In this document: piece after piece, positions 1 through 64,000 of the stretch | Layout: every line of letters starts with the position of its first letter | Numbering within the stretch: the stretch's first letter is position 1 | Source: Slackia heliotrinireducens DSM 20476 | GTDB lineage: Bacteria; Actinomycetota; Coriobacteriia; Coriobacteriales; Eggerthellaceae | Direction of reading: 5' to 3' | NCBI RefSeq assembly: GCF_000023885.1 | Contig: NC_013165.1 | Location: 248,001 to 312,000 of the forward strand | Length of the DNA: 64,000 nucleotides | Made by a program: the position numbers and the translations under genes | The notes under the pieces: model-generated | The model's input: the letters and a program-made list of their open reading frames with translations, nothing else | What the model was told of the DNA's origin: nothing | The model's database searches: none

Positions 1-440
1 TACGGGATGTTGTAGCTGTTGGTTTTCGCGTCGTACAGGTCCACGACGGCCACATCGACCTGGCCGAGGTACATGCCCACCAGGGCGGCAAATCCGTTGA
101 TGTGGCGCCGGGCCGCGGGTAGGCCCGCTTCGGCCAGCGAGCTTGAAAGCGCGTCGCACACGGCATCGGTGCCGGCAAGCACGACGCTTGCGTTGTCGTG
201 GGTAATGGCGGAAAGGTACGCGGGGCCGTGGTCGTCTTCGGATTCTGCCTGGGCGGCGGTCGCGCCGCCGGTGTGCTGCGCGGTCAGGTACTGCTCCACA
301 TCGTGCATGGTGAAGCGCAGCTTGCGTCCGATTCGGTACGACCCCAGCTCGCCGCTGGCTGCCATCTCGTACACTTTGTTCTTTCCCACGTGAAGGATCC
401 CGGCGACGTCGGTGGCGTTCAGTTGCTGTTCGTGGAGCAT
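1..440 (-). CDS. Excisionase-type HTH regulator with PBP-like domain (3' end outside window)
   Basis: The reading frame starts at the ATG complementary to 438-440 and is still open at base 1, so only about 146 N-terminal residues are visible. Residues 5-52 read as a HTH_17/excisionase fold (TDVAGILHVGKNKVYEM, then SYRIGRKLRF). After a linker of about 20 residues the chain enters what looks like a periplasmic-binding-protein-like effector domain. Known family members pair this HTH with a ligand-sensing domain and often respond to molybdate. The gene is divergent from a molbindin gene 240 bp away, so a molybdate-sensing role is likely but inferred. A GGGGA ribosome site lies just upstream of the start. 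Confidence 0.75.
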   Translation of the reverse strand, partial: MLHEQQLNATDVAGILHVGKNKVYEMAASGELGSYRIGRKLRFTMHDVEQYLTAQHTGGATAAQAESEDDHGPAYLSAITHDNASVVLAGTDAVCDALSSSLAEAGLPAARRHINGFAALVGMYLGQVDVAVVDLYDAKTNSYNIP

Positions 441-475
441 TGTTCCCCTTAAAAAATGGTAAATTTTTGAGAATA

Positions 476-504
476 ATTGTATAATGAAAGCTCCGAATTG
501 ACAA
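476..504 (-). promoter_or_regulatory. Sigma70-type promoter of the HTH/PBP regulator
   Basis: On the minus strand a TTGTCA -35 box (499-504) and a TACAAT -10 box (476-481) are separated by exactly 17 bases. Transcription would start near 469, leaving a leader of about 30 bases before the start codon at 440. Confidence 0.65.
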
Positions 505-681
505 ACTTTCAGCATGCTTTGACGCACCGTGACGGACCGTAACGAAGCGGGATGCCAGTTGTGAAAACAAACCCTGGAAAACGTTATCCGATGGTAGGAA
601 GGGCATACTGGGTTCTGTCAACAGGGCGGACCGATTGGTGGCCGCCGAACCAAGAACCGAACGACCGAAAGGAAATGCACC

Positions 682-1101
682 ATGAAGATCTCCGCACGCA
701 ACCAGCTCAAGGGCACTGTCGTCTCTGTCAAGGAAGGCGCCGTCAACGGCGTCGTCGCCATCGAGGTGGGCGGCCAGACGCTGAAGGCCTCCATCACCAT
801 GGAATCCATCAAGGAACTCGGCCTGGCCGAGGGTGTCGAAGCCTTCGCCATCGTCAAGGCCACCAGCGTCATGTTCGCTACCGGCAAAGTGGAGGGCATT
901 TCCGCCCGCAACCAGCTCGAGGGTACCGTTGTGAAGGTGACCGAGGGTGCCGTGAACGGCCACGTGGTGCTCGAGCTCGCTGACGGCAACCGTGTTTCCG
1001 GCTCCATCACCAACGAAGCCATCGAAGACCTGGGCCTGGCCGAAGGCGCCAAGGCCGTTGCCATCGTCAAGGCCACCGACGTCATCGTGGGTGTCGAGTA
1101 A
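682..1101 (+). CDS. Molbindin: tandem Mop-domain molybdate-binding protein
   Basis: The 139-residue protein consists almost entirely of two Mop/TOBE domains, about residues 1-68 and 73-139. Each begins SARNQL(K/E)GTVV and ends with IVKAT. Mop domains bind molybdate or tungstate oxyanions at subunit interfaces, and stand-alone di-Mop proteins buffer cytoplasmic molybdate. The start has a good ribosome site (GAAAGGAA, 682 ATG). The gene is divergent from a probable molybdate-responsive regulator, and two Mo-enzyme operons lie downstream in the window, so Mo storage for bis-MGD enzymes is the likely purpose. No ModABC transporter is in view. Confidence 0.9.
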   Translation: MKISARNQLKGTVVSVKEGAVNGVVAIEVGGQTLKASITMESIKELGLAEGVEAFAIVKATSVMFATGKVEGISARNQLEGTVVKVTEGAVNGHVVLELADGNRVSGSITNEAIEDLGLAEGAKAVAIVKATDVIVGVE

Positions 1102-1125
1102 CCTCAATCGACATACCGATCGTCC

Positions 1126-1153
1126 GGGCGCGTCCTTCGGGGCGCGCCTTTTC
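1126..1153 (+). terminator. Rho-independent terminator after molbindin
   Basis: A GGCGCG/CGCGCC stem closes a short loop and is followed by a TTTT tract at about 1149-1152, 25 bases past the molbindin stop. Confidence 0.7.
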
Positions 1154-1360
1154 GTTTCTGCCCGATGCGGCATTTGGATGTGGCGATAGAGGTTCGGGTA
1201 AATGGCACACGTGCTGGTTATGTGGTGAAATGCTCTCCCGAGATTAACAATTGGGTGGCGGACGCATGACCGTGGAGCCAGGGGCGCAGGCTACCCGTAT
1301 AATTCCCTCATAAATCAAGAGATGACCGCACCGACACCCCCACGAAACGAGGTATCGCCC

Positions 1361-1888
1361 ATGACGGATATGAATCAGAACATGGCGCAGCAGCCGCAAC
1401 CGCAGCCGCAGATTGTGCCGCCGGCGCCGCCCGCCCCTCCGACGGAACAGCCTCAGCCGCAGGTCGGTTTCGACCCGCAGCCCCAGGTCCAGGCCGCGTT
1501 CGATCCCCAGCCTCAACCCCAGGTTGCGTTCGATCAGCAGCCCCAGCCAGGCTATATACCGCAGCCTCAGGCGGCCTATGCCCAGCCTCAACCACAGGTC
1601 CAGAGCCAGTCCGCTCTCGAGAATAAGCCGGGTCTGCCGCTTCTCTACCTGACCGGCGGCATGAAGGCCGGATGGTTCGCTGTCGGCTTCATCATGGGCC
1701 TGGTGGGCATCCTTCTCGCCTGGCTCACCAACGCGCACAACTTCCCCGAGGCCAAAGACGCTGCGGTCAAGTTCGCGCTGTTCGGATTCTTGGCGGCCCT
1801 CGCGCTTTCCCTCGTATTCTTCATGGCGTTCGCCGTTACGGCATGCACCGCGAGCATGGCGGGGTACGGATACGGGTATTACTACTGA
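1361..1888 (+). CDS. Hypothetical membrane protein with Pro/Gln-rich N-terminus
   Basis: This is a 175-residue protein. Residues 1 to about 85 are dominated by PQPQ repeats (FDPQPQ and similar units), followed by two hydrophobic segments (about 103-123 and 136-160) and a YGYGYYY tail. The layout resembles small membrane proteins with a disordered proline-rich cytoplasmic tail, but I do not recognise a family. I chose the ATG at 1361 because GAGGT lies 7 bases upstream. An in-frame ATG at 1322 has no ribosome site. The gene stands alone, between molbindin and hpt. Confidence 0.65.
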   Translation: MTDMNQNMAQQPQPQPQIVPPAPPAPPTEQPQPQVGFDPQPQVQAAFDPQPQPQVAFDQQPQPGYIPQPQAAYAQPQPQVQSQSALENKPGLPLLYLTGGMKAGWFAVGFIMGLVGILLAWLTNAHNFPEAKDAAVKFALFGFLAALALSLVFFMAFAVTACTASMAGYGYGYYY

Positions 1889-1988
1889 TAATCGTGTTTT
1901 TACAAGTAGCGAATGCCCAGCTCGCGCGGAGTCGTGCGCATAGGTGATACACTACGGCTTTGTAGCACGACACGAAGAGAGGCGCACC

Positions 1989-2588
1989 ATGAGCGAATCC
2001 ACCAAATCCCATTACGGCGACAACGACGTCGAACGCATCCTGTTCTCTGAGGATGACATCCAGACCTGCGTTAAAGAAATGGGTGCCCGCATCACGGAGG
2101 ATTATGCTCAGGTAGCGTACGATAAGACCCCCGACGGATTGCCGTCGGTACTGGTCCTCAGCGTGCTGCGTGGTGCAGCCATCTTCATGACCGACCTGGT
2201 TCGCGCCATCGACCTGCCTCTGGAGACCGAATACATGGTCGTGTCCTCCTATGGCGCCGGAACCACCAGCTCGGGCGTCGTCCGCATCCTCAAGGACATC
2301 ACGTCCAGCGTCGAAGGCCGCCATGTCATCATCGCCGAGGACGTGCTGGATTCGGGTCTCACCCTGAAGAGCCTGATTCGCATCATCGAGTCGCGCAACC
2401 CCGCGTCCGTCAAGGTGGCGGCCATGATTCGCAAGGAGAACCCCAAGCAGGCCGACATCGAGCTGGCCTACACCGGGTTCGAATGCCCCAACGAGTTCAT
2501 CGTGGGCTACGGCCTGGACTATGCGGAAAACTACCGCAACCTGCCCTACATAGGCGTTTTGAAGCCTGAAGTCTATCAAGGAAAATAG
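1989..2588 (+). CDS. hpt: Hypoxanthine phosphoribosyltransferase
   Basis: A 199-residue type I phosphoribosyltransferase that converts hypoxanthine or guanine plus PRPP to IMP or GMP in purine salvage. The PRPP-binding loop is visible as HVIIAEDVLDSGLTL at about residues 111-125, where the EDVLDSG acidic pair is diagnostic. The first loop, LSVLRGAAIFMTDL, is also clear. I chose the start at 1989 (GAGAGG upstream) over the in-frame ATG at 1944. ftsH begins three bases after the stop, so the two are cotranscribed. The tilS gene that usually precedes hpt-ftsH in bacteria is absent here. Confidence 0.93.
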   Translation: MSESTKSHYGDNDVERILFSEDDIQTCVKEMGARITEDYAQVAYDKTPDGLPSVLVLSVLRGAAIFMTDLVRAIDLPLETEYMVVSSYGAGTTSSGVVRILKDITSSVEGRHVIIAEDVLDSGLTLKSLIRIIESRNPASVKVAAMIRKENPKQADIELAYTGFECPNEFIVGYGLDYAENYRNLPYIGVLKPEVYQGK

Positions 2589-2591
2589 CTA

Positions 2592-4943
2592 ATGAGCGAA
2601 ACCCCCAATACGAACGAGCAGAACAACCCGAATAATCAGCAGGACGGCACCGGTCAGAACCCGATGCCGCCCATGCCTACGGGCAAACCGCAGATGCCCG
2701 AACGTCCGGAGCGCCACAATCAAGCCGACGGTGCGCCGAAGCGTCCCGGTGACGACGACCGCAAGTCTGAACGTCCCACGTGGCTGTCGGAATTCTCCGA
2801 CAAGGAGGAAGACTTCGCCAGCCGCCTGAACACCAGGCCGCCCCAGCGCGCCAGCATCATCACGATCATCATCATCTTCCTGGTGGCCTTTTTCATCGGC
2901 AGCCAGATGATGAACATGGTGCATGGCGAAGAGACGGACGACCTGACCACATCCGAATTCGTGCAGGCGGTCGAGCAGGGTCGCGTCGAGAACGTGGTCT
3001 ACAACGCCGGCGAATACACCGTGACAGGCAAATACTACCCGGCCGCAACGGCGGGCTCCACCATCGCCGAGTCGTACAATTCCGCCATCGAGTCGGTGGA
3101 TGTGAAGCTGGGCACCATCCTGGAACCCAGCAACCCCAGCTCGGTCGGCATCGAAACCACCAGCCTGGAGGAGAAGACTCTGGGCACGGAGCGCAACTAC
3201 ACTGCCACGTATGTGGGCCAAGACTCCCTGATGGAGCTCCTGTCGGCGCACCCCGAAGTGGAATACCAGGTCACGCTGCCGTCCAACGTGACGGAAATCC
3301 TGATCAGCGTGCTGCCCATGCTGCTGTTCGCCGGTCTGCTGATCTACTTCTTCAGCCAGATGAGCAAGGCCAACAACTCGCAGATGTCCTTCGGCAAGGC
3401 TAAGGCCAAAAAGACCACCGAAGAGCGCCCCGACGTGCGTTTCTCCGACGTGGCCGGCGAGGACGAGGCCGTCGAGGAGCTGCAGGAGATCAAAGACTTC
3501 CTGGTCAACCCCGGCAAATACCAGAAGTTGGGCGCGAAAATCCCTCGCGGCTGCCTTTTGGTGGGCCCTCCGGGTACCGGTAAAACGCTGCTGGCCCGCG
3601 CTGTGGCCGGCGAAGCGAACGTGCCTTTCTTCAGCATTTCCGGCTCTGAATTCGTCGAGATGTTCGTCGGTGTGGGTGCAAGCCGCGTCCGCAACCTGTT
3701 CGAGCAGGCGAAAGAGGCCGCTCCGTCCATCATCTTCATCGATGAGATCGACGCCGTGGGTCGCCAGCGCGGCACGGGTTTGGGCGGCGGTCACGACGAA
3801 CGCGAGCAGACCCTGAACCAGCTGCTGGTGGAAATGGACGGTTTCGAGAAGAACGATGCCGTGGTGCTTATCGCCGCCACGAACCGCGTCGACGTTCTTG
3901 ACCCGGCGCTGCTGCGCCCCGGTCGTTTCGACCGCCAGATCGTGGTGGACGGCCCCGACGTGAAGGGCCGCGTCAAGATTCTGGAAGTCCACGCCAAGAA
4001 CAAGCCCATCGGCGAGGACGTGGATTTGGAGCGCATCGCGAAGCTGACCAGCGGCATGACCGGTGCCGACCTGATGAACCTGATGAACGAGGCGGCGCTG
4101 CTGACCGCCCGCCGCAACAAGGACAAGATCGGCATGGACGAGGTGAACGAGTCCATGGAGCGCCTGATGGCCGGCCCTGAGCGCAAGACCCGCGTACTCA
4201 ACGAGAAGACCCGCCGCACCATCGCGTACCACGAATCCGGCCACGCCCTGGTGGGCCACATGCTGGAAAACGCCGACCCGGTGCATAAGATCACCATCGT
4301 GCCGCGCGGCATGGCCCTGGGTTACACCATGAGCATCCCCGACGAGGACAAGTTCCTGGTCAGCCGCTCTGCCATGCTTGATGAGCTTGCCGTGTTCATG
4401 GGCGGCCGTGTGGCCGAAGAAATCTTCTGCGGCGACATCACCACCGGCGCGTCCAACGACTTGGAGCGCGCAACCAAGACGGCCCGCAAGATGGTCGTGA
4501 GCTACGGCATGTCCGAGGCGCTGGGCCAGCAGACCTTCGGCCAGCCCAACCACGAAGTGTTCCTGGGCCGCGACTACGGCAACACCCAGGACTACTCGCC
4601 TGAGACCGCGCAGCGCATCGACGAGGAGGTGGCGCGCCTGATGAAGGAGGCCCACGACACCGCCTACGAGATTTTGAGCGCGCGCCAGGAGCAGATGCAC
4701 ACCATGGCGAAGGTGCTGCTCGAGCGCGAGACGGTGGACGGCGAAGAGTGCCAGGCGCTGCTGAACAACACCTGGGACGAGTTTCTGGCCAAGAAGCAGG
4801 CCGAAGCCGCTGCGAAGGCTGCTGACCAGGCAGAACAGCCCCAGGTCGAAGCCGAGCCGGTCGCCCAGGTCGCAACGCCCGCGGCGCCGGTTGCGCCTGC
4901 GGTCCCCGAGGCGCCCCAGCCTCCTGCTGCGCCCCAGCAGTAA
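2592..4943 (+). CDS. ftsH: ATP-dependent zinc metalloprotease FtsH
   Basis: A 783-residue membrane-anchored AAA+ protease that degrades misassembled membrane proteins and regulators. Two transmembrane helices (about 88-105 and 234-256) flank an extracytoplasmic domain. The AAA module has Walker A GPPGTGKT at 324-331 and Walker [12 protein letters not shown]. The zinc protease motif HESGH is at 547-551. The protein is longer than the usual 610-650 residues because of an 85-residue Asn/Pro/Gln-rich N-terminal tail and an Ala/Pro-rich C-terminal tail of about 50 residues. It follows hpt by 3 bases. Confidence 0.96.
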
Positions 4944-4955
4944 GACGAAACCCTG

Positions 4956-4988
4956 CGCCCGCACCCGTTTGAGCGGATGCGGGCGTTC
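4956..4988 (+). terminator. Hairpin after ftsH
   Basis: CGCCCGCA pairs with TGCGGGCG, with two further GC pairs past a mismatch, and TTCT follows. It lies between ftsH and the folP-folK gene, so some readthrough into folP is plausible. Confidence 0.5.
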
Positions 4989-5015
4989 TGTATGCAGATG
5001 ACGAAAGGACCCGAT

Positions 5016-6329
5016 ATGATGTGGCATTGCGGTAACTTCGAGTTCGACACACGCCAGCCCGTTGTCATGGGCATTCTGAACGTGACCCCCGATTCGTTCT
5101 CCGACGGCGGCGAGCACAACGGCTATGCGGAGGCCGTGGAGCATGCCCGCGCCATGGTGGAGGCCGGTGCTGCGATCATCGATGTGGGCGGCGAATCCAC
5201 CCGGCCCGGATCGGCCGAGGTGACGCCGGAAGAGGAGCTCTCCCGCGTGATCGATGTGGTACGCGCCCTTGTTGACCTGGGGTATTGCGTAAGCATCGAC
5301 ACCCGCCATGCGGATGTGGCCCGCGCTTGCGTTCAGGCCGGTGCCGCCATCATCAACGACGTTTCGGGATTCCGCGACCCGGCCATGGTGGAAGTGGCCG
5401 CATCCTGCGATGCCGGCCTGGTGGTCATGCACATGCAGGGCGAGCCTGGCACCATGCAGGACAATCCGCACTACGACGACGTGGTTGCCGAGGTAAAGGC
5501 GTACCTGGCAGAACAGGCCGCCATGCTGGAGGCGGCGGGCGTGGCCCACGGCCGCATCTGCCTGGACCCGGGCCCCGGCTTCGGGAAAACCGTCAGCCAA
5601 ACCGTCGAGCTCATGCGCAACTTCCACGAGCTGCGCCGCCTGGGCTATCCCACGATGGTAGCCGTGTCCCGCAAGAGCTACATCGGCGCCGTGTACGGCA
5701 TCGAGAACCCCGCCGACCGCGACGTGGCGTCGGCCGCCGAGGCGCTTTTGGCCTGCGAGCTGGGCGCATCCGTCGTGCGCACCCACAACGTGGAGAAGAC
5801 ACTGGAGGGCTTGAAGGACTTGCGCCCCTACGCCGTTATCGGCATGGGGTCCAACGTGGCGCTGGTGGCGAACCCCGGAGAAGAGACCGAGGGCAAAATC
5901 GCCAACCTGCAGCAGGCAATTTCCGGCATCTGCACCATTCCCGACACGCAGATCATCGACATTTCCAGCTACTACGAAAGCGAGCCGGCCTACTACGAGG
6001 ACCAGGACACCTTCGTGAACGCCGTCATGGTGGTTCGCACCGGCGTGCCGCCGCGGGAGCTGCTGAACTACCTGCACGCCATCGAGAACTCTCTGGGCCG
6101 CGTGCGCACCATCGAGAACGGCCCGCGTACGCTTGACCTGGACATCGAGGACTACCAGATGTACCTGTCCGATGTGGAGGAACTCATGCTGCCGCACCCG
6201 CACGTCTGCGAGCGCGACTTTGTGGTGAAGCCGTTGTTGGAGATTCTGCCCGGACATATTCTGGCCGACGGCACGCCGGTCACCTTCGACGACGTGTCCT
6301 ACGGCGCGGCCCGCAAGATCGAGCGGTAG
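5016..6329 (+). CDS. folP-folK: Dihydropteroate synthase / HPPK bifunctional folate enzyme
   Basis: A 437-residue fusion. The N-terminal 265 or so residues are dihydropteroate synthase, with GILNVTPDSFSDGG near residue 17 and the GGESTRPG loop. This part joins pABA to the pterin diphosphate. From about residue 276 (GMGSNVAL) the chain is HPPK, ending with the signature GPRTLDLDI near 370; it makes that pterin diphosphate. The polypeptide therefore makes and uses the same intermediate. The domain order P-then-K is the reverse of the common HPPK-DHPS fusions. Tandem ATGs at 5016 and 5019 follow GAAAGGA. No folB is in view. Confidence 0.93.
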   Translation: MMWHCGNFEFDTRQPVVMGILNVTPDSFSDGGEHNGYAEAVEHARAMVEAGAAIIDVGGESTRPGSAEVTPEEELSRVIDVVRALVDLGYCVSIDTRHADVARACVQAGAAIINDVSGFRDPAMVEVAASCDAGLVVMHMQGEPGTMQDNPHYDDVVAEVKAYLAEQAAMLEAAGVAHGRICLDPGPGFGKTVSQTVELMRNFHELRRLGYPTMVAVSRKSYIGAVYGIENPADRDVASAAEALLACELGASVVRTHNVEKTLEGLKDLRPYAVIGMGSNVALVANPGEETEGKIANLQQAISGICTIPDTQIIDISSYYESEPAYYEDQDTFVNAVMVVRTGVPPRELLNYLHAIENSLGRVRTIENGPRTLDLDIEDYQMYLSDVEELMLPHPHVCERDFVVKPLLEILPGHILADGTPVTFDDVSYGAARKIER

Positions 6330-6399
6330 CGGACGGGCGCGCTTGCGGACGGGCGGAGCGGGGTCGGGTTCGCCTGGCGCGACGTCTGGAATGCGCGGT

Positions 6400-6696
6400 C
6401 TAGAGCCGCGGCAAACCGTCCATCCAGGCTTCGATGTCGGCAGACGGGGCTTCTACCTGGGCCATCTTGTGGCGCGAGGTTTCGCCGCGGACGATTGACA
6501 CCTTGCTCTTGGACACGCCGATGGCTTTGGCCAGGGTTTCGCACACGGCCTTGTTGGCCTTGCCGCCTTCGGGGGCCACGGTCACGCGGACCTGCACCTC
6601 CAGGCGACCTGTGTCGTCGGCCTTCACGCCGGCGACCGCATTGCGTTGCGCCTTGGGCGTGGCATGAATGGGAATCTGTGTAACGTCGCTGCTCAT
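6400..6696 (-). CDS. DUF167/YggU family protein
   Basis: A 98-residue small alpha/beta protein matching the DUF167 (YggU) family: TPKAQRNAV near the N-terminus, then the typical VRVTVAPEGGKANKAV and the segment GVSKSKVSIVRGETSRHK. The molecular function of the family is not established. The start at 6696 matches the usual family length; a longer frame upstream has no support. It is convergent with the folP-folK gene (70 bp apart) and divergent from birA. Confidence 0.85.
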   Translation of the reverse strand: MSSDVTQIPIHATPKAQRNAVAGVKADDTGRLEVQVRVTVAPEGGKANKAVCETLAKAIGVSKSKVSIVRGETSRHKMAQVEAPSADIEAWMDGLPRL

Positions 6697-6804
6697 GGGC
6701 CCAAGGGTATCAGAAATCATCGGGTCTGCCAATCGCGCGCGTGGTACTATGTCGGTCGGCCCTGCAATGCGGGCGAGAACGAATTCAACCGAAGGGAAAG
6801 CACC

Positions 6805-7374
6805 ATGGCCTTCGACATCACCTATAAGCAAACCACCGGCTCCACCAACGACGACGTGTGGGACTTGGCCCAAGCGGGCGCGCCCCAGGGCACCTGCGTG
6901 GCGGCCTTCGAGCAAACGGCTGGCCGCGGCAAATGGGACCGCGTATGGGTGGGGCCTCGCGGCGGGCTGTACTTCTCATTCATCCTGCGGCCGACTACGC
7001 CCGTGTCGGAATGGCCTCAGATGAGCCCCGCAATTGCCGAGGCTATCGCGAAGGTGGTGCGCGAGCAGACCGGAGCCGGCGCCGACGAGGTGTGGGTGAA
7101 GCTGCCCAACGATGTGCTGTGCCACCAGGGCAAACTCTGCGGCATCCTGCTTGAAGCCAAAGATGGCGTCGTTGTGGTGGGCTGCGGCCTGAACGTGTTC
7201 CCTCCGGAAACGCCCGCGCAGACCGACGGCCGCAACGTTCCCGCATACGTGTCTGACCTGGGGAATTTCGTCGGAGTGACCGGGGTGGACCCAGCCAAAG
7301 CCGATGCGCACGACGCCTATCTGACGGCATTGGTGCCGAAACTCGCCGCATCCATCGAAGAGGCCGTTCTCTAA
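6805..7374 (+). CDS. birA: Biotin--protein ligase, catalytic domain only
   Basis: A 189-residue enzyme that activates biotin as biotinyl-AMP and attaches it to carboxylase carrier lysines. GSTNDDVWD, the loop QTAGRGKWDRVW near residue 40, and KLPNDVLCHQGKLCGILLE in the centre are family hallmarks. There is no N-terminal winged helix, so it cannot repress transcription as E. coli BirA does. The C-terminal cap domain is also short. The start is supported by AGGGAA upstream. Together with the bioY gene at 25063 it indicates biotin uptake rather than synthesis. Confidence 0.92.
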   Translation: MAFDITYKQTTGSTNDDVWDLAQAGAPQGTCVAAFEQTAGRGKWDRVWVGPRGGLYFSFILRPTTPVSEWPQMSPAIAEAIAKVVREQTGAGADEVWVKLPNDVLCHQGKLCGILLEAKDGVVVVGCGLNVFPPETPAQTDGRNVPAYVSDLGNFVGVTGVDPAKADAHDAYLTALVPKLAASIEEAVL

Positions 7375-7403
7375 CCGGCGCTTGGCCAGCCCATCGCGCA
7401 AAG

Positions 7404-7421
7404 CTGCAACGTTGCAGTTTT
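7404..7421 (+). terminator. Palindrome with T run after birA
   Basis: The perfect 14-base palindrome CTGCAACGTTGCAG is followed by TTTT. The stem would be only 5 bp, so this is a weak terminator at best. Confidence 0.35.
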
Positions 7422-7604
7422 GTAGGCCGGCTCGTCGCCGCTTCGGCCAGACACCTATATCTTCACTTTATATATGTCTTGAACCTGTTGGGATTATGCA
7501 GTTCCTGCCCTATGCGGGCGTTTAGCCGAATGTGTGGGGCACCGTTCTGTAGAATATCAGTTTTGCGAAATGATATAGAACAGTGTGCATAATAGAGGTA
7601 GGGC

Positions 7605-9095
7605 ATGGCAGAGATTGAAGAACGTAACCAGATGGAACCCGCCGCGCCGAAAGGTGCGCCCGCGGGTAGAGCCGACAACGACAAGGTGGAACGCCTGGGC
7701 ACGGGCAATATCCCCAAACTGGTGAGGGAATTCGCCATTCCTGCCATCGTCGGCATGATCGTGAACGGCGCCTACCAGATCATCGACACCATCTTCCTCG
7801 GGCACGGCGCGGGCGACCTGGGCCTTTCCGCCATCACCGTGGCGGGTCCGGTCATGATGCTGTTCCTGGCTGCGGCTATGCTGTTCGGCTCCGGCGGCAA
7901 CGCCCTGTGCGCGCTGCGCCTGGGCGAAGGCAAGCATGGCGAGGCCGAGCACATCCTGGGCAACACCTTCAGCCTGTCCATCCTGGTCAGCATCATTTTC
8001 GCCATTCTGGCGCACATTCCGTTCTTCATCGAGCCGCTGCTCACGCTGTCCAGCGCCACCGACACGGTGCGTCCTTACGCCCGCACGTTCATCCAGATCA
8101 TCAGCCTGGGCGCCGTGTTCCAGGTGGTCGGCTTCGGCATCAACAACTTCATCCGTACCTGCGGCGCGCCCAACCGCGCGCTTGGCACGCTGATTATCGG
8201 CGCGGTTGCCTGCACCGTCTTCAACGCGATCTTCGTTATGGGCCTGGGCTGGGGCGTCGCCGGCAGCGCGTGGGCCACGGTGTGCGGCCAAGCCATCAGC
8301 TGCATCTCCGTCATCTGGTACTTTACGAAGACCCCGGGCGTGCCCCTGCGCCTTCGCAAGAAGTATTTCCCCATCGTGCCGAGCCTAGCCAAAGAGATCG
8401 TCACGCTGGGCCTGGCCTCCTTCGCGGTGCAGGTCGGCGGCGTCGTTGTGACTGTGGTGTTCAACTACGTCCTGGTCAAGTACGGTGCGATGGACCCCAT
8501 CGGAGCGGACGGCGCGCTGGCATCCATCGGTGCCGTGCAGCGTATCGCTGGCTTCGTGATCATGCCTTTGGTGGGCATTTCGGTGGCCATCCAGCCCATC
8601 TTGGGATTCAACTACGGCGCAAGGCTGTTCCGTCGCGTGCGCACCACCTTCGCTGTAGGTGAGAAATGGGCCGCCATCATGGGAATCGCCATGTGGGTCG
8701 TGCTGATGGCCTTCGCGCCGCAGATCATGGCCATTTTCGGCGTGAGCGAGGAGCTGACCGACTTCGCGGCCTTCGCGTTGCGCGTCAATCTGATTACGCT
8801 GCCGGTCATCGGCTGCCAGATTGTTGGTGCCAACTACTTCCAGGCAACGGGCCAGCCTACGAAGAGCATCATCCTGTCGCTCACGCGCCAGATCATCTTC
8901 CTGCTGCCCGCGATGCTCATCCTGCCCGAGGTGCTGCCGAGCATCGTGCCGTTCATGGACGGTCTGGATGCTTGCTACGCCGCCGGACCTTTTGCGGATA
9001 TCCTGGCATGCTTCACGACGGCGATTTTCGTTGCCATCGAACTGAAGAAGCTCAACGCCCGCATCGCCAAACAGGATGCCGAGGCTGCTGCCTAA
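7605..9095 (+). CDS. MATE family multidrug efflux transporter
   Basis: A 496-residue polytopic membrane protein with about 12 hydrophobic segments in two homologous halves. The N-terminal motif VREFAIPAIVGMIVNGAYQI and the following DTIFLGHGAGDLGLSA are characteristic of MATE cation antiporters of the MepA/DinF type. A charged 45-residue cytoplasmic N-terminus precedes the first helix. The substrate cannot be predicted. The ATG at 7605 follows GAGGTAGGG. The 230-bp leader from 7375 is fairly AT-rich, and I see no recognisable riboswitch in it. Confidence 0.9.
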   Translation: MAEIEERNQMEPAAPKGAPAGRADNDKVERLGTGNIPKLVREFAIPAIVGMIVNGAYQIIDTIFLGHGAGDLGLSAITVAGPVMMLFLAAAMLFGSGGNALCALRLGEGKHGEAEHILGNTFSLSILVSIIFAILAHIPFFIEPLLTLSSATDTVRPYARTFIQIISLGAVFQVVGFGINNFIRTCGAPNRALGTLIIGAVACTVFNAIFVMGLGWGVAGSAWATVCGQAISCISVIWYFTKTPGVPLRLRKKYFPIVPSLAKEIVTLGLASFAVQVGGVVVTVVFNYVLVKYGAMDPIGADGALASIGAVQRIAGFVIMPLVGISVAIQPILGFNYGARLFRRVRTTFAVGEKWAAIMGIAMWVVLMAFAPQIMAIFGVSEELTDFAAFALRVNLITLPVIGCQIVGANYFQATGQPTKSIILSLTRQIIFLLPAMLILPEVLPSIVPFMDGLDACYAAGPFADILACFTTAIFVAIELKKLNARIAKQDAEAAA

Positions 9096-9111
9096 ATCGA
9101 ATAATCGACAA

Positions 9112-9199
9112 GGGCGGGACGACGGGGACGGAGGGTATTGTCCCTTCGTTGACGCGCGTCAACGAAGGGACAATACCCTCCGTCCCCGTCGTCCCGCCC
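9112..9199. repeat. 88-bp perfect palindrome
   Basis: Bases 9112-9155 are the exact reverse complement of 9156-9199, with the centre in GACGCGCGTC and no spacer. The arm contains GGGACAATACCCTCC and CGTCCCCGTCGTCCCG, related to the GGGACAA...TTGTCCC repeats listed elsewhere in this annotation. It lies 17 bp past the MATE stop, so it could act as a terminator-like hairpin. Confidence 0.95.
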
Positions 9200-9324
9200 C
9201 CGCCCGTCGTCCCGCGCGTCCCCCGATGCCCTCGTCCGCTCCCTAGACGGTAAACTTGTCTTATGATAATTTGTCAACAGCATTTCGTTGTGTGTCGGCA
9301 CTCGCATTCGTAGGGGAGAGCCTC

Positions 9325-10266
9325 ATGCTCAGCATGTTGGTCGTCGGATATCTGTTCTTGGGTGGCGTCGGGGCCGGCGCCTGCGTGGTCGTTTCGGCCA
9401 TGGCCCTGCTGGTCCCCCGTGCCGAGCTCGCGGCAATCCGACGTGCGAATACGCGCTCGGGGTACGTCACCATGGCCCGCGTCAAGCAGCCGTACCGGCG
9501 TCTGATCGCGCCTTGCTATGCCGCAGCTTTCGCCACGGTCTTCCTCGGGTGCCTGTTTCTGCTTCTTGACCTGGGGAATCCTGCCATGGCGCTGGCGCTG
9601 TTCCGCTATCCGACCGCTACGTTCATCTCGGCGGGTTCGTACGCGCTGGCCGCGTGTTTGGCGGTCACGCTGCTGTTGGGCATCGTCTGGGGCGCCTCGG
9701 GTGTGCACGTGCCGTACCGCCTGCTGCGTGCGGCGGAGTGGTTCGCTGCGGTCGTCGGCCTGTTCGTAACCGCATACACCGGCCTGCTCCTGTCGACTTT
9801 GGGCACGGTGCCGTTTTGGACCAGCGCATGGCTGCCTGTGCTGTTCGTACTGTCGTCGTTGTCGGGAGGATGCGCGTTGGTGCTGATCGTCGCGTGCGTC
9901 TTCAATACGACGGGCGCGTTCAGGCAGGTGCTCCGTCGGCTGGTGCGGTGCGACATCGTGGTCATCGTGCTGGAGGCTGCCGCTGCCGCCATGCTGCTGG
10001 CATCGGCGTTCAGCCACCCCTACGACGTGGCCGCGCAAGGCGCGCAAAGCCTGTTGACCGGGGCGTACGCGGGCATGTTCCTCGTCGGTTTCGGGGCGTG
10101 CGGGCTGGTTGCGCCATTGGTTTTGGAATTGAACGCCGCGAGGTGGGAGGGCCGGTTCATCATGCTCATTCCAGCCATCGCGGCTTTGGTATTGGTCGGT
10201 GCGTTCCTGATGCGTTACTGCATTGTGGCGGCGGGCATGCACCCTGAGGTTTGGACGGTGTTGTAA
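9325..10266 (+). CDS. Orphan NrfD-family membrane subunit
   Basis: A 313-residue integral membrane protein with about 9-10 helices that resembles the quinol-interacting anchor subunits NrfD/PsrC/DmsC. The opening MLSMLVVGYLFLGGVGAGAC is typical. The ATG at 9325 is preceded by GGGGAGAG; upstream in-frame codons lack a ribosome site. No molybdopterin or iron-sulfur subunit is adjacent, so its partner must be encoded elsewhere or it works differently. The stop overlaps the start of the next gene (TAATG), so it is translationally coupled to a GntR regulator. Confidence 0.75.
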   Translation: MLSMLVVGYLFLGGVGAGACVVVSAMALLVPRAELAAIRRANTRSGYVTMARVKQPYRRLIAPCYAAAFATVFLGCLFLLLDLGNPAMALALFRYPTATFISAGSYALAACLAVTLLLGIVWGASGVHVPYRLLRAAEWFAAVVGLFVTAYTGLLLSTLGTVPFWTSAWLPVLFVLSSLSGGCALVLIVACVFNTTGAFRQVLRRLVRCDIVVIVLEAAAAAMLLASAFSHPYDVAAQGAQSLLTGAYAGMFLVGFGACGLVAPLVLELNAARWEGRFIMLIPAIAALVLVGAFLMRYCIVAAGMHPEVWTVL

Positions 10267-10757
10267 TGGCGAAAGATACGGCGAGGATGTTCTCGTTCGA
10301 GGTTGATGAAAGCACCGATGTGCCCCTGTGGGCCCAGCTCAGGAACCGGCTGGCGTATCTCATCACGTCGGGGTATTACCGCCCTGGCGAGCAGCTGCCT
10401 ACGGTGCGCGCGCTGGCGTCCGAAATCTCCATCAACTACAACACGGTGAACAAGGCCTACCTGGCTTTGAAGTCCGAAGGCTACATTGAATCCACCCGCG
10501 GCCGCGGCGCGTTCGTGCGCGACCTGGCTGTCGAAGTGGACGAGGAATTCTCCCATGAGGTGGACACCATTCTGGGGGACTGCGTGTCGGCGTGTCGCGA
10601 TCTGGGGCTCACTCTGGACGACGTGTCGCGCGCCATGGATGCTAAAATCCAGCAGATCAAACTGGACGAGGGGCTGGTGGAACCCGACGCAAGCCGAACG
10701 ACGGCGCGCGTGTTCACCATCGGCATGGCTTCGAGAAATGCAGGAACGGGAGCATAA
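10266..10757 (+). CDS. GntR family regulator, YtrA type
   Basis: A 163-residue protein. Residues about 13-82 form a GntR winged helix (PLWAQLRNRLAYLITSGYY, then QLPTVRALASEISINYNTVN). The C-terminal tail is short and helical, as in the YtrA subfamily, which often controls ABC or membrane-stress operons. The start codon overlaps the stop of the NrfD gene by one base, and the SPFH gene starts 3 bp after its stop. All three therefore form one operon, presumably autoregulated. Confidence 0.88.
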   Translation: MAKDTARMFSFEVDESTDVPLWAQLRNRLAYLITSGYYRPGEQLPTVRALASEISINYNTVNKAYLALKSEGYIESTRGRGAFVRDLAVEVDEEFSHEVDTILGDCVSACRDLGLTLDDVSRAMDAKIQQIKLDEGLVEPDASRTTARVFTIGMASRNAGTGA

Positions 10758-10760
10758 GTC

Positions 10761-11753
10761 ATGAAGATTCGCAATACCGCTTCGAAGGTGGCGCATTCCC
10801 AGGGCGAAGGCGCCCGGCAGGTCGCTTCGAGCCGCTACAGCAGGTTTGCCACGGTGGCGGACACGCATACGGAAGTTGTCGGCGAGCAGGCGTCCAACAC
10901 GGGTCGCATCGCGTTCGGTTGCGCGGTGTTCGCCGCGTCATTCGCCGTGCTGCTGGCCGTGTGCTGGCTGGTTTTGGGCGAGCTCACGTTCATCCCCGTT
11001 GCCGTCGCGGCCGTTGCGGCTCTGATTGCGGCCTCCGTAGTGCGTGTGGCCCAGCAATGGGAGAAGGTCGTGGTCCTTCGCATGGGCAAGTACAACCGCG
11101 TGGCGGGTCCCGGTCCGTTCTTCGTGATTCCGTTCGTCGAAAGCGCCGCCATGCGCGTGGACGGCCGCGTGCGCGTGACCACCTTCGGCGCCGAGGAGAC
11201 CCTGACGGCCGACCTGGTTCCGCTGTATGTGGATGCGGTCCTGTTCTGGATGGTGTTCGACGCGAAGGCCGCGTGCACCGAGGTGGGGGACTTCACCTGC
11301 GCGGTGGAGATGGCCGCCCAAACCGCACTGCGCGATGCCATCGGCCGCGGCGGTGCGGCGGAGGTCGCCTTGCGCCGCGAGCAGCTGGACCGCGAGCTTA
11401 AGGAGCGGCTGGCAAACAAGGTGGGCGACTGGGGCGTAACCATTCTCTCGGTGGAAGTGCGCGACATCGTGCTGCCGAAGGAGCTGCAAGAGGTCATGTC
11501 CTTGGAGGCCCAGGCCGAGCAGCGTAAGAAGGCCCGTATCATCCTGATGGAGGCCGAGCAGGACATTTCCGAAATGATGGAAGACGTGTCGCAGACCTAT
11601 GCCGAAAACGATGCGGCCCTGCACCTTCGCTCGATGCATCTGCTGTATGAAAGCGTTCGTGAAACCGGCGGCACCGTGGTGGTCCCCTCCAGTTTCAGCG
11701 AGGGATTCAGCGACATCATGCCTGACTCGTTGAAAGGTACGATCGGGAAGTAA
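10761..11753 (+). CDS. SPFH/band 7 (slipin-like) membrane protein
   Basis: A 330-residue protein. It has a 45-residue cytoplasmic N-terminus and two hydrophobic segments (about 52-74 and 75-93), then a band 7 domain beginning QQWEKVVVLRMGKYN. This is followed by a charged coiled coil (SLEAQAEQRKKARIILMEAE) and a short tail ending in PDSLKGTIGK. Slipins form oligomeric membrane scaffolds and often guard membrane proteases or respond to envelope stress. No NfeD partner is adjacent. It is the third gene of the NrfD-GntR-SPFH operon. Confidence 0.9.
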   Translation: MKIRNTASKVAHSQGEGARQVASSRYSRFATVADTHTEVVGEQASNTGRIAFGCAVFAASFAVLLAVCWLVLGELTFIPVAVAAVAALIAASVVRVAQQWEKVVVLRMGKYNRVAGPGPFFVIPFVESAAMRVDGRVRVTTFGAEETLTADLVPLYVDAVLFWMVFDAKAACTEVGDFTCAVEMAAQTALRDAIGRGGAAEVALRREQLDRELKERLANKVGDWGVTILSVEVRDIVLPKELQEVMSLEAQAEQRKKARIILMEAEQDISEMMEDVSQTYAENDAALHLRSMHLLYESVRETGGTVVVPSSFSEGFSDIMPDSLKGTIGK

Positions 11754-11835
11754 GGCTTTGAACTGGCCGTACGCATGTCAGCACTGTAGTTTCCTAGCAT
11801 AAAACTATTTGCAAGATAGTATAATTCAATTCAAA

Positions 11836-11882
11836 ATTGTCCTAAGACAATAGTTGATTGTCTTAGGACAATCAACTATACT
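11836..11882 (+). promoter_or_regulatory. Promoter with overlapping operator palindromes upstream of molybdoenzyme operon 1
   Basis: TTGATT (11854-11859) and TATACT (11877-11882) are spaced by exactly 17 bases. The promoter is embedded in palindromes: TAGTTGATTGTC (11851-11862) is the reverse complement of GACAATCAACTA (11867-11878). ATTGTCCTAAGACAAT (11836-11851) recurs inverted at 11857-11872. The half-site TTGTCYTARGACAA thus occurs twice, once inside the -35/-10 spacer, a classic repressor layout. A second -10-like TATAAT lies at 11820-11825 without a good -35. The resulting leader is about 155 bases. Confidence 0.75.
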
Positions 11883-12045
11883 GCCGCCAAGAGATTTAGC
11901 TAAATCGATTTCTATTGGAATCGATATCCAGACTCGAGCGGTCATCCGATGGTAGCGCAACCATCTTCCGAGGCCGGGGTTTTGAGGCGTCGGTACGGAG
12001 ACTGGACAAGAGGGGGATATCCTGACAGCTCTATAAGGAGGAGAT

Positions 12046-14466
12046 ATGTCAGGAGAAAAGACCGTGAACCCGGGCATCACCCGCCGCGGTTTCATGAAGG
12101 GCGCTGCCGCATTGGGCGCACTGGGCGTTACCGCCGGCGGCATTGCAACGGCAACGAGCAGCCTGGCGCCGACCAACGCGCAGGCAGAATCCGAAGAGCA
12201 CGTTGCCTACACGTATCACCAATCACACTGCGGAAACATGTGCGCACTTGCCTGCACCGTGCGTGACGGTCGTCTCGTGTGCATCGAGCCGAACAGTGCC
12301 ATGGCCGAGCGCAGGTACAAGACGATGTGCCTGAAGGGCGTATCTGAAGTGCAGCACATCTACAGCGACAAGCGAATTCAGACTCCGCTCAAGCGCGTCG
12401 GCGAACGCGGAGCAGGCGAGTTCGAAGCCGTCAGCTGGGAAGAGGCCCTCGACGACATCGTCTCGCAGATCAAGGACATCCAGCAGAGCTTCGGCAAGGA
12501 CTCTGTGCTGGTCACGACGTGTGCCGAATGCGATGTTCCGTTCCTGGCCACGATTCTCGAGGCCCGCACCTGCGCGAACAACAACGGCATCGACATCGGA
12601 ACCGGCAACGGCCTTGACCCCGCCACCGGTATGGGTTGGGGCTTCGCCATGTCCGCACAGGAGCCTCGCGACTGGGTCAATTCCCGTCTGGTCCTCAACG
12701 TGGGCAACAACTTCTGCGAATCCAGCCTGGCCAACGCCCGTGTCATGTTCGACGCGAAGGACGCCGGCGCCCACGTGGTCACCGTTGACCCGCATTTCTC
12801 CACCACCGCCTGCAAGTCCGACGAGTGGATTCCCATCGAGGTCGGTACCGACGCGGCGCTGTTCCTGGGCATGACCACCCATATTCTTGACAACAACCTG
12901 GGCGACCAGGAGTTCATGGCCAAGCACACGTCGCTGCCCTTCCTGATCGACACGAAGACCGGCATGCTGGTCCGCTCCGAGGAAGGCATCGTCGACGAGG
13001 CCGCAAAGGCCGAGGCCGAAGCTGCGGGCACCGAGTACATGCCCTTCTATCCGTTCCTGGTCATCGACGAGGACGGCCAGAAGAAGCCCTACACCGAGGC
13101 TGCCAATCCGCAGCTCACGGTGGAAGGCACCTTCGACGGGCAGCAGCTAGTGTCCGTGTACAGCAAGCTGTGCGAGAGCCAGAAGGCCTATCCGACCAGC
13201 TGGGCTGCGGAAGTCACCGGCATTTCGCAGGAGCGCATCGAAGCGCTGGCCGAAGAATACGCCGCTGGCCCCTCCTCCCTGTGCGTGGGCTGGGGCGGTT
13301 CCGACAAGCTGAGCAACGCAGACATCACGGGCCACGCAGCTGCCGTCCTGGTTGCCGTCACGGGCAACATCGGCAAGCCCGGCGCAGGCGTCGGCGTGTA
13401 TGTCGGCGCCCAGTACGCCGGCTATGCCGCCGGGTTCGGCGAGTGGGCCATCCCCGAGAAGTACGGCCTCATGCCCGGTCCCGCCGACCTGCAGATGCGT
13501 GAGCTTCGCCAGACCGACATAGTGCATGCCATCGTTGCGGTGGGCGACCTTTTGGCCCAGAAGGTGGGCAACATGAAGCTCACCGAGGAATGGACGAAGA
13601 CCATCGACCTCATCGTGACGGCCGACGTGTACTTCACCGAGGGCGCCAAGTGGGCCGACTACGTTCTGCCGCTGACCAGCCGCTTCGAATACGACGCTGA
13701 GGTCGGCAATGTGAAGAACGGTTACAACCACATCTGCCTGCAGGAAAAGGTGCTCGATCCACTGTTCGAGGCCAAGACCGACCTGTGGTTCCAACGCGAA
13801 CTCGCCAAGCGTCTGGGTTACGAAGACGCCCTGCCTGAAACGGCCGACGAGCGCGTCGCAGCCATCATGGCCGGCTGCACCGAGAACGTCACGCTGGAAC
13901 AGCTGAAGGAGAACCAGGGCGTGTGGCCCATCACGGGTATCGAGAACCCGCGCCTGGTCGCCACCGACTACGCGTTCTACACCGAGTCCGGCAACATGGA
14001 GGTCTACTACCAGAATCTGGTCGACTTCAACCAGGCCCTTCCCCAATGGGAAGAGAACATCGAGGCCTACCCGGGCAACCCCGAGAGGGAGAAGTACCCG
14101 CTGCAGCTCACCAACACGCGCACGCGCTTCCGCATTCACAACCAGTTCAACGACTCCGCTTGGCTGGCTCAGTACTACACGCCGACGGTCCATGTGAACC
14201 CCGTCGACCTGGAGGCCCAGGGCATCAAGACCGGCGACACCGTGCGCCTGTTCAACGACCGCGGCGAGATCAAGGTGGCTGTGGCCGCCAATGAAGCAAT
14301 CCGTCCGGGTTCCGCCCGCCTGTACGAAGCCACGACGGCCGACTACACCGTTGCCGGCAACATGCAGGATCTGACCAACGACACGCCGATCGAGCGCGGC
14401 GCCGCCCTGATGATGGGCCCGGTAGCCCCGTTCAGCGACACCATCGTCGGCATCGAGAAGGCATAG
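12046..14466 (+). CDS. Tat-exported molybdopterin oxidoreductase, DMSO reductase family (catalytic subunit)
   Basis: An 806-residue bis-MGD enzyme. A twin-arginine signal (ITRRGFMKGA, residues 11-20) and Ala-rich segment send it across the membrane. A [4Fe-4S] site is formed by C62, C66, C70 and C95. The C-terminal part (RIHNQFNDS, then IKTGDTVRLFNDRGEIKV) is the molydopterin dinucleotide-binding domain. The substrate cannot be deduced; relatives in Eggerthellaceae reduce S- or N-oxides or dehydroxylate catechols. The start follows AAGGAGGAGAT. The FeS and NrfD subunits follow at 13 and 10 bp. No TorD chaperone lies in this operon. Confidence 0.9.
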   Translation: MSGEKTVNPGITRRGFMKGAAALGALGVTAGGIATATSSLAPTNAQAESEEHVAYTYHQSHCGNMCALACTVRDGRLVCIEPNSAMAERRYKTMCLKGVSEVQHIYSDKRIQTPLKRVGERGAGEFEAVSWEEALDDIVSQIKDIQQSFGKDSVLVTTCAECDVPFLATILEARTCANNNGIDIGTGNGLDPATGMGWGFAMSAQEPRDWVNSRLVLNVGNNFCESSLANARVMFDAKDAGAHVVTVDPHFSTTACKSDEWIPIEVGTDAALFLGMTTHILDNNLGDQEFMAKHTSLPFLIDTKTGMLVRSEEGIVDEAAKAEAEAAGTEYMPFYPFLVIDEDGQKKPYTEAANPQLTVEGTFDGQQLVSVYSKLCESQKAYPTSWAAEVTGISQERIEALAEEYAAGPSSLCVGWGGSDKLSNADITGHAAAVLVAVTGNIGKPGAGVGVYVGAQYAGYAAGFGEWAIPEKYGLMPGPADLQMRELRQTDIVHAIVAVGDLLAQKVGNMKLTEEWTKTIDLIVTADVYFTEGAKWADYVLPLTSRFEYDAEVGNVKNGYNHICLQEKVLDPLFEAKTDLWFQRELAKRLGYEDALPETADERVAAIMAGCTENVTLEQLKENQGVWPITGIENPRLVATDYAFYTESGNMEVYYQNLVDFNQALPQWEENIEAYPGNPEREKYPLQLTNTRTRFRIHNQFNDSAWLAQYYTPTVHVNPVDLEAQGIKTGDTVRLFNDRGEIKVAVAANEAIRPGSARLYEATTADYTVAGNMQDLTNDTPIERGAALMMGPVAPFSDTIVGIEKA

Positions 14467-14479
14467 GGGAGGAACTCAA

Positions 14480-15097
14480 ATGACGAAATATGCTATCGCG
14501 ATCAACACCGGTCGCTGCGTCGGCTGCCACACGTGCTCCCTGGCCTGTAAGATGAGCAACAACATTCCTGACGGCATGCTGTGGAACCGCGTCCTGACCG
14601 AAGGCTGCGACGTTATCGACGGCGCCCAGGGCACCTATCCGAACCTGGAGCGCAACTATCTGCCGCTGGCGTGCCAGCATTGCGAAAACGCCGCATGCCT
14701 GAGGGCTTGTCCCACCGGCGCCACCTACAAGGACGAAGAAGGCCGTGTCGAGATCGATTACGACAAGTGCATCGGCTGTCGCATGTGCATGGCCGCCTGT
14801 CCGTACAATGCGCGAACCTTCAACTGGAAGGAGCCGAAGCGCATCACGGGTGCCGACTACGGCCACAAGGATGTCCCCGCGCGCAAGAAGGGCGTCATGG
14901 AGAAGTGCACGCTGTGCCCCGAGCGTACGGGTGAGGGGAAAGAGCCCATGTGCGTGGCGGTCTGCCCTGCCGGAGCGCGCGTCTTCGGCGACCTGGACGA
15001 TCCCGACTCCGAGATTTCCAAGCTCAAGCGCGAGCGCAATGTCCGTATTCTTCTCGAGGACATGGGCACCAAGCCCCAAGTCTTCTATTTCGAATAG
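14480..15097 (+). CDS. Ferredoxin-like FeS electron-transfer subunit (DmsB/NrfC type)
   Basis: A 205-residue protein with four cysteine clusters for four [4Fe-4S] centres: CVGCHTCSLAC (residues 14-24), CQHCENAACLRACP, CIGCRMCMAACP, and CTLCPERTGEGKEPMCVAVCP in parts. It carries electrons between the membrane subunit and the catalytic subunit. It has no signal peptide and is presumably co-exported with the Tat-signalled partner. It sits between the catalytic and NrfD genes of the same operon. Confidence 0.93.
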   Translation: MTKYAIAINTGRCVGCHTCSLACKMSNNIPDGMLWNRVLTEGCDVIDGAQGTYPNLERNYLPLACQHCENAACLRACPTGATYKDEEGRVEIDYDKCIGCRMCMAACPYNARTFNWKEPKRITGADYGHKDVPARKKGVMEKCTLCPERTGEGKEPMCVAVCPAGARVFGDLDDPDSEISKLKRERNVRILLEDMGTKPQVFYFE

Positions 15098-15107
15098 GAG
15101 GTGCACC

Positions 15108-16277
15108 ATGCAAACCAAAGGTTTCTCCAAGGTATCCATGGGCATTTTCGCCGCGCTGACCATCATCGGCGTCGCGTGCTGGATTTACCAGCTCATTGGC
15201 GGTCTGGGTGTCACCGGCATGTCCAACATCAACTCGTGGGGCGCCTATATCTGCATGTTCATGCTGTTCGTGGGTCTTTCCGCAGGCGGTTTGATCGTCG
15301 CCAGCTCCGCCCACGTGTTCGGCATCGAGTCGTTCAAATCGGTGGCCAAACCCGCCGTCATCTGCTCCATCGTGTGCATTTGCATCGCCGGCATGCTGGT
15401 GCTCGTCGACATGGGCGGCATCCAGCGCATCTGGCGCATGTTCACGGGTCCGAATCCTAAATCGCCCCTGCTGTGGGACGTATGCATCATCACCACGTAC
15501 CTCGTCATCAACGTCCTCGACCTGATCTGGATGCAGAAGGGCGACGAGGCGAAGGTGAGCAAGCTGTCCTATGTGGCGCTGCCCGTTGCCATCCTCGTGC
15601 ACTCCGTCACGGCTTGGATCTTCGGTCTGCAGATCGCCCGCGCCTGGTACACCGCCATCATGGCGCCCATCTTCGTGGCTTCGGCTATGGACTCCGGCCT
15701 GGCTCTGCTCATCCTGTCGCTCATGCTGCTCGAGAAGGTGGGCCTCATGAAGCTCGACGGCGACCTGCTGGCCTCCTTCGGCAAGCTGCTTGCCACTTTC
15801 ATCTGCGTGGACGCTTTCTTCATCGGCTGCGAGCTGCTGACCATGGGTTATCCCGGTGCCCACGAGGCCATCGCCCTGAAGGAGATGGCCACCGGCGCCA
15901 CCGCTCCGTTCTTCTGGGCCGAGATCATCGGCGGCCTGCTGATTCCGTTCCTTCTGCTGGCCTCGCCTAAGCGCCGCAATAACCGCGGCCTGGTGGCCCT
16001 GGCCTGCGCGCTGGTGGTCCTCGGCGTGGCATGCAAGCGCGTGTGGCTGCTGTTCACGAGCTTCATCCATCCGAACGTGTACGGCGCTGGTGGCATCACG
16101 ACCGGCACTGCCGCGGCGCAGTCCGACCCCACTGCCATGTGGGCTCTGACGGGCTCTTACGCTCCGACGGTCCCTGAGGTCCTTATCGTGATCGGCGTCA
16201 TCTCGCTCGGCGTGCTCGGCTTCATGGTCCTGAGCAACATGCTTCTCGGCGGCAAGACCGCGGCCCAGGCTGCCTAA
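15108..16277 (+). CDS. nrfD: NrfD-family membrane anchor subunit of molybdoenzyme 1
   Basis: A 389-residue membrane protein with about 9-10 transmembrane helices that exchanges electrons with the menaquinone pool. The N-terminal half shows the NrfD pattern WGAYICMFMLFVGLSAGG. The start at 15108 is fixed by AGGAGGTGCACC directly upstream; the frame stays open further upstream, but that part overlaps the FeS gene. The order A-B-C and the tight spacing make a complete three-subunit reductase with the two genes before it. Confidence 0.92.
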   Translation: MQTKGFSKVSMGIFAALTIIGVACWIYQLIGGLGVTGMSNINSWGAYICMFMLFVGLSAGGLIVASSAHVFGIESFKSVAKPAVICSIVCICIAGMLVLVDMGGIQRIWRMFTGPNPKSPLLWDVCIITTYLVINVLDLIWMQKGDEAKVSKLSYVALPVAILVHSVTAWIFGLQIARAWYTAIMAPIFVASAMDSGLALLILSLMLLEKVGLMKLDGDLLASFGKLLATFICVDAFFIGCELLTMGYPGAHEAIALKEMATGATAPFFWAEIIGGLLIPFLLLASPKRRNNRGLVALACALVVLGVACKRVWLLFTSFIHPNVYGAGGITTGTAAAQSDPTAMWALTGSYAPTVPEVLIVIGVISLGVLGFMVLSNMLLGGKTAAQAA

Positions 16278-16331
16278 CGTACTGCAAACCTGAACAGGGC
16301 GCCGACATGACGGCGCCATCCCCCTCCTTCG

Positions 16332-16362
16332 ATGCGCCCGCACCAAAACCGTGCGGGCGCAT
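16332..16362 (+). terminator. Hairpin after molybdoenzyme operon 1
   Basis: ATGCGCCCGCAC (16332-16343) is the exact reverse complement of GTGCGGGCGCAT (16351-16362) across a 7-base loop. There is no clean T run, so it is a terminator or a 3'-end stabiliser. Confidence 0.6.
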
Positions 16363-16520
16363 TGCGTTGCCTTGGTTCCCGAATCGAAACGGCGAAAGTT
16401 CTGGCGAGCATCCCACGCGAACCGCTTGGCGCGCGCTGTTACGGTTTTTTCCTGCGAGCCATGCCAGGCAATCGACGCTGGCGTAAGATAACCGAGTTAC
16501 CCTTTTGAAAGCGAGCGTTC

Positions 16521-17339
16521 GTGACCGAGCCAGTTGCAACCGAATCCCATGTCATGCCGAAGCTGGACATGCGCGGCGTGCGGCAGACGTATGCCGGCGT
16601 CCACGGCGATGTGATGGCGCTTGAGGACATGAACCTGTCCGTGGCGCCCGGCGAGGCCGTCGCCATCCTTGGGCCATCGGGCTGCGGCAAATCCACAAGC
16701 CTGTTGCTCGCCGCCGGCCTGCGGAAGCCTTCGGCCGGCTCGATCCTCGTGGATAATGAGCCCGTCGCGGGCCCACGGCTCAAGACGTCCCTCATCCTGC
16801 AGGATTTCGGCCTGATGCCCTGGAAGACCGTGGAGCAGAACGCTGGACTGGGCCTGCAGATCCGCAAGGTTCCCAAATCCGAGCGCAAGTATCGTGTGGC
16901 CCGCGCCCTTGAGCAGGTGGGGCTTCAGGATTTCGCGTCGTCGTACCCGGCGGAGCTTTCTGGCGGCATGCGCCAGCGTCTGGCCATGGCCCGCGCGCTT
17001 ACCTGCGAGACGGACCTGCTGCTCATGGACGAGCCGCTGTCCGCCTTGGACGCCTTGCTGCGCGAGGAGATGCAGGACATGCTGAAGCGCACGTGGCAGG
17101 CGGCGGGATATGCCCAGGTCCTGGTCACACACTCCATCGAAGAGGCCGTGTATCTGGGGGAGCGGGTGTTCGTGATGACGCCGCGCCCCGGACGTTTGGC
17201 CTACACACTGGACAACCCCGAGATGCATGCCGACGATTGGCGCAGCGACCCGCTCTTCTTCGAGCGGTGCCGCGATCTGCGCGAGGTGCTGACCAGCAGT
17301 GTCGCGAAGGCCGCCGAAAGCGAGGCCGTCCATGCGTAG
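16521..17339 (+). CDS. NitT/TauT-type ABC transporter ATP-binding protein
   Basis: A 272-residue ABC ATPase with Walker A GPSGCGKST at 51-59, Q-loop LQDFGLMPW, signature LSGGMRQR and Walker B LLLMDEPLSALD. The sequence around VTHSIEEAVYLGERV groups it with SsuB/TauB/NrtD importers of sulfonates, nitrate, taurine or thiamine precursors. I used the GTG at 16521; an in-frame ATG at 16554 is the alternative. The permease gene overlaps its 3' end by 8 bases. No substrate-binding protein gene is adjacent, so the substrate is unknown. Confidence 0.88.
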   Translation: MTEPVATESHVMPKLDMRGVRQTYAGVHGDVMALEDMNLSVAPGEAVAILGPSGCGKSTSLLLAAGLRKPSAGSILVDNEPVAGPRLKTSLILQDFGLMPWKTVEQNAGLGLQIRKVPKSERKYRVARALEQVGLQDFASSYPAELSGGMRQRLAMARALTCETDLLLMDEPLSALDALLREEMQDMLKRTWQAAGYAQVLVTHSIEEAVYLGERVFVMTPRPGRLAYTLDNPEMHADDWRSDPLFFERCRDLREVLTSSVAKAAESEAVHA

Positions 17340-18066
17340 GCTTCTGGGTTACCTGCTCGCCATCATGTTCATCCTGGCAGGATGGCAGCTGACCGCCATG
17401 GCTCTGGGAAGCGCTGCGTTGCCCGAGGTTCTGCCCGCGCTGCAGAACGTGGTCATGTACTTCGACGAGATTGCGCCGGCCTTCGGCGTGAGCCTGTACC
17501 GCGTGGTGATCGCCATGGTCATCGGCACCGTTCTAGCCATCCCGTTGGGTCTGGTCTGCGGCCGGTCGCCCCGGGTCGACGCCGTGTTCGCGCCCGTTCT
17601 CTACTTCCTGTACCCGCTACCCAAAGTGGTGCTGTTGCCTGTGTTCATCGTGTTGCTGGGTCTGGCCGACGCGCCCAAGATCGCCCTTATCGCACTGACC
17701 ATCTTCTTCCAGGTTCTGGTCACGGTGCGAGACGCCACCAAGAGCGTGCCCGAGGACAGCGTGCTGTCCGTGCGTTCGCTGGGTGCGAGCCGTCTGGATA
17801 TCTATCGCCACGTCATCGTGCCTGCCACGCTGCCCGAGCTGTTCACGGCGCAGCGCATTTCCAGCGGCACTGCCGTGGCCATCCTGTTCTTCGCGGAGAG
17901 CTTCGCCGGCTCCACGGGTCTGGGTTACTTCATCGCCGACGCATGGGCCCTGCTCAACTACCCGAAGATGTTCGCAGGCATCATCGCCATGGCCGTGCTG
18001 GGCGTCATCTTGTACGAGATCTTCGACATCGCCGAACGCCGTCTGACCCGCTGGCGCCGCCTGTAA
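17332..18066 (+). CDS. NitT/TauT-type ABC transporter permease
   Basis: A 244-residue inner-membrane permease of the SsuC/TauC class with about six helices. The cytoplasmic EAA-type loop is visible as SLGASRLDIYRHVIVPATLPE. The start ATG lies inside the end of the ATPase gene, showing tight coupling. The half-transporter pair would normally need an SsuA-like lipoprotein; the following 540 bp hold only a structured repeat. Confidence 0.88.
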   Translation: MRRLLGYLLAIMFILAGWQLTAMALGSAALPEVLPALQNVVMYFDEIAPAFGVSLYRVVIAMVIGTVLAIPLGLVCGRSPRVDAVFAPVLYFLYPLPKVVLLPVFIVLLGLADAPKIALIALTIFFQVLVTVRDATKSVPEDSVLSVRSLGASRLDIYRHVIVPATLPELFTAQRISSGTAVAILFFAESFAGSTGLGYFIADAWALLNYPKMFAGIIAMAVLGVILYEIFDIAERRLTRWRRL

Positions 18067-18200
18067 GCGTCGCTGCGTACGCTGGGAATCCGTCGTCGGC
18101 GCGACGGACCGAGATGCGGATCCTTTTCTGCAGGCGGCATCGCTTGCGGCGCGGCGCGCATCTTCTTGGACCGATGCCGATCACCGTCCAGCCGCAACGC

Positions 18201-18457
18201 CGATTCAATTGCGACTACAAATGCAAGCCTAAAAATCAATATCGACGACAGATGCGCTTCCCGAAAACCATTGCGACTACAGTTAGGAGGCCTATTTCGA
18301 GGTTCATCGGGCCCGATTTGGCCTGAAATAGGGGTGCAAAGCCGTTTTTGAGCCCGAAAGTGGTTCAGACCCCCGTTGCATTTGTAGTCGGAATGATTTC
18401 CGAGGTTGGCTTTTGTAGCCGATATGCCTTTTTGAGCCTGCATTTGTAGTCGATTTG
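18201..18457. repeat. Nested long palindrome in a 540-bp gene-free stretch
   Basis: The stretch 18067-18610 has no gene. An outer arm carrying GCGACTACAAATGCAAGCCT (from 18211) is answered by AGCCTGCATTTGTAGTCG (18435-18452). A second pair (TTGCGACTAC at 18271, GCATTTGTAGTCGG near 18379) and an inner pair (CCTATTTC at 18291, GAAATAGG at 18325-18332) nest inside. The whole could fold into one long cruciform or RNA hairpin. It lacks the CCAGGTC core found in the other elements. Origin is unknown. Confidence 0.75.
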
Positions 18458-18565
18458 ATTTTGCTGCCCGTTGCAACCCGACAAAACCACGCTCATCGCG
18501 GGAGTCGCGCGGGGTTGCGCATCCGGATATGCACAGACGATGCGCCGTCTAATCCCGCCGGTATG

Positions 18566-18592
18566 AAAAAAGGCGGAGCCGAAGCCCCGCCT
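18566..18592 (-). terminator. Terminator of zinc-ribbon gene 1
   Basis: Read on the minus strand, AAGGCGGGGCTTCGGCTCCGCCTT folds into a GC-rich stem and is followed by a run of T. The same hairpin is repeated after the neighbouring paralogue. Confidence 0.85.
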
Positions 18593-18610
18593 TGCAAACT
18601 TCGAAGGTCC

Positions 18611-19429
18611 CTACTTGACGTTGGTGGCAATCTCCCGGTAGTCCCATGCTTCCATATCATCTTCCAAGGCGTCGGCTGCGCTTTCGACCTCATCGATGGC
18701 GTCTTCCAAGGCATAGCCTTCGTCGGTGTAGATCCTCGCGTCTGTAATTGTGGCGTGGTTGTCTACGCGGACATCCATGTTGATGGAGTAGTCGTCGGTG
18801 TAGGAGGTGATGTATGCATATTCGCCCTCGGAGTCGACGTAGCACGCGTAGGTGCCGGCTTTAAGGCCGAGATCGCTGACGTAGCTGAGCACTTTGTCGC
18901 AGGTCAGCTCGTCGGTGCTGGCATACACCTTGATGGCGTATATGTTGGTCAGCTCTTCGCCGTCCTCAAGGTCTCTGGCTTCAGGGTAGGTGTAGAAGGC
19001 CCATTCGCCCTCGGCCTGTTCGGCTTCCTTCTTGTTGAAGTCGCCCATGGTGTCCTTAAGAAGCTCGCCGAATTCCTCGCTGCTCACGTAGACGCGCTGT
19101 CCGTCAACCTTGACGCTTTCCATCTTGTCGAGCGTCTGGGCGATTTCCTCGGGCTCCATGGTTACGAGCTTTCTCAGATTCGCGTTGCCGGATCCGCCGA
19201 AGGGACGGATGACCAGGAACAATATCAGGAGAAGGGCCACCGCTGCAACCGCGATGATGATCGGCAGGAACTTCTTGATGTCGAAAGAGCCGGTCGGCTG
19301 GGCGACCGCGCCGCCGTATCCGGGCATCGGGGCGGGGGCGGGATTGGGGGCGGCGTTCAGTTGGCTTCCGCAGTTGGCGCAGAATGCGGATCCATCAGGA
19401 AGCTGCGTGCCGCAGTGGGGGCAGAACAT
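18611..19429 (-). CDS. Zinc-ribbon membrane protein, paralogue 1
   Basis: A 272-residue protein. Residues 1-22 form a zinc ribbon (CPHCGTQLPDGSAFCANCG). A Pro-rich linker leads to one transmembrane helix (about 52-72, KKFLPIIIAVAAVALLLILF), and an acidic extracytoplasmic domain of about 190 residues has no family I recognise. It ends in WDYREIATNVK. The start was set at MFCPHCG because AAAGGA lies 5 bases upstream; ATG two codons earlier would abut it. It is followed on the same strand by no gene, and its close paralogue lies 310 bp upstream, suggesting tandem duplication. Confidence 0.8.
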   Translation of the reverse strand: MFCPHCGTQLPDGSAFCANCGSQLNAAPNPAPAPMPGYGGAVAQPTGSFDIKKFLPIIIAVAAVALLLILFLVIRPFGGSGNANLRKLVTMEPEEIAQTLDKMESVKVDGQRVYVSSEEFGELLKDTMGDFNKKEAEQAEGEWAFYTYPEARDLEDGEELTNIYAIKVYASTDELTCDKVLSYVSDLGLKAGTYACYVDSEGEYAYITSYTDDYSINMDVRVDNHATITDARIYTDEGYALEDAIDEVESAADALEDDMEAWDYREIATNVK

Positions 19430-19691
19430 GCGCATCCTTTCTCTCGAAACACCAATATATATATGCGTCATGATACACGAGCGGAACGTGTCTGGTTGCA
19501 TGGCGGCTCGATTCGGGCCGTACGGTACGTCCGTTAGCGAAGGTGAGGCAGCAGCCGGATTCGAGCCGCGAAGCGCCTGAAGCGCCTGCAGGGCCGCGAG
19601 GCGCCCGAAGCGATTGCCCAAGGGCGGACCGGTCAGGCCCTGGAGCGTCCCGAGGCGCCGGCCCGAACCGAACCGAGACCTCCGGAAAACG

Positions 19692-19717
19692 AAAAGGCGG
19701 AGCCGAAGCCCCGCCTT
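19692..19717 (-). terminator. Terminator of zinc-ribbon gene 2
   Basis: This is the same stem-loop as at 18566-18592 (GGCGGAGCCGAAGCCCCGCC with A/T flanks), placed at the same position after the second paralogue. Confidence 0.85.
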
Positions 19718-19740
19718 GCACGCAGCATATGTTCCATCCG

Positions 19741-20553
19741 TTACTTGACGTTGGTCTGGATTTCCTCGTAGTCGAATTCGTCCATTTCGTCTTCCAGATT
19801 GTCGGCGTAATTCTCGACCTCGTCCTGGGCGTCCTTCAGGTCGTAGCCGTCGTCGGTGTAGACGGTGGCGCTAGCGACAGTGGCGTGACTGTCGATGGAG
19901 ACGTTCAGGTTGATGGAATAATCGTCGTTGTAGGCGGTCAGGTAGCCGTAGTCGCCGCCGTCTCCGACGTAGCAGGCGTAGGTGCCCACATCAAGCCCCA
20001 TGTCCTTGGCGTAGTCGACGATCTTGTTGCAGTTCAGGTCGTCGGTGTCGGCGTACACCCGGAAGCACGAGACGCTTCCCAGGTCGTCGCCGTCTTCCAG
20101 GTCGCGGGCGTCGGGGTTCACGGCAAACGCCCATTCGCCGTCGGCCGCCGCGGCTTCTTTCTTGCTCAGGCCGTCATCGGCATCCTTGATCAGGTCGCCG
20201 AACTCCTCGGAGCTCACGTACAGCCTCTGGCCGTCAACCTTGACAGACTCCATCTTGTCGAGCTGCTTGGCGATCTTTTCGGGTTCCATGGTCATGATCT
20301 TGCCCACGTTTTCGCCGCTGAGCCCGCCGCCGAAGGGGCGGATGATCAGGAACAACGCCAGGAGCAGCACCGCTGCGGCCACACCGATGATAATCGGCAG
20401 GAACTTCTTAATATCGAAGGACCCGGCAGGCTGCGCGACGGGAGGGTAGCCAGGCGCAGGAGCAGGGTTGGGGGCGGCGTTCAGTCGGTTTCCGCAATTG
20501 CCGCAGAATGCGGAACCGTCGGGGAGTTGCGTACCGCAGTTGGGGCAAAACAT
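19741..20553 (-). CDS. Zinc-ribbon membrane protein, paralogue 2
   Basis: A 270-residue protein with the same layout as its neighbour: zinc ribbon (CPNCGTQLPDGSAFCGNCG), Pro/Ala linker, GSFDIKKFLPIII start of a single transmembrane helix, and an acidic outer domain. The segments DKMESVKVDGQR(V/L)YVSSEEFG and DDYSIN are shared by both proteins. The start at 20553 has AAAGGACC upstream. Both the coding regions and the terminators match, so the duplication unit included the 3' end. Function is unknown; zinc-ribbon plus single-helix proteins often sense envelope status. Confidence 0.8.
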   Translation of the reverse strand: MFCPNCGTQLPDGSAFCGNCGNRLNAAPNPAPAPGYPPVAQPAGSFDIKKFLPIIIGVAAAVLLLALFLIIRPFGGGLSGENVGKIMTMEPEKIAKQLDKMESVKVDGQRLYVSSEEFGDLIKDADDGLSKKEAAAADGEWAFAVNPDARDLEDGDDLGSVSCFRVYADTDDLNCNKIVDYAKDMGLDVGTYACYVGDGGDYGYLTAYNDDYSINLNVSIDSHATVASATVYTDDGYDLKDAQDEVENYADNLEDEMDEFDYEEIQTNVK

Positions 20554-20650
20554 CGAAGGTCCTTTCGTCGGGTGTTTTCTGATGTGTATAGAATACCGCG
20601 ACCGCCGCGGGTTGGGTTGTGCAACTTTTCGGCATCGCCTCGGTGCAGCG

Positions 20651-21259
20651 CTAATCGGTCCACCAGTAGGAGTGAATGCCGGACAGGGCCACGGTGCCGC
20701 CCGTCGGAACCTGGCGTAGCGCGTTGGCGATGTTGAGCATGTCGCCGGCGGCCATGAGGAAGCTGGATGCGCCGAAGGTGAACAACGCCGCAGATCCGAG
20801 GGTGCCGTGGGGGATGAGCAGCCAGACCAAACAGGGGATAACTCCAAGGACGAGGCCAGGCAGGGCGCTCATGACGATGAACCGGCCCTTCGTGAACGGG
20901 TGCGTGGTGGTGACGAAGAGCATGCCCTGGCGCAGGGCGGTCCACAGTTCCACCTGGGCGCCGCGCGGCATGCACATGGCATGAAGGAACTCGTGGGGTA
21001 CGGCCGCCACCAGGGACAACGCCGCGCCCAGCATGATGCCCAGTGCGAATTGCGGGGCCAGCGGGTCGGTGCCGTCCAACAGCAGGCCCGCCACCAGCAC
21101 CGCAACCACGGGGATGCACATGTACAGGGTGTATTTGACGGCCTCGCGGGCGATGCCGTCAAGCGAGTCGGGCTCGTCGAACATGACCGCGCGTTCGGGC
21201 ATGTCGGCCACGGGCAGATCGTCCGGGCCGGTGAACTTCCCTTTGTAAACCAAATGCAT
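20651..21259 (-). CDS. DUF3267 putative membrane zinc metalloprotease
   Basis: A 202-residue membrane protein with about four helices. The motif HEFLHA (HExxH type, about residue 88) at the end of the second helix is the likely zinc site, as in the DUF3267 family of predicted site-2-type peptidases. No substrate can be named. It lies 21 bp after the histidine kinase gene on the same strand and may be the last gene of that operon. Confidence 0.72.
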   Translation of the reverse strand: MHLVYKGKFTGPDDLPVADMPERAVMFDEPDSLDGIAREAVKYTLYMCIPVVAVLVAGLLLDGTDPLAPQFALGIMLGAALSLVAAVPHEFLHAMCMPRGAQVELWTALRQGMLFVTTTHPFTKGRFIVMSALPGLVLGVIPCLVWLLIPHGTLGSAALFTFGASSFLMAAGDMLNIANALRQVPTGGTVALSGIHSYWWTD

Positions 21260-21280
21260 GATGGATGCTCGCAGGTCAGG

Positions 21281-22303
21281 CTAGTGGACCGAAGGCAGTG
21301 CGATCATGAAGCAGGCTCCGCCGCTGGCCACGTTGAACGCCTGCACGGTGCCGTCGTGGGCCTCCACGACGCTCTTGACGATGGCCAGCCCCAGACCCGT
21401 GCCGCCCGTGTTGCGGGCGCGGGAGTTGTCGCCGCGGTAGAAGCGGCTGAACAGCATGTTCGGGTCTGTGTCGCCGAATCCCGGGCCGTCGTCGATGACG
21501 CTCACGATGGTCTTGTCGTCGACGCCTTCCAGCCGGATGACGATGTGTCCGCCGTCGCCGATGAACCGGCAGGCGTTGGCCACCAGGTTGTAGATGGCCT
21601 GCTGCAGGCGGTCGGGGTTGCCCAGCACGTCGGGGGCTTCGCCCACCACCTCGATGGTGCCGTTACGGTCCTCCACCAGGGTTTCCAGCACGTCGGCTAC
21701 GTCGGTGGCGATGGTGCGCAGGTTGACGCGCTGCAGCGCCTGCTGCTCGCTTCCGTCCTCGATGTGCTGCAGCGTGAGCAGGTCATTGGTCAGGCGGGTC
21801 AGGCGCTCGGCCTCGCTGACGATGGTATGGGTGAAGCGTTCCCGCAGGTCCTGCGGCATATCGGGGTCGGCCAGCGTTTCGGCGTTGCCGCGGATGGCCG
21901 TAAGCGGCGTGCGCAGCTCGTGGGCAACGTCGCTGATGAACTGGGTCTGGCGTTTCTGCTGCACACTCAGATCGGCCATCTGCTGGGAGGTCTTTTCGCT
22001 CAGGTCGTGGAAGTCGCGGGCCAGCATGTCGGCCTCGGCAATGGTTCCTTCGGGCTGGAAGGACACGTCGGTCACGCCGCTGAGCAGGGTCTGCGCCTTC
22101 AGGTGCAGGTTTTTCAGCGGTTCCACCAGGTAGTGGCCGATAACCAGGCTAATGGCGAAGGTCACGGTGCAGATGAGCAGGATGAACCAGGCCGTTTCAA
22201 AGGCGGAAAGGTCAATCACGCTGCTGACCATGGTCAGCAGGATGGTGCCCGTGGCCGTAAAGAGCGTCGCGAGGATGGCCAGATATGTTTGTAGGCGGTG
22301 CAT
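21281..22303 (-). CDS. Two-component sensor histidine kinase
   Basis: A 340-residue membrane kinase with two N-terminal helices (about 8-28 and 38-60) enclosing a very short outer loop, then a HAMP-like linker. The dimerisation/phospho-acceptor helix follows, with H128 in DVAHELRTPLTAIRGN. The HATPase domain shows NLVANACRF, DDGPGFG and GGTGLGLAIVKSVVEAH. The near absence of an outer domain suggests intramembrane sensing. It overlaps nothing, but starts 9 bp after the response regulator stop, forming a classical pair. Confidence 0.93.
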   Translation of the reverse strand: MHRLQTYLAILATLFTATGTILLTMVSSVIDLSAFETAWFILLICTVTFAISLVIGHYLVEPLKNLHLKAQTLLSGVTDVSFQPEGTIAEADMLARDFHDLSEKTSQQMADLSVQQKRQTQFISDVAHELRTPLTAIRGNAETLADPDMPQDLRERFTHTIVSEAERLTRLTNDLLTLQHIEDGSEQQALQRVNLRTIATDVADVLETLVEDRNGTIEVVGEAPDVLGNPDRLQQAIYNLVANACRFIGDGGHIVIRLEGVDDKTIVSVIDDGPGFGDTDPNMLFSRFYRGDNSRARNTGGTGLGLAIVKSVVEAHDGTVQAFNVASGGACFMIALPSVH

Positions 22304-22312
22304 GGTGCGGGG

Positions 22313-23008
22313 TTATGCCCTGAAGCGATACCCGTATCCGCGGACCGTCTCGATGATGCCCGGATCGAAGCCGGCGGCGGCCAGCTTGTCGCGCAGGCGC
22401 TTGATGTGGGTGTCGACGGTCTTGGTCTCGGTGATGTATTCCCAACCCCAGGCCTCGCGCAACAGGTCTTCGCGGGAAGCCACCTTGCCGGCTACCTTCA
22501 TAAGGGCGCTCAGCAGCTCGAACTCGCGGGGGGTCAGGTCGATGGATCCGTTGGGGCCCTCGGCGATGTGGCGTGCCTCGTCCAAGGTGATGCCGCCGGC
22601 CGTGATGGATTCGCCCGCCATGGGCTCGGCGTCCATCTGGCCGCGACGCAACAGGGCGCGCACGCGGGCGATGAGCTCGCGGACGCCGAAGGGTTTGGCC
22701 AGGTAGTCATCGGCGCCGATTTCCAGGCCGACGACCTTGTCCAGCTCGGAGTCGCGGGCGGAAAGGAACAGCACCGGCGCGTTGGTGCGGGTGCGCAGGT
22801 TGCGGCACAGCTCGTAGCCGTTCATGCCGGGCATCATGATGTCCAGCACGTACAGGTCGTAATGCTTGTGGCGCGACATGGCCAGCGCGACGTCGCCGTT
22901 TTCTGCCGTGTCTACCTGATAGCCCGCTTTACGAAGGTTGTAGGAGACGAAATCGATGATGGACTGCTCGTCGTCGACAAGCAAGATGGTGCTGGGCTGG
23001 TCGCTCAT
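22313..23008 (-). CDS. OmpR/PhoB-family response regulator
   Basis: A 231-residue regulator. The receiver domain carries the acidic pair DD (12-13) and the phospho-acceptor D56 in VLDIMMPG, with K at 105 in the YLAKPFGVREL segment. The C-terminal winged helix contains LTPREFELLSALMK and ends with VDTHIKRLRDKL, RGYGYRF. I chose the start at 23008, which has AGAAAGAGG upstream, rather than an in-frame ATG 30 codons earlier. It is first in the operon with the kinase. Confidence 0.95.
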   Translation of the reverse strand: MSDQPSTILLVDDEQSIIDFVSYNLRKAGYQVDTAENGDVALAMSRHKHYDLYVLDIMMPGMNGYELCRNLRTRTNAPVLFLSARDSELDKVVGLEIGADDYLAKPFGVRELIARVRALLRRGQMDAEPMAGESITAGGITLDEARHIAEGPNGSIDLTPREFELLSALMKVAGKVASREDLLREAWGWEYITETKTVDTHIKRLRDKLAAAGFDPGIIETVRGYGYRFRA

Positions 23009-23140
23009 GTGCGCCTCTTTCTTCTGTGCGGAGTGGAACCGCAGGTCTTGAGTACGACGTATGATACCACGGCGTTGTGGAGCGGATGCGTTGTGCATGT
23101 TTTGATGCCGTCTCGTAAAACTCGAGACGGAGCCGAAAGG

Positions 23141-23166
23141 AAAAAAGCCGCCTTGGTCGGCGGCTT
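23141..23166 (-). terminator. Terminator of the M20 dipeptidase gene
   Basis: On the minus strand AAGCCGCC-GACCA-AGGCGGCTT is followed by TTTT. A second hairpin, CCGTCTCG/CGAGACGG, lies at 23108-23130 between this and the response regulator. Confidence 0.85.
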
Positions 23167-23190
23167 CGTTGGTGCAAGGTGTGTGCAGCG

Positions 23191-24645
23191 CTATTCGGCG
23201 GCTTCGGCGGCGGAGGGGTGTTCGCCGGCGAACCGGTCGAGGTCCAGCTCCATCAAGCGCGAAATTGTCAGTATGTAGGTGCGCAGCGCCCGTTTGAGGG
23301 TTTCTTCGGAAACGCCCTCGTCAGCGGCGTGCATGCCGCCCACCCATGCGGGATAGCTGTCGTGCGGATCCTCGACGCCGAAGCTGACGGCGCGGGGGAA
23401 TTCGCGGGCATAGGTGGCGCCGCCCGAGGTGAAGGGGTCGCCGTCCAGCCCGGTCGCGTCGTGGTAGGCCTCGGCGAACACCCGGATGATGTCGGAGTTC
23501 TTGTCCATCAGGAAGGGTTCCATCACGGATTTCCCGCTGAAGCTGCCGCCGAACTCTTCGGCCAACGCGGCGAAGGCGGCGCCCATCTCATCGGGGGTGA
23601 TGGTGGTGGGGTAACGAAGGTCCAGCGTGACGTTGAAGCGGTCGTCGACGCGATGGATGGTACCTGCGACGCAGGTCAGCGGCCCGAAATCCTCGTCGGA
23701 GCAGGCGATGCCGACGCCCGAGCCGTCCGTATGGCCAATAACGGCGTCCAGCCCGCGCAGCCAGGTCGATTCGGCGGCGGTGGTCAGGTTGTGTTCGAGC
23801 AGGTAGGCAACCAGCATGCCGATGGCGCTCACGGTGCCTTCGGGCATAGCCGCATGTCCCGCCACACCTGTGGCGGTCAGGGTGACCAGACCGTCGCCGG
23901 CGGCTTCGAAGGCGATCCCTTCTGCAGGAGGCAGGGCGTCCGCATGGGCCTTCAAGGTGAGTTTCGCCAGGCCAGGCACGGCATTGGTGGCGGATCCGCC
24001 CGTGGTGAAGTCTACGATGGTGCCGTTTTCGAAGCCGGGAGACCGAAGGATTCCGCGGTAGCCGCCCTTTTCACCATAGCAGACGGGGAAGGTGTTGTCG
24101 GGCGTGAACAGGAAGGCAGGCGAACCGTATTTCTCCTGGTAGTAGGCCACATCGCGCATGCAGCCCGTCTCCTCGTTGGTGCCGAAGATCATGCGCAGGG
24201 TGTAGGGCAGCCGCGCGTCGCGCTCTTGGAAGAATTTCATGGCGTACAGGGCTATGACCAGCGGTCCCTTGTCGTCGATCACGCCGCGGCCCAGCAGGAA
24301 ACCGTCCTTGCGGAGCATGGTCCAGGGGTCCAGCGTCCAGCCGATGCCTGGTGCCACCACGTCGGCGTGGCAGATCATGGCGAGCAGCGTGTCGGATGTG
24401 CCGGGCAGGTCCGCAAACCCGATTTCGCCGGCGTCGTCGACGGATTCGAAGCCCAGGCGTTCGGCCAGCGCCACGGCGGCCTTCAGCCCCTCGTGGGCGG
24501 CGGGTCCGCTGGGATGTTCGGGGGTGGCGGCGTCGAAATCGACGACGCTTGGCACCGCGATCATCTTCGCGATGTCGGAAACGATGTCTTCCCAGTTCGA
24601 AGCTATGAATTCATCTGCGGCCCGCAAAAGTTCCTCGTCGGCCAT
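23191..24645 (-). CDS. M20 family dipeptidase (PepV-like)
   Basis: A 484-residue cytosolic zinc peptidase. Metal-ligand motifs are visible: ICHADVVAPG, GRGVIDDKGP and GTNEETG, with a late GGATYAREF. The lid/dimerisation domain lies between. The length fits the PepV/Xaa-His dipeptidase class. It would release amino acids from dipeptides, which suits an asaccharolytic lifestyle. The start at 24645 has GAGGAG upstream; the longer frame to 24702 has no ribosome site. Confidence 0.88.
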   Translation of the reverse strand: MADEELLRAADEFIASNWEDIVSDIAKMIAVPSVVDFDAATPEHPSGPAAHEGLKAAVALAERLGFESVDDAGEIGFADLPGTSDTLLAMICHADVVAPGIGWTLDPWTMLRKDGFLLGRGVIDDKGPLVIALYAMKFFQERDARLPYTLRMIFGTNEETGCMRDVAYYQEKYGSPAFLFTPDNTFPVCYGEKGGYRGILRSPGFENGTIVDFTTGGSATNAVPGLAKLTLKAHADALPPAEGIAFEAAGDGLVTLTATGVAGHAAMPEGTVSAIGMLVAYLLEHNLTTAAESTWLRGLDAVIGHTDGSGVGIACSDEDFGPLTCVAGTIHRVDDRFNVTLDLRYPTTITPDEMGAAFAALAEEFGGSFSGKSVMEPFLMDKNSDIIRVFAEAYHDATGLDGDPFTSGGATYAREFPRAVSFGVEDPHDSYPAWVGGMHAADEGVSEETLKRALRTYILTISRLMELDLDRFAGEHPSAAEAAE

Positions 24646-24865
24646 AGGTGCTCCTCTCATATATAGGTCGTGTTGCCGACCTATTGTACTCCGCTTTTGC
24701 ACTGCGGCAACCGCCCGGCCGCGACGGTCAGCCCGAACCGATCCGCGAAGCCGACGGGGCTGGTCGCGCCCGCCCGCATCAGAAGCCCCGACGCCTTCGC
24801 CACGTTCGCCCGAGCCCGGGGCGGTTTGCTTGCATTTGCAAATTCGGTGCGCAGTGCGGTTCTGC

Positions 24866-24894
24866 TCGACGTGTGCTCGACATTGGGCTATAAT
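24866..24894 (+). promoter_or_regulatory. Promoter of tRNA-Leu
   Basis: TCGACG (24866-24871) and a perfect TATAAT (24889-24894) are 17 bases apart, placing the start about 5 bases before the mature tRNA. Confidence 0.65.
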
Positions 24895-24904
24895 GCCAGT
24901 CCAT

Positions 24905-24989
24905 GCCCGAGTGGCGGAATGGCAGACGCGGTGGTCTCAAAAACCTCTGTCCACAAGACGTGCGAGTTCGAATCTCGCCTCGGGCACCA
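24905..24989 (+). tRNA. tRNA-Leu (CAA)
   Basis: An 85-nt class II tRNA with acceptor GCCCGAG/CTCGGGC, encoded ACCA end, D-loop GCGGAATGGCAGACGCG, a long variable arm (GTC-CACAA-GAC) and T arm GCGAG-TTCGAAT-CTCGC. Loop CTCAAAA gives anticodon CAA at 24938-24940, reading UUG. The anticodon stem GTGGT/ACCTC contains one T-T mismatch at the second pair. Confidence 0.95.
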
Positions 24990-25062
24990 TTCAAGTATTC
25001 AGGTCGGCGTCATGCCGGCCTTCGTTGTTTATCAGGCTGTTTTCATGAAAGGAGCCCTATAT

Positions 25063-25629
25063 ATGAAAACAAGAAGCCAATCGGTTGCGTTCTGCGGTCT
25101 TGCCATCGCGCTGATCGCTGTGAGCGCTTGGGTAACCATCCCGCTGGGTCCCGTGCCCTTCACTCTGCAGATTCTGATGCTGACCTTGGTGCTGCTGGTG
25201 CTGCCGCCCCGCGAGATGGTGGCGGCCATCGTGGGCTACGTGGCCCTGGGCGCCATCGGCCTGCCTGTGTTCTCGGGCATGCGCGGCGGCATCGGCGTGG
25301 TCATGGGCACCACCGGCGGCTACATCATCGGCTACGCGGTAGGTGCCTGCCTGGTGGCGCTGCTCTTCTATTTCTGGAAGGAGCCGGCGAACAAGAAGGC
25401 CCGCTTCGCCCGCGAGATTACGGCGTCGGCGCTGTTCCTGGTCGTGGTTTACATCCTGGGCTGGATTCAGCTGGCGGTTGTGGCCGACCTGTCGGCAGGT
25501 GCGGCGTTTGTCGCCGGCGTGGCCCCGTTCGTCATTCCCGACGCCATCAAGATCGGCGTGGCAACGGTTGTGGCCCATGCCATCAAGCAGTCGCTGCCGG
25601 CGCTTGGCGCCGCGAAGAAGGTTGCGTAA
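25063..25629 (+). CDS. bioY: Biotin transporter BioY
   Basis: A 188-residue integral membrane protein, the S component of ECF-type biotin uptake. About six helices; the BioY hallmarks LGPVPFTLQ (near residue 29), GLPVFSGMRGGIGVV and GTTGGYIIGY are all present. The start follows AAAGGAGCC. No BioM/BioN genes are adjacent, so it works alone or with a shared ECF module. Paired with BirA at 6805 it points to biotin auxotrophy. Confidence 0.95.
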   Translation: MKTRSQSVAFCGLAIALIAVSAWVTIPLGPVPFTLQILMLTLVLLVLPPREMVAAIVGYVALGAIGLPVFSGMRGGIGVVMGTTGGYIIGYAVGACLVALLFYFWKEPANKKARFAREITASALFLVVVYILGWIQLAVVADLSAGAAFVAGVAPFVIPDAIKIGVATVVAHAIKQSLPALGAAKKVA

Positions 25630-25755
25630 AGGTTTGATGCCCGCCTGCGCACCGCGCGCGGCTGCCGCTACAATACATCTGTTCAAAGGCGATGCCCTGT
25701 CGCTTCGGCGGCGGGGCTTTGTATAGCGGGCGAAACGCCTGATGAAAGGACCGAC

Positions 25756-28101
25756 ATGGGCGCATACATTCTGGCATTCGACACGGCCAACGAGGTCGTT
25801 GCGGTGGGCGTGGGCCGCCTGCCCGACGATGCTGTCGACATAACCGCCGCTCAAGCCGAATGCGTCGCATCGGCGTCGGTTTCGGCACGGCGGGCCAGCA
25901 ACACCACGCTTATCGCTCGCATCGACGAGGCGCTGGCGTCTGCCGGCGTGACGAAAGACCAGGTCGCAGCCGTGGTTTGCGGTCGCGGCCCTGGCAGTTT
26001 CACGGGCGTGCGCATTTGCATGGCCACGGCCAAAGGCATGGCGTCCGCGTTGGAGGTGCCGCTGTTGGGCGTGTCCACCCTGGATGCCGTGGCGTGGCGC
26101 GCGTGGGCCGAAGGGGTCCGCGGCGCACTGCTGGTGGTTGCCGACGCCATGCGTAAAGAGGTGTATCCGGTGCTGTTTCGTCTGGATGACGAAGGTGCGC
26201 AACGCCTGACCGCCGACGCGGTGGTGAAGGTGCACGACGCCGAGCGCTGGATTGCCCAGGCGGTGCTGGAAACCTTCGGCGACCCCGCCACCGAGTTGAA
26301 GATTGCAGGCGACGGCCTGATGAAATACCGCGAAACCTTCGAGGGTCTGGGCCAGGTGCTGGACGAGGGCTTGTGGCCCGTGTCCGGCGAGGGTTTGCTG
26401 ATGGCGCCTCGGATGGGCGGTAACCCGGCCACGCTGCTGCCGGTGTACACGCGCCTGTCCGACGCGGAGGAGAACGAACGCATTCGACTGGCTGACGCGG
26501 CTCGTGCGCCGAAAGACCTGGCCACGGGCGTGCAGGCCGAAGGTGCCGTCACATATCGGCCTCTGGACGCCGAGCATGTGGGCGATGTGGTCGACCTGGA
26601 ACGACGCACCATGGGAACCGATGCGTGGAACGCGAATTTGGTGGCCGACGAACTGCCCCGCAAGGACCGCACCTGGTGGGCCGCCTTCGACGGAACGCGG
26701 CTGGTGGGCTATTGCGGCGGGTTGGTCGTCGCAGGCCAGGTTGAGATTCTCAAGATTTCCGTCGAGCCTGCGTACCGTCGTCGCGGCATTGCCCGGCATC
26801 TGCTGGGTCTGGTGGCCGCCGACGCACGCGACCTGGGCGCCTCGGAGTGCACGCTTGAGGTGCGCGTGTCCAACGAGGGCGCGCAGGCGTTCTACCGTGA
26901 TCTGGGGCTGGAGCTTGTGGGCGTGCGCCCGGGCTATTATAGCGATCGGGAGGACGCCGCCATCATGACCGGTCCGCTTCCCGTGGAGGTCCACGACGTG
27001 GCGGGCATGACCCTGCGTGTGGACGAGGTTGCCAATGGGGAAGAATCCGACGTTGTGGCTGTTCAACCGCTGATTCTGGCCATCGAGAGCTCCTGTGACG
27101 AGACCGCCGCGGCCATTATCGACGGCGAAGGGTCCATGCTGTCCGACGTGGTGGCGTCCCAGATCGATTTCCATGCGCGCTTCGGCGGCGTGGTTCCGGA
27201 AATCGCCAGCCGCAAGCACATCGAGGCCATCTGCGGCGTGACCGACGAGTGTCTGGACGTGGCGGCCCGCGCGCTGGGCCGCAGCCGCCTGCGGTGGCGC
27301 GACTTGGATGCCGTCGCCGTAACCTACGCTCCGGGCCTGGTGGGAGCGCTGGTGGTAGGTGTCGCCTTCGCCAAGGGTGCCGCATGGGGCGCCGATCTGC
27401 CCATTATCGCCGTGAACCACTTGGAGGGACATCTGTATGCGAACCGCCTGGCCGAGCCGGACATCCAGCCTCCCATGGTGGTGTCGCTGGTCAGCGGCGG
27501 CCACACCATGCTGGTCCATGTGAAGGATTGGGGCGATTACGAAACGCTGGGCTCGACCATCGACGATGCGGTGGGCGAGGCCTTCGACAAGGTGTCCAAG
27601 GCGCTGGGGCTGGGTTATCCTGGCGGTCCGATTATCAGCAAATACGCAGCTCAGGGCGATGCGAAGGCCATCGCGTTCCCGCGTGCGCTCATGCACTCGG
27701 GCGATTTGCGGTTCAGCCTGTCTGGCCTGAAGACCGCCGTGACCACCTACATCAACAAGGAGCGCGAGGCGGGGCGCGAACTGAACATTCCCGACATCGC
27801 AGCCAGTTTCGAGGCGGCGGTGGTCGATGTGCAGGTGTCGAAGGCGCACACGGCCCTGAAGGACACCGGCGCGCGCACGTTCTGCCTGGGCGGCGGCGTT
27901 GCGGCCAATCCCGCGCTGCGCGGCGCCTACGAAGCCATGTGCAAGAAGCACGGGTATCGCCTGGTCATGCCGCCGCTTTCGGCCTGCGGAGACAATGCGG
28001 CCATGATCGCCGAAGTCGCCCGCGACCGCTTCGCCCAAGGCAAGTTCGCCGACTGGAGCCTGGATGTGACGGCCCACGCCCCCTTGGACGAGCCGTACTA
28101 G
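25756..28101 (+). CDS. tsaB-rimI-tsaD: TsaB-RimI-TsaD triple fusion (tRNA t6A synthesis plus acetyltransferase)
   Basis: A 781-residue three-domain protein. Residues 1 to about 235 are TsaB (ILAFDTANEVVAVGV, GRGPGSFTGVR). Residues about 264-410 are a GNAT acetyltransferase of RimI type (ISVEPAYRRRGIARHLL, NEGAQAFYRDLGLE). Residues about 437-781 are TsaD (LAIESSCDETAAAI, metal site NHLEGH with H555 and H559, SGGHTML, ACGDNAAMIA). TsaB and TsaD catalyse threonylcarbamoyl transfer to A37 of ANN-decoding tRNAs; RimI acetylates protein N-termini. The genes are commonly neighbours, but here are a single chain. TsaE and TsaC are not in view. Confidence 0.95.
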   Translation: MGAYILAFDTANEVVAVGVGRLPDDAVDITAAQAECVASASVSARRASNTTLIARIDEALASAGVTKDQVAAVVCGRGPGSFTGVRICMATAKGMASALEVPLLGVSTLDAVAWRAWAEGVRGALLVVADAMRKEVYPVLFRLDDEGAQRLTADAVVKVHDAERWIAQAVLETFGDPATELKIAGDGLMKYRETFEGLGQVLDEGLWPVSGEGLLMAPRMGGNPATLLPVYTRLSDAEENERIRLADAARAPKDLATGVQAEGAVTYRPLDAEHVGDVVDLERRTMGTDAWNANLVADELPRKDRTWWAAFDGTRLVGYCGGLVVAGQVEILKISVEPAYRRRGIARHLLGLVAADARDLGASECTLEVRVSNEGAQAFYRDLGLELVGVRPGYYSDREDAAIMTGPLPVEVHDVAGMTLRVDEVANGEESDVVAVQPLILAIESSCDETAAAIIDGEGSMLSDVVASQIDFHARFGGVVPEIASRKHIEAICGVTDECLDVAARALGRSRLRWRDLDAVAVTYAPGLVGALVVGVAFAKGAAWGADLPIIAVNHLEGHLYANRLAEPDIQPPMVVSLVSGGHTMLVHVKDWGDYETLGSTIDDAVGEAFDKVSKALGLGYPGGPIISKYAAQGDAKAIAFPRALMHSGDLRFSLSGLKTAVTTYINKEREAGRELNIPDIAASFEAAVVDVQVSKAHTALKDTGARTFCLGGGVAANPALRGAYEAMCKKHGYRLVMPPLSACGDNAAMIAEVARDRFAQGKFADWSLDVTAHAPLDEPY

Positions 28102-28105
28102 CGAG

Positions 28106-28155
28106 TGTGTCACCAGGGACGTTTCTCATTGGCTCATTTTTGTGTCAGCAGGGAC
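28106..28155. repeat. Intergenic repeat family B copy
   Basis: GTGTCACCAGGGACGTTTC then TTTTTGTGTCAGCAGGGACA matches in inverted order the repeat GTGTCCC..TGACTCAAAAATG..GGAAACGTCCCTACTGAC found in six more places. It starts 5 bp after the tsaBED stop. Confidence 0.65.
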
Positions 28156-28161
28156 AGATTG

Positions 28162-28190
28162 TGGGACAAAGGGGAGTCCCCCTTGTCCCA
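28162..28190. repeat. Palindromic repeat family A copy
   Basis: TGGGACAA-aGGGGA-g-TCCCC-cTTGTCCCA, a near-perfect 29-base palindrome. Related copies occur at 42070, 49001, 49175, 50525, 50575 and 60798. Confidence 0.75.
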
Positions 28191-28224
28191 TTTTGCATCA
28201 ATAGGGATGCCTCTCCGTCCTTTT

Positions 28225-28438
28225 GGCCTGCTCCTTTAGCCGAAAACCAGCTTCTGCGCCAAGAAAAACAAGTAGTGTACGACTGTTCGGACCCGCTCCG
28301 CTTCTATAAACAATCACCCACGCAGAGCCCCAGGTCAGACGCGTGTCGATATGACACGCGCGGCCCGTATTGTTGCGAAGTCGTACACCACTTGTTTTCT
28401 TGGCGGAAAAGGCCGTTTTCGGGCTGAGGAGCGGGGTG
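28225..28438. repeat. Inverted-repeat element 1 with central CCCAGGTC
   Basis: Arms of about 59 bases face each other: CGCCAAGAAAAACAAGTAGT (from 28257) with ACCACTTGTTTTCTTGGCGG (28386-28405), extended by GCTCCT..GCCGAAAAC and GTTTTCGGGCTGAGGAGC. Between them lie about 96 bases with a sub-palindrome (CGCGTGTC/GACACGCG). CCCAGGTC at 28329-28336 is within 2 bases of the exact centre. The same inner sequence recurs in opposite orientation in the element at 42144. No gene lies in 28102-28476. Confidence 0.85.
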
Positions 28439-28476
28439 CGAGGACCCTGCCCCCATGCCCTTACCGACTCATCGGG

Positions 28477-28815
28477 CTATTTCATATGCTCTTCGCCCCA
28501 GGTGCACAGCTGGTCGAGCACCTTCATGAGCGAATCGCCCAGCGGCGTGAGCGAATACTCAACCTTGGGCGGGACCTGCGGATACTCTCTGCGGGCAATA
28601 AGCCCGTCGGCTTCGAGCTCCTTCAGGTTGGCCGAAAGCGTCTTGTCGGTCACCTTCCCAAGGTAGCGGCGCATCTCGTTGAAACGCACCGGCTGGAACT
28701 CCATCAGGCAATACAGGATGACCATCTTGTGCTTGCCTTGTATGAGCGACATCGTATAGCTGTAGCCGGTTCCTTCGAACTTGGCGTCGTCGATCTTCGA
28801 ATCGGACATTCCCAT
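28477..28815 (-). CDS. HxlR-type winged-helix transcriptional regulator
   Basis: A 112-residue regulator. The HxlR fold is recognisable from LIQGKHKMVILYCLMEFQ, RFNEMRRYLGKVTDKTLS and GLIARREYPQVPPKVEYSLT, with the C-terminal dimer helix ending GEEHMK. Such proteins often sense redox or electrophiles. The ATG at 28815 has GGAGG 7 bases upstream. It is divergent from a radical SAM/flavin reductase pair, with a palindrome in between that is its probable operator. Confidence 0.92.
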   Translation of the reverse strand: MGMSDSKIDDAKFEGTGYSYTMSLIQGKHKMVILYCLMEFQPVRFNEMRRYLGKVTDKTLSANLKELEADGLIARREYPQVPPKVEYSLTPLGDSLMKVLDQLCTWGEEHMK

Positions 28816-28831
28816 GACTTTCCTCCAAGAT

Positions 28832-28856
28832 AGTACCTGTCTTTAAAAACAGTACT
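28832..28856. promoter_or_regulatory. Probable HxlR operator
   Basis: AGTACCTGT and ACAGTACT flank CTTTAAAA, a nearly symmetric palindrome in the 110-bp divergent region. Its placement just upstream of the HxlR start fits autoregulation and control of the plus-strand genes. Confidence 0.6.
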
Positions 28857-28928
28857 GGTCATATGTTCGCCGCATAATCATACTGCAACTCGAAAGGACG
28901 TGGAATCTTCGGGAAGGTGGAGTTTGTC

Positions 28929-29810
28929 ATGCATTTCGCGAGCGGCGTGGTTCGCCCGCCCTTCGAGGCGGCTTGCGGGTTTCTGCAGATAACATCGGGA
29001 TGTTCCCACAACAGGTGCAAGTTCTGCACCTTCTACAAGGACGCGCGGTTCGCTGTGTCGCCGTGGGAAGAAATCGAGGCCGACCTCGACGAGCTTGCCG
29101 CCTCGCCATGGCGCTACTACGACCGCATCTGGCTGCAGGGCGCCGATTCGTTCGTGCTTCCGTATGATCGGCTCATGCGTGTCGCGGAAACGATTTACGA
29201 GAAACTGCCCTGGGTGAAAAGCATCGGCGCATTCGCGCGTGTCACGAACTTCCGCAACAAAACCGAGGAACAGCTCCGCAATCTCGCGGCGGCGGGGTAC
29301 TCCAGGCTCACCGTGGGTGTGGAAACGGGCGACGACCAGCTGCTCACGCGCATGAACAAGGGCTACGTTTCCGACGAGGTGCTCGAGCAGATGTCGAAGG
29401 TTGACGCGGCCGGGCTCACGTGGGTTGGGCAGTTCGTGAACGGGTTGGGCGGGCACGGCTACGGCAGCCGCAGCGCCGAGGAGACCGCGCGCGTTTACAA
29501 CCAGCTGCACCCCATGATGATTTACACCGCGTCGCTCACGCTGTTCGAGGACACGCCGCTGTACGCCGACGTGCAGGCGGGGAGCTTCGTCGAAGCGAAC
29601 GAGCGCGAGCGCCTGCGCGAACTGAAGGCGCTTATTTCGCGGCTGGAATGCGACACCGTGTTCAAGTGCGAGCACGTGTCGATGCCCGTGAAGATTGCGG
29701 GGCGCGTGCCGCGCGACCGTGACGCCATGCTGTCCGCACTGGACGAGGCGATTGAAGAGTCCTACGACGGCCGGTTCGAACGGTATCGGGCAAGCATCGC
29801 GAACCTATAG
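28929..29810 (+). CDS. Radical SAM protein with CX4CX2C cluster motif
   Basis: A 293-residue radical SAM enzyme. The cluster ligands C25, C30 and C33 (CSHNRCKFC) are spaced CX4CX2C rather than the common CX3CX2C; this spacing occurs in a distinct anaerobe subgroup. SRLTVGVETGDDQLL and the GQFVNGLGGHGYG segment resemble the HemN/Elp3-like barrel. There are no extra ferredoxin cysteines. I chose the ATG at 28929 (AAGGTGGAG upstream) over the GTG at 28917. The substrate is unknown. The next gene is a flavin reductase 60 bp downstream, and a divergent HxlR regulator precedes it. Confidence 0.85.
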   Translation: MHFASGVVRPPFEAACGFLQITSGCSHNRCKFCTFYKDARFAVSPWEEIEADLDELAASPWRYYDRIWLQGADSFVLPYDRLMRVAETIYEKLPWVKSIGAFARVTNFRNKTEEQLRNLAAAGYSRLTVGVETGDDQLLTRMNKGYVSDEVLEQMSKVDAAGLTWVGQFVNGLGGHGYGSRSAEETARVYNQLHPMMIYTASLTLFEDTPLYADVQAGSFVEANERERLRELKALISRLECDTVFKCEHVSMPVKIAGRVPRDRDAMLSALDEAIEESYDGRFERYRASIANL

Positions 29811-29870
29811 GGGACAACATGCGCCCTCTTTTCCGGATGGGCGGATGGTCAAACGATAGGAAGGAACAAC

Positions 29871-30377
29871 ATGGAAAGCATCTCTTTGGCCAAGGCCTCG
29901 CAGCTCACGTCGCCGAATCCGCTGACGCTTGTGTGCACGCAGCGGCCCGACGGCAAGACCAACGTGGCCACCGTTTCCTGGTGGACGTACCTGAGCTTCA
30001 ACCCCAACATGGTGGCGTTCGCCATGGCGAAGACCTCCTACAGCGGAGAGAGGGTTCGCGAAGCGGGTGTGGTCGCGCTCGCCATGCCCGGCACCGAGCT
30101 GGCCGACGTCGTCATGGGCTGCGGCAGCAGGACCGGTCGCAAGACGGACAAGGTGGAAGAGTTCGGCATCGCCATGCAGGCGCTTCCCGAAGTGCCCGTC
30201 GAGGTGCCCCAGGGTTCCTATCTTGTCGTGAGCTGCAAGCTCAAGGAGTTCGTCGAGGTGGGAGACCACTATCTCTACATTTGCGATGTCGACGAGGTGC
30301 TCGGCGACGGGGATGTTAGCGCTGCATTCGCATGGGGCGGCTACTCGCGCATTGCCGGCGCGACGATTGCGGAATAA
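29871..30377 (+). CDS. Flavin reductase family FMN-binding protein
   Basis: A 168-residue split-barrel flavoprotein. The opening segment (SPNPLTLVCTQRPDGKTNVA, then VSWWTYLSFNPNMVAFAM) and SYLVVSCKLKEFVEVGDHYL match the flavin reductase-like domain that binds FMN and often transfers electrons from NAD(P)H or ferredoxin. Its position after a radical SAM gene, under a divergent HxlR regulator, suggests that it supplies electrons or belongs to an oxidative-stress response. This is inference. Confidence 0.88.
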   Translation: MESISLAKASQLTSPNPLTLVCTQRPDGKTNVATVSWWTYLSFNPNMVAFAMAKTSYSGERVREAGVVALAMPGTELADVVMGCGSRTGRKTDKVEEFGIAMQALPEVPVEVPQGSYLVVSCKLKEFVEVGDHYLYICDVDEVLGDGDVSAAFAWGGYSRIAGATIAE

Positions 30378-30453
30378 GGAATGCGAAGCGTCCGGGGGTT
30401 TCGTGCAAACGCCTGGATTCGACCGACGCCAATGATTGTGCGCCAGCTGGAAT

Positions 30454-30505
30454 GTGTCCCCGCTGGCGCATTTTTGTGTCAAAAGGAAACGTCCCTACTG
30501 ACTCA
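30454..30505. repeat. Intergenic repeat family B copy
   Basis: TGTCCCCGCTGGCGCATTTTTGTGTCAAAAGGAAACGTCCCTACTGACTCA (read in two parts) lies between the convergent flavin reductase and YolD-like genes. Its end overlaps the stop codon of the latter. Confidence 0.7.
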
Positions 30506-30724
30506 GGCGGGGGCGTCGTCGGGATCGGGCGGGGTGCCGGCGTCGACCCAGACCTCGTCGCCGTAGGTGGTGGCCACTTCGCGTTCTTTTTCACGCAGAG
30601 CCTCCTGGAACCCCTTCAAAGGGTTGAAGGGGATGAAAATTTTCGCCCGCTCAGCTGGAGTCATGCGATGCAATGGTCGGCCCGACCCGTCGTACAGGGG
30701 CATGTTGTCGTATTTGCTACTCAC
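30503..30724 (-). CDS. YolD-like small protein, partner of Y-family polymerase
   Basis: A 73-residue acidic/basic protein. The central segment MTPAERAKIFIPFNPLKGFQ, followed by an EALREKEREV helix, resembles the YolD-like proteins commonly encoded next to Y-family polymerases in Gram-positives. Its start overlaps the end of the polymerase gene by 8 bases, so it is translated coupled to it. The exact role is not established; association with the polymerase in SOS mutagenesis is presumed. Confidence 0.75.
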   Translation of the reverse strand: MSSKYDNMPLYDGSGRPLHRMTPAERAKIFIPFNPLKGFQEALREKEREVATTYGDEVWVDAGTPPDPDDAPA

Positions 30725-31994
30725 CGGATTTATGCCCTCCGATCTGGCGGTTCCGCTCGCGTTGCGTCGCCTTGGGAAGCAAGTCGGTGCCGCGCAGCAG
30801 GGCGTTCTTCCCGAACCTCTCCTTCACACCCAGGATGGTCTCTTGACGGTTGCGCTCCTCGGCCAGCTGTTCCTCGTTGGCGAACAAGCTCATCTGCCCC
30901 CGCTCCGAATCGGTGACGTTGTTGCAGTTCACGACCAGGCCGCGGATGCGACACGACCGGTCGGTCACGTTGTCGAACACGTCCAGGATCCGTGGCAGGA
31001 TGATTTCCCGCGAGTTGCTGGGGTAGGGCAGCCGCGCCGTGCCGCCGGAAGTGTAGATGTTGCCGTCCTCGTCCTTCTCGTAGCGCATGTTGACGGTGAC
31101 CGACGCCGCCTGCTGCGACTTCGCCACCATTTCCAGACACACCTGGTCGGTCATCTCCTTCACGATCATCCGCGCCTCGCTGTACGTGTATCCGCAGGCC
31201 AGAACCTGGGCGTTGGTGATCGAATGGGTCTGGTTGCGGTACGCCTTGATGTCGGCGATGGTCACGGGCTCGATGCCCCACGCGTGGTCGATCAGGATTT
31301 CCGCGTCGATGCCGAACTGCTTGAACAGCTTTTCGGGGTAGGGGTAAAGCGCCAGCTGCCCCATGGTTTCGATGCCGAGCTCCTTCAGCCGTCGCGCCGT
31401 GCCGTGGCCGATTCGCCAGAAATCCGTTATGGGTTTGTGGTCCCAGAGCATGGCTTTGAAGGACTCTTCGTCCAGCTCGCCGAAGAAATCCGGGCTGTGC
31501 TTCGCCGTGATATCCAGCGCCACCTTCGCCAAAAACAGGTTGGGCCCCATGCCACAGGTGGCGGGGATGCCCGTGGATTCCAGGATATCGCGGCGGATGC
31601 GTTCGCCCAGTTCACGCGTGGTGCAGCCATACAGCGGCAGATAGTTGGTCACGTCCATGAACGACTCGTCGATCGAGTAGACGTGGATGTCTTCCTTCGC
31701 GATGTACTTCAGGATGATGCCGTAGATTTCCGCGGAGTGCTTGATGTAGTGCTGCATGCGCGGTGGCGCCATGATGTAATCAATACTCTTCGGTATTTCG
31801 AACACGCGGCAGCGGTTGCGCACGCCCTTGGCCTTAAGCGATGGCGAAACGGCCAAGGTGATGGTTTTCTCCGTGCGCTCGGGGTCGGCCACCACCAGAT
31901 CGGTTGTGAGCGGGTCCAGCCCGCGTTCGACGCATTCGACGGAGGCGTAGAACGACTTCAGGTCGATGCAAAGGTATTGCCGATTGTCGCTCAT
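30717..31994 (-). CDS. Y-family DNA polymerase (UvrX/UmuC/DinB type)
   Basis: A 425-residue translesion polymerase. Catalytic motifs: IDLKSFYASVECV near residue 10 (first Asp) and YSIDESFMDVT (Asp-Glu pair at about residue 107). The helix-hairpin-helix region FWRIGHGTARRLKELGI is intact, and the little-finger domain follows. The sequence fits the Gram-positive UvrX/YqjW branch. It heads a two-gene unit with a YolD-like gene, as usual. I do not see a clear LexA box upstream. Confidence 0.93.
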   Translation of the reverse strand: MSDNRQYLCIDLKSFYASVECVERGLDPLTTDLVVADPERTEKTITLAVSPSLKAKGVRNRCRVFEIPKSIDYIMAPPRMQHYIKHSAEIYGIILKYIAKEDIHVYSIDESFMDVTNYLPLYGCTTRELGERIRRDILESTGIPATCGMGPNLFLAKVALDITAKHSPDFFGELDEESFKAMLWDHKPITDFWRIGHGTARRLKELGIETMGQLALYPYPEKLFKQFGIDAEILIDHAWGIEPVTIADIKAYRNQTHSITNAQVLACGYTYSEARMIVKEMTDQVCLEMVAKSQQAASVTVNMRYEKDEDGNIYTSGGTARLPYPSNSREIILPRILDVFDNVTDRSCRIRGLVVNCNNVTDSERGQMSLFANEEQLAEERNRQETILGVKERFGKNALLRGTDLLPKATQRERNRQIGGHKSGE

Positions 31995-32109
31995 TTCGCC
32001 TCCTTTCCGTACATGCGTTCGCTATTGTAGCACAAGCGCGGCAGTTTTCGGGGCGCATCGGCGCTTCGGGTGTATGATTGTGCGATCACATGACGAAGGA
32101 AGGTGCCTT

Positions 32110-32652
32110 ATGAACATTTGCGTTTTCTGCGGCTCGAATCCGGCCATCGGGGAGCCGTACGTGACGGCCGCCCGCGAGGTGGGGCAAGCCATCGGCCAGG
32201 GCGGGCATACGCTGGTGTTCGGCGGCTTCGAGATGGGGCTCATGGGCGAAGTGGCGCGCGCCGCCAAGGCCGCAGGAGCGCGTGTCATCGGCGTGGTGCC
32301 TAAGACCCTGGTAGGCGCGCCGCACCGCGTGATTTTCGACGCCGACGAGCTTATTCAGACGGTTGACCTGGCGCAACGCAAGCGCGTGATGGAAGATGCC
32401 GCCGACGGGTTCATCAGTCTGGCCGGAGCCTACGGCACGCTGGACGAGCTGTACGAGGTGCTGGCCATGCGCAAGGCCGCCCAGGGGTCGCCTGCACCCG
32501 TGGCCCTGGTGAACACCGACGGGTTCTACGACCCGCTGGCCGCTATGCACGCCGTCATGCTCGAGCGCGGGTTCATGTCCCAGGATGATTTCGACTACGC
32601 CAGGTTCGTTCCCGATGGCGCTGCCGCCGTGCGCGCTTTGGAGCGGGCCTAG
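32110..32652 (+). CDS. LOG family protein with altered PGG motif
   Basis: A 180-residue Rossmann-like protein starting MNICVFCGSNPAI. LOG proteins hydrolyse nucleoside 5'-monophosphates to free base and ribose phosphate. The family hallmark PGGxGTxxE appears here as SLAGAYGTLDELYE: the PGG is replaced by LAG, while GT and the acidic residues remain. The distal HRVIFDADELIQTVDLAQRK is typical. The start has GAAGGAAGGTG upstream. The gene stands alone; enzymatic activity is uncertain because of the motif change. Confidence 0.82.
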   Translation: MNICVFCGSNPAIGEPYVTAAREVGQAIGQGGHTLVFGGFEMGLMGEVARAAKAAGARVIGVVPKTLVGAPHRVIFDADELIQTVDLAQRKRVMEDAADGFISLAGAYGTLDELYEVLAMRKAAQGSPAPVALVNTDGFYDPLAAMHAVMLERGFMSQDDFDYARFVPDGAAAVRALERA

Positions 32653-32706
32653 CTCTGTGTCGCGCACTCCTTGGGGCGGGTTTGGCTTGCCGCCGCGCCC
32701 CGGGAC

Positions 32707-32759
32707 GTGTCCCCACTGGCGCAAAAATGAGCCAATCGGAAGCGTCCCTAGTGACTCAC
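32707..32759. repeat. Intergenic repeat family B copy
   Basis: TGTCCCCACTGGCGCAAAAATGAGCC then GGAAGCGTCCCTAGTGACTCAC, 55 bp past the LOG gene. Confidence 0.7.
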
Positions 32760-32792
32760 TCCCGCGGCAATATGGCAGTTTGGTGCTGGTTG

Positions 32793-32821
32793 TTCGCAGA
32801 GGCTCTGGGTTCCGCTATACT
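32793..32821 (+). promoter_or_regulatory. Promoter of SRP RNA
   Basis: TTCGCA (32793-32798) and TATACT (32816-32821), 17 bases apart, end 16 bases before the predicted 5' end of the RNA. Confidence 0.55.
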
Positions 32822-32837
32822 AGCAACGCAATTCCGC

Positions 32838-32946
32838 AAGTGCCTTGAATGGGCTGGGGCGGCGCCAAGTTCTGAACCTGGTCAGGTCCGGGAGGAAGCA
32901 GCCATAAGGAACCGCTGACGAGCGCCCCTGCCTATTTAGGGCACTT
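32838..32946 (+). ncRNA. ffs: Signal recognition particle RNA (small bacterial type)
   Basis: The Ffh-binding apical hairpin is diagnostic: GGTCAGGTCCGG, then GAGGAAGCAGCC with the invariant AGGAAGCA asymmetric loop (about 32880-32903). The outer helix is closed by AAGTGCC (32838-32844) pairing with GGGCACTT (32939-32946). GGGGCG/CGCCCC forms the middle of the rod. Small size without Alu domain is usual for this phylum. It is preceded by its own promoter. Confidence 0.95.
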
Positions 32947-33000
32947 CGTGTATCCGCTTGCGGCGGCCCGGCCGTCCGCGTACCGTTCGGAAAGGCTCCC

Positions 33001-33654
33001 GTGGACATCGTCAATTTCTTCGTCTCGCTGCTGAAGGATCCTCGCTCGGCCATCGCGGGCTGGATCGTCGCCTTGGGCCCTGTTTGGGTGTACACCCCGC
33101 TGTTCCTCATCGTGTTCGTCGAGACCGGCCTGGTCTTCTTCCCGTTTTTGCCGGGCGACTCGCTGCTGTTCGCGGCGGGCGTGTTCTCCGCTCCCGGCGG
33201 CGGCCTGCATCTGGGCGCGACCTTGGCCGTCTTCTACATCGCGGCCATCCTGGGCAACACCTCCAACTACTGGATCGCCCGGTTCTTCGGTTCGCGCATC
33301 ATCGACTCCGGCAAGGTGAAATCCCTCACCCCCGAGCGCATGGCCAAGCTCGACGGCTTCTTCGAGAAATACGGCGGACTGACCATCGTCATCACCCGTT
33401 TCATGCCGTTCTTCCGCACCTTCGCGCCGTTCATCGCGGGCACGGGCCATATGAATTTCGCCAAGTTCACGCTCTTCAACGCCATCGGCGGCATCTCCTG
33501 GGTGAGCCTGTTCGTCCTGGTGGGATACTTCTTCGGCGGCATTCCCTTCGTGCAGGAGCACTTCGAGGTCATCGTTTTAGGCATCGTGGCCGTGTCGGTG
33601 GCTCCCGCCTTCATCGGCGCCGTCAAGGGGGCCTTGGCCGCCCGCAAGAAGTAG
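33001..33654 (+). CDS. DedA family membrane protein
   Basis: A 217-residue protein with about 4-6 membrane segments. The DedA signature is clear: ETGLVFFPFLPGDSLLF near residue 40, GNTSNYWIARFFG, and the later ITRFMPFFRTFAPFIAG carrying the essential Arg residues. DedA proteins act as undecaprenyl-phosphate or phospholipid flippases and affect envelope integrity. It starts with GTG (GGAAAGG upstream). It lies 54 bp behind the SRP RNA and is followed by a strong terminator. Confidence 0.92.
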   Translation: MDIVNFFVSLLKDPRSAIAGWIVALGPVWVYTPLFLIVFVETGLVFFPFLPGDSLLFAAGVFSAPGGGLHLGATLAVFYIAAILGNTSNYWIARFFGSRIIDSGKVKSLTPERMAKLDGFFEKYGGLTIVITRFMPFFRTFAPFIAGTGHMNFAKFTLFNAIGGISWVSLFVLVGYFFGGIPFVQEHFEVIVLGIVAVSVAPAFIGAVKGALAARKK

Positions 33655-33744
33655 CGGAGCCGCGTAGCCGAAGCAAAACCCAGCGTGGCCCGCGATCGCA
33701 GGGGCGGCCGCGCAACGGTGCCGCGTAGCCATGGCAAGACCGAT

Positions 33745-33780
33745 CAGCCGCATGCGCATGATGCGTGTGCGGCTGTTTTT
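33745..33780 (+). terminator. Strong terminator after dedA
   Basis: CAGCCGCA-TG-CGCAT pairs with ATGCG-TG-TGCGGCTG, followed by TTTTT. Confidence 0.9.
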
Positions 33781-33786
33781 GTTGGT

Positions 33787-33959
33787 CGAATCGCCGATTT
33801 CTGCACGAGAACTCGAGTTGTGCATTCCGTTTTGCGGGTGCTGCGCGTTTTCAGGTTTTGAAAACGGCGTTTGCCCAGGTCGCGAAAACCGCTGCGAGCC
33901 CCTTTTGCCCAACGGGAATGCACAACTTCGAATCCGGAGCAGAAAACGGCGATTTCGCC
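33787..33959. repeat. Inverted-repeat element 2 with central CCCAGGTC
   Basis: The left arm (AATCGCCGATTTCTGCACGA, then CTCGAGTTGTGCATTCCG) is answered on the right by CGGGAATGCACAACTTCGAA and AGCAGAAAACGGCGATTTCG. Arms are about 50 bases, roughly three-quarters matching. CCCAGGTC at 33874-33881 sits at the centre (33873). The element at 60871 is its close relative. The gap 33655-34147 contains otherwise only the terminator and the short dnaX leader. Confidence 0.85.
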
Positions 33960-34147
33960 AACGCAGGTCGGGTTGCTTCAGGCCGCCCGCGATGTTTCGT
34001 GCGCACGGGGGGGGCGCTCCAAAGCGACGTCTTGCCCTTCTGGCGTCTCGAAAAAAGCAGGCCTAACGGTTTCGCATCGTTTTCAACCTCCGTGCCGCCC
34101 GTCTGCCGTAAGATAGGAGGGAGCACTTAGAGAGAAAGCGAGCGATC

Positions 34148-36571
34148 ATGGCCGAGGCCCTATACAGGAAATACCGTCCGCAAACGTTTGACGACGTGGT
34201 CGGGCAGACCCACGTCGAGCGCACGCTGAAAAACGCCCTGCAGCAAGACCATGTGAGTCATGCGTATCTGTTCTGCGGTCCGCGCGGTACGGGCAAGACC
34301 ACCATGGCGCGTCTGTTGGCGAAGGCCCTGCTGTGCGAGCACGGCCCCACACCGTCGCCAGACGGCACCTGCGAAGAATGCCAGCTCATCGCCGAGGGCG
34401 CCCATCCCGACGTGAACGAGTTGGACGCTGCGAGCCGCACGGGCGTCGACAACGTCCGCGAGGAGATCATCGGGCGTGTGCAGTTCGCGCCGACCCGCGG
34501 CCGCTACAAGATCTATATCATCGACGAGGTCCACATGCTCACGGTGCCGGCGTTCAACGCGCTGCTCAAGACGCTGGAGGAACCGCCTGCCCACGTGGTC
34601 TTCGTCATGTGCACCACCGACCCGCAGAAGATCCCCGAAACCATTCTGTCCCGCTGCCAGCGGTTCGACTTCCATCGGCTGTCCAACGAGGAAATCGTGT
34701 CGCGGCTGGGCGCCGTGTGCATGGCCGAAGACGTACCTTTCGAGGGCGAGGCGCTGGACCTGATCGCCCGGCGTGCCCAAGGCGGCATGCGCGACGCGTT
34801 GACCGCGCTGGAGCAGCTCATCGCGTTCGGCGCCGGCAACGTGACGATGGACGTGGCCAATGCAGCGCTGGGTTCGCTTGACGTGAACGACATGTCCGAA
34901 ATCGCGGGCCACATTGGCCGCCGCGACGCCGCCGCGTGCTTCACCTGGATGGCCGAGTATGTCGAAACCGGTGCTGACCTGGCTCAATTCGCCCGCGATT
35001 TGGCGTCGTACGTGCGTGACATGTACGTGTTCTCGCTGACCGACGGCGCGGTGGGGCTCTCGTCGGCGTCGTCGTCCAACCAGCAGCAGCTGGCCGAGGA
35101 CGCGAAGCTGTACGGCACCGACCGCCTTGCCTATATATTAGATGTGCTCGGCGACCTGAATACGTCGCTGCGCTCGTCCACCAACCCGCGTCTGTCCTTC
35201 GAGATAGCCTTGACCCGCATGGTGCGCCCGCAGTCCGACTTGACGCTGGAGGCCCTGGCCGCTCGCATCGAGGTATTGGAGAAGGCCCTGGCCTCGGGTC
35301 AGTTTGCCGCGCCCGCCGGCACTACGCCCGCTGCGGCGGCGCCTGTTCCGGCCAGTGTGCCGGCGAGCCAATCGGGATATGCCGGCCAGGCCGTTCCCGC
35401 CAAGCCCGCGCGTGACGAGGTGCCCGCCCCGTCTCGAGCGCAGGAGGCTGCCGCCCGCATGAGGGCCGCCCGCAGCCAGCAGGCAGCACCGCAGCCCAGG
35501 CCTCAGGCCCAGCCTGCACCGCAGGCGCAGCCCCGGCCGATGGCACAACCCCAGGCCCAGCCTGCGCCTCAAGCCCAGGCAACGCCTCAGCCGGCGGTTC
35601 AGCCCCAGGTCCAGGCTCGGCCTGCGTCTCAGGCGCAGCCCCGTCCGCAAGCGCCTGCAGCGGCTGCCGCGCCTGCCGACCTTGCCGCTAAACTGACGAA
35701 CCCGGCCGCACTGCAGCGCGGATGGCAGGCCGCCGTGGCCGAAGTCAAACGCGAACGCTCCATCTACGGCGCGCTGCTCATGTCGGCCAACGTGGTCTCC
35801 GAGGTCGACGGCTCGGCCATGCGGATTGAGTTCTCCAGCGAAAACACCATGGCGTTCAACATGGTGCAGAAGCCGGATGTGACCGAAACCATCGCTTCGG
35901 CGTTGGGCCACGCCTTCGGCATGCAGGTGCCTTTCAAGATCGTGCAGAACGAGTCCATGGCGCCCGTTGCGCCGGCCAGCCCGTTCCCGTCGGCGCCCGC
36001 GCCGCAGCCCGCGCCGGCACCAGCTCCCGCTCCGACGCCTGCGCCCGCACCCGCACCCGCACCTGCGCCGCAGCCTGCTCCCGCAACCGACCCCGGCTCC
36101 GACGACGACGTCGTGCCCTACGACGATGCGGACGCCTCCTATTACGCCGGTGATTACGCGGACGAGGCCCCAGTCGATTTGGACATAACGGCCGCCGCTC
36201 CGGTAGATTCCGTCGCCGCAGGTCGCAAGCTTGGTTTCGACGTGGACAAGAGCCCGCAAAGCTCCTACAAGCCCATCGAAGGCTGGCCCATGCCCAATAA
36301 GACCGGCAAGGCCAAAGCCGCTAAATCCGCTCCTGCCAAGCCTGCGAGCAGCGCCATGCCCAAGCCGCAGCATGCCGTGGTCAAGCCGCCCGTTCCCAAA
36401 CCGGTCCCTGCGCCGCAGCCCGCTCCGGCGCCGCAGCCGCAGCCCATCCCGTCGCCCGAGCCGGAGCCGCCGCGCATTCCCGTCGCCCAGGTCGACGAGC
36501 CCGCAGCCGACATCGCGGACATCTTCGGGGCGTTCGGCGTGTCCTTCGAGGACGTTCAGGAAACGAATTAG
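34148..36571 (+). CDS. dnaX: DNA polymerase III subunit gamma/tau
   Basis: An 807-residue clamp-loader ATPase. Residues 1 to about 380 hold the AAA+ core: LYRKYRPQTFDDVVGQ, Walker A GPRGTGKTT (about 44-52), a zinc-module cysteine set (C63, C75, C78 region) and IIDEVHML. The remaining half is dominated by Ala/Pro/Gln repeats (QPRPQAQPAPQAQP-like) interrupted by a conserved globular patch (LQRGWQAAVAEVKRERS) that matches the tau region. It heads the dnaX-ybaB-recR cluster. I see no obvious frameshift slippery site. Confidence 0.96.
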   Translation: MAEALYRKYRPQTFDDVVGQTHVERTLKNALQQDHVSHAYLFCGPRGTGKTTMARLLAKALLCEHGPTPSPDGTCEECQLIAEGAHPDVNELDAASRTGVDNVREEIIGRVQFAPTRGRYKIYIIDEVHMLTVPAFNALLKTLEEPPAHVVFVMCTTDPQKIPETILSRCQRFDFHRLSNEEIVSRLGAVCMAEDVPFEGEALDLIARRAQGGMRDALTALEQLIAFGAGNVTMDVANAALGSLDVNDMSEIAGHIGRRDAAACFTWMAEYVETGADLAQFARDLASYVRDMYVFSLTDGAVGLSSASSSNQQQLAEDAKLYGTDRLAYILDVLGDLNTSLRSSTNPRLSFEIALTRMVRPQSDLTLEALAARIEVLEKALASGQFAAPAGTTPAAAAPVPASVPASQSGYAGQAVPAKPARDEVPAPSRAQEAAARMRAARSQQAAPQPRPQAQPAPQAQPRPMAQPQAQPAPQAQATPQPAVQPQVQARPASQAQPRPQAPAAAAAPADLAAKLTNPAALQRGWQAAVAEVKRERSIYGALLMSANVVSEVDGSAMRIEFSSENTMAFNMVQKPDVTETIASALGHAFGMQVPFKIVQNESMAPVAPASPFPSAPAPQPAPAPAPAPTPAPAPAPAPAPQPAPATDPGSDDDVVPYDDADASYYAGDYADEAPVDLDITAAAPVDSVAAGRKLGFDVDKSPQSSYKPIEGWPMPNKTGKAKAAKSAPAKPASSAMPKPQHAVVKPPVPKPVPAPQPAPAPQPQPIPSPEPEPPRIPVAQVDEPAADIADIFGAFGVSFEDVQETN

Positions 36572-36685
36572 CAGCAAGCGTGGAATTAGAGGCGGCGGGC
36601 CAGGTCCGTTGCCTTCGATATGCGATAATCGCACCCGATTGCAATAAACACAGCTGGAAGCAGCGTGAGACAAGGAGATGCTCCC

Positions 36686-36994
36686 ATGGATATGAAGCAG
36701 ATGATGCGCCAGGCCCAGAAGATGCAGGCCGAGCTTGCCAAGGCCCAGGACGAGATCAAGGACATGACCGCCGAAGCCACCGCAGGTGGCGGCATGGTGA
36801 CCGTCGTGGCCACCGGCAACAACGAGATCCAGTCCATTAAGATCGACCCCGCAGCCGTGGATCCCGAGGATGTCGAGATGCTGGAGGACATGGTTCTCGC
36901 GGCGGCCAACGAGGCCCTGCGCGCCGTGGCTGCCAAGGGTACCGCACGCCTGAACAGCGTCACCGGCGGCATGAACATCCCTGGCCTGATGTAG
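36686..36994 (+). CDS. ybaB: YbaB/EbfC nucleoid-associated protein
   Basis: A 102-residue DNA-binding protein with the typical Met/Gln-rich N-terminal helix (MKQMMRQAQKMQAELAKAQ) and core GGGMVTVVATGNNEIQSIKI. It forms tweezer-like dimers on DNA and is linked to recombination or repair by its conserved place between dnaX and recR. The ATG at 36686 follows AAGGAG; an in-frame ATG 7 codons earlier is less well placed. Confidence 0.95.
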   Translation: MDMKQMMRQAQKMQAELAKAQDEIKDMTAEATAGGGMVTVVATGNNEIQSIKIDPAAVDPEDVEMLEDMVLAAANEALRAVAAKGTARLNSVTGGMNIPGLM

Positions 36995-37000
36995 GTTTCC

Positions 37001-37597
37001 GTGGAATCGGCCCCCGCCATCCAACGTCTGCTCGACGAGCTGGAACGCATGCCCGGCGTCGGCCCGAAGAGCGCTCAACGTATCGCGTACTGGCTGCTCA
37101 ATGCCGACCGCGAGACGGCCATGCGCCTTGCTGACGCCATTATCGAGGTGAAGGACACCGTTCATTTCTGCTCGCGGTGCTTCAACTACGCCGAAGGAGA
37201 CACCTGCGAGATCTGCGCGTCCAAGAGCCGCGACGAGCGCACGTTGTGTGTGGTCTCCGAGCCGCGGGACATCTCGGCCATCGAGCGCACCTCGGCGTAT
37301 CGAGGCCTGTACCACGTGCTGGGCGGCGCGCTGTCGCCCATGGAGGGCATCGGCCCCGACGACCTGAAGATCACCGAGCTGATGGCGCGCCTTGCCACCG
37401 AGGATATTGCCGAGGTGGTGCTGGCTACGAACCCTAACGTGGAAGGGGAGACCACGGCCACATACCTCGCGCGGATCATCAAACCGTTGGGCATCCAGGT
37501 GTCGCGTCTGGCCAGCGGCCTGCCCGTCGGCGGCGATTTGGAGTTCGCGGACGAAGTCACCTTGGGTCGCGCCATCGAGGCCCGACGGACGCTGTAA
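37001..37597 (+). CDS. recR: Recombination protein RecR
   Basis: A 198-residue protein with helix-hairpin-helix (RMPGVGPKSAQRIAYWLL), a C4 zinc finger (CSRCFNYAEGDTCEICAS) and Toprim domain (LCVVSEPRDISAIE, TNPNVEGETTATYLA). With RecF/RecO it loads RecA at gaps. It starts at the GTG 37001, 6 bp after ybaB, and a terminator follows, closing the dnaX-ybaB-recR operon. Confidence 0.96.
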   Translation: MESAPAIQRLLDELERMPGVGPKSAQRIAYWLLNADRETAMRLADAIIEVKDTVHFCSRCFNYAEGDTCEICASKSRDERTLCVVSEPRDISAIERTSAYRGLYHVLGGALSPMEGIGPDDLKITELMARLATEDIAEVVLATNPNVEGETTATYLARIIKPLGIQVSRLASGLPVGGDLEFADEVTLGRAIEARRTL

Positions 37598-37621
37598 CTG
37601 CGGTTTCGTAAAGGCATTCGG

Positions 37622-37655
37622 CGCCTCCGGTTTTCGCCGGGGGCGTCTGTTTTTC
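37622..37655 (+). terminator. Terminator after recR
   Basis: CGCCTCCGG pairs with CCGGGGGCG (one G-T pair) over a short loop and is followed by TCTGTTTTT. Confidence 0.85.
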
Positions 37656-37788
37656 ACCTCGAAAACGTACGTCTGTTGGCAAAAGGCGTGGTAAATGCCG
37701 AAATCTGCAAAAAGAAAAGTCTTTATCTTCAGGAATCGAAGTATTACAATATGCGCCATTACAGAGGCTAACAGCTTCGGTATAGATA

Positions 37789-37824
37789 GAGGGTCTCGCT
37801 TATAGGAGGGGAAGCGAGACCCTC
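37789..37824 (+). promoter_or_regulatory. Hairpin with Shine-Dalgarno-like loop in the arc leader region
   Basis: GAGGGTCTCGCTT (37789-37801) pairs perfectly with AAGCGAGACCCTC (37812-37824); the 10-base loop is ATAGGAGGGG. A TACAAT box at 37745-37750 could start a transcript about 30 bases earlier. There is no T run, so it is probably not a terminator. The surrounding gap 37598-38603 is 1 kb without any convincing gene; 37830-38180 shows only GC-rich small hairpins. Confidence 0.55.
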
Positions 37825-38189
37825 CTCTTATATATAGAGCCGTTGCGAAGGCGTCCGGCCGCCGCGGCTCTCGGGGCTTTGGGACGTCGGCTGCTGTGTG
37901 CGAACGTCGGCGCATCCGCCCGTCCGCCGTGTCTGTTGCGCGGCCGAAGCGGCCGGTTTCCGGCCGTTGCCGATTTGCCGGACGAAACCTCGAACGAACC
38001 TGCGAATCGTGCCGTCACGCTATCCGGTCGATTGTCTTTTGCGGCTGAGCGGTTGTCTGGTGTGGACCCAACCAGGGACTGATGCCGTTTTGCCACGCTT
38101 TTCGCGCGTATGGGGACATATCTCGGGATGCCCTGTGGAGACATTCCGCAAACTTCCGAAAAGCCGCTGCTGCCGCATCGGCTGCGTTT

Positions 38190-38328
38190 TATGCATGCCG
38201 CTCGCAATCCATATGCATCCGCTGGCGCGCCGAACAGGTGTTTTGGATAAATACGCATCAAACAGTAATTTATGCATGCAGGTAGGCGGTTTTATGCGAA
38301 AACGGGCGTGAAAATATGCATTATGCAT
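38190..38328. promoter_or_regulatory. Cluster of TATGCAT motifs upstream of arcA
   Basis: TATGCAT occurs at 38190, 38212, 38271, 38315 and 38322, the last two in the palindromic block ATATGCATTATGCATGCATAT (split here by one base). Such symmetrical TGCATA sites resemble actinobacterial ArgR-type operators, which would suit an arginine catabolic operon; this is inference. TTTTGGATA (38241 and 38452) and its inverse near 38403 form further short inverted repeats. 38341-38603 is AT-rich leader. Confidence 0.5.
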
Positions 38329-38603
38329 GCATATGTTGAGTGCCATAAGGGCAATAACCTGCGAAAACAGCCCGAATCGGTAAAAATTTTTTGAAATTCG
38401 CTATCCAAAAATATGCAATTTTTTCCGAAATCTCGGGCAATTTCAGAGGGGTTTTGGATAAAAGGGAATCAAAATTCAGAAACTCGAAAAACCGCAGGTC
38501 AACACGGTGTTCAACCCTACTTGACGAACGGAATCGGAGGGGATTAGACTATGCGCGTCGCCACACGAAAGCGGCAAAGAGAGAGGAAATGTAGGAGGAC
38601 GCA

Positions 38604-39857
38604 ATGACCGGTATTCACGTGACAAGTGAAATCGGCAACCTGAGGAAGGTTTGCGTGCATCGCCCCGGCGATGAGCTGCTCAACCTGCCTCCGGACTCCC
38701 TTGACCGTCTTCTGTTCAACGACGTCCCGTTCCTGGACGTCGCCCAGCAGGAGCATGATGCCTTCGTGGACATGCTTCGTTCGCAGGGTGTCGAAGTCCT
38801 GTATCTCGAGAACCTGGTGGCCGAAACCTTCGACGCATCGCCGAAGTTCCGCGCCCGGTTCCTTGATCAGTTCATCGCCGAAGCCTCCATCAAAGGCGAT
38901 CAGATGGCCAAAGAGGTCCGTGCGTACCTGGATTCGTTCGAGGACAACCTGGCTCTGGTCAAAAAGACCATGGCGGGCATTACCCGCAGCGAGCTGGACC
39001 TGCCCCGCACGTACCCCTACACAACGCTGCAGGACATGGTAAACGAGCACTTCAACCGCGATTCCGTACTGGTCGTCGACCCCATGCCCAACCTGTGTTT
39101 CATCCGCGACCCCTTCGCGTGCATCGGCGAAAGCGTCACCGTCAACCGCATGCACTCGCCGATCCGCAACCGCGAATCGCTGTACATGGAGCACCTTTTC
39201 AGCTGTCATCCCGATTTCGTGAACACGCCGCAGCTGCTTAGCCGCACCGATCCGTACTCCATCGAGGGCGGCGACGTGCTGAACCTGACCCGCAAGTCGC
39301 TGGCCGTGGGCGTTTCGCAGCGCACCGAACCTGCCGCCATCGACCACATCGCCCGCAACGTGTTCTGGAATACAGAAGGTTCCGAAATCGAGCGGATCTT
39401 CGCTTTCGAAATTCCGCCCTACTCGGAATTCACCCACCTGGACACGGTGTTCACCCAGATCGACGTGGACAAATACACGGTGCATCCGGCCATCCTGGGG
39501 TCTATGCGCGTGTACGAGATGTCGAAGGGTTCCCGCCCGGGCGAGGTGCGCATCAAGCGCCACGTCGACGCTCTGGAGCGCATCCTGGAGTACGCCACCG
39601 GCGTGGACGGCATCAAGCTCATCCCCTGCGGTGGGCAGGACCGGCTGGCGTCGGTCCGCGAGCAGTGGAACGACGGCACCAACACGCTGTGCATCAAGCC
39701 CGGCACCATCTGCGTGTACCAGCGCAACAAGGTGACCAACGACCTGCTGTACAAGGAGGGGCTGGAGCTTCTGGTGGTTCCCTCCGCAGAGCTGTCCCGC
39801 GGACGCGGCGGCCCCCGATGCATGAGCGCGGCACTGCAGCGCGCAGACGTTTTGTAA
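38604..39857 (+). CDS. arcA: Arginine deiminase
   Basis: A 417-residue enzyme converting L-arginine to citrulline and ammonia. The guanidine-modifying motifs are present: LCFIRDPFA, SIEGGDVL, the catalytic His region EFTHLDTVFT, and nucleophile C406 in RGGPRCMS. Length matches the family. A GTAGGAGG ribosome site precedes the ATG. It leads arcABC, generating one ATP per arginine; no arcD antiporter gene follows, so arginine/ornithine exchange must be encoded elsewhere. Confidence 0.97.
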   Translation: MTGIHVTSEIGNLRKVCVHRPGDELLNLPPDSLDRLLFNDVPFLDVAQQEHDAFVDMLRSQGVEVLYLENLVAETFDASPKFRARFLDQFIAEASIKGDQMAKEVRAYLDSFEDNLALVKKTMAGITRSELDLPRTYPYTTLQDMVNEHFNRDSVLVVDPMPNLCFIRDPFACIGESVTVNRMHSPIRNRESLYMEHLFSCHPDFVNTPQLLSRTDPYSIEGGDVLNLTRKSLAVGVSQRTEPAAIDHIARNVFWNTEGSEIERIFAFEIPPYSEFTHLDTVFTQIDVDKYTVHPAILGSMRVYEMSKGSRPGEVRIKRHVDALERILEYATGVDGIKLIPCGGQDRLASVREQWNDGTNTLCIKPGTICVYQRNKVTNDLLYKEGLELLVVPSAELSRGRGGPRCMSAALQRADVL

Positions 39858-39976
39858 GAGCCTGAACAGGCAATAATTGGAATCAAAGGAATCGGAGCAG
39901 GCACTGCCGGATCCTTCGATCATAAGGACGACGTAATTGTCAACGGCGCCGAGCGCCAAAGAGAAAGGAAACTGTC

Positions 39977-40972
39977 ATGGGAGTCAATCTGAGCGGCCGC
40001 CATTTCCTGAAGCTGCTGGACTTCACCACCGAGGAGATCGAGTACCTGCTCGAGCTGTCCCGCAACTTCAAGGACCTCAAGCGCACCGGCACCCCGCACC
40101 GCTACCTGGAGGGCAAGAACATCGTCCTGCTGTTCCAGAAGACGTCCACCCGCACCCGCTGCTCCTTCGAGGTCGGCGCCATGGACCTGGGCATGGGCGT
40201 GACCTACCTCGACCCCGGCAGCTCCCAGATGGGCAAGAAGGAGTCCATCGAGGACACCGCCCGCGTGCTCGGCCGCTTCTACGACGGCATCGAGTTCCGC
40301 GGCTTCGCCCAGTCCGACGTCGAGGACCTGGCCGCCAACGCCGGCGTGCCGGTGTGGAACGGCCTGACCACCGAGTGGCACCCCACCCAGATGCTCGCCG
40401 ACATCCTGACCGTCAAGGAGAACTTCAACGACGACATCAAGGGCAAGACGCTGGTGTTCATGGGCGACGCCAAGAACAACGTGGCCCGCTCGCTGATGGT
40501 CGTCTGCTCCAAGCTCGGCATGAACTTCGTGGCCTGCGGCCCCGAGGAGTGCATGCCCGCCGACGACGTCGTCGAGGCCTGCAGGCCCATCGCCGAGGCC
40601 AACGGCTGCACCGTCAAGCTGACCTCCGACGTGGCCGAGGGCGTGGCCGGCGCGCACGTCATCTACACCGACGTGTGGGTCTCCATGGGCGAGCCCGACG
40701 AGGTGTGGGAGGAGCGCATCAGGCTGCTCGAGCCCTACCGCGTCACCTCCGAGGTCATGGCCCAGGCCGACCCCGACGCCATCTTCCTGCACTGCCTGCC
40801 CAGCTTCCACGACACCAACACCACCATCGGCGCCCAGAAGGCCGAGCAGTTCGGCATCACCGAGATGGAGGTCACCGACGAGGTGTTCGAGGGCCCGCAG
40901 TCCAAGGTCTTCGACGAGGCCGAGAACCGCATGCACACCATCAAGGCCGTCATGTACGCAACCCTGAAGTAA
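39977..40972 (+). CDS. arcB: Ornithine carbamoyltransferase, catabolic
   Basis: A 331-residue enzyme that phosphorolyses citrulline to ornithine and carbamoyl phosphate. Carbamoyl-phosphate motif STRTRCSFE (about residue 56), FYDGIEFRG, HPTQMLAD and HCLPSFHDT are intact. Codon use is extreme: nearly every third position is C or G (GAG, AAG, GAC, CTG), more so than in arcA or arcC. High expression is the simplest reason. It lies 119 bp after arcA with AGAAAGGAAA upstream. Confidence 0.97.
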   Translation: MGVNLSGRHFLKLLDFTTEEIEYLLELSRNFKDLKRTGTPHRYLEGKNIVLLFQKTSTRTRCSFEVGAMDLGMGVTYLDPGSSQMGKKESIEDTARVLGRFYDGIEFRGFAQSDVEDLAANAGVPVWNGLTTEWHPTQMLADILTVKENFNDDIKGKTLVFMGDAKNNVARSLMVVCSKLGMNFVACGPEECMPADDVVEACRPIAEANGCTVKLTSDVAEGVAGAHVIYTDVWVSMGEPDEVWEERIRLLEPYRVTSEVMAQADPDAIFLHCLPSFHDTNTTIGAQKAEQFGITEMEVTDEVFEGPQSKVFDEAENRMHTIKAVMYATLK

Positions 40973-41003
40973 ACGCACTTCTGTTGAGGAATGCGCCTGG
41001 GTA

Positions 41004-41026
41004 CGGGCCCTGCCTAGCGGGGCCCG
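41004..41026 (+). other. Hairpin between arcB and arcC
   Basis: CGGGCCC (41004-41010) pairs with GGGCCCG (41020-41026). Without a T run it may act as a processing site or partial terminator, adjusting arcC relative to arcB. Confidence 0.5.
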
Positions 41027-41051
41027 GCTCACAAGAGAGAGGAAACCACCA

Positions 41052-42005
41052 ATGCCTTACATGAAAGGTGAGGGCAAGAGCGTCGTCATTGCGTTGGGCG
41101 GCAATGCTCTGGGCAACACGCCCCAGGAGCAGCTCGAGCTCGTGAAGAACACCGCGAAGCACATCGTCGACATGGTTGCCGAGGGCATCAACGTCGTCGT
41201 GACCCACGGCAACGGCCCCCAGGTCGGTATGATCAACAACGCTTTCGGCTTCGCCTCGAAGAACGACGGTAAGACTCCCGAAATGCCGTTCCCCGAGGCC
41301 GGCGCCATGAGCCAGGGCTATATCGGTTATCAGCTGAGCCAGGCCATTCTGTCCGAGATGAAGCGCCGCGGCATCATGCGCTCCACCGCCAACGTGATCA
41401 CGCAGACCGTCGTCTATCCCGACGACCCCGCGTTCGACAACCCGACCAAGCCGGTCGGCGCGTTCATGACCGAGGAAGAGGCCAAAGAGAAGGCCGAGGC
41501 CAACGGCTGGACCGTGAAGGAAGACGCCGGCCGCGGTTGGCGCCGCGTGGTGGCCAGCCCCACCCCGCGCCGCATCGTCGAGTTCGACGCCGTGAAGGAC
41601 CTGATGGACGCCGGCTACATCGTCGTGTCCACCGGTGGCGGCGGCGTGCCGGTCATCGAGCGCAACGACTCCTACGAGGGCGTCGCGGCTGTGATCGACA
41701 AGGACCGTTCCGCATCCATGCTGGCCGCGTCCTTCAACGCCGACATGCTGGTCATCCTGACCGCCGTCGAGAAGGTGTGCGTGAACTTCGGCACGCCTGA
41801 GCAGGAGGCCATCGACTCGATGTCCATCGCCCAGGCCCGCGAGTACATCGCCCAGGGCCAGTTCGCCCCCGGCAGCATGCTGCCCAAGGTCGAGGCCTGC
41901 ATCGACTACGTCGAGCGTTATCCTCGCGGCAAAGCCCTGATCACCAGCCTCGAGTGCGCGGCGGCCGGCCTGCGCGGCGAGACGGGCACGATCATCAAGG
42001 CATAG
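41052..42005 (+). CDS. arcC: Carbamate kinase
   Basis: A 317-residue kinase that transfers phosphate from carbamoyl phosphate to ADP, the ATP-yielding step. Motifs: VVIALGGNALGN at the N-terminus, VVTHGNGPQVG, YIVVSTGGGGVPVIE and ASMLAASFNADMLVILTAVE. AGAGAGGAAACC provides the ribosome site. It closes the arc operon; no terminator with a T run is evident, but a repeat cluster begins 60 bp later. Confidence 0.97.
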   Translation: MPYMKGEGKSVVIALGGNALGNTPQEQLELVKNTAKHIVDMVAEGINVVVTHGNGPQVGMINNAFGFASKNDGKTPEMPFPEAGAMSQGYIGYQLSQAILSEMKRRGIMRSTANVITQTVVYPDDPAFDNPTKPVGAFMTEEEAKEKAEANGWTVKEDAGRGWRRVVASPTPRRIVEFDAVKDLMDAGYIVVSTGGGGVPVIERNDSYEGVAAVIDKDRSASMLAASFNADMLVILTAVEKVCVNFGTPEQEAIDSMSIAQAREYIAQGQFAPGSMLPKVEACIDYVERYPRGKALITSLECAAAGLRGETGTIIKA

Positions 42006-42069
42006 CCTGCTCCGCATATGCACTTCAAGCGGCGATCTGCTCCGGCGGGCCGCCGCTTTGTGTGGGGCA

Positions 42070-42100
42070 CGGGACAACGGGGACGGAGCCTTTTGTCCCG
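42070..42100. repeat. Palindromic repeat family A copy
   Basis: CGGGACAACGGGGACGGAGC then CTTTTGTCCCG; the outer 8 bases pair perfectly. The copy at 49001 is almost identical, including the sequence that follows. Confidence 0.75.
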
Positions 42101-42163
42101 TTTTCGGCGAGGCGGAGGCCAGGTGGGCGCAGCCTCACCGCATCCCGCCCCTCGGCCCGAAAA
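42101..42163. repeat. Mini inverted repeat with GGCCAGGT
   Basis: TTTTCGGCGAGGCGG pairs with CCGCCCCTCGGCCCGAAAA-type sequence. GGCCAGGT lies between, at 42117. The same module is present at 49031-49095. Its right arm doubles as the left outer arm of the larger element that follows. Confidence 0.65.
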
Positions 42164-42354
42164 CCTCCTTTTCCGCCAAGAAAATCAAGTAGTGCACGAC
42201 TTCGTGTCGATATGGGCCGCGCGTGTCATATCGACATGCGTCTGACCTGGGGATTCGCGAGGGCGCGCATATCCGGTATCGAAGCTGGGCCGAAAGGTCG
42301 TGCACTACTTGTTTTTCTTGACACAGAACCGGGTTTCGGGCTGGAGGAGCAGGT
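42144..42354. repeat. Inverted-repeat element 3 with central GACCTGGG
   Basis: The left arm contains CCGCCAAGAAAATCAAGTAG and TGCACGAC; the right arm contains GTCGTGCACTACTTGTTTTT and CTTGACAC. The inner segment GGGCCGCGCGTGTCATATCG, then TCTGACCTGGGG, matches element 1 (28225) in reverse orientation. GACCTGGG (reverse complement of CCCAGGTC) at 42244-42251 marks the centre (42249). The gap 42006-42441 holds only repeats. Confidence 0.87.
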
Positions 42355-42370
42355 TGAAAGAACGGGGAAG

Positions 42371-42421
42371 TGTCCCTGTTGACTCAAAAATGTGTCGGTA
42401 GGAAACGTCCCTACTGACACA
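42371..42421. repeat. Intergenic repeat family B copy
   Basis: TGTCCCTGTTGACTCAAAAA then TGTGTCGGTAGGAAACGTCC and CTACTGACACA, lying just before the convergent TorD gene. Confidence 0.75.
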
Positions 42422-42441
42422 GTGCCTACTGTTGCAATGGC

Positions 42442-43098
42442 TTATCGGCAATCGGCGGGGTGGGCGAGCGTGCCAAGGAGATGGAGCAACGATGCGGCGG
42501 CGAGTCTCATGAGTCCGCCGTCATTTGCACAGGCCAAGACATTGCGGGCGAAATCGGGCATCCACGACAAGACGTGGTCCTCGGCGAAACTGCGGAATGT
42601 CGGGTCGTCGCGATCGGCGAGCAGACCGAGGAACTCGAGTTCGGTCGACACATGGTCGGCCGGTTCGCTCCCGTTGACCTGTACGACGCCGGCGGATTTG
42701 TATGCGGCGCGCACCTGCGCGGCGATGTCGTCAACCATGATGAGCACGCGCCGGCCTTCCGCTTCACCTCGGAAGATGCTTTCGTACGGCTGCACCATCG
42801 GCTTCGGCATGCCGGCAAGCGCATTGGTGTGCTCGATGCGCATGTCATGGAGCGCCTCGTCGACTGACATCGGGCCGAAATGCTGACGGAAGGCATGAAC
42901 CGCCTGCTCAAGCTCCTCGAACGAGCCGTTACGGGTTTCGAATCCATCGGCGTCGTCGAGATTGGCGGGGCCGGTCGCACAGATGCGCAGAGCCTCGGCA
43001 AGCTCGTTCAGGCCGTTCCCTTCGACAAGTTCGCGTGCAAGCGCCTGGTCAGGGTAGGAGAAAAGTTTGGAGACGATGAAGAATGCGTCCGGGCTCAT
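42442..43098 (-). CDS. TorD/DmsD-family redox enzyme maturation chaperone
   Basis: A 218-residue all-helical cytosolic chaperone of the TorD family. Recognisable are the N-terminal LFSYPDQALAREL, the central EHTNALAGMPKPMVQPYES with the typical Pro-Tyr-Glu segment, and FLGLLADRDD. It would bind the Tat signal and help insert the Mo cofactor into the catalytic subunit encoded in the same operon. The start at 43098 has AGGAGG upstream; the longer open frame is unsupported. It is the last gene of the second molybdoenzyme operon. Confidence 0.88.
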   Translation of the reverse strand: MSPDAFFIVSKLFSYPDQALARELVEGNGLNELAEALRICATGPANLDDADGFETRNGSFEELEQAVHAFRQHFGPMSVDEALHDMRIEHTNALAGMPKPMVQPYESIFRGEAEGRRVLIMVDDIAAQVRAAYKSAGVVQVNGSEPADHVSTELEFLGLLADRDDPTFRSFAEDHVLSWMPDFARNVLACANDGGLMRLAAASLLHLLGTLAHPADCR

Positions 43099-43159
43099 CT
43101 GCGGATCCTCCTGTTTTAAAGCCGGGCAGGCGGCGTATACAGCCCGCCCGGCGTAATGG

Positions 43160-44296
43160 TTAATTCTTTTCCGCCAGCGCGGTTCCGACAATTGCGAGGA
43201 ATGCCGCCATTGCGAAGAATCCCAGGCAGATTCCGAATTCAGACCAGGTAGGCGCATAGGAGACGCCCGTAGTGAACGTACGCAGGCCTTCTGCAACAGG
43301 AAGTGCGACGCCCGGTTCGAAGAAGCCGCCCAAGATGAAGTCGACACGCTTGGCGAACACGCCCAGCAGCACGAGAACGGCGGCGCAAGGGAAGGCCCAC
43401 GACGCGCCTTTTGCGGCCGGCCCTGCGAGCACGGCCAATGCAGCAGCGTAAAGCACGACTTGGCCCCAGAAGAACGGCGCGAGCTCGCCTGAAATCATCG
43501 CGGAGGCCACGACGGCGTCGCCCGTATTGCTGGATGTGATGCCGAAGAGCACGTCGACGATTAGGAACGCAAGGTCAAGGCATACAAACAGGATGAGCAG
43601 CTTCGACAGCGGCGCAAGGGAGCCCGAGTAGCGCGAATTGCGTTTCGACGCGAGGGCTCCGATCAGCATCATGAGTGCCGTCGCCGAGGTCAAGGCCGTT
43701 GCGAAGAACCAGGGCACGAGCACGGCGCTATGCCATGCCTCGCGAGCGGATTCGACCTGGAACAACAGGGCGTCGATCACGAGCAGCAATACGGCCGCCA
43801 CGAGCACAGCCAGTCCCATGCCTCGCGACAGGGCGCGTTGGGATGAGCGAAGCAGGCTTGCGAATGCAATCACGGTCACCACCAGGAAGAGCGTGAGGAA
43901 AATCATGTCCCATGCGAGCACAGAGCGAAGGTTCAGCCCCAGCAGCATCGCCATGATGTTGGCAGGGTTGCCCAGGTCCATGATGATGGCGAGTCCGGCG
44001 ACCGCCACGAAAGCCACGGCCATGACGATGCCTGGCACCACGAAAGGTTCGCACGCCTTCACGTTGAAGACCGATCCGAGCGCGGCGATAAGCGCGCTTC
44101 CCGCACCCAGGCCCACGAAGAGGATGAACACCATGAGATAGGAGCCCCAAGGCGTGGCATCGTTGGTGCCGATGCCGCCCGTGACACCCGCAAGCTCGGC
44201 GATCCACAGCGCAAGACCCGCCGCCGACAGCACCGCAGCGATGCACAGGGGAATCGCAAGACCGCGGGTTTTCAATGTGTTGACGAAACTAGACAT
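43160..44296 (-). CDS. nrfD: NrfD-family membrane anchor subunit of molybdoenzyme 2
   Basis: A 378-residue membrane protein with about 10 helices. The start MSSFVNTLKTRGLAIPLCIA, WGSYLMVFILFVGLGAGSAL and the distal APFFWGQVVLYAAAL follow the NrfD pattern seen in the subunit at 15108. It links the menaquinone pool to the FeS subunit. The gene lies 9 bp after the FeS gene and 61 bp before the chaperone gene. Confidence 0.92.
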   Translation of the reverse strand: MSSFVNTLKTRGLAIPLCIAAVLSAAGLALWIAELAGVTGGIGTNDATPWGSYLMVFILFVGLGAGSALIAALGSVFNVKACEPFVVPGIVMAVAFVAVAGLAIIMDLGNPANIMAMLLGLNLRSVLAWDMIFLTLFLVVTVIAFASLLRSSQRALSRGMGLAVLVAAVLLLVIDALLFQVESAREAWHSAVLVPWFFATALTSATALMMLIGALASKRNSRYSGSLAPLSKLLILFVCLDLAFLIVDVLFGITSSNTGDAVVASAMISGELAPFFWGQVVLYAAALAVLAGPAAKGASWAFPCAAVLVLLGVFAKRVDFILGGFFEPGVALPVAEGLRTFTTGVSYAPTWSEFGICLGFFAMAAFLAIVGTALAEKN

Positions 44297-44305
44297 GTCG
44301 GCCTC

Positions 44306-44932
44306 CTATACCAGGTAGTACAGGGACGGATGCGTCCCCTCTTCGGGCAGCAGCTGGTAGTACTTGCGTGTGCGCAGGATCTTCGACACCTCGGAATCGG
44401 GGTCGTTCAGGTCGCCGAAGTAGCGCGCGCGGGCCGGGCAGTTGGCCACGCAGGCGGGCAGTCGGCCGTCGTCGACGCGCTGGTAGCAGAAGGTGCACTT
44501 CTCAACCACGCCGCGGCGATGCTTCTGCACGCCCTTGCCGCCCACGGCGTGCGACACCGCGAACTCGGGTTCTTCCCAGTTGAACGTCCGCACGCCCGTG
44601 TAGGGGCACGCGATCATGCAGTTTCGGCAGCCGATGCACTTGTCGTAGTCCTGCACCACCAGGCCGTCTTCACGCTTGTGCGTGGCGCCGGTCGGGCATG
44701 CCTTGGCGCACGCCGGGTCGTCGCAGTGCTGACACGATACGGTCAGGAAATCCATCGTCAGGTTAGGGAAGGTGCCGGCAGGCGTGTCCATGTGGTCGCC
44801 GCCTTGCGTCATCGCGCGGTTCCACCATGTGCCGTTGGGCAGGTTGTTCTCGAACTTGCACGCCATGCAGCAGGTCTCGCACCCGATGCAGCGCTTGGTG
44901 TCGATGATCATGCAAAGTCTCTTGGTCGTCAT
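44306..44932 (-). CDS. FeS electron-transfer subunit of molybdoenzyme 2
   Basis: A 208-residue four-cluster ferredoxin-like subunit: CIGCETCCMACKFENN (residues 15 on), CQHCDDPACAKACP, CIGCRNCMIACPYTGVRTFN and a last set in CTFCYQRV...CVANCP. It is close in plan to the subunit at 14480. It lies 3 bp after the catalytic gene, showing tight coupling, and is expected to be exported as a complex with it. Confidence 0.94.
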   Translation of the reverse strand: MTTKRLCMIIDTKRCIGCETCCMACKFENNLPNGTWWNRAMTQGGDHMDTPAGTFPNLTMDFLTVSCQHCDDPACAKACPTGATHKREDGLVVQDYDKCIGCRNCMIACPYTGVRTFNWEEPEFAVSHAVGGKGVQKHRRGVVEKCTFCYQRVDDGRLPACVANCPARARYFGDLNDPDSEVSKILRTRKYYQLLPEEGTHPSLYYLV

Positions 44933-44935
44933 GGC

Positions 44936-47410
44936 TTACTCCTTTCCATCCCAGAGCCGCACGTCGGCAAGCGTGTCGTAGAAGGAATTGTTCACGCTGA
45001 ACGGGTCGAAATGCCCGCCGGTGACCTCCTGGTAGCCGCCCTTCTTGTGCTGGTTGCGCTGCCATCCCTTAGGCGTGCTGATCACGCCCGGCCTGATCGC
45101 ATCGGAGAGGATGCATTTGCATACATAGCTGCCACGGTCGTTGAAAACTTCCACGTAGTCGCCGTCGGCGATGCCCTTGGCGGCGGCATCCTCAGGATTC
45201 AGGTAGGTCGTCGGTTCGGGGTCGAGTTCGCGCAGCGCCGGCACGTTGAACCACTGGCCATGGATGCGGTAGCGGCCCTTCGGCGTTATGACCACGAACG
45301 GGTACTTCTTGAACAGTTCGTTTTCGGGCCATGCCTCGGCCGGTTCGTACCAGTGCGGAAGGTGCGAGCCTTCGATGTCGAGCTCCTGCCCGTAATCGTT
45401 GCGTGCCGTCGGGTTCTCAAGGTAGAACTCCACGCGTCCGGAACGCGTCGTGAACTTCTGCCCCTCGAACATTACATCGAGGCCGGGCACCTTGATGACG
45501 CCTTTCTCCTTCAGGTTGGCGAACGTGAGTCCGATTTCGTGGCCGAGCGGCGTGTCGAACAGTTCGTCCATCGCCTCCTCGTCGGTCATGGGCATGAACT
45601 GGTCGCCGAAGCCGAGCTTGTCGGCCAGCATACGGAGGATTTCGGAATCGGGCTTGGCCTCGAACAGGGGGTCGACCGCTTTGGCGGAGTGCTGCATGTA
45701 AGGATGCTGCGCGAAGAACAGCGCCACGATCTCTTCTTCCTCATAATAGTTCGGGGTGGGAAGCACGATGTCGGACCAGAGCACCGTGTCGTTGAACGTG
45801 ACGTCCTGCGTCACGACGAGTTCCATCTTGGGCAGCACCTTCTCGCGCAGTTCGTTGTGGTTCACCGTATTGGACAATGCGTTGGAGTTGCTGAAATGGA
45901 TGGCCTTGATGGGGAAGTCTTCGCCCATGAACTTGCCGGTCTCCACAACCTCGGGAAGGATGAGCGTCGGTATGCCGCTCGGAATCTTGGCGAGGTCCAT
46001 GCGCAGCCATTGGTTGTTCACGCCGACGCCGACATGCACGGGGAATCCCACGGAGCATCCCGACTTGCCGACGTTGCCCGTGATGCCGGCAAGCGTGGCC
46101 AGCGCGTGGCCGAACATGCAGCCGTTCACGTAGCAGCCGTTGCCGAACCCGTGGATGTTGCTCACGAGGTCGCCGGCTTCGAGGTGTGCGAGCTCGACGA
46201 CGGTGTCGGCGTCGATGTCGGTCAGGGCCTCGACCGCTTCGGGCGTGTATTCGTCCATCTGATTGCAGAGCATGTCCCACGCCGTGCGGAACTTCTCGCC
46301 TTCGTACGTGCGGTCGCCCGAAACAGCGGGCTTCTGCGCCTGGTCGGCCGGAACGAATTCGCCAGTTGCGGCGTCCCATACGATTTCGGGGTCGATGACG
46401 GTCGGCTGGCCCGTAGCGGGGTTGACGGGGCCTTCCGTGGGCGCCACGCCCATATCGCTCGCGCGCATGAATTTGCCCGTCGCCTGGTTTACGAGGAACG
46501 GTGCGCACGTTTTGGCGGCCAAGTAGTCCTCGTCGTACAGCTTCTCGTCGATGATGATGTGGATCATGCCGCATATGAGCGCCAGGTCGCTGCCGGGTCG
46601 AATCGGCACGAATATGTCGCTCTTCGAGGCGGTTTTGGTGTAGATGGGGTCGACGGTGACCACCTTTGCGCCGGCTTCGATGGCGTCAGCCAGGAAGTGC
46701 CACGCTTGGATGTTCGCTTCGGTTACGTTATAACCCCAGATGAAGATGGTTTTCGAGTTCTTCCAATCGCTTGGGTCGTTGCTCGACGGGCCGTTCCAGT
46801 CGTTCATACCGAACACCTGGCTCGTTCCGTGGTCGATCCCCATGTCGGTGTTGTAGTCGATATACGTGCCGCCGAGCAGATTGGTGAAACGCGTGATGGT
46901 CGGCCAGCAGTTGAGCAGGCTCACGTCGCCGCCCGAATGATGGAAGGCGAGCGCCTGCGGGCCGTACTCGTCGATGATTTCCTTCCACTTCGTGGCGATA
47001 AGATCGATGGCTTCTTCCCACGTGATACGCTCCCATTTCCCCTCGCCGCGTTCGCCGGCGCGTTTCATAGGATACTTGATGCGGTCTGGATCGTAGATGC
47101 GCTGCAAGCTGGATACGCCGCGCAGGCAGATGCGGTCGTAGCACTCCTCCGGGAAGTGCGCCATTTCCGACTGCACGACCAGCCCGTCGCGCACGGTTAC
47201 CGAATGGCGGCAGTATGCATGGCAGTTAGGCCGGCACACGCATTCGACGACTTCTTCCACCGGGTCCGCATAAGCGGCCTGCGGGTCGAGCGCCAGAGCT
47301 CCGAGGGCAGGTTTGCCCAGGTAGGTGGCTCCGCTTGCGACGCTCGCCGCACCGGCTGCCTTCAGAAACGTTCGGCGTGTCAGGCCGGTTTCCCCCTTTG
47401 TAACACCCAT
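44936..47410 (-). CDS. Tat-exported molybdopterin oxidoreductase 2 (catalytic subunit)
   Basis: An 824-residue bis-MGD enzyme. The Tat signal is LTRRTFLKAAG (10-20). The [4Fe-4S] site is C59, C63, C67 and C95 (an extra C57 precedes them). The IWGYNVTEANIQAWHF stretch and the C-terminal molydopterin-binding part (RYRIHGQWFNVPALREL, DYVEVFNDRGSYVC) match the DMSO/TMAO/polysulfide reductase group. The substrate is unknown. The start at 47410 has AAGGGGGAATT upstream; a longer frame to 47578 is unsupported. The operon runs catalytic, FeS, NrfD, TorD and is divergent from a MocR regulator. Confidence 0.92.
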   Translation of the reverse strand: MGVTKGETGLTRRTFLKAAGAASVASGATYLGKPALGALALDPQAAYADPVEEVVECVCRPNCHAYCRHSVTVRDGLVVQSEMAHFPEECYDRICLRGVSSLQRIYDPDRIKYPMKRAGERGEGKWERITWEEAIDLIATKWKEIIDEYGPQALAFHHSGGDVSLLNCWPTITRFTNLLGGTYIDYNTDMGIDHGTSQVFGMNDWNGPSSNDPSDWKNSKTIFIWGYNVTEANIQAWHFLADAIEAGAKVVTVDPIYTKTASKSDIFVPIRPGSDLALICGMIHIIIDEKLYDEDYLAAKTCAPFLVNQATGKFMRASDMGVAPTEGPVNPATGQPTVIDPEIVWDAATGEFVPADQAQKPAVSGDRTYEGEKFRTAWDMLCNQMDEYTPEAVEALTDIDADTVVELAHLEAGDLVSNIHGFGNGCYVNGCMFGHALATLAGITGNVGKSGCSVGFPVHVGVGVNNQWLRMDLAKIPSGIPTLILPEVVETGKFMGEDFPIKAIHFSNSNALSNTVNHNELREKVLPKMELVVTQDVTFNDTVLWSDIVLPTPNYYEEEEIVALFFAQHPYMQHSAKAVDPLFEAKPDSEILRMLADKLGFGDQFMPMTDEEAMDELFDTPLGHEIGLTFANLKEKGVIKVPGLDVMFEGQKFTTRSGRVEFYLENPTARNDYGQELDIEGSHLPHWYEPAEAWPENELFKKYPFVVITPKGRYRIHGQWFNVPALRELDPEPTTYLNPEDAAAKGIADGDYVEVFNDRGSYVCKCILSDAIRPGVISTPKGWQRNQHKKGGYQEVTGGHFDPFSVNNSFYDTLADVRLWDGKE

Positions 47411-47520
47411 AATTCCCCCTTCTCTAGGTTGGGTTTCATATGGGTGATTGTAGAAAGCATGTGTACATATTAGAATGCACAGACAGGGACTTTCTGATAG
47501 AGCCAGATTTGGGGGGCGAT

Positions 47521-48981
47521 ATGGCGAAGGGGCGTCCGTGCCTGATGATGGTGTCGATCGATAAGAGCGATGCGGCACCTCTGTACCAACAGATCTACCG
47601 CCAGATTGCGGTGGCCATCGAACAAGGCGTCATTACGGCGGGGCAAAAACTTCCATCGCTGAGGGGGCTTGCGCAGGAGCTGGGTGTCGGGCGTATAACC
47701 GTCGAGAAGGCGTATCTGCAGCTTGCGGTAGAGGGGTACGTAACCGCGTCGGAGCGCTCGGGATACGTGGTCAACAGGCTGGATACCGATTACCTGCAGC
47801 TGCCCCAGCCGGATAATTTTACGGCGGTGGCGGAAGTTGTCGCCTCTTGCTCGGGCCGGGGTTTCGCGGGGGAAGTTACCGCTGGGCGCGCCGCCCGATA
47901 CGATTTCTCCTATTTCGACCTGCAGCCTGGTTCGTTTCCCAAACGCGATTGGGCCCGGGCGCTGACCGATGCGCTTTACTCGGTAAGCGACATGCGGATG
48001 ACCGGCTATCCGATAGACGCACAACCCACGCAGCTGCAGGTGCAGATTGCCGCGCATCTTGCCAGGACCCGTGGCGTGCGATGCGCTCCCGAACAGGTTG
48101 TTGTGTTTCCTGGGACGGCGAATGCCCTGGAAGGCGTTTTGCAGCTTCTGCCCAATGCCCCGCGCGTGTTCGGTATGGAAGAACCCGGCTACGACCTGGC
48201 TCTTTCGGTGGCGCAACGGCAGGGGCTCGATGTTGTGCCGCTGGCGACCGACGGGGGAGCGCAGGCGTATTTGCAGGCGGTCGAAGAGCATGCGCCCGAC
48301 GTTGTGTTCGCGACGCCTTCGCACCAGTTCCCCACGGGATTCCTTATGGACCTTTCTACCAGGATCGATCTGCTGCGGTTGTCGGAGGCGCTTGATTTCT
48401 ACGTAATCGAGGACGATAGCTGCAACGAATACCGGTATGGCACGGGGCCTGTGCCGAGCTTGCAATCGCTTGATGCAGGCAACCGCGTGGTGTATATGGG
48501 GAACTTTTCGAAGACGTTCACGCCGGCGCTGCGCATCGCTTTCGCCGTGCTGCCGCCTGAGCTGCTTGCGCGGCTGTATCGCGACGGAGGGCTGCTCATT
48601 CCCTCGGTCAACACCCACATCCAGGATGCCTTGGCGATGTTCATGGCCGACGGTCATCTCGACCGTCATGTGCGGCGCATGGTGGCGAGCAATCGGGAAA
48701 GGCACGATATTCTGCTCGAGTGCTTGCGGCGGGATCTTGGGGATTTCGCGCGCATTTCAGGGGTTAATTCTGGCATGCATTTCTACGTCGAGCTCGACAC
48801 GCGGATGCCGCAGCGCGAACTGATAGAGCGCGCTGCCAGGCGCGATGTGCGCGTCTACGGGACCGAGCGCTTCTGGTTCTCGCGGTCGGCGCCGTCGAAT
48901 GCGCTGCTCATAGGGTTTTCCTCCATTCGGGCCGAAGACATTCCGACAGGAGTTGGCGAACTGAAGCGCGCGTGGCTATGA
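47521..48981 (+). CDS. MocR-family regulator (GntR HTH fused to aminotransferase domain)
   Basis: A 486-residue protein. Residues about 20-90 form a GntR winged helix (LYQQIYRQIAVAIEQGVI, KLPSLRGLAQELGVGRITVE). The rest is a fold-type I aminotransferase-like domain with FPGTANALEGVLQLL and the PLP lysine in YMGNFSKTFTPALRI. MocR proteins use PLP-bound ligands, not catalysis, to control neighbours. It diverges from molybdoenzyme operon 2 (110 bp gap), so it likely controls it. The ATG at 47521 has GGGGGG upstream. An amine or amino-acid derived signal is implied, but not shown. Confidence 0.92.
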   Translation: MAKGRPCLMMVSIDKSDAAPLYQQIYRQIAVAIEQGVITAGQKLPSLRGLAQELGVGRITVEKAYLQLAVEGYVTASERSGYVVNRLDTDYLQLPQPDNFTAVAEVVASCSGRGFAGEVTAGRAARYDFSYFDLQPGSFPKRDWARALTDALYSVSDMRMTGYPIDAQPTQLQVQIAAHLARTRGVRCAPEQVVVFPGTANALEGVLQLLPNAPRVFGMEEPGYDLALSVAQRQGLDVVPLATDGGAQAYLQAVEEHAPDVVFATPSHQFPTGFLMDLSTRIDLLRLSEALDFYVIEDDSCNEYRYGTGPVPSLQSLDAGNRVVYMGNFSKTFTPALRIAFAVLPPELLARLYRDGGLLIPSVNTHIQDALAMFMADGHLDRHVRRMVASNRERHDILLECLRRDLGDFARISGVNSGMHFYVELDTRMPQRELIERAARRDVRVYGTERFWFSRSAPSNALLIGFSSIRAEDIPTGVGELKRAWL

Positions 48982-49000
48982 GCTGAGTGGACATCGGGGG

Positions 49001-49030
49001 AGGACAACGGGGACGGAGCCTTTTGTCCCG
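49001..49030. repeat. Palindromic repeat family A copy
   Basis: GGACAACGGGGACGGAGCCT then TTTGTCCCG, identical to the core of the copy at 42070. It follows the MocR stop by 20 bp. The whole stretch 48982-49341 contains only repeats and the next gene's leader. Confidence 0.75.
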
Positions 49031-49095
49031 TTTTCGGCGAGGCGGAGGCCAGGTTGGGCGCGCAACCTCGTCGCATCCCGCTCCTCAGCCCGAAA
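49031..49095. repeat. Mini inverted repeat with GGCCAGGTT
   Basis: TTTTCGGCGAGGCGGAGGCC, then an internal GGTTGGGCGCGCAACC hairpin, then CCCGCTCCTCAGCCCGAAA. It matches the left flank of element 3, but the large hairpin is missing: after CCCGAAA the sequence continues directly with the family B repeat. Confidence 0.7.
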
Positions 49096-49105
49096 GGACG
49101 GGAAG

Positions 49106-49156
49106 TGTCCCTGTTGACTCAAAAATGTGACAGAAGGAAACGTCCCTACTGACTCA
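49106..49156. repeat. Intergenic repeat family B copy
   Basis: TGTCCCTGTTGACTCAAAAA, TGTGACAGAAGGAAACGTCC, CTACTGACTCA; nearly the same as the copy at 42371. Confidence 0.75.
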
Positions 49157-49174
49157 CTACTGACACACTCGAGA

Positions 49175-49205
49175 TGGGACAAAGGGGACTGTCCCCATTG
49201 TCCCA
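49175..49205. repeat. Palindromic repeat family A copy
   Basis: TGGGACAAAGGGGACTGTCC then CCATTGTCCCA, a near-perfect palindrome. Confidence 0.78.
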
Positions 49206-49341
49206 CGGGGACGTCCCTGCCGGCACACCCGCTGACCGACAGGTTTGCCGCGTGCCAAAAACCCGCGCGGGGTTTCGCCATAGGTGGGGCGGATGGTGCT
49301 AGAATGCGCTACCAACTAGCAAAACGGGAAGGAAGCCCACG

Positions 49342-50415
49342 ATGGCAGAAGCCGCAGAAGCACAACCTCAACAGGGCAAAGTCGCGCAGTTCATGCAGCG
49401 CAAAAACATCGAGATCTCGTTCCAGCGTTACGCCATCGACGCATTGTCGGCCATGGCGCAGGGCCTGTTTGCCTCGCTGCTCATCGGAACCATCTTCAAC
49501 ACCATAGGGAACCTGTCCGGCGTCCAGGCGTTCAACGACGTGGGAGGCTTCGCCAGCGCGATGGCCGGCCCCGCCATGGCCTGCGCCATCGGATACGCCC
49601 TCAAGTGCCCGCCGCTGGTGCTGTTCTCGCTCATCACCGTGGGCTCGGCGGCCAATTCGGCAGGCGGCGCGGGCGGTCCGCTGGCGGTTCTAGTGGTTGC
49701 CATTATCGCAGCTGAGCTGGGCAAAGCCGTTTCGAAGGAGACCAAGGTGGACATCCTGGTGACGCCCGCCGTCACCATCGGCCTGGGCTGCGCGCTGGCC
49801 ATGCTGGCCGGCCCTTGGATCGGAGCCATCGCGACGGCCATCGGCAACTTCATCATGTGGGCTACCGAGCTGCAGCCCTTCCTCATGGGCATCGTGGTGT
49901 CTGTGGTTGTGGGCATGGCGCTTACGCTGCCCATTTCGTCGGCGGCTATTTGCGCGGCACTGGGCCTGACCGGCCTGGCTGGCGGCGCGGCGCTTGCCGG
50001 TTGCTGCGCGCAGATGGTGGGCTTTGCGGTCATCAGCTTCCGCGACAACGGTTGGGGTGGCATCATTTCCCAGGGCATCGGCACGTCGATGCTGCAAATG
50101 GGCAATATCATGCGCAAGCCGGCCATCTGGATTGCACCTACAGTGGCGGCCGCGGTGGGCGGCCCTGTTGCCACGTGCCTGTTCCATATGACGCAGAACG
50201 GCCCGGCCATCGCGTCGGGCATGGGAACCTGCGGTTTGGTGGGCCCCATCGGCCTGTACGCCGGCTGGGTTGCCGACGGCGTTTCGATCGGCGCGTTCGA
50301 GTGGCTGGGCATGGCGCTTGTGTGCGTCGTCATTCCCGCGGTTGTGAGCTGGGGCGTTGCTCTGCTGCTCCGCCGTGCCGGCGTCATCGCCGACGGCGAC
50401 ATGAAGCTCGACTAG
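49342..50415 (+). CDS. PTS EIIC-like membrane protein (EIIC_2/PfoR type)
   Basis: A 357-residue polytopic membrane protein with about 9-10 helices. The N-terminal QRYAIDALSAMAQGLFASLL, the Gly-rich GGFASAMAGPAMACAIGYAL and LPISSAAICAALGLTGLAGG resemble the PTS_EIIC_2 family, which includes PfoR-like proteins. No EIIA or EIIB partner is encoded nearby, so it may act as an uncoupled transporter or sensor, not a normal sugar PTS. The start follows GGGAAGGAAG. A -10-like TAGAAT lies about 40 bp upstream. Confidence 0.78.
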   Translation: MAEAAEAQPQQGKVAQFMQRKNIEISFQRYAIDALSAMAQGLFASLLIGTIFNTIGNLSGVQAFNDVGGFASAMAGPAMACAIGYALKCPPLVLFSLITVGSAANSAGGAGGPLAVLVVAIIAAELGKAVSKETKVDILVTPAVTIGLGCALAMLAGPWIGAIATAIGNFIMWATELQPFLMGIVVSVVVGMALTLPISSAAICAALGLTGLAGGAALAGCCAQMVGFAVISFRDNGWGGIISQGIGTSMLQMGNIMRKPAIWIAPTVAAAVGGPVATCLFHMTQNGPAIASGMGTCGLVGPIGLYAGWVADGVSIGAFEWLGMALVCVVIPAVVSWGVALLLRRAGVIADGDMKLD

Positions 50416-50424
50416 CTTGCGCCA

Positions 50425-50477
50425 GTGTGTCAGTAGGGACGTTTCCTACTGACACAAAACTGCGCCACTGGGGACAC
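50425..50477. repeat. Intergenic repeat family B copy (inverted)
   Basis: GTGTGTCAGTAGGGACGTTT, CCTACTGACACAAAACTGCG, CCACTGGGGACACA; this copy contains a full local palindrome TGTCAGTAGG/CCTACTGACA. Confidence 0.75.
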
Positions 50478-50524
50478 ATCTTGCGGCGACTTCTCCATGT
50501 TAATACGCAATGGGGTAATGGGAA

Positions 50525-50554
50525 TGGGACAAGGAGGACTGTCCCCGTTGCCCC
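50525..50554. repeat. Degenerate palindromic repeat family A copy
   Basis: TGGGACAAGGAGGACTGTCC then CCGTTGCCCC; the right arm has decayed. Confidence 0.6.
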
Positions 50555-50574
50555 TTTCGAGCGATGGTCTGCAA

Positions 50575-50605
50575 TGGGACAAAGGGGACTGTCCCCTTTG
50601 TCCCA
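50575..50605. repeat. Palindromic repeat family A copy
   Basis: TGGGACAAAGGGGACTGTCC then CCTTTGTCCCA, the most symmetrical copy; together with flanking family B repeats it fills the gap between two convergent genes. Confidence 0.78.
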
Positions 50606-50641
50606 AAAATGAGTCAAAAGGAAGCGTCCCTACTGACACAC
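50604..50641. repeat. Partial intergenic repeat family B copy
   Basis: CAAAAATGAGTCAAAAGGAA then GCGTCCCTACTGACACAC, reaching the stop codon of the minus-strand gene. Confidence 0.68.
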
Positions 50642-51816
50642 TACAGGTCGGCGGCGGTAAAGGGGGTGACGGTCCCCAAGGTCCAGCCGTTGCCGATGAT
50701 GAAGCGGCCGTCGGCGCAGTCGAACAGCGAGATAGGGTCGGCCTGCGCAACGTTGAGACCCTCCATGCCGCTGCGACGGAACGCTGCCGAGTACACGCAG
50801 CGCATGGTGCCGCTGTTGGCGTCGGTGTAGCCCGACATGATGACCGTCTGGATGACCGGCGAGCCGTTGAACAGGGTCGGAAGCGCATACGTGCCGATGT
50901 TGAACAGGCAGCGCACCCATTCCTGGTTGAGCTGCTCCTCGGTTTTGTCCACCAGCGTGGCCTTGCCGTTGGCCAAAAGCACTGCGGTCTTGTTCGGCAG
51001 CAGCTCGCGGTCGGGCAATCCGACGGTGGCGTACATGAGCCCGCCGCCGAAGTCGTAGCTCACCGAGAACGGCAGACCGCAATCCATCAGCTTCAGCTTC
51101 AGCTCGATGGCGTCTTCCACCGTTTCGATATCGCCTTGGCGAAGCCGCTGGTAGAATGCCTGGCGATCGGCCCATTCCTGCTGCAGGCGAGCGTCTTCGG
51201 CAGCCTTCACGCGTGCCTGGTCGGCCAGATAGGCGGACTGGCGATAACTCCACGCCTGCTGCTCGGCGGCCAGCCGTGGCTCCAGGTTCGCCGCGACGTA
51301 CGCCTCGCGCTCGTCGCCCTTGAACAGCCCCGGATAGATGACCTTCGCCTCGTCGCGAATGAGCGGTACGAGCGTCTCGAAACTCGGCGCCGGCTCGGGG
51401 TAGGGCGGAATCACGTATTCGCCAGGCACGTCGTTGGCCTGCATCTGGTCGAAGGCTTGCGTGCTGAACACGGTTTCAGTGTCGGTGTGCACCATAAGCG
51501 CCGCAGCCGTTTTCTGGTTGTACGCGTTCGCGCGCTTCACCATGACGGTGCGGTACTCGGCGTCCAGCTTGGCGTTGATCCGCGGCCAGTCGACCTCGCG
51601 TTTCGCCATCTCGATGGACTGCCGGTCAAGCATTTCGAGCCGCCCGCGGTACACGTGCAGGTTCTTGTCCTCGTCCAGCGAGAAGCGGATGCCGTTCTTG
51701 CGTTTGCAGGCGACCTCGCCCAGCGGCGTGAAGCCGAACAGGCCCGTTTTGCGGGCGGTTTGCTCGAGTGTGTTTTGGACGCTGGTGTAGCTGCTTCCTA
51801 TATAGACGGTTTTCAC
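50641..51816 (-). CDS. Hypothetical cytosolic protein
   Basis: A 391-residue protein without signal or membrane segment and of no family I recognise. It opens VKTVYIGSSYTSVQNTLEQT; a charged helical stretch with several Ala/Gln/Arg repeats (LEPRLAAEQQAWSYRQSAYL, ARVKAAEDARLQQEW) lies in the middle. The C-terminal half contains hydrophobic strands such as VIQTVIMSGYTDANSGTMR. I set the start at the GTG at 51816 because AGGAGG stands 5 bases upstream; an ATG 18 codons earlier has no ribosome site. It stands alone. Confidence 0.7.
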   Translation of the reverse strand: MKTVYIGSSYTSVQNTLEQTARKTGLFGFTPLGEVACKRKNGIRFSLDEDKNLHVYRGRLEMLDRQSIEMAKREVDWPRINAKLDAEYRTVMVKRANAYNQKTAAALMVHTDTETVFSTQAFDQMQANDVPGEYVIPPYPEPAPSFETLVPLIRDEAKVIYPGLFKGDEREAYVAANLEPRLAAEQQAWSYRQSAYLADQARVKAAEDARLQQEWADRQAFYQRLRQGDIETVEDAIELKLKLMDCGLPFSVSYDFGGGLMYATVGLPDRELLPNKTAVLLANGKATLVDKTEEQLNQEWVRCLFNIGTYALPTLFNGSPVIQTVIMSGYTDANSGTMRCVYSAAFRRSGMEGLNVAQADPISLFDCADGRFIIGNGWTLGTVTPFTAADL

Positions 51817-51930
51817 GAATGCCTCCTGCAGGCGGGTTTGGTGCTCCGCCCATTCTACCGCAAGAGCCACAGCGCTGTTTTCGGGGTGCGGAAGGAGTAC
51901 AATGGGCGCAAATCGGAAAGGAGGCGGGCC

Positions 51931-52134
51931 ATGGCCGGCGGTGCGAAAAAGATCACGGCAGATGCAAGGCTGAGGGGCACCTGGCGGGGCGGTACCAGCG
52001 TCTCGCGGCAGATTGCCAGGATATTTGCCGATCGTATCCGCAGTTCAGCGGCACGCAGCCGCTCGCCATACCGTCGGGTGGACGACGATGGCGACGACCA
52101 GGCCACGCCGCCCAGGCACCCAAGCCTCAAGTAA
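51931..52134 (+). CDS. Small basic hypothetical protein
   Basis: A 67-residue, strongly basic reading frame (Arg/Ser-rich, ending RPPRHPSLK-like) with a good AAAGGAGG ribosome site and a TACAAT box about 30 bases upstream. It resembles no family I know. The segment RGTWRGGTSVSRQIARIFAD might form a helix. Support comes only from the ribosome site and position, so it may not be translated. Confidence 0.4.
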   Translation: MAGGAKKITADARLRGTWRGGTSVSRQIARIFADRIRSSAARSRSPYRRVDDDGDDQATPPRHPSLK

Positions 52135-52255
52135 GCTTGCGCCCTGCGTTCGCTTCGCCGGCCATCTGCCTGCGTGCGTTCTTTGGCGAAATCGGGCCAC
52201 TGCCGCCCCGAACGGCTACAATGGACAGACACCTGAAGCCGACGAAAGGGCACCC

Positions 52256-53071
52256 ATGCGAAAAGCGCAGTTCATCACCATCGCGATTGCGGTCGCTTTG
52301 GCCTGCGCGTTGACCGTGTCCTGCTCGGGCGGCGAAACCCCGTCCCAGGCGACGGGCGAAGGCGCTTCGGCGGTCTCGTCAGGCGCGCAACCCTCGGCCG
52401 ACCTGGATATGGCGTCCTCGCGGACCCAGAGCGACTACCGCGACATATCCACCTATACCATTCGCATCCAGGATGTTCCCTATACGGGTGAAGCGCAAAA
52501 ACCCCAGGTAGAAGTGTATGTCGAAGGCCTGGCGGAGCTCGTCGAGGGTAAGGATTTCATGGTGGGTGAATACACCGACAACGTGGAGCCGGGCATGGCG
52601 ACGGTGGTCATCGTGGCCATGTCGCCGTACTACGGTGAGGTCGCGGGCCACTTTAACATCACCACGTCGCCAGACAGGCCCTATCCGGGTGCCGCCGATG
52701 GCTGGGTGCAGGACGGCGACAGCTACCAATTCATGAACGCCGCAGGTCAGCCCCTGGTTAACCAGTGGTGCGACGTGGACGGCAAAGTGTATTTCCTTGG
52801 GCCGGACGGGCGCATGGCCACGGGTTGGCTGGACTGGATGGGCGGCCGCTACTATCTGGACGAGAGCGGCGTTGCGGTCACCGGTTGGGAGGAAATCGAC
52901 GACGCGTGGTACTACTTCGACGATGCGGGCGCGATGGCGACCGACCGGTGGGTGGGCGACAGCTACCTGACCGAGTCGGGAGAGATGGCCACCGACACGT
53001 GGGTCGGCGATTCCTACGTCGACGAGGACGGCGTGTGGGACAGGACGAAAACCAAGGACGACGAGGACTGA
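52256..53071 (+). CDS. Lipoprotein with cell-wall-binding repeats
   Basis: A 271-residue exported protein. A lipobox (LTVSC, Cys at about 23) follows a hydrophobic signal. Residues about 60-140 form a beta-sandwich-like domain (YTIRIQDVPYTGEAQKPQVE). From about 155 on there are four or five aromatic Gly-Trp repeats (MATGWLDWMGGRYYLDESGV, VTGWEEIDDAWYYFDDAGAM) like choline/cell-wall-binding repeats. It is anchored to the membrane and may also contact wall polymers. The start follows GAAAGGG. Its plan parallels the protein at 59161. Confidence 0.82.
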   Translation: MRKAQFITIAIAVALACALTVSCSGGETPSQATGEGASAVSSGAQPSADLDMASSRTQSDYRDISTYTIRIQDVPYTGEAQKPQVEVYVEGLAELVEGKDFMVGEYTDNVEPGMATVVIVAMSPYYGEVAGHFNITTSPDRPYPGAADGWVQDGDSYQFMNAAGQPLVNQWCDVDGKVYFLGPDGRMATGWLDWMGGRYYLDESGVAVTGWEEIDDAWYYFDDAGAMATDRWVGDSYLTESGEMATDTWVGDSYVDEDGVWDRTKTKDDED

Positions 53072-53175
53072 TTCCCGCCGCATACCAGTGTCGCCAATAA
53101 GTTGGCGCATGGACGCATCCTGGGTGGCCAAGCCCCGCTGCGCATCGGTTTGCGCGAGTTAGGACACAACCATAC

Positions 53176-53196
53176 AAGCCCTGCGGTCAGGGCTTT
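53176..53196. terminator. Bidirectional terminator
   Basis: AAGCCCTG-CGGT-CAGGGCTT with short A/T flanks separates two convergent genes. Confidence 0.75.
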
Positions 53197-53229
53197 CTCA
53201 AATTTATTCAATACGATGCGTTACGATCG

Positions 53230-53670
53230 CTAGATGATGGTGGCAGCTTCCAGATAGGCGGTCTTGGTCCACTTCAGCTTGGAGATGATGGGGTCGGGGT
53301 CCGCGATCTCGGGGCAGCGCGACACGGCGTCGACGGCCTCGTTGAAAGACTGCATACGGATGTTTTCCCTGTCGGGGCCGACGGTCCATTCCTTATTGTC
53401 GGCGCGCTCGGCGATAAACTGGTCGGTGTACTGCTTGAACTCGTCTTCGCTGGCGAAGATGCCGGCCTTGTCGCGGATTTCGTGCAGCGCGTTCATGCCG
53501 GACTGCGCGTAGTCCAGGTACGTCTGGTGGACGAGCGACTCTTCGCTGTGCTGGGTGTCGGGCGAAACTTCCCAGCGGATGTCGTTTTTGATGTCCCAGA
53601 GGGCCACCCACGCTTTTGCGATTGCGTATTTGACGTCGTTCAGGGATGTGCTGTCGGCAGTTGCCATCAT
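53230..53670 (-). CDS. Hypothetical alpha-helical protein
   Basis: A 146-residue, acidic, mostly helical cytosolic protein (SLNDVKYAIAKAWVALWDIK, DKAGIFASEDEFKQYTDQFI) with no motif I recognise. Two ATGs in tandem (53670 and 53667) follow AAGGAG. It is monocistronic and convergent with the lipoprotein gene. Confidence 0.65.
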   Translation of the reverse strand: MMATADSTSLNDVKYAIAKAWVALWDIKNDIRWEVSPDTQHSEESLVHQTYLDYAQSGMNALHEIRDKAGIFASEDEFKQYTDQFIAERADNKEWTVGPDRENIRMQSFNEAVDAVSRCPEIADPDPIISKLKWTKTAYLEAATII

Positions 53671-54020
53671 CGGAGGCTCCTTCGTCGGGGGCGGGCGCAG
53701 CGGCTGCTGCTTTGGTTGCAGTACATGGGTCGAACTAGATACCAGTATACGGAAAAACCCCGTCCATATCAGGAAGGGTTATGTATCTGAATTCATATTA
53801 GGATATGTTGGCGGCAAACGGCGCTCCGCTGCGAAGGCGTCCAGCGCACGTAGCAGATTGCTGTGCCGTCATGGCGAGGTTGTCGACCATATGCCATGGG
53901 CGAGCTTTCCGGTGCCATTGGTTTCGTCGAGCAACATCTTCACGTTGCTTGAGTAAACCGTTTTCGAGCGCGCGCTTGAAGCGTACAATGGCGCTGCTAA
54001 AGACGGACGAGGAGGGTGCC
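53671..54020. other. Gene-free stretch, divergent leader
   Basis: The 350 bp between two divergent genes contain no convincing gene. A TACAAT -10-like box (about 53982) lies 35 bp before the plus-strand gene. CAACATCTTCACGTTG (53932-53947) is a minor dyad (outer CAAC/GTTG only). Confidence 0.4.
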
Positions 54021-54761
54021 ATGGCTGGGGCTAAGGGTAAGGTTGTTAAAATCGCTGCGGCAGGTGCAATCAAATATGGGCCTAAAGCTGTTGGCGTCGT
54101 CAAGAAAGCAGCAAAGAATCCGCAGGTCAGGGCTTTGGCTGGCAAGGTCGCCAAAGAGGTTGCGGAAAATCCGAGGCTCCGCAAGCAGGCCATCCAAGGA
54201 GCGGGCAAGGTTGCTCGCGGCGCGGCGGTGGCTGCCAAGGGCGCGGGCGTGATCGCTGTCGGCAAGGCTGGCATCGCGGCGGCCCGTGCGAAGGACAAGG
54301 GAGCCAAGGTAGGCGACGCCGCCAAGCAGCGCATGGCCGATGCCAAGGAGAAGCGCCAGGAGAAGAAGGCCGAAGCCGCAAAGGCCGAGCAAGCTATGGC
54401 GGTGATCGGCGCCGCAATAAAGATGACTGCAGCCGAGTTCGACGAGGCGTACGCTTCGCTAGGTCCATCGGTGAACCCGCTGGAAACGCCCGGATGCTAC
54501 GCGGTGTTCCTGCTGTCCAACCCCTTTAAGCCTGGCAAAGGCGGTTTTCGTTATGACGAAGTGTACGTGGGCGCCTCGGACAACATGGCCGAAGCTGTGC
54601 GCAGGCATTTCGAAGGCAAGGGCAACGTGGACCTGTATGCGGACCACAGGCACAAGCGGGACCTGCAATACCTGGCGTTTCTGCCGGGCTGCTCCGATAA
54701 ACGAGGCGACCTGATGGGGCTTCTGGGGTCGGATGACTCTTACAACGCCTACGACTGGTAG
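54021..54761 (+). CDS. Protein with basic Ala/Lys-rich N-terminus and GIY-YIG-like C-terminal domain
   Basis: A 246-residue protein in two parts. Residues 1 to about 125 are rich in Lys and Ala (KVVKIAAAGAIKYGPKAVGV, VKKAAKNPQVRALAGKVAKE), like histone H1-type DNA-binding tails. Residues about 150-246 read GCYAVFLLSN, then YDEVYVGASDNMAEAVRRHF and HKRDLQYLAFLP. The spacing of GCY and VYVG, with a following Arg, resembles a GIY-YIG nuclease core; a conserved metal Glu is not obvious. AGGAGG stands before the ATG. A DNA- or RNA-processing role is speculation. Confidence 0.6.
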   Translation: MAGAKGKVVKIAAAGAIKYGPKAVGVVKKAAKNPQVRALAGKVAKEVAENPRLRKQAIQGAGKVARGAAVAAKGAGVIAVGKAGIAAARAKDKGAKVGDAAKQRMADAKEKRQEKKAEAAKAEQAMAVIGAAIKMTAAEFDEAYASLGPSVNPLETPGCYAVFLLSNPFKPGKGGFRYDEVYVGASDNMAEAVRRHFEGKGNVDLYADHRHKRDLQYLAFLPGCSDKRGDLMGLLGSDDSYNAYDW

Positions 54762-54847
54762 TGGTCTCGCGCGTTTATTGACGCATTAGTATATATGTAA
54801 AACCAATATGGCGAAAACCGGCGGGTTTGCTCGTCGTGAGCCGTGGT

Positions 54848-55054
54848 GTGCAACGGGAATCCGAAAATCTGTGCACTTGAGGGGATAATCTGCCGAAAGC
54901 GGCCCCTCGAAGGCAGTTTTTCATGGGGTTGTCGCTGCTCCTCTCGACATAATCCCAGGTCGCGGAAATCGGACGATCCGTCCAAGGGCCGAAGAAGGGC
55001 CGAATCGCGCAGATTATCCCCTCAAGTGCGCACGAAATCGGATTCTCGTTGCAC
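54848..55054. repeat. Inverted-repeat element 4 with central CCCAGGTC
   Basis: The left arm 54848-54893 (GTGCAACGGGAATCCGAAAA, TGCACTTGAGGGGATAATCT) and right arm 55007-55054 (AGATTATCCCCTCAAGTGCG, ATCGGATTCTCGTTGCAC) are nearly exact inverse copies. CCCAGGTC at 54954-54961 is 3-10 bases from the centre. The right end meets the broken end of the LigB-type gene. Confidence 0.9.
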
Positions 55055-55439
55055 GGAGGAAGTACAGAGGGATGAACGTGGCGTGGTCCATGGGTGCGTT
55101 TCGCCATGCGCTGCCGTATACGGAGATGCTGGCATCGATGGCCGCGGCCTCAATGGCTTGCGCCAGCTGAACGTCGACGTTGCACTCAATGCGTTCGGGC
55201 GACCGGAACTGCCGCATGTTGCCTTCCAACCGCTCCATCTGGCAGATTGCGAACCCGTCGCGATATGCCGGCGCGTGCGGGCTGGATACGATGACCGTAT
55301 CGGGTGCAGTCTCGGCAATGTGGACTGCCACCTGGTGATATGCGTCGATGGTGCCCTGGATGCCCGCCTCTTGGCCGCATCCGACGGAAGGGATGATCAG
55401 CGGCGGGTGGGGCACGGCGTACGCTGCAACGATGGGCAT
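55014..55439 (-). pseudogene. Truncated AmmeMemoRadiSam/LigB-type extradiol dioxygenase gene
   Basis: The frame from the ATG at 55439 encodes the first 130 or so residues of a class III extradiol dioxygenase-like protein (MPIVAAYAVPHPPLIIPSVG, GTIDAYHQVAVHIAETAPDT, VIVSSPHAPAYRDGF). Family members are about 270 residues, often with an AMMECR1 domain behind. Homology ends at FIPLYFLR; the last dozen residues (ATRIRFRAHLRG) are encoded by the inverted-repeat element, whose edge is at 55054. The gene is therefore broken at the element. A decayed second copy lies at 58564. Confidence 0.8.
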
Positions 55440-55624
55440 AACGGCCTCCTTCGTTCGGCACGATTGCATGCTTTCTGCTTATCACGATGCGGAGCTGTGC
55501 GCAGCCCCCGGAGCCCAGGGGGTGAGCCGAAGTGTCGTCCAAGCAGGTGGGAAAGGCCGAACATTACGTGATTCGGTGCACTGGTTCGGGGTAAACTACA
55601 GACTAGCGAAGGGAGGTGCGAGCG

Positions 55625-56554
55625 ATGGCGAACGAGCAAAAACGTGGGCCGGCGATGCTGTTTTCAATGCAGATGTCCACCGTTATCTACGAGCATTTCA
55701 AGCGGTCATCGAGGTTTCTCCGCGTGCATTTCGGCCTTCGCTACAATGCGTTCACCATACTGTTGTGCCTTTTGGAAGCCCAGCGTCCTGCCGCGGTCGC
55801 CGAGCTTGCGGACTATTTGATGCTGAGCAAGAACACCGTGCTGTCGTTGCTTCTTGCCTTGGAAGACGATGGGCTTGTGGCGAAGACCGGACGTCCGAAT
55901 GACAATCGTTTCATGGAATGCACGCTCACGGACGAAGGTGTCGGCTTGGTGCGAAAGGCGTCGCGCGACGTGTCGGACATGCTGGCGAACACGTTTCTGG
56001 CATCGCTTCCCATGGACGAGTTCGCTCGTTTCAGCGACATCGATTCCGCCACGCGTGTGCTGCGCGGTCACGACGTACCGGGCTTCGGCGCCACGGCTCC
56101 TGGCACGGCGTCGATCGACAGCCGTGAATACCTGTTCCCATCGGGCCATTTTGTGGAATGGCATGTGCTGGTGGATCGCTGGAAGGCGTGCTTGCGGCGC
56201 CATTCGCCTCTATCGTTCGACGAATTCCGCATTCTCGACCTGGTGTCCTCGCGGGAGGGCATGACACTGGGCGAGGTGGCCGAAGGGCTGCAGCTGCAAA
56301 AAAGCGGGCTGAGCATATATAAAAGCCGTCTTGAGGAATCGGGTTTGCTGCAGTGCCGCCCCGACCCGTTCGACGGCCGCAGGACCGTCGTGCGATGCAC
56401 GGCAGAGAGCGCGCGAATGGTCGCCGAGCTGCGTACTCGGTTGGACGAGGTGACGCGCGCGGGACATGTAGGACTGTCGGAAACCGACGCCATTGTGCTT
56501 GACGCCTGGTATATGCGCATGTACAGCAATATGCGCACAACGGCGTCAGAATAG
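55625..56554 (+). CDS. Tandem MarR-type regulator
   Basis: A 309-residue protein holding two MarR-like winged-helix units in one chain: the first at about 15-140 (RPAAVAELADYLMLSKNTVL, GLVAKTGRPNDNRFMECTLT), the second at about 160-300 (GMTLGEVAEGLQLQKSGLSI, SRLEESGLLQCRPDPFDGRR). Normal MarR proteins are 140-160 residues and dimerise; this one may act as a pseudo-dimer. The ATG at 55625 follows GGGAGG. It precedes a flavoprotein reductase gene by 146 bp on the same strand and probably controls it. Confidence 0.85.
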   Translation: MANEQKRGPAMLFSMQMSTVIYEHFKRSSRFLRVHFGLRYNAFTILLCLLEAQRPAAVAELADYLMLSKNTVLSLLLALEDDGLVAKTGRPNDNRFMECTLTDEGVGLVRKASRDVSDMLANTFLASLPMDEFARFSDIDSATRVLRGHDVPGFGATAPGTASIDSREYLFPSGHFVEWHVLVDRWKACLRRHSPLSFDEFRILDLVSSREGMTLGEVAEGLQLQKSGLSIYKSRLEESGLLQCRPDPFDGRRTVVRCTAESARMVAELRTRLDEVTRAGHVGLSETDAIVLDAWYMRMYSNMRTTASE

Positions 56555-56700
56555 GCATATAACTGTAACTACTTTCAATCTAGATATTTGTAAATACGCA
56601 ATATGAACTGCGATAACAGTTTCGATACGATGAAATAGCTATAACTAAAATTCCCTCGTATCATGCGCGGCAACGAGCCAATCCGATAAAGGAGGGAATT

Positions 56701-58284
56701 ATGGGAACGTTTGAGATGAACCGTCGTAAATTCGTGGCCGGGTCTGCCGTTGCCGCGCTTGCCGCCATGGGGCTTGCGTCGTGCGCGCCTTCCGGCAATG
56801 CCGAGTCTGCACAGGACGAGGCGCCGTCGGCCCCCGCTGTGGAGCTGGACCCGAACGCCGAAGAGGTGGACGTGGTCGTCGTCGGTGCCGGCATTTCAGG
56901 TCTGGCTGCGTGCGTGCAGGCCGCTGAAAACGGCAACAGCGTCATCGTGCTGGAAAAGGGCGGTGCCGCCGGCGGCAATGGCGTGGGAACCGAAGGAATT
57001 TTCGCCGTGAACTCGAGCTTCCAGCAAGAGCAAGGCATTCAGATCAACCCCAGCGACATCGTTCACACCGAGCTGAGCGAATCTCAGTGGCGCAGCAGCG
57101 GGGCCCTGTGGCTCGACCTGGTGAGCAAGTCGGCCGACAACGTGGCCTGGCTGCAGGAAAAGGGCGTCGGCTTCAGCGGCGTGGTCGACAACTACCACGT
57201 GGGACTGTTCAACACCATGCATTGGTGGAAGGACAACGTGGGCGCCGTGGGCTATGTTCCGCCCATGCAGGCTGCAGCCGAAGGTTATGGCGTCGAATTC
57301 CGTTTCAATTCTCCGGCGAAGCAGCTCGTCATGGCCGATGGGGCTATTGCCGGCGTGGTGGTCGAAGGGCCCGAGGGCGAGTATCAGATCAAGGCCAAGG
57401 CGGTCATTCTGGCGTCGGGCGGCATTGGCGCGAATCCCGAGTACCTGAAGGAAACGGGGTGGACGCAGGAAAAGGTCGACGAGATGATGGTCGTCTGTTC
57501 GCCTAGCGTCGAAGGTGACGGCTACCGCATGGCACGCGAGGTCGGCGTGAAGAGCTTCCTGGCGAACGCGGCCATTCAGTCGTTCCAGGGCGTGCGCGCG
57601 TTCGGCAACGACGATACGGTGCCGTACAACAGCCCTCTGAACGGCGGAAACGGCTTGGTTGCGCTGGGTGGCGCCCTGTGGGTAGACCAGGATGCACACC
57701 GCTTCTGCGACGAGTCCATCGCTATGGTGTTCAACATGGCCGCGAATGCGACCGCATGCCTGGGCAACAAGGAGAATTACGCGATCTTCGATCAGGCCTA
57801 CATCGACGCGCTGGGTCTGGACGACCATGACCAGGAGATTCTTGATGCGGCTGTAGCTGGGTCCGATCCCGAAAGCGTGTTCTCGGCTGGCAGCGTTGCC
57901 GAGCTGGCCGATCATTTCGGGCTCGATGCCGACGTGCTGCAGGCGACGGTGGATCGTTACAACGAGCTCGTTGCTGCGGGTGCTGACACCGACCTGGGTA
58001 AAGATGCCGCATTCCTGGCGCCTATTGCCAAAGCACCATTCTATATCGCCAAAATTGTGAACAACATCGTGGTGGTAGACGGCGGCATCACTACCAACAT
58101 CCGCGCCGAGGCGCTCGACGAAGACATGAATCCCATTCCCGGTCTGTATGCGGTCGGTCTTGACGGGGCCATGCTGTGGCGCAACGTGTACACGCAGAAC
58201 ATGCCAGGCACGGCCGTGGGCAACAACGTGAATTCGGGCCGCAATGCGGCAAATGCGGCTCGCGATTACATCGCCGGTCTGTAG
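56701..58284 (+). CDS. Tat/lipoprotein fumarate-reductase-like flavoprotein
   Basis: A 527-residue FAD-dependent reductase of the fumarate reductase/succinate dehydrogenase flavoprotein class. It has a Tat motif (NRRKFVAGS) and a lipobox-like ASC at about residue 27, then the FAD site VDVVVVGAGISGLAACVQAA and GGAAGGNGVGTEG. The C-terminal GLYAVGLDGAMLWRNVY and GNNVNSGRNAANAARDY complete the FAD domain. There is no haem domain. Such proteins are abundant in Eggerthellaceae and reduce various organic acceptors; the substrate is unknown. AAAGGAGGGAATT precedes the ATG. Confidence 0.9.
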   Translation: MGTFEMNRRKFVAGSAVAALAAMGLASCAPSGNAESAQDEAPSAPAVELDPNAEEVDVVVVGAGISGLAACVQAAENGNSVIVLEKGGAAGGNGVGTEGIFAVNSSFQQEQGIQINPSDIVHTELSESQWRSSGALWLDLVSKSADNVAWLQEKGVGFSGVVDNYHVGLFNTMHWWKDNVGAVGYVPPMQAAAEGYGVEFRFNSPAKQLVMADGAIAGVVVEGPEGEYQIKAKAVILASGGIGANPEYLKETGWTQEKVDEMMVVCSPSVEGDGYRMAREVGVKSFLANAAIQSFQGVRAFGNDDTVPYNSPLNGGNGLVALGGALWVDQDAHRFCDESIAMVFNMAANATACLGNKENYAIFDQAYIDALGLDDHDQEILDAAVAGSDPESVFSAGSVAELADHFGLDADVLQATVDRYNELVAAGADTDLGKDAAFLAPIAKAPFYIAKIVNNIVVVDGGITTNIRAEALDEDMNPIPGLYAVGLDGAMLWRNVYTQNMPGTAVGNNVNSGRNAANAARDYIAGL

Positions 58285-58321
58285 CGGCACTCGGAAAACG
58301 AAACGCCCATCCCCTCCAAGA

Positions 58322-58360
58322 CGGCGGCGCCCCTGGGAAAACCTGGGGGCGCCGCCGTTT
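58322..58360 (+). terminator. Terminator after the flavoprotein gene
   Basis: CGGCGGCGCCCC pairs with GGGGCGCCGCCG (with inner TGG/CCTG) and is followed by TTT. Confidence 0.85.
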
Positions 58361-58563
58361 ACGCCTGTGAAAAGCAGCATGGAAGCCAAGCTGACAATGC
58401 ATTATCCGGTCTTTTGCGGGGCTTGCTCTGACAGCAACTTGTTTCCGACCGCTCCTGCGCATAGGGTGTGCTATAAGGAGCGCCTAATCGGATTATGCGG
58501 ATTCCCCACACGAGAGGAGGCCCGAGTAGGAATCCCTTTCAGGTTCGAGGCTTTCCCAACAAG

Positions 58564-58710
58564 CTAGTTCTTTGGTGCGGTTTCGGCAATACAGGGTGTG
58601 ACTTGGCAATATATATCGACAGTGTCCTGGACGCCCTTCTTCTGGTCGCATCTGATGGAAGGAGGTATTAACGGTAGGAGGGAAGTGGCATGTACAGCAA
58701 CGATGAGCAT
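58564..58710 (-). pseudogene. Decayed second LigB-type fragment
   Basis: The minus-strand frame (MLIVAVHATSLLPLIPPSIR, GVQDTVDIYCQVTPCIAETA, PKN-stop) is a degenerate copy of the N-terminus of the truncated gene at 55439. The DNA also matches, for example GTCGCATCTGATGGAAGG versus GCCGCATCCGACGGAAGG. Only about 48 codons remain. Confidence 0.7.
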
Positions 58711-59160
58711 GACGGTCACCTGAGAAATGGTCGAGAATGGCATCGTAGCTCGAGTATGTCTTTTATTAAACGTGGATGCTTCGAGCGTTGGCTCGAAGCC
58801 ATGCGCGGCGGGTCCTTTTCTAGGCAAGTGTTTTGGGAGCTGCCTGTAACGTTGCAAATAGGTATCTCGGCAAGACATTGTCACTTGATGAGATGAGTAC
58901 CGACAATGTTGGTTAGTCATATAGCAAAAAACGTCAATAAACATAAGGCGCAGCGCCGCGAAACCAGGACCGTCGCGGGGCGCCGCGGCAAGCAGGGTAT
59001 TCGGCCTTGCGGCTTTGAGCCACATGTCCCAAACCCTCGCGCCCGAAGGCGGATGCAACCGAAAAACGCCTGTTTGATGCCATAATGAAGATAGGTATTG
59101 ACGCAATGAGAACAACATAATCAACGTGTCGTCGATGGCTCGATTCGTAGGGAGGTTGCT
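58711..59160. other. Gene-free stretch
   Basis: About 450 bp with no convincing coding frame, no terminator and no clear repeat; base composition is somewhat lower in GC than the neighbours. The leader of the following gene carries GGGAGGTTGCT. Confidence 0.5.
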
Positions 59161-60294
59161 ATGAAACGACTGATTATGCTGCCCTTTACAGCAGCGATTG
59201 CACTTGCGTGCGCAACGGGTTTCGCCTATGCCGAAGAGGCCGTCGAACAGGAGGTGGCGGCCGACGACATTGTTGCGTCTGAGCAGGGCCTCGTCGAGCA
59301 AAACGCCGTCGAAGAGGCCGACGAGGCGGTCGTTGCCCAGGAGGCCGCCGCCGATGAAGCGGACGATGCCGTGCAGCCCCTTTCGAACACGTTTGACGGA
59401 TGCAGCTTCTACGTGGAGGGAGGTCCCTTCTACTTTACGGGAAATCCGGAGACTCCCATCATCTCTGTCGAGGGCCCTGGTGGCGAGGAGCTCGTAAACG
59501 GGAAAGACTTCGAGGTTGAGTACTCGATGGACCTGGGTCCTGGCGACGTGTATTACAGGGTCATCGGCCTCGGCTCCTATGAGGGCGCCAGCTATGAAGG
59601 TTATTTCTACGTCATTCCCACCGGAACGTATCCTTGGGACGCGATAGAACTAGAGAATGGCAAATGGCTGAAGAATTCCAAGGGCTGGTGGTATCGGTAT
59701 GATACCAGCGGGTGGGCCTGCGGCATATTCGCTTCCGAAAACGGGAAGATCTACTACTTCAACGATGCCGGGTATATGGTTACGGGGTGGCAGACCCTCA
59801 ACTACTCAGGTAACGACTACATGATCCTCGAAGGCGGCGATATCTATTTCGCGAGCAACGGCGCCATGCAGTTCAGATGGTCGAAGATCGGCGGTAAATG
59901 GTTCTACTTCGATTGGCCGACGGGCGTCGTGCAATACGATTGGCTGCGGATTGACTCCAACTGGTATTACATCGATTACAACAAGGGCATGCTGACCGGA
60001 TGGTCGAAGATCGGCGGCAAGTGGTATTACTTCAACAAGTCGGGTGTCATGAAGACCGGTTGGCTGAAATCCGGTAGCAATTGGTACTACCTGAAGAGCT
60101 CCGGCGCCATGGTCACCGGCTGGTACCAGGTCGGCTCGAAGTGGTATTACTTCAACAGCAGCGGCGTGATGCAGGCCAACAAATGGGTAGGCAACTACTA
60201 TCTGACCAGTTCAGGTGCTATGGCCACCAATACATGGATCGGCAACTACTACGTGGGCGCCGACGGCAAATGGGTCAAGGGCAAGACGAAGTAG
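59161..60294 (+). CDS. Secreted protein with cell-wall-binding repeats
   Basis: A 377-residue exported protein. The signal peptide ends at FAYA (24), followed by an acidic Ala/Glu linker (25-75) and a beta domain similar to that of the lipoprotein at 52256 (FEVEYSMDLGPGDVYYRVIG). Residues 164-375 are about ten aromatic repeats (TGWSKIGGKWYYFNKSGVMK, TGWLKSGSNWYYLKSSGAMV) of the choline/cell-wall-binding type. It has no catalytic domain, so an adhesin or wall-structural role is likely. GGGAGG precedes the start and a strong terminator follows. Confidence 0.88.
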   Translation: MKRLIMLPFTAAIALACATGFAYAEEAVEQEVAADDIVASEQGLVEQNAVEEADEAVVAQEAAADEADDAVQPLSNTFDGCSFYVEGGPFYFTGNPETPIISVEGPGGEELVNGKDFEVEYSMDLGPGDVYYRVIGLGSYEGASYEGYFYVIPTGTYPWDAIELENGKWLKNSKGWWYRYDTSGWACGIFASENGKIYYFNDAGYMVTGWQTLNYSGNDYMILEGGDIYFASNGAMQFRWSKIGGKWFYFDWPTGVVQYDWLRIDSNWYYIDYNKGMLTGWSKIGGKWYYFNKSGVMKTGWLKSGSNWYYLKSSGAMVTGWYQVGSKWYYFNSSGVMQANKWVGNYYLTSSGAMATNTWIGNYYVGADGKWVKGKTK

Positions 60295-60316
60295 GGCGAC
60301 GCGCATCGGATACGAC

Positions 60317-60349
60317 AAGGCCTGCAGCATTCACGCTGCGGGCCTTTTT
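60317..60349 (+). terminator. Terminator after the repeat protein
   Basis: AAGGCC-t-GCAGC pairs with GCTGC-g-GGCCTT and ends in TTTTT. Confidence 0.9.
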
Positions 60350-60536
60350 GCATCGGGAAGCGGTAGGTTGCGTTCGGCACATTCGGCATCTGCGGGTGAA
60401 AATGTGACCGATGGGGCACAAGCGTGACTATTGCATAAGCATAGATATTTTGATGCGTGAATAATCTTGAAAACCGCATGCCAGGGTGGTATTTTTTTGG
60501 TTGTCACGTTAATCCACGTCAAAAGGAGGTACGCCT

Positions 60537-60737
60537 ATGGCAACTGTAGAAGAGCTCGTTAAGCAGTACGAAACCGATAAGGATCTGCAGAATGAAATTG
60601 CGAAGATCCTTGCTGACGGCAAGGTTTCCGCCATGGAGTTCATCTCGTTCTGCAAGAAGCATGATGTAGCCATCTCCTTGGACGAACTGCCGAAGTATCT
60701 CGAGCAGGCAAAGGCTCTGGGCTTCAACATCAAGTAG
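60537..60737 (+). CDS. Small Nif11-like acidic protein
   Basis: A 66-residue protein with an optimal AAAAGGAGG ribosome site and its own terminator. The helical pattern VEELVKQYETDKDLQNEIAK, then FISFCKKHDVAISLDELPKY resembles the Nif11 leader-type domain, which serves as the leader of some ribosomally made peptides; here only one Cys is present and no core peptide, radical SAM or LanM partner is nearby. It may instead be a free-standing regulator. The TTTTTTT tract at 60491 marks the upstream end. Confidence 0.72.
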   Translation: MATVEELVKQYETDKDLQNEIAKILADGKVSAMEFISFCKKHDVAISLDELPKYLEQAKALGFNIK

Positions 60738-60765
60738 CATCCCGGCGCAGTTAGTTTTACGAGTG

Positions 60766-60795
60766 AGGGCGGTCCCGTCAGGGCCGCCCTTTTTA
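60766..60795 (+). terminator. Terminator after the Nif11-like gene
   Basis: GGGCGG and CCGCCC, with inner partial pairing, are followed by TTTTT. Confidence 0.85.
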
Positions 60796-60797
60796 TG

Positions 60798-60828
60798 TGG
60801 GACAAGGGGGACAGTCCCCTTTGTCCCA
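60798..60828. repeat. Palindromic repeat family A copy
   Basis: TGGGACAAGGGGGACAGTCC then CCTTTGTCCCA directly follows the terminator. Confidence 0.78.
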
Positions 60829-60870
60829 TCGGTTTACTATCTGGCGTGAAGGCGGAACGTGCCTATTGCG

Positions 60871-61050
60871 TTGGCGAATTCCTCATTTTTTGCAGCAAAA
60901 CGCATGTTGTGCATTGTAAAAAGCCGACTTTCGCAGTTTGTCTTGCCTGACGCTTAACGTTTGGCCAGGTCGCGACTTCCAAAAAGCGTTCTAAATGCGG
61001 CTTCCCAATGCACAACTTCAAATCTGGTGCAAAAAGTCACCGATTTGCCG
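60871..61050. repeat. Inverted-repeat element 5 with near-central GCCAGGTC
   Basis: TTTTTTGCAGCAAAACGCAT, GTTGTGCATT on the left is answered by AATGCACAACTTCAAATCTG and GTGCAAAAAGTCACCGATTT on the right. GCCAGGTC at 60964-60971 is close to the centre (60960). It belongs with element 2 (33787): both carry GTTGTGCATT in the arm and CCAGGTCGCGA in the middle. The IS element begins about 40 bp later. Confidence 0.82.
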
Positions 61051-61088
61051 ACATTTATGCGGTATCTCGCATATGCAGGGGATCGCGT

Positions 61089-62551
61089 GCCGAAAGTTGG
61101 TGTCACGGGCCGCTTTGAGATAGGAGCGGCCATTGCCTAGAATCGGTTTTTGCAGAAACGAACGATTCGAGAGAAAGGCAACGGCCACCATGGACACTCT
61201 ACAGGAAAAGGAAGCTTTGAAAAACCTCCCGTTCAGGGAGGACGGAACGATAGACCTCGTCGAGCTCGCGAGGGTCCAGCTGGAGGCGACGGTCAACCAG
61301 ATCATGGACTGGCAGGCCGACGAGCTGTGCGGAGAGGGCAACCGCCGCAACGGCTATCGCGAGCGCAAGCTCGTCACCGTGCTCGGCGAGATCACGCTGC
61401 GCATACCGAAGCTGCGCGAGGGGACGTACTTCCCAAGCGAGCTGATAAGGCCCTACTCGCGCGTGGACCGCGCCATGATCGCGGTCGTGAAGGAGGTCTA
61501 CGTGCGGGGGCTGTCGACCCGCAAGATCGAGAAGGCCGCAGACGCGCTGGAGTTCGCGTCCCTGAGCCCCTCGCGCGTCTCGCGCATGACCTCCGACCTC
61601 GACGAGGAGGTCGCCGCGCTCAACGCGGAGCGCTTCGACGGCGTCGAGTTCCCCTACCTGTGGCTGGACGCCACCTACCTCAGCTGCCGCGACGAGGGCC
61701 ATGTGCAGTCCAAGGGCGTCGTCACGGCCATAGGCTGCGGCGACGACGGCTCGCGCCGCTTCGTCGGCTTCGGCGTGGTCGACACGGAGTCGGCCGTGTC
61801 GTGGAAGGCGTTCCTGCGCGGCCTGCGCAAGCGGGGCGTGACCGGCGTCAGGTGCGTCGTCTCGGACGACCACGAGGGGCTCGTGCAGGCGATCGCGGAG
61901 GTCTTCCAGGGCGCCGCGTGGCAGCGCTGCATCGTGCACCTCGAGCGCAACGTGGCCGGCTGGTTCTCGAAGAGGGAGGACAAGGCCGTCGCCACGGCGG
62001 CGATGAAGGCGGTGTTCGCCGAGCGCGACCCCCAGCTCGTCCGGGCGGCGTACCGCCAGGCGACCGAGCGCATAGCCGCGCTCAAGCCGCATGCGGGCGA
62101 GCTGCTGGAGGACGCGGAGCCCGACGCGCTGGCCTACCTCGACTTCCCCTACGAGCACCACGTGAGGCTGCGCACCAACAACGTGCAGGAGCGCGCCAAC
62201 GAGGAGATAAAGCGCAGGACCAAGGTCGTCGGGGTCTTCCCGTCGGTCGAGTCCATGATGCGGCTCGTGGGGTCCGTGCTCATCGACGTCAACGAGGAGT
62301 GGCTCGAGATGAACTTCATCGACGCGGCGTCGCTCAAGGACGTCCGCCGGTCCGAGCCCGATCGCTCCCCGATCCCCGAAGACGTGGTCGAGCTCGCCAG
62401 GGTCCGAGTCATGACGGCAATAGAGGAAAAACTGGGAAGGGCTGCGTGATGCGGATGGTGTAGGATGTAACCGGTTCCGGGTGATGCTGCGTTTGCTCGG
62501 GCGGGCTAAAGCCCGCACCTCGCAAACGCAGTCGTGACACCAACAATCGGC
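61089..62551 (+). mobile_element. IS256-family insertion sequence
   Basis: Terminal inverted repeats: GCCGAAAGTTGGTGTCACGG at 61089 and its counterpart (reverse strand) GCCGATTGTTGGTGTCACGA ending at 62551. They frame a single transposase gene. The 8-bp flanks (GATCGCGT and GCACTACC) do not match, so no target duplication is visible. The exact ends are therefore uncertain by a few bases. Confidence 0.8.
61190..62449 (+). CDS. IS256-family (mutator-type) transposase
   Basis: A 419-residue DDE transposase. The triad is D160 (YLWLDATYLS), D226/D227 (VVSDDHEGL) and E334 (NNVQERANEEI). The conserved CIVHLERN and a C-terminal helical tail follow. Length is normal and the frame intact, so the element may be active. 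The ATG at 61190 follows GAGAAAGG. Third codon positions are overwhelmingly G or C, more than in nearby genes, consistent with acquisition from a GC-richer relative. Confidence 0.95.
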   Translation: MDTLQEKEALKNLPFREDGTIDLVELARVQLEATVNQIMDWQADELCGEGNRRNGYRERKLVTVLGEITLRIPKLREGTYFPSELIRPYSRVDRAMIAVVKEVYVRGLSTRKIEKAADALEFASLSPSRVSRMTSDLDEEVAALNAERFDGVEFPYLWLDATYLSCRDEGHVQSKGVVTAIGCGDDGSRRFVGFGVVDTESAVSWKAFLRGLRKRGVTGVRCVVSDDHEGLVQAIAEVFQGAAWQRCIVHLERNVAGWFSKREDKAVATAAMKAVFAERDPQLVRAAYRQATERIAALKPHAGELLEDAEPDALAYLDFPYEHHVRLRTNNVQERANEEIKRRTKVVGVFPSVESMMRLVGSVLIDVNEEWLEMNFIDAASLKDVRRSEPDRSPIPEDVVELARVRVMTAIEEKLGRAA

Positions 62552-62562
62552 GCACTACCTAT

Positions 62563-62595
62563 GCAGGGCGCAAGGAGCAGCTCCTTGCGCCCTGC
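62563..62595. terminator. Perfect 33-base palindrome between IS and pckA
   Basis: GCAGGGCGCAAGGAGC (62563-62578) and GCTCCTTGCGCCCTGC (62580-62595) are exact inverse copies around one base; GGTTT follows. It could serve as a two-way terminator for the convergent IS and pckA transcription. A smaller GCGGGCTAAAGCCCGC hairpin lies at about 62500-62515. Confidence 0.7.
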
Positions 62596-62663
62596 GGTTT
62601 GCAGGTGCGGTTTGATGGGCGCCAGCAGGTTGATTCCTGCGATAGCCTGCGCCTGACCAGCGG

Positions 62664-64000
62664 TTATTCAGGGTCGGGACCTGAGGAGGCAAGGGCGCGT
62701 CCGGCTGGGGTGCCTTCGTACTTCTTGAAGTTCTCGACGAAGAGCTTCGCCAGGTTGCGGGCCTTGGCGTCCCATTCGGCGGCTTCGGCATAGGTGTCGC
62801 GCGGGTCCAAGATTGCGCTGTCCACACCGGGCAGTTCTGTGGGAACCTCCAGCCCGAAGATGGGGATGACCTTCGACGGAGCGCTCAGCACGTCGCCGTT
62901 CAGGCACGCGTCGATGATGCCGCGGGTGTCTTTGATCGAGATGCGCTTGCCCGTGCCGTTCCAGCCGGTGTTAACCAAAAACGCCCGCGCGCCGGCCTTG
63001 TCCATCTTGCGTACCAGCTCATCGGCGTATTTCGTGGGATGCAGTTCCAAAAACGCCTGGCCGAAGCACGCCGAAAAGGTGGGCGTGGGCGTGTCGATGC
63101 CGCGCTCGGTGCCGGCCAGCTTCGCCGTGAATCCTGACAGGAAGTAGTATTTGGCCTGGTCATCCGTGAGGATCGACACGGGAGGCAGCACGCCGAAGGC
63201 GTCCGCGGACAAGAAGACCACCGTGTTCGCGTCGGGTCCGGCGGAAATCGGGCGCACCTTCTTGACGTTGTTTTCGATGTGGTCGATGGGGTAGGAAACG
63301 CGGGTGTTCTCGGTGACGGATTTGTCCGCGAAGTCGACGCGGCCGCTCGCGTCCACGGTGACGTTTTCCATCAGGGCGTTTCGCCTGATGGCGTTGTAAA
63401 TATCGGGTTCGGACTCCTGGTCCAGGTCGATGACTTTGGCATAGCATCCGCCCTCGAAATTGAACACGCCGTTGTCGTCCCAGCCGTGCTCGTCGTCGCC
63501 GATGAGCAGGCGTTTCGGGTCGGTGGACAGCGTGGTTTTGCCCGTGCCGGAAAGCCCGAAGAAGATGGCGGTGTTTTCGCCGTTCAGATCGGTGTTGGCG
63601 GAGCAGTGCATGGCGGCGATGCCCCGCAGCGGCAGGTAATAGTTCATCATCGAGAACATGCCCTTTTTCATCTCGCCGCCATACCAGGTGTTCAGGATGA
63701 CCTGCTCGCGGCTGGTGATGTTGAATGCCACGCACGTTTCGGAATGCAGGCCCAGCTCGCGGTAGTCGTCGACCTTCGCCTTGGATGCGGCGTACACCAC
63801 GAAGTCCGGTTCGAATACGGCCTGTTCGGCGGGGGTGGGCTGGATGAACATGTTCTTCACGAAATGCGCCTGCCACGCCACCTCGACGATGAAGCGCACG
63901 GCCATGCGGGTGTCTTCGTCGGCGCCGCAGAAGGCGTCCATCACGAACAGGCGCTTGCCGGAGAGCTGTTCCAGCGCGCGGCGCTTGACGGCGTCCCACA
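62664..64000 (-). CDS. pckA: ATP-dependent phosphoenolpyruvate carboxykinase (5' end outside window)
   Basis: The minus-strand frame is open to the window edge; 445 residues of the roughly 530 expected are visible. Motifs: [16 protein letters not shown] (kinase-1a, P-loop), [11 protein letters not shown] (metal site), and [13 protein letters not shown]. It interconverts oxaloacetate and PEP with ATP; in an organism living on amino acids it serves gluconeogenesis or fermentative CO2 fixation. The 3' end is normal (stop at 62664). It is convergent with the IS element. Confidence 0.96.

Follow-up and report, generated by a model that had tools for sequence, protein, structure and literature searches.

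The palindromic element at positions 54848-55054 of the window, by which we mean the whole 64-kb stretch analysed (bases 248001-312000 of the single 3,165,038-bp contig of Slackia heliotrinireducens), terminates a truncated LigB-type gene at its very edge and belongs to a genome-wide family, F1, in which arms and core are held at distances that change by one helix turn. On balance, we favour the reading that it is a non-autonomous palindromic mobile repeat that inserted in the ligB-type gene, that the DNA on its far side was deleted, and that such repeats would be moved in trans by a phased complex.

A LigB-type gene ends at the element edge

The truncated gene (55014-55439, minus strand) lies in an open reading frame spanning 55469 to 55014, and its true start is probably the ATG at 55439, which is preceded by AAGGAGG. 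Its LigB-homologous part (55055-55439, minus strand) matched positions 2-129 of the 269 of PF02900 only, leaving the frame with less than a full-length LigB catalytic domain, and a PDB search using the truncated protein gave no match. The element starts within codon 139, the R codon of FLR consisting of C55055 plus GT from the element, and codons 140-151 (ATRIRFRAHLRG) together with the TAA at 55016-55014 are element DNA. BLASTP against longer relatives gave 15 alignments, 8 of which finished at residue 138-139 and the others by 146, whereas alignments of the same relatives with the intact paralogue of this genome were mostly whole-length. The earlier note, which was made from the letters alone, had proposed that LigB homology runs to FLR and that the element then supplies the last 12 codons and the stop, with the element edge at 55054 and the loss of homology coinciding; the reading of the frame and the alignments confirmed both, the latter to the codon. 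Family members that naturally end at this point would have spoken against the proposal, and none was found: the open frames of LigB relatives in other genomes span 288-580 aa, mostly 460-540, and all those compared were longer than the fragment.

As the earlier note had suggested, the missing 3′ half was searched for across the genome, and none was found apart from that within the intact paralogue, one LigB-AMMECR1 protein at 1,964 kb that is 43-44% identical to the fragment. The surviving 5′ part keeps 139 open codons with coding-like usage, which indicates that it has not decayed for long and that the lost half went more likely by deletion than by slow decay. A second LigB N-terminal fragment, decayed and with an internal stop (58552-58725, minus strand, 58 aa), lies 3.1 kb away and is 47% identical to the truncated LigB; it calls for caution, because genes have disappeared from this region in the absence of an element, too.

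The element belongs to a species-restricted family of facing arms around a core

The inverted repeat itself proved real, as the arms at 54848-54908 and 54994-55054 are 79% complementary over 61 nt and the foldback of the single strand surpasses that of dinucleotide shuffles by 9.3 sd (z -9.3). The 207-bp element, to which no strand is assigned, consists of a left arm, GTGCAACGG-n13-TGTGCACTTGAGGGGATAATCTGC (54848-54893, plus strand), a left spacer (54894-54953), the core motif CCCAGGTCGCG (54954-54964, plus strand), a right spacer (54965-55008), and a right arm that is the inverted copy, GTGCAACGA-n13-TGCGCACTTGAGGGGATAATCTGC (55009-55054, minus strand). It is the sole F1 copy within the window. 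Its numbering in the earlier note as the fourth of a group with the window's other palindromes was mistaken, since the arms differ and the families are separate.

Element BLAST followed by an arm model over the whole genome identified 34 paired F1 copies of 207-229 bp, with arms always facing. A miniature of 47 nt at 3046 kb and a half remnant at 607 kb were also found. The inverted arms are 46 bp long and bipartite, with a 9-bp outer part (GTGCAACGA), an unpaired middle of about 13 bases, and a 22-bp inner part (GnGCACTTnnGGGG(G)ATAATCnG), the arm consensus being GTGCAACGAGAATCCG..TGTGCACTTAAGGGGATAATCTGC. The inner stems match at 90% within a copy versus 74% between copies, and the middle segment shows no such within-copy gain (48% versus 51%). 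Most cores read TTACGCCACA-n13-TGTGGCGTAA, and the window copy and copy 612633 carry CCCAGGTC instead; the idea that the window core is merely degenerate was rejected, because 612633 has the same one. The placement of the copies is not random, since 32 of the 34 lie in non-coding DNA although 87.1% of the genome is coding (P about 1e-26).

No F1 arm pair detected by the arm model in the genome encloses a gene. The family was absent from the 136 other genomes of the bacterial family that were searched, no exact match to the arm pattern was obtained in genome_contigs or viral_contigs, and searches of phages and plasmids revealed no F1 similarity. The genes flanking the copies are diverse, with no common neighbouring gene class and no orientation preference, so a regulatory role tied to gene class or orientation was rejected. 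An autonomous F1 parent was likewise rejected, the confident arms all pairing at 207-229 bp without any longer element.

Spacers keep their length in helical turns

The F1 spacers are near-random in sequence, with 30% ungapped identity versus 25% for shuffled sequences, and their length in almost every copy is 39, 48-50 or 59-60 nt, one being 54. Correspondingly, the half-lengths from end to centre are 107-108 in most copies and otherwise 97 or 118. From its left end to the core the window copy counts 106 nt, which falls short of copy 612633 by 10 nt, and the 94 nt between core and right end are the same in both, so that one side of the core is 10 bp shorter and the other unchanged. About four independent changes in core-to-arm distance could be counted, the number being this small because length variants share ancestry, and all were of 10 or 11 bp, that is, one helix turn. 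No local RNA structure was seen in the spacers, whose mean z values are -0.01 and -0.26, and this suggests that the constraint acts on the DNA. Rfam covariance models gave no match to the element up to E=1, and a known RNA identity was rejected on this ground and because the spacers fold no better than shuffles. The simplest reading of the spacing would be that proteins bound to the arms and to the core need a fixed face of the DNA. Free drift in sequence, combined with length changes of whole helix turns only, suggests a specific nucleoprotein complex; so unusual a spacing rule opens a particular mechanism to testing.

Other palindromes of the window

None of the remaining palindromes has F1 arms; they fall into different arm families. 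Two of these families, F2 (33781-33962 and 60870-61052) and F3 (28238-28425 and 42141-42356), share the CCCAGGT core (CCCAGGTC; core motif CCCAGGTCGCG) with the window element and copy 612633 despite their different arms. Genome-wide, F2 numbers roughly a dozen copies; nearly all measure exactly 182 bp, and the distance of the core from one end is 83 or 93 nt. It was not seen in the other genomes of the bacterial family. That one core recurs between arms of different kinds suggests an enzyme common to these elements, for which a search could be made.

The genome encodes three Y1 transposases (PF01797), two of which are RAYT-like (250 and 251 aa). Both RAYT-like genes are flanked by other repeats of the genome and not by F1 arms. 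The 251-aa gene (L179:1295-2329) is flanked, in inverted order, by TGTGTCAGTAGGGACG-type repeats, which occur in the window at 30449-30505, 32702-32758, 42365-42421, 49100-49156 and 50424-50642; given this inverse flanking, the TGTGTCAGTAGGGACG family of the window looks REP/REPIN-like. The 250-aa gene (L178:1280-2329) is flanked by GGGGACGGAGG..TTTGTCCC repeats, with window relatives at 9112-9199, 42072-42127 and 49002-49057, the one at 9112-9199 being a perfect 44-bp palindrome without spacer.

F1 copies move as a unit and end a second gene

The earlier note had held that these elements move or cause deletions. Movement is upheld, mainly by evidence from outside the window, namely 34 dispersed copies and near-identical copies in unrelated flanks. 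Within the element, F1 copies 460544 and 464428 share 94% identity, with flanks at background identity, and the F2 pairs 77850/76370 and 281781/3046248 are 91% and 87% identical with flanks at background. Comparison of these sequences gives good support to the view that the elements move as a unit. Copies 453572 and 454673 sit in a segment of about 460 bp that was recently duplicated; they differ at 8 positions of the 13-nt core loop, most changes falling within or beside it and the remaining sequence being mostly identical. The favoured F1 junction is YC|G...C|GR. No convincing target-site duplication was detected, as k-mers adjacent to the copies resembled shuffled pairs, with one borderline value in 28 tests.

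An incoming coding frame was found at only 2 of the 34 F1 copies, the LigB-type gene and a FabK/nitronate monooxygenase-like remnant (L036:4770-5243, at 2850 kb in the genome) that copy 2850505 ends at the exact element edge with the same TAA. Both frames stop 41 nt inside the element, the homology of both ends at its edge, and at both loci the remainder of the gene beyond the element is absent; the FabK-like remnant is also without its 5′ part. With the rest of the gene gone, insertion plus loss of adjacent DNA is, judged from these sequences, likely at both breakpoints, if not proven. The argument for deletion thereby rests on two independent loci, each lacking the distal gene part, instead of one, which lends support to this portion of the earlier claim, and the interpretation as a whole is partly supported. 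The two breakpoints offer concrete sites at which element-driven deletion could be tested.

Origin of the gene breakpoint

In the account that we favour, F1 would be a species-restricted family of non-autonomous mobile palindromes, moved in trans by a recombinase or transposase whose assembly takes place on double-stranded DNA. We infer that this mover has to hold the core and the two arms on the proper face of the helix, which under this proposal is why the spacers keep their length and not their sequence. The insertion would have occurred in an ancestor, at a CG step within a second, dispensable gene of the ligB type. Either in that event or through recombination later on at the edge of the element, the sequence past the far edge, with the C-terminal half of LigB, would have been deleted, and the element would then have supplied the last codons and the stop. 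Several points count against this account: no enzyme is linked to F1, target-site duplication is missing, the spacing steps may stem from no more than about four independent events, and covariation of the arms inside an element would be expected from a hairpin as well.

Two other histories of the breakpoint were considered. The gene may already have been a decaying pseudogene in which the element inserted by an existing breakpoint, the 3′ half being lost independently and nothing being deleted by the element. The decayed second LigB fragment 3.1 kb off fits this history, and so does the FabK-like remnant, whose missing 5′ part means that genes decay here without elements; we nevertheless consider it doubtful, as gene end and element edge agree to the codon at both of two independent loci, and the 139 open, coding-like codons of the 5′ part have not long decayed. 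Alternatively, homologous recombination between one copy in ligB and another downstream could have deleted the DNA between them and left a hybrid element. This course has a real, if minority, chance: the arms of the window copy are mismatched at a coupled position (TGTGC left, TGCGC right), which is unusual among its relatives, and copies 1-4 kb apart exist elsewhere in the genome; however, a single T-to-C change would also yield the mismatch, and the two parents leave no independent trace.

Two further readings concern what the element is. Were the copies fixed chromosomal sites with a host function, such as DNA looping, nucleoid organisation or gyrase-type binding, the spacing would be kept for that function and mobility would be incidental; conserved length over diverging spacers, the helical-turn steps and the intergenic position of 32 of the 34 copies (P about 1e-26) would all agree with this, but the absence of F1 from all other species searched, the near-identical copies in new flanks, and the lack of shared neighbouring genes or orientation make it unlikely. 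That the element is a transcribed hairpin RNA, a terminator or small RNA now ending the gene, appears highly improbable. Strong pairing of the arms and covariation of inner-stem positions within elements are what such an RNA would show, but the arm middle is unpaired, the spacers are unstructured, neither an Rfam match nor an orientation preference was found, and steps of 10-11 bp suit double-stranded DNA.

Comparison with known systems

Small palindromic repeats are common in bacteria, and what joins their two ends during movement is usually unknown. REPINs are REP doublets moved by RAYT Y1 transposases (PMC3116915). F1 resembles them in being an inverted doublet that is extragenic and dispersed, with conserved ends around a variable, less conserved spacer of set length and without target duplication. 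It differs in its arms, which are 46 bp long and bipartite and are not imperfect palindromes with a GTAG or CGTC tag and a stem of their own, and in its central core and helical-turn spacing. The decisive test was the flanks of the RAYT-like genes, and these being formed by other repeats, F1 is not a REPIN. A RAYT partner was rejected for the same family, no F1 arms being found within the loci of the three PF01797 genes at E<=10.

Bacterial MITEs include ERIC and the Correia element with its internal IHF site (review PMC10969869). Like them, F1 is short, non-coding and intergenic, has terminal inverted repeats, occurs as a unit at unrelated sites, donates stop codons to genes, and possibly contains an internal protein-binding site. 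In contrast, it has neither target-site duplication nor an autonomous relative with the same ends, and is therefore not a canonical MITE, and the interiors of its copies are unrelated yet equal in length.

In E. coli, BIME-1/RIB elements consist of two inverted REPs around an IHF site. Like them, F1 is palindromic and has a protein-site-like central core between inverted arms, but its sequences are different, it is about twice as long, and it carries no REP sequences. In a lambda-type attP, arm sites accompany a core of inverted half-sites around a variable middle, in helical phasing. F1 differs from attP in having dozens of dispersed copies with symmetric arms and in that no integrase or integrated element is known to be tied to it; it is like attP in combining arm sites with a core of inverted half-sites around a variable middle, in helical phase (half-lengths 97, 107-108 and 118) over roughly 200-240 bp. 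As a speculative extension that we regard as improbable, F1 with either of its cores (TTACGCCACA-n13-TGTGGCGTAA or CCCAGGTC), F2 and F3 could be substrates of one undescribed DNA-mobilising system, which would recognise the arms specific to each family together with the core that they have in common, all in strict helical register, as an integrase intasome does, and would make adjacent deletions. By analogy with the systems above, F1 may work like a MITE or a REPIN, both being small units with inverted repeats and no coding capacity that are moved in trans.
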